Assembly (NCBI RefSeq): GCF_020217005.1
Contig: NZ_JAIWOI010000139.1
Location: 1 to 10,000, forward strand
Direction: 5' to 3'
From: Rheinheimera sp.
GTDB lineage: Bacteria > Pseudomonadota > Gammaproteobacteria > Enterobacterales > Alteromonadaceae
DNA length: 10,000 nucleotides
The notes beneath the pieces were generated by a model. The model was not told the origin of the DNA. It did no database searches and saw nothing but the letters and a program-made list of their open reading frames with translations. Numbering within the stretch: position 1 is the stretch's first letter; every line of letters begins with the position of its first letter. The position numbers were made by a program, and so were the translations under genes. Positions 1 to 10,000 of the stretch are shown here, piece by piece.

Positions 1-115
1 TTAGTAGGGTTTTTGGGAAAGTGGTAAAAAGCTTACTCATTGGGGATTTGATAACAAGGTGGGATCGTTAAGAAAAACGGATTAACAATGGAAACAAAGG
101 AATAAGTTGCGCCAC

Positions 116-141
116 TTTTATCAAGGAATTATTTGATAAAA
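116..141. repeat. 9-bp perfect inverted repeat just beyond the toxin gene
   Basis: TTTTATCAA (116-124) and TTGATAAAA (133-141) are exact reverse complements separated by 8 nt. The repeat lies 10 nt past the stop of the minus-strand toxin gene, so in the toxin mRNA it would form a 3' hairpin. It is AT-rich and has no U-run after the stem in the minus-strand direction, so it is not a textbook intrinsic terminator. It may still mark the end of the transcript or protect it. The rest of 1-151 shows no coding sequence or other element that I can support. Confidence 0.45.
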
Positions 142-151
142 AACAACCATT

Positions 152-436
152 TCACAATCTGGCTAACGCAGCTTTGTATACCTGATTGCGATCTCTTTTC
201 CCTACGGCCACAACAGAGACCACAATCTCCAGATCCCGAACCTGATACACAAGGCGGAAACCTGCGCTCTGTAACTTGATTTTGTAACAGTCTTTCATGC
301 CTCTAAGCTTAGCGGATTCAACATGGGGAGCCTCAAGGCGCTCTATCAACTTTTTCTTAAATTGTTCCCGGATCAAAGGTTCCAGCTTTTTCCATTCTTT
401 CAAAGCTTCTTCTTTAAAAACCAGCTTATAGGTCAT
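152..436 (-). CDS. stbE: RelE/StbE-family type II toxin (mRNA interferase)
   Basis: Small basic toxin of the RelE superfamily, predicted to cut mRNA in the ribosomal A site and block translation when the antitoxin is degraded. I chose the ATG at 436 (protein starts MTYKLVFKEE, 94 residues). The upstream ATG at 478 adds 14 residues that are not family-like and lie deep inside the antitoxin gene. With this start, Lys52, Lys54, Arg61, Arg81 and Tyr87 fall at the same numbers as the catalytic residues of E. coli RelE (family knowledge), within the segments CYKIKL, GFRLVYQV and GKRDRNQVY. The toxin is therefore probably active. The gene overlaps the upstream antitoxin by 11 nt, the usual arrangement for coupled translation. 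The protein looks most like StbE/RelE2-type toxins. The fold call is firm, but the exact substrate is inferred. Confidence 0.93.
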   Translation of the reverse strand: MTYKLVFKEEALKEWKKLEPLIREQFKKKLIERLEAPHVESAKLRGMKDCYKIKLQSAGFRLVYQVRDLEIVVSVVAVGKRDRNQVYKAALARL

Positions 437-680
437 TAATATCGACCTCAACCTCCGGCTGATTTGCTCTTGCCGCAACCAAAGCCGCCAGCTCTAAATC
501 CTCCAGGCGCTCCATTAACGCTTCATAAGCTGCGGCAGGCACGCAGTAAAAAGCAGGCTGATTATGACTAAGCACAGCGACAGGAAAACCCTCACCCTGC
601 GCTACTACCGCCATAGGGTTCTTTTTCAGTTCTGTAATACTGCAGGTTCGTTCCGCCAGAATACTGTGTACAGTTGCCAT
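426..680 (-). CDS. stbD: StbD/RelB-like antitoxin (Phd/YefM type)
   Basis: An 84-residue antitoxin that should neutralise the RelE-type toxin encoded directly downstream and repress the shared promoter. The N-terminal half carries the pattern typical of StbD/Phd-YefM DNA-binding antitoxins (SITELKKNPMAVVAQGEGFPVAVLSHNQPAFYCVPAAAYEAL, split here as residues about 14-33 and 34-55). The acidic C-terminal tail (residues about 56-84, rich in Glu and Asp) is the expected toxin-wrapping segment. The start at 680 is supported by AAGGTG on the minus strand (689-694), 8 nt upstream of the ATG. The stop overlaps the toxin start by 11 nt, so the pair is one operon with the antitoxin first. Such pairs often stabilise plasmids, integrons and genomic islands. 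That role here is inference. Confidence 0.92.
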   Translation of the reverse strand: MATVHSILAERTCSITELKKNPMAVVAQGEGFPVAVLSHNQPAFYCVPAAAYEALMERLEDLELAALVAARANQPEVEVDINDL

Positions 681-721
681 CTGAGATTCACCTTTAATTC
701 GACATCTAATATAGGTCTTAT

Positions 722-771
722 TTTAGGTTTTATTTTCGGTTTAAACCAGAACTTTGGCCTCTTTAGGTTTT
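722..771. repeat. Three short direct repeats TTT[A/C]GGTTT
   Basis: TTTAGGTTT occurs at 722-730 and 762-770 (both continue with T), and TTTCGGTTT at 734-742. The spacing is 12 and 28 nt, not regular, so these are not clear iterons. They lie 40-90 nt upstream of the antitoxin start, where antitoxin or toxin-antitoxin operators usually sit. Function is inferred from position only. The tract is T-rich, which raises the chance of coincidence. Confidence 0.35.
738..747. promoter_or_regulatory. Palindrome GGTTTAAACC, possible antitoxin operator
   Basis: A perfect 10-bp palindrome 58 nt upstream of the antitoxin ATG, overlapping one of the TTT[A/C]GGTTT repeats. Phd/YefM-type and StbD-type antitoxins repress their own operons by binding short palindromes (family knowledge), so this is the best operator candidate in the gap. 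No DNA-binding specificity can be read from the protein, so the link is inference. Confidence 0.35.
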
Positions 772-896
772 TAACTGCTGTTTAGTTTTTTATCGTTATT
801 GCTGTTCAATAGATAATGTAGCCGATAGCAACCAACTGCCCCCTACCAATCCCATGTTTGCTTTTGGAAACAAGCGTTGTTATGTTAGTTTTTTAA

Positions 897-945
897 CCAT
901 CGCCACACTTAGAAATAAATAATTAGCAGACAACAAAGGCGATGG
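897..945. repeat. 8-bp inverted repeat flanking the helicase gene start region
   Basis: CCATCGCC (897-904) and GGCGATGG (938-945) are exact reverse complements 33 nt apart. The right arm contains the upstream alternative ATG (942) of the helicase gene. It could be an operator with separated half-sites, or an mRNA stem that hides that ATG. It may also be chance. Confidence 0.3.
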
Positions 946-962
946 GTATTCAAGCAGACCAG

Positions 963-969
963 AGAGGGA
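963..969 (+). promoter_or_regulatory. Ribosome binding site that decides the helicase start
   Basis: AGAGGGA ends 5 nt before the ATG at 975. The alternative in-frame ATG at 942 has only AAAGG placed 2 nt upstream, too close for normal initiation. The same ten-base string, AGAGGGATTT, is found before the next gene (5799-5808). Confidence 0.65.
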
Positions 970-974
970 TTTTT

Positions 975-3900
975 ATGGTTGTTGAGCAGCAGTTGGAACG
1001 TGCGCGTCTTGAATTACTCGATATGGGTCTTCGATCCAACCCCCAATTAAATTACCGCAGTGGCAGTAAATCCCTCGACATTATTGATGAACAATCTGCC
1101 AAGATTTTTCAGATGCTGGTTGAGCAGGAAAACACCCTTAGCTTTTTGCCACTGCCAGAAGCTTATCAGCAAAAAATTGCCGACAGCGAAGATGAAGGAA
1201 GCTTCTTTCAGTCGGACGACGACTCCGAATTACCGCCGCTTGATTTGTATCTGGAACAAAAGAAAGGCGCTGCCCGCTTTAGCGATAAATACCTGCAAAC
1301 AGGGCTGATACCAGCGAAGCTGGATAAAGCGCTGCTGAAACTCGAAACCGAAGCTCATACCATGCTGCAGGAACAAGGTGTCGAGGTTCTGTATCTGGCT
1401 CTTGGTTTTTTACAGTGGAATGAGCCCACCAACTCATCGGTTTCAAGGTATGCGCCGTTAATTCTGATCCCTGTCGAACTGACCCGATCTTCTGCCCGAG
1501 ACAGCTTCAAGTTACGTTACACAGGCGAAGAGCTGGGTTCAAACCTGACTCTGGCAGCGAAACTCAGAACAGAATTTAAGTTATTGCTGCCCACCTATTC
1601 TGATGAAATGACAGTCTCGGATTATTATCAGGCGGTAACAGATGCAATTGCGGCCCAACCTTCGTGGCGGGTGCATCAGGATAAAATTGGTTTAGGGCTG
1701 TTCTCTTTTGGCAAGTTTCAGATGTATATGGACCTTGACCCGTCCGGCTGGCCTGAAGGAAAAAAACCGTCTCAATTACCTTTGATTGGCCGTTTATTCC
1801 GGGATGGTTTTGACCACAATGCCGAGATTAACCCAGATGATCTGAATCATCCGGAAAAACTCCACTTAGTGAAAGACGCTGACTCCAGCCAGATTGAAGC
1901 TATCTTAGCCATGAAGTCTGGCGCTGACCTGATCATTCAAGGCCCGCCAGGTACAGGCAAATCCCAAACCATCACCAACATCATTGCTGAAGCCGTTGCT
2001 TTGGGTAAAAAAGTACTGTTTGTGGCGCAAAAAATGGCAGCACTTGAGGTGGTGAAAAAACGCCTTGATGAAACACATATGGGCTTTGCGGTACTGGAAC
2101 TGCATAGCCACAAAAGCACCAAAAAAGCTGTGCTGGAATCTATCGCTGAGTCGCTCGAACAAGGGCGACCCCAAACCGGAAACCGCCAGCAAGAGTTGTC
2201 AGATTTAGCAGAATCAAAAGCTTCACTGGATGCTTATGTGCATGCCATTCGGGCTCCAGTTTTGCGCAGTGGCCTCAATTACATTGAAGCTTTAGGCTCT
2301 TTATTGCAGCTAAAAACAAAGGATCCCGAAAGCTCTTTGCCAGCATTACCCTTTAGCTGTTTTGAACAATGGACAGCCGAGCAATACAGCAATGCCAGAA
2401 AGCTGGTGGCAGAATTAGTGCAGCAACTGGAACGGGTTGGTGTGCCTGCCGCTCACCCTTTTGCTATGTCTGGCCGCACTGATTTTTCTCCTGCATTGCA
2501 GCAAGCATTAACTTCAGCTTTAGCAGAAACAAGCCAATTGCTTCGCCAACTTGATGTGCAAACTCAAACCGTCAGCGTATTTCTGAAGCTTGAAAAACCA
2601 CAAAGCTTGCAACAAGTTAAACCACTGATCGCGACAACAAGCTGGCTATCCGAAGTGCCGGATCTTAAACAGGTTAAAGTAAATAACCCTTTATGGGCTG
2701 TTGAACAAAAGCGGATAGATAACGGCCTGGCTTGTTTAGCCAATTTCTTAACCTTAAAAGCCAGCTGCGAAGCGCACTTTATAGCTCAAGCGCTGGATGC
2801 CGATTTGCTGAGTATCCGCCAGGGCTTGATAGGTAAAACGGATAAATGGTGGCGCTTCCTGTCGTCCAGTTATCGACAAGCCAAAGCTAACTTGGCAGGG
2901 CTTTGGCGTGGCACTCTGCCCGCTTCGTCTGCTGACTGGCTCACTGCATTAGATACAGCCCTGGCTTACCAAAGTGCGAAAAAAGAGCTGGCCAGCTACA
3001 ACAGCATCTTGTCTGAAGTCTATGGAGCACAGTGGCAAGGCGAATTTTCAGAGCATGCTTACTTGACCCAAATCCATAGCTGGATCAGCACCTTTTATAC
3101 CAAGGTAAACCGTCTTGAATTGTCGCAGTCATTGGCTGAACTGATTGATACGGGCCTTGATAAAAAGCTGCTGCGCGATCAGGCGAACTCACTGACAACG
3201 CTTTGTAACGCTATCGCAGTGCAGGCACAAACGCTGCAAGAGCTGATACAAATCCACAACAGCAATCCAAACCACGATTTAGCACCCATGCAATTTACCC
3301 AGCTCAATGCTGTGTTAGAAGGCTGGAAAAACTCTGCCCTACTCTACGATTTCGCGCGCTACAACCAGATTATTCAGGCCTTTGAGCCTTATAACATCAA
3401 AGCTTTCACTGAACTGGCGAACTCATGGCATATAGCGCCAGACCTCTTAATGACAGTATTCGAACTAAGTTATTACCGAGGTTTGGTTGATCATGCCTAC
3501 GATAGTTCGGAAGCCATACGGCGCTTTGACCGCAATAAACATGAGCAAAGCCTGCGCGACTTTAAACGTATTGATGGCAACAGTTTGTTTTTCGCCCAGG
3601 AGCTGTTGGTAAACACCTTGTACGAGCGCTTACCCAAGAAAACAGCCAAAGGTGAAATGGAATTAGTGCTGCGCGAAATGGGCAAGAAAAAGCGCCATAT
3701 TCCTATCCGAAAACTGCTGGCTGAAGCCGGTAACGTAATTCAGCAAGTAAAACCTATTTTTATGATGAGCCCTATGTCCATCGCCACTTATCTGAAACAA
3801 GGTGCTTTGGATTTTGACCTGGTGATCTTTGACGAAGCCAGCCAAATTCCTGCCCCTGATGCCCTCGGCGCTATGCTGCGTGGGCGGCAGGTGATTGTGG

Positions 3901-5732
3901 TGGGTGACAGTAAGCAAATGCCACCAAGCAACTTGTTTGGTAAAGCCGTTGAACTGGAAGAAGAAGAGCTGGAAAGCAGCGCCACCGCAGAAATGGAAAG
4001 TATTCTGGCATTAATGGAAGCCCGTGGTGCGGCCAGCAAAATGCTGCGCTGGCACTACCGCTCCCGCCATGATTCGCTGATTGCAGTATCCAACGACCAG
4101 TTTTATAAAAACAAGTTAGTGGCCTTTCCAAGCCCGGGTTTTCACCCCGATGCAACTGGACTGAAGTTTCATCATTTACCGGAAACCCATTACGACAAAG
4201 GCGGTTCGCGCACCAATCCAGGTGAAGTAAAAGCTGTAGTAGCGGCCGTATTAAACCATGCGTTAAGCAAACCTCACCTGTCCTTAGGTGTGGTGGCTTT
4301 TAGCCTTTCACAGTGTGATGCCATATTGCTTGAGCTGGAAAAAGAGCGCCGCTTACACCCTGAAACCGACGAATTCTTTGCACGCCATGCTGGTGGCGAT
4401 GAGTTTTTTGTAAAGAATCTGGAGAACGTACAGGGCGATGAGCGCGACGTTATCTATATCAGTATTTGTTATGGCAAAACCAGCACAGGCCAACTCAGCC
4501 AAAATTTTGGTTTGTTGAATAAGCCAGGTGGGGAAAGGCGCTTAAACGTGTTGATCTCACGCGCACGGCTGGCGATGGAAGTCTTTGCCAACTTCAAAGG
4601 TGACGAACTGAAAGTGGAAGCAGACAGTCCTTTTGGTGTGCGCTCGCTGCAAATCTTTCTGCAATTTGCCGAATCAGGCCTGCTGAACAAAGCCCATGAA
4701 AAAGAGCAGGAACAAAACTTTGCTTTTGGTGCCCTGCTACATCAGGCGATCCAGCGATTAGGTTATCAGGTAGCCACCCGGGTCGGCAGTCAGGGTTACT
4801 ACATCGACTTAGCCATTAAACATCCTGAAGACCCCAGTAAATTTGTATTGGCACTGGAATACGACGGCGCAGGTTATTACCAGGCAGCTTCAGCCCGCGA
4901 CCGTGAACGGCTGCGGCAAAGTGTGCTGGAAGGCCTTGGCTGGAGCTTTGGTCGTATTTGGTCCACTGACTGGTTTCGGGATCCAGAGGCTGAATTACAT
5001 CGCTTAAAAGTACTGATAGATAAAGCCATAACACAGCATAACGAGCTGATGGTAGCTATGGCGGCACAAGCCACTAGCACCAGACAAGTGAAACACCAGG
5101 TTGCTGCGCCAGAGCTTGTTGCAGCGCCTATTCTGCGGGTAGAGGAAGAACAACCAGAGTTTGAAGCCTGCACTACGCCCTATAAAAAGGCTGATGTGTC
5201 TAAGCTAAATATTCCTCATGTCGATGATTTCAGTGCCATTCCTCTGAGTACGTTGGTGCATGCAGTAGAACGTATTGTTGAAACCGAATACCCAATATTC
5301 GCCAGCTTAGTGGCCACTCGATTAGCTAATGCTGCTGGCTTAACACGAGTTGGTGCCAAAATTAAACGCACAGTTGACCAAGCCATCGAAAGTGCCGTTG
5401 CCAAAGGATTGATCCAGCTCGATAAAGACGAAGTGTTATGGCCGCAGGGCCGCAGCACAGTCAAATTAAGAAACTGGAACAGCGCCGACACTGCCACCCG
5501 CAAGCTTGAAAACGTCTGTGATGCCGAACTGACCAATGCCTTATTACTGACAGTACAAGACGCCCACGCTATCAGCGTAACGGATGCAGCCTCTGCGGCT
5601 TTGGGCTTATTAGGTTTTCAGCGCGCAACGGCTCAGGCGGCAGACCGGATGGCGAAGTTGGCGCAGGTTCAGTGTGATAAGGGTGTGTTGGTTTGTGAGA
5701 ATGAGCGGTTGAAGATTGCAGGCAGTAAATAA
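975..5732 (+). CDS. DUF4011-SF1 helicase-MTES_1575 nuclease-DUF3320 defence protein
   Basis: Predicted cytosolic DNA helicase-nuclease of 1585 residues, from the ATG at 975 (an ATG at 942 would add 11). Residues about 1-210 resemble DUF4011 (GFLQW, APLILIPVEL). Walker A GPPGTGKS is at 323-330. A long, mostly helical insertion follows, about 400-930. Then come Walker B VIFDEAS (Asp953, Glu954), motif III GDSKQ (977-981), WHYRSR (1026-1031), ENVQGDERD (from 1150) and LNVLISRAR (1190-1198), which is the Upf1/Dna2-like SF1 (AAA_11/AAA_12) set. The MTES_1575 Vsr-like nuclease domain is about 1245-1350, with Asp1278, EYDG at 1295-1298, a SARDR stretch and GWSFGRIWSTDWF. DUF3320 is about 1420-1490. 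This domain order is known in single-gene antiphage helicases (from memory, the Hhe type). All helicase motifs look intact and there is no frameshift. The family call is firm, but a phage-defence role is inferred from architecture and neighbours. Confidence 0.9.
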   Translation: MVVEQQLERARLELLDMGLRSNPQLNYRSGSKSLDIIDEQSAKIFQMLVEQENTLSFLPLPEAYQQKIADSEDEGSFFQSDDDSELPPLDLYLEQKKGAARFSDKYLQTGLIPAKLDKALLKLETEAHTMLQEQGVEVLYLALGFLQWNEPTNSSVSRYAPLILIPVELTRSSARDSFKLRYTGEELGSNLTLAAKLRTEFKLLLPTYSDEMTVSDYYQAVTDAIAAQPSWRVHQDKIGLGLFSFGKFQMYMDLDPSGWPEGKKPSQLPLIGRLFRDGFDHNAEINPDDLNHPEKLHLVKDADSSQIEAILAMKSGADLIIQGPPGTGKSQTITNIIAEAVALGKKVLFVAQKMAALEVVKKRLDETHMGFAVLELHSHKSTKKAVLESIAESLEQGRPQTGNRQQELSDLAESKASLDAYVHAIRAPVLRSGLNYIEALGSLLQLKTKDPESSLPALPFSCFEQWTAEQYSNARKLVAELVQQLERVGVPAAHPFAMSGRTDFSPALQQALTSALAETSQLLRQLDVQTQTVSVFLKLEKPQSLQQVKPLIATTSWLSEVPDLKQVKVNNPLWAVEQKRIDNGLACLANFLTLKASCEAHFIAQALDADLLSIRQGLIGKTDKWWRFLSSSYRQAKANLAGLWRGTLPASSADWLTALDTALAYQSAKKELASYNSILSEVYGAQWQGEFSEHAYLTQIHSWISTFYTKVNRLELSQSLAELIDTGLDKKLLRDQANSLTTLCNAIAVQAQTLQELIQIHNSNPNHDLAPMQFTQLNAVLEGWKNSALLYDFARYNQIIQAFEPYNIKAFTELANSWHIAPDLLMTVFELSYYRGLVDHAYDSSEAIRRFDRNKHEQSLRDFKRIDGNSLFFAQELLVNTLYERLPKKTAKGEMELVLREMGKKKRHIPIRKLLAEAGNVIQQVKPIFMMSPMSIATYLKQGALDFDLVIFDEASQIPAPDALGAMLRGRQVIVVGDSKQMPPSNLFGKAVELEEEELESSATAEMESILALMEARGAASKMLRWHYRSRHDSLIAVSNDQFYKNKLVAFPSPGFHPDATGLKFHHLPETHYDKGGSRTNPGEVKAVVAAVLNHALSKPHLSLGVVAFSLSQCDAILLELEKERRLHPETDEFFARHAGGDEFFVKNLENVQGDERDVIYISICYGKTSTGQLSQNFGLLNKPGGERRLNVLISRARLAMEVFANFKGDELKVEADSPFGVRSLQIFLQFAESGLLNKAHEKEQEQNFAFGALLHQAIQRLGYQVATRVGSQGYYIDLAIKHPEDPSKFVLALEYDGAGYYQAASARDRERLRQSVLEGLGWSFGRIWSTDWFRDPEAELHRLKVLIDKAITQHNELMVAMAAQATSTRQVKHQVAAPELVAAPILRVEEEQPEFEACTTPYKKADVSKLNIPHVDDFSAIPLSTLVHAVERIVETEYPIFASLVATRLANAAGLTRVGAKIKRTVDQAIESAVAKGLIQLDKDEVLWPQGRSTVKLRNWNSADTATRKLENVCDAELTNALLLTVQDAHAISVTDAASAALGLLGFQRATAQAADRMAKLAQVQCDKGVLVCENERLKIAGSK

Positions 5733-5734
5733 AA

Positions 5735-5765
5735 CAAGTTAAAACTTGAGGCAAGCCTTTTTATG
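5735..5765 (+). terminator. Weak hairpin plus T-run after the helicase gene
   Basis: CAAGTT (5735-5740) and AACTTG (5743-5748) are inverted repeats separated by only 2 nt. An alternative small stem, CTTG-AGG-CAAG (5745-5755), is followed by CC and five T residues (5758-5762). The stems are short, so at best this is a leaky terminator. No promoter pair was found in the 80-nt gap, so read-through into the next gene is likely. Confidence 0.22.
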
Positions 5766-5798
5766 TGCTCGAAGGACCACTAAGACTATAGGTAAATT

Positions 5799-5805
5799 AG
5801 AGGGA
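5799..5805 (+). promoter_or_regulatory. Ribosome binding site of the RloC-like gene
   Basis: AGAGGGA lies 7 nt upstream of the ATG at 5813. AGAGGGATTT (5799-5808) is identical to the string before the helicase start (963-972). Confidence 0.65.
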
Positions 5806-5812
5806 TTTAGTA

Positions 5813-7987
5813 ATGATAAATAAAATAACAATTCAAGGAGTGGCTAGCTATTCAAATAACACGGCCCAAGAAATATCAAGTTTAAGAAGAATTAACTGCT
5901 TCTATGGTTTGAATGGATCAGGCAAATCAACAATAGCCAAATACTTACAATATCCCAGTGAAATAGACTATTTATCATGTTCCATGACGCCAAAGTTGAG
6001 CGAAGGCATTTACGTATATAATCAAAAATTTGTTAAAGACAACTTTTGGGACAGTAAAGATCAACCAGGAGTTTTTACTGTCAATAAAGGTAATGTCGAG
6101 GCGGAACAAGCCATTGAATTAGCTGAACAAGAAATAAACAAGCTAGCTGCCGAACGTGATCAAATTTCAAGCAAAGCCGAAATTATTAAGAAACAAAAAG
6201 AAGCAGAGCAAACTAAACTTGAAAACAAAATTTGGTTAGAAAAAGATAAATTCGTCAAAACACCACTAGAGTTTTGTTTAGAAAACAAACAGCGTAAAAA
6301 CTTATTTCTTGATGCTGTAAAACAGGCTAGTGTTGCTGATACAGAAGTGACGATGGAAAGTCTTTTTGACCAAGCTTTAGAACTTGAAAAACCAGACTTA
6401 TCGCCCAAAAAGTTGTTATCTTTAATTAGTTTTGATGGCAAGTTAGTCGAAACAAGTAGAATAAATCATGAAGTCATAGTTGGTTCTTCAGAATCGTACC
6501 TTGCAGAATTAATTGAAAAGATAGGCCACTCAGACTGGGTTCGGGATGGACTTTCTCACTACGAAAACTCAGAAGGTGTATGTCCATTTTGTCAAGAAAT
6601 ACCGGAAAAGGATTTTGAATCAAATCTTAAGGCTCTTTTTGATGAGACTTATCAGATAAAGTGCAAAGAAGTTGAAGCAAACCGTGATGCCTATGAACTT
6701 GCTATAAATGACATTGAAGCAACCTTGTCTTCAGAAAATTTCTATGACAGCTATGTAACTGAGAGTGCGGAATTTGCTGTCGCAAAAGCTGAACTGCTCA
6801 CTTGTTGTCGTGCAAACTTAACGCTATTAAAAGATAAAGTATCAAAACCGAGTAACATAGTTGGGTTGAATGACACTACTAACTATTTAGAGAAATTAAA
6901 TCGCTGCATTGAAGAAATTAACAGAAAAATCAATGACTTTAATAGCCGTATTACTAGTAAGCCACAAATTCAAAAAAAGATTAAAAGTCAATTTTGGCAG
7001 GTACACAAGCGAACCTATAAAGCTGCAATTGAGTTGACAGAAGAAAATTTAAACAGCCTTGATCAGCAACTTGACACTCTGAGAGAGCAATATAGGCAAA
7101 ACAAAGAAGCAATAACTAAACAGCAGGTAGTAATTGTTGAACAAAGAAAACAAACAACGAATGTTGATACATCAATTCAAAATATAAGGACTACTTTATC
7201 AAGCGTTGGTGTAGAAGATTTTCATATAGATAAAGTTGAGGGTACTGAAGCTAGATACAAGATTGTTAGAAAAAGTGGTGCCACGGAAAACGTTTACGAG
7301 ACCTTGAGTGAGGGCGAGAAAACGTTAATTACCTTCCTTTATTTTTTAGAACAGTGTAAAGGACTACTTAAACCTGATTCGGCACTGGGCATAGCTGATA
7401 AAATCATTGTTATCGATGATCCTGTTTCAAGCTTATCTCACAACTTTATATATGAGATAGCAACGCTAATTCAGAAAGAAATAATTAAGAAACCTTTTAA
7501 GCAAGTTTTTTTATTGACCCACAATTTATTCTTCTTTCATGAGATAATGAATTTGTCAGGCTTAAAACAAGAAGACTTTGAACAACACTATGCTTTGTTT
7601 AGAGTTAGAAAAGATGAATACAGCAAAATATCTTCAATTCAACGGAATGACATCAGAAACGAATATGACGGTTACTGGCAAGTAATTAGAGACGCGAAGG
7701 CTGACAGAATCTGCAGTCCAATATTGCCAAATGCCATGAGAAATATTTTAGAACATTTCTTTTCGTTCGTTCAAAAGAAAGACAAGCTATCAGACATACT
7801 AACTAACTTAGGTGATGAACATAATAACTTCAGACCATTATTGAGGTATATCAGCAGAGGCTCTCACTCTGACATGGTCAACCTAACCGATTTTGGAGAT
7901 CTCGATGCTGTAAGATTCATAAACATATTCAAAGAAGTATTCGTGAGAGCTGAATACGAAGATCACTATAACAAGATGATTAAATGA
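5813..7987 (+). CDS. RloC/PrrC-like ABC ATPase, candidate zinc-hook anticodon nuclease
   Basis: A 724-residue AAA_13-type ATPase. Visible parts in order: Walker A GLNGSGKST (32-40); the segment VYNQKFVKDNFW with PGVFTV, typical of PrrC/RloC N-termini; coiled coil from about 95; CPFC (Cys257, Cys260), a Rad50/RloC-like zinc hook; more coiled coil at about 285-305, 360-385 and 410-450; ABC signature LSEGEK (498-503); Walker B VIDDPVSSLS (Asp535, Asp536); and H-loop LLTHN (His570). The C-terminal NAMRNILEHFF and RGSHSD supply Arg643, Glu647 and His685, matching in order and spacing the Arg-Glu-His triad of PrrC (Arg320, Glu324, His356) and the similar RloC triad. Known RloC proteins excise the wobble nucleotide of tRNA after DNA damage or anti-restriction. 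The gene follows the helicase by 80 nt, probably in one transcript, but is much more AT-rich. Alternative: another AAA_13 defence ATPase (PtuA-like), though no HNH partner is present. Nuclease activity is inferred. Confidence 0.75.
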   Translation: MINKITIQGVASYSNNTAQEISSLRRINCFYGLNGSGKSTIAKYLQYPSEIDYLSCSMTPKLSEGIYVYNQKFVKDNFWDSKDQPGVFTVNKGNVEAEQAIELAEQEINKLAAERDQISSKAEIIKKQKEAEQTKLENKIWLEKDKFVKTPLEFCLENKQRKNLFLDAVKQASVADTEVTMESLFDQALELEKPDLSPKKLLSLISFDGKLVETSRINHEVIVGSSESYLAELIEKIGHSDWVRDGLSHYENSEGVCPFCQEIPEKDFESNLKALFDETYQIKCKEVEANRDAYELAINDIEATLSSENFYDSYVTESAEFAVAKAELLTCCRANLTLLKDKVSKPSNIVGLNDTTNYLEKLNRCIEEINRKINDFNSRITSKPQIQKKIKSQFWQVHKRTYKAAIELTEENLNSLDQQLDTLREQYRQNKEAITKQQVVIVEQRKQTTNVDTSIQNIRTTLSSVGVEDFHIDKVEGTEARYKIVRKSGATENVYETLSEGEKTLITFLYFLEQCKGLLKPDSALGIADKIIVIDDPVSSLSHNFIYEIATLIQKEIIKKPFKQVFLLTHNLFFFHEIMNLSGLKQEDFEQHYALFRVRKDEYSKISSIQRNDIRNEYDGYWQVIRDAKADRICSPILPNAMRNILEHFFSFVQKKDKLSDILTNLGDEHNNFRPLLRYISRGSHSDMVNLTDFGDLDAVRFINIFKEVFVRAEYEDHYNKMIK

Positions 7988-8046
7988 TCAAAAAAAATCA
8001 CCATTTAACTTCAGTCAACTGTAAAACAAAAACACATTACTATACT

Positions 8047-8075
8047 CTTACACTTAAATACAAATCACTTATAAC
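8047..8075 (+). promoter_or_regulatory. Candidate sigma70 promoter for the ATPase/DUF4435 operon
   Basis: CTTACA (8047-8052) matches four of six -35 bases, and TATAAC (8070-8075) matches five of six -10 bases, with an exact 17-bp spacer. Transcription would begin near 8082 and leave a leader of about 170 nt before the ATPase start. AT-rich DNA gives many chance matches, so this is a candidate only. Confidence 0.35.
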
Positions 8076-8199
8076 ATAAATGAGACCAGAAATAAAAAAT
8101 TAAAAAAATTTACCCCTATAGAAAAGAAGAAACTCCCAACAACACTTTAACACATGGATATAGAATAATTAAAACTGCGCAATCAAAGGGATTTATTCA

Positions 8200-8250
8200 T
8201 TGGATAGCTGCAAAGAATCAATAGCCACCCGGCACGCAATGAGAACATAA
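8200..8250 (+). CDS. Possible 16-residue leader peptide (TTG start)
   Basis: A TTG at 8200, 8 nt after AAAGGGA (8185-8191), opens a frame encoding MDSCKESIATRHAMRT and ends with TAA at 8248-8250, 2 nt before the ATPase ATG at 8253. Its ribosome site nearly repeats the AGAGGGATTT string found before the two upstream genes. The ATPase gene itself has only a weak GAG (8241-8243) upstream, so translation of this leader could deliver ribosomes by termination-reinitiation. The peptide has no recognisable function. TTG starts are uncommon and the frame is short, so chance is a real alternative. Confidence 0.25.
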   Translation: MDSCKESIATRHAMRT

Positions 8251-8252
8251 AT

Positions 8253-9572
8253 ATGATAAAAGAATTTTATATAAAACAATTATACCAAGAAAGAGACGTT
8301 AGAATTAAGTTCTCTAGCAAGATAAAAATAATTGTAGCTGACAACGGCTACGGAAAAACAACAATATTAAATTCAATATATGCAATAATATCGGGAGACA
8401 TAGCAAAACTAAGGAAAATTGACTTCTCTGAACTTGGAATAATATTTGACGACAATATTGAAGTGTCATTTAAAAAGGAAGATTTTGAACCTGATCTAAT
8501 TTCTACAAAAGGCCATTCATTCGTCGAGCATTTAGAAAATAAACTAGGTAGAGATTTCATATTTCAACTTCTTGATGATGTAAAGCGGTACCCTTCTGCA
8601 TTAATGGAGCGTTCATCACTTTTTCGCCATGCATGCACAGAACTTGATTTACCGTCGAGTGTATTACGAGACTATCTTAGAGAACTAAGAGGAAGTAGAT
8701 TAGATAGAAAGGTAAATGCAAATACTCAAGATAAAATAGAGATGATCAAAAAGAAGCTTGGGCTGAAAGCACTTTATTTACCAACGTATCGTCGAGTTGA
8801 AGAAGATATTCGGGCGTTTAGTAAGTTTAGTGAAGACAGAGGAATGCGACTGACATCAATAAATTTTGGAATGGGCGATGTTCAACAGAGTATTAAACAA
8901 ATAACATCAGAAATATTGAGCTCATCTGTAAAGTGGTTCTCCAAGATAAATGGCCAAATGCTTTCACAATTAGTAAATGGGTTCTCTGTAACCGAAGAGA
9001 TGAAAAAATCTATATTGAGTAAAAAGGCTGTTGAAATTGTTTTAGAAAGAATTGGTAAAGACATTTCAGAATCGCATAAACAGCAAATACTATCTTTGGT
9101 GAGTAGTGGAGAAATATTAAAAGATCATGATCCTCTCATTTATTTTGTAAGCAATCTTTTAAATGTTTACCAACAGCAGCAAGAAAATGATGAAGCTCTT
9201 CAAAATTTTGCTCGATTCAGCAACAAATACCTTACAGATAAAGAAATAGTTTACAACGAAAGCAGCGTAACCATTGAGATAATAAGAAAGAAGAATGGGA
9301 AAACTGTGGATATAGAAAGCCTATCATCTGGAGAGAAACAAATAATATCTTTGTTTGCACTTTTATACTTACAGAAAAAAGAAGACCTAGCTATATTTTT
9401 TGACGAACCAGAACTCTCTTTATCTATAGAATGGCAGAAAACGCTACTGCCTGACATTATAAACTCTGGGAAATGTAAATTTTTATTTGCGACCACACAC
9501 TCTCCTTTTATATTTGATAATGAATTATCTGCTCATACAGTAGATCTAGCTCATTGCGTTAAGGAGCTATAA
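8253..9572 (+). CDS. ariA: AAA_15/21-type ATPase, PARIS AriA-like
   Basis: A 439-residue ABC/SMC-like ATPase, predicted to be the sensor and scaffold of a PARIS antiphage system. In PARIS (family knowledge), AriA assembles, holds the AriB nuclease inactive, and releases it when a phage anti-restriction protein such as Ocr is detected. Motifs seen: a Walker A-like ADNGYGKTT (29-37, Lys35), with Ala in place of the usual first Gly; LYLPTYRRVEED (174-185), typical of this ATPase group; a helical middle (about 205-330); ABC signature LSSGEK (357-362); Walker B IFFDEPELSL (381-390, Asp384 and Glu385); and H-loop TTHSPF (His416). The start at 8253 is the only in-frame ATG before an upstream stop at 8205. 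The DUF4435 partner follows 4 nt later, which is the main reason for the PARIS call. Alternative: an OLD-like ATPase of another two-gene system. The gene is strongly AT-rich. Confidence 0.75.
   Translation: MIKEFYIKQLYQERDVRIKFSSKIKIIVADNGYGKTTILNSIYAIISGDIAKLRKIDFSELGIIFDDNIEVSFKKEDFEPDLISTKGHSFVEHLENKLGRDFIFQLLDDVKRYPSALMERSSLFRHACTELDLPSSVLRDYLRELRGSRLDRKVNANTQDKIEMIKKKLGLKALYLPTYRRVEEDIRAFSKFSEDRGMRLTSINFGMGDVQQSIKQITSEILSSSVKWFSKINGQMLSQLVNGFSVTEEMKKSILSKKAVEIVLERIGKDISESHKQQILSLVSSGEILKDHDPLIYFVSNLLNVYQQQQENDEALQNFARFSNKYLTDKEIVYNESSVTIEIIRKKNGKTVDIESLSSGEKQIISLFALLYLQKKEDLAIFFDEPELSLSIEWQKTLLPDIINSGKCKFLFATTHSPFIFDNELSAHTVDLAHCVKEL
9561..9566 (+). promoter_or_regulatory. Ribosome binding site of the DUF4435 gene
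   Basis: AAGGAG lies inside the last codons of the ATPase gene, 10 nt before the ATG at 9577. It fixes the start of the downstream gene and indicates translation from the same mRNA as the ATPase. Confidence 0.65.
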
Positions 9573-9576
9573 TCTT

Positions 9577-10000
9577 ATGTCAAGAGTGGAAATGCTGGAA
9601 GCAGCTAGAAACAGGCTATCTGTCAAATTCATAGAATTTACAAAAGTAGTGTCGAATGGCAAATATGCTATTTTTTTCGAGGGTGAAGATGAAAAATATT
9701 ACTCACCGAGAATCAACATAATACGCTCAGACATAAAATGGATAGGCATTAATTGTTCAGGGAAAAAAAATGTTATAGAACTACGAAGAATGATTAGAAC
9801 TCATTTCGACTATGGAAACTCTTTATGTATGTTCTTTATCGATTCTGACTTTGATGATAACGCCAGTTACAAAAATCTTGGCGATATTTATTTGACACCT
9901 TGTTATTCGATAGAAAACTTATACACAAGCAGCAGCGCATTTTCTAGAATAATAAATGCTGAGTTTGGTGTACACGAATTTCATGAAAATGATCAATGCT
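9577..10000 (+). CDS. ariB: DUF4435 TOPRIM-like protein, PARIS AriB-like (partial at window end)
   Basis: The first 141 residues of a protein cut by the window edge; family members are about 300 residues. It shows the DUF4435 pattern: FFEGEDEKYY (Glu35 as the TOPRIM glutamate), MFFIDSDFDD (Asp89, Asp91 as the acidic pair), and CYSIENLY (109-116), a family hallmark. AriB of PARIS is a TOPRIM-type RNase reported to cut host lysine tRNA once freed from AriA, stopping growth of infected cells (established for E. coli PARIS). The start is supported by AAGGAG 10 nt upstream and by the 4-nt gap from the ATPase stop, so both are made from one transcript. The visible catalytic-type acids are intact, but the C-terminal half, which in the family is thought to contact tRNA, cannot be judged here. 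DUF4435 proteins also occur outside PARIS, so substrate and trigger are inferred. Confidence 0.78.
   Translation, partial: MSRVEMLEAARNRLSVKFIEFTKVVSNGKYAIFFEGEDEKYYSPRINIIRSDIKWIGINCSGKKNVIELRRMIRTHFDYGNSLCMFFIDSDFDDNASYKNLGDIYLTPCYSIENLYTSSSAFSRIINAEFGVHEFHENDQC

Follow-up and report, generated by a model that had tools for sequence, protein, structure and literature searches.

RloC proteins have been defined by a split ABC ATPase domain with a CX2C hook in a coiled-coil insert, and by a nuclease triad, Arg-X3-Glu-X36-52-His, in which Ser often precedes the His; their published sizes range from 658 to 897 aa, and 8 of 73 published members were linked to type I/III restriction-modification (R-M) systems (PMC2610378). 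PrrC is described as a protein of 341–416 aa, with no coiled-coil insert and with linkage to type Ic hsd genes (PMC2610378, PMC3874168). Unlinked RloC was reported to be activated independently of hsd genes, and R-M deletions in Acinetobacter baylyi left RloC activation unchanged (PMC3874168). For PARIS, the published rule asks for an AAA_15 score of at least 32 bits or an AAA_21 score of at least 27 bits, plus a DUF4435 score of at least 27 bits (PMC9122126). A review terms PrrC and PARIS guardians of restriction, and describes an Ocr variant that escapes PARIS yet still blocks EcoKI (PMC12707154); by that account, PARIS sensing therefore needs no restriction enzyme as such.

The DNA analysed here (the window) is an entire contig of 10,000 bases (C150) from an assembly of 3.92 Mb in 379 contigs. 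The assembly is listed as 100% complete; the ribosomal protein S7 family found no match in it, and it must therefore contain gaps. Its + strand carries four genes arranged head to tail, and further features are included in the list below:

942–5732, + strand: DUF4011 helicase-nuclease gene, 1596 aa
Upstream of the DUF4011 helicase gene, – strand: Phd/RelE-type toxin-antitoxin pair
5813–7987, + strand: rloC-type gene, 724 aa, encoding a split ABC ATPase head, a zinc-hook coiled-coil insert and a C-terminal HEPN-type anticodon-nuclease domain
7988–8252, + strand: AT-rich intergenic gap between rloC and ariA, 265 nt, 29.8% GC
8253–9572, + strand: ariA, encoding a 439-aa PARIS ATPase
9577–9999, + strand: ariB, partial, encoding the first 141 aa of a DUF4435 nuclease, with its 3΄ end open at the contig end

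The original prediction placed an RloC-like anticodon nuclease and an AriA/AriB-like PARIS pair side by side, separated by a 265-nt gap; the coordinates were confirmed, and the genes lie on one strand. No terminator-like site was found in this gap, and scans of the window for tRNA genes and for Rfam families (gathering scores) gave no matches. We consider that the stretch is very probably part of a defence island, in which two independent anti-phage systems of known kinds are neighbours by chance. Each system is ordinary in appearance for its family and is a member of an already known kind.

The 724-aa protein matched AAA_13 along its length (384.5 bits) and the PADLOC model PDC-S06 over its full length (788 bits), and the PADLOC PrrC profile matched its C-terminal part (residues 456–712, 37 bits). 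Some relatives among the matches listed carry the source name 'wobble nucleotide-excising tRNase'. The homologue lists covered 120 of 287 and 120 of 4539 entries. In an alignment of 22 rows (A1), consisting of the window protein and 21 of 120 listed relatives that were 32–80% identical to it, we located the following motifs:

5906–5929, + strand: Walker A, GLNGSGKS, residues 32–39; G32, N34, G35, G37 and K38 invariant in the 22 rows
6581–6592, + strand: zinc-hook CPFC, residues 257–260; C257, P258 and C260 invariant in the 22 rows
7304–7318, + strand: ABC signature LSEGE, residues 498–502; invariant in the 22 rows
7739–7867, + strand: anticodon-nuclease triad R643-X3-E647-X37-H685, a scripted motif match, with S684 preceding the His

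The Walker B residues D535 and D536 were likewise invariant, as were R643, N644, E647 and S684; H685 was kept in 21 of the 22 rows and replaced by Pro in one relative (P0113). The protein thus combines split ATPase motifs, a CX2C hook, a triad with a 37-residue spacer and a length of 724 aa, as in the published definition of RloC. Judged by its sequence, it is a member of the RloC family with intact motifs, and the RloC-like assignment originally made on the letters alone was upheld by the profile scores and the complete triad. In the AlphaFold2 model (mean pLDDT 81.3, pTM 0.47), which is less sure at the nuclease end, the head matched Rad50/SMC heads in a fold comparison, mainly over residues 1–624, and the hook was flanked by long helices (residues 92–146 and 356–445).

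The downstream ATPase scored 53.7 bits against AAA_21, 41.3 bits against AAA_15 and 102.5 bits against the PADLOC AriA model, and its residues 5–420 aligned with the solved E. coli AriA (PDB 8ux9; E=1e-14, 58 bits). In 16 rows, N31, G32, G34 and K35 of its Walker A (31–36), the signature LSSGEKQ (357–363) and D384-E385 were invariant. The AriB part matched DUF4435 (76.3 bits, model positions 5–109 of 238) and the PADLOC AriB model (67.4 bits), and contains E35-G36-x-D38 and D89-x-D91, of which E35, G36, D38, D89 and D91 were invariant in 10 rows. E35 may be the counterpart of E26 of E. coli AriB, a Toprim catalytic acidic residue. The partial ariB begins 4 nt after the end of ariA. The two genes satisfy the published score rule for PARIS, and on profile and motif content they are assigned to the PARIS family. 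Profile searches, which had been proposed as a check, accordingly placed both neighbouring systems in the predicted RloC/PrrC and AriA/AriB families. The prediction of a PARIS pair stood as far as gene order and families are concerned; however, AriB breaks off after 141 aa because the window is the whole contig, which ends within ariB, whereas six AriB relatives on viral contigs have 313–326 aa. Because AriB is incomplete, the intactness of the pair lies beyond demonstration here. The fold model of the 141 aa reached a pLDDT of 66.8, and a search with it gave no hit in the PDB at E≤0.001; the AriB profile matched no AriB chain among the solved structures in the PDB, one search returning short ETV6 matches only. 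Family membership, intact motifs and gene order at this locus were established by the present analysis.

By analogy with characterised relatives, the triggers, the tRNA cleavage and the abortive outcome would be as follows. In RloC, a Rad50-like ATPase and the zinc-hook coiled coil would keep the C-terminal HEPN-type RNase silent; DNA breakage would free the RNase, and the wobble nucleotide of a tRNA would then be excised (mechanism as described in PMC2610378 and PMC3874168). In PARIS, AriA, presumably as a hexamer, would hold AriB inactive until bound by a phage protein, for example an Ocr-like anti-restriction factor, and would then free AriB, a Toprim-type nuclease, which would cut a tRNA, tRNA-Lys in the characterised relatives (as described in PMC12409363).

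Both systems look horizontally acquired, because their GC contents are low and the other genomes sampled from this family lack them. The GC content is 34.6% for rloC and 32.9% for ariA (33–35% for rloC and ariAB overall), compared with 48.3% for the upstream helicase gene (47–48% when the toxin-antitoxin pair is included). Of 252 genomes of the order searched at E≤1e-40, one, the window's own, contained the AriA protein and 7 contained the RloC protein; the family or genus was represented by 18 further genomes, and neither protein was found in them. Near-identity searches gave no match for positions 5500–9999 of the window in E. coli genomes or for the whole window in plasmids. At the protein level, AriA matched 5 plasmid records (30–32% identity) and no phage at E≤1e-20, and RloC matched 87 plasmid records, all below 60% identity, and 8 phage records. 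The shared strand and the similarly low GC of rloC and ariA would fit a shared import, although the imports may also have been separate.

We then considered the R-M context. No hsd genes occur among the scanned open reading frames of the contig, in agreement with the earlier statement that the window lacks R-M genes, and blastn and six-frame comparisons of the gaps beside rloC with the fetched loci revealed no R-M relic; the only matches were to the 3΄ ends of rloC genes and to the last part of the gene that precedes rloC. The type I HsdR domain HSDR_N was found in 181 of 369 genomes of the class but was not matched in the assembly that contains the window (G000), where N6_Mtase gave one weak match (21 bits). 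This is no proof of absence, because the assembly of 379 contigs has gaps, S7 also being unmatched. The suggestion that the two systems guard a type I R-M system located outside the window was thus not borne out by this gapped assembly. For the two families at large, guarding is a reasonable proposal, since the review cited above calls PrrC and PARIS guardians. Among genomes with an RloC-family match, HSDR_N was enriched (12/15 compared with a base of 181/368, P=0.013); among AriB-positive genomes of the class it was found in 9/14 (P=0.19), and a clear R-M link for PARIS was therefore not obtained. At 14 of 80 RloC loci (best 80 of 261), type I Hsd genes lay within the fetched flank. The four closest relatives in this genome scan are L036–L039, two of which adjoin hsdM-hsdS: L036 (71% identity to the window RloC) has the order hsdM-hsdS-rloC-Abi_2-hsdR, and L038 (69% identity) has hsdM-hsdS-rloC on a contig that ends soon after. 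No hsd genes were seen in the flanks of L037 and L039. These results suggest that RloC shuttles into and out of R-M operons, the window copy probably being an orphan. A contig free of R-M genes, in an assembly without a detected type I HsdR, fits the published view that RloC can work without R-M.

We also analysed whether RloC recurs beside PARIS. RloC-family loci were taken from genomes (80, the best of 261), viral contigs (52), the class (15) and the order (6), in overlapping sets; each of the two flanks reached 3 kb or more at 58/80, 33/52, 12/15 and 4/6 loci, respectively. PARIS was not seen directly beside RloC at any of these loci, whose flanks were often cut, nor was RloC seen near PARIS genes at 6 viral AriA loci or 14 class AriB loci, some of which lie on short contigs. 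Because the initial AriA/AriB profiles detected PARIS at no more than 3 of the 14 class AriB loci, a broader AriB profile was built (leave-one-out recovery, 13/14). It detected a PARIS-like pair, missed by the initial profiles, in a distant Fibrobacter MAG (L079), in which an AAA_15 and DUF4435 pair scoring 86.5 and 31.5 bits, above the published PARIS thresholds, begins 3.6 kb past rloC. A PDC-S01 gene lies between rloC and this pair, and a type III methyltransferase immediately precedes the pair. L079 is the one other locus with both families within 10 kb, and its gene order and gene set are unlike those of the window.

With the window's genome set aside, the class sample comprised 368 genomes, of which 15 had RloC-family matches and 14 had AriB. 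The original prediction had proposed a search for co-occurrence, and the families were indeed found together in 4 of 368 genomes, compared with 0.57 expected (Fisher test, P=0.0014); however, adjacency was not recurrent, the genes lying on different contigs in all four. Linkage in one of the four (G032) cannot be judged, because both genes are at contig ends, the PDC-S06 match being 91 residues long. The class count for PDC-S06 at E≤1e-20 (16/369, with the window's genome counted) takes in some partial or distant matches; with the ten stronger RloC matches only (at least 154 bits), co-occurrence with AriB was 2 compared with 0.38 expected (P=0.05). Co-occurrence with DUF4011, an unrelated defence family, was 3 compared with 0.94 expected for RloC (P=0.06) and 2 compared with 0.88 for AriB (P=0.22), and one genome (G046) carries all three families. 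Defence-rich genomes may therefore account for part of the RloC/AriB excess.

Among the points that count against a chance neighbourhood are this excess over independence, the L079 pair within 10 kb and the contig ends in G032. Together with the shared strand and similarly low GC of rloC and ariA, the first two could indicate a two-tier tRNA-cutting module, in which RloC would answer DNA breakage and PARIS an anti-restriction protein, so that a phage escaping one would meet the other; the RloC lesion may also lie beyond phage tRNA repair. However, direct adjacency was not seen at the RloC loci, with their overlapping sets and cut flanks, RloC was not seen near the viral AriA and class AriB loci, the four co-occurring genomes carry the genes on different contigs (G032 not being decisive), and RloC co-occurrence with the unrelated DUF4011 is also raised. 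We consider such a module very improbable, and the layered joint function proposed originally was not supported by these neighbourhoods. Also very improbable, in our view, is the narrower possibility that RloC and PARIS were imported together and form one tRNA-cutting unit, with two triggers and two lesions, in a cell that lacks type I restriction. PARIS would then cut the anticodon stem upon sensing an anti-restriction protein and RloC would remove the wobble nucleotide upon phage DNA breakage, and a phage would need a resistant tRNA plus some means of bypassing damage that resists repair. If RloC and PARIS did cooperate, they would provide an example of tRNA-cutting defences that act jointly although their triggers and lesions differ.

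Two further readings concern one system each. RloC might be a toxin component that has separated from a type I R-M operon (PrrC is such a component of EcoprrI) and still answers to an R-M enzyme present elsewhere in the cell, and the hsdM-hsdS loci of L036 and L038 and the higher frequency of HSDR_N in RloC-family genomes would agree with this. However, the window's own assembly yielded no HSDR_N and only the 21-bit N6_Mtase match (S7 being unmatched there as well), no hsd relic was found in the gaps adjoining rloC, and RloC activation persisted in the A. baylyi R-M deletions described in PMC3874168; we therefore assign this explanation a very low probability. The least probable of the explanations considered is that PARIS is broken, or that the genes form a different ATPase–DUF4435 pair with another target. 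The end of AriB after 141 aa at the contig end and the failure of its profile to match PDB AriB chains could be read in this way, but the AriB part has an open reading frame, shares 41–63% identity with the six AriB proteins from viral contigs and retains the acidic residues, and AriA keeps its motifs and aligns with the solved AriA over most of its length. Two independent systems that are neighbours by chance therefore remain the preferred reading.

Compared with known systems, the window protein resembles the RloC of Geobacillus kaustophilus and A. baylyi, as described in PMC2610378 and PMC3874168, in its split ABC ATPase, CX2C hook, triad and size; this comparison was made through family profiles and published motifs. 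Excision of the tRNA wobble nucleotide and activation by DNA breaks would be carried over from these relatives. As for most published RloC members in that account, R-M genes are absent from its contig; a point of difference is that it neighbours a PARIS pair. With PrrC of EcoprrI it shares an ABC ATPase and a C-terminal anticodon-nuclease triad, but unlike PrrC it contains a coiled-coil/zinc-hook insert, is about twice as long at 724 aa and has no hsd genes in its contig. Its best PADLOC model, PDC-S06, bears a candidate label, and the motifs tie this clear family member to RloC. The ariAB pair resembles PARIS of E. coli B185, as described in PMC9122126 and PMC12409363, in having an ATPase gene followed by a DUF4435 gene, in scoring above the thresholds, and in its ATPase motifs and putative Toprim-type acidic residues. 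It differs in that the window AriA reaches no more than 58 bits in the comparison with E. coli AriA, and in that the AriB is partial.

Besides rloC and the PARIS pair, a third defence gene is predicted in the window from its sequence, at positions 942-5732, and 80 nt separate it from rloC downstream. The features on this side of rloC are as follows:

155-680, minus strand, Phd/YefM antitoxin and RelE/ParE toxin pair, close to the contig start
942-5732, plus strand, DUF4011/AAA_11/AAA_12/MTES_1575/DUF3320 protein of 1596 aa (domain, PADLOC and NCBIfam matches)

The 1596-aa protein matched the PADLOC model PDC-S37 with 1876 bits, and its NCBIfam scores were 1369 bits for anti-phage ProA (below the model cut-off of 1500) and 917 bits for Hhe (below the cut-off of 2000).

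At one of the four closest relatives in the genome scan (L036:7225-16588), rloC is part of a type I R-M operon, where hsdS precedes it and an Abi_2 gene and then hsdR come after it. At L039, rloC occurs without hsd genes, and the protein encoded immediately 5΄ of it (L039:8071-9915, 614 aa) matched neither Pfam nor PADLOC models at E ≤ 0.001. A Fibrobacter MAG locus (L079:5117-18066) carries, in order, an SNF2-type helicase, rloC, PDC-S01, a type III methyltransferase and a PARIS-like AAA_15 and DUF4435 pair.

RloC-family genes were also found on 52 IMG/VR viral contigs (L122-L173). In 10 of these, each 30-37 kb long (L124, L128, L130, L134, L137-L140, L153 and L158), 5.5-6.9 kb of sequence lies between the end of the gene and one end of the contig, a position that hints at a prophage cargo site. 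Streptococcus phages Javan102, 105, 108 and 112 (H37-H40) encode a distant relative of the window's RloC (27% identity), which the annotation of these prophage records labels 'translation-disabling ACNase'.
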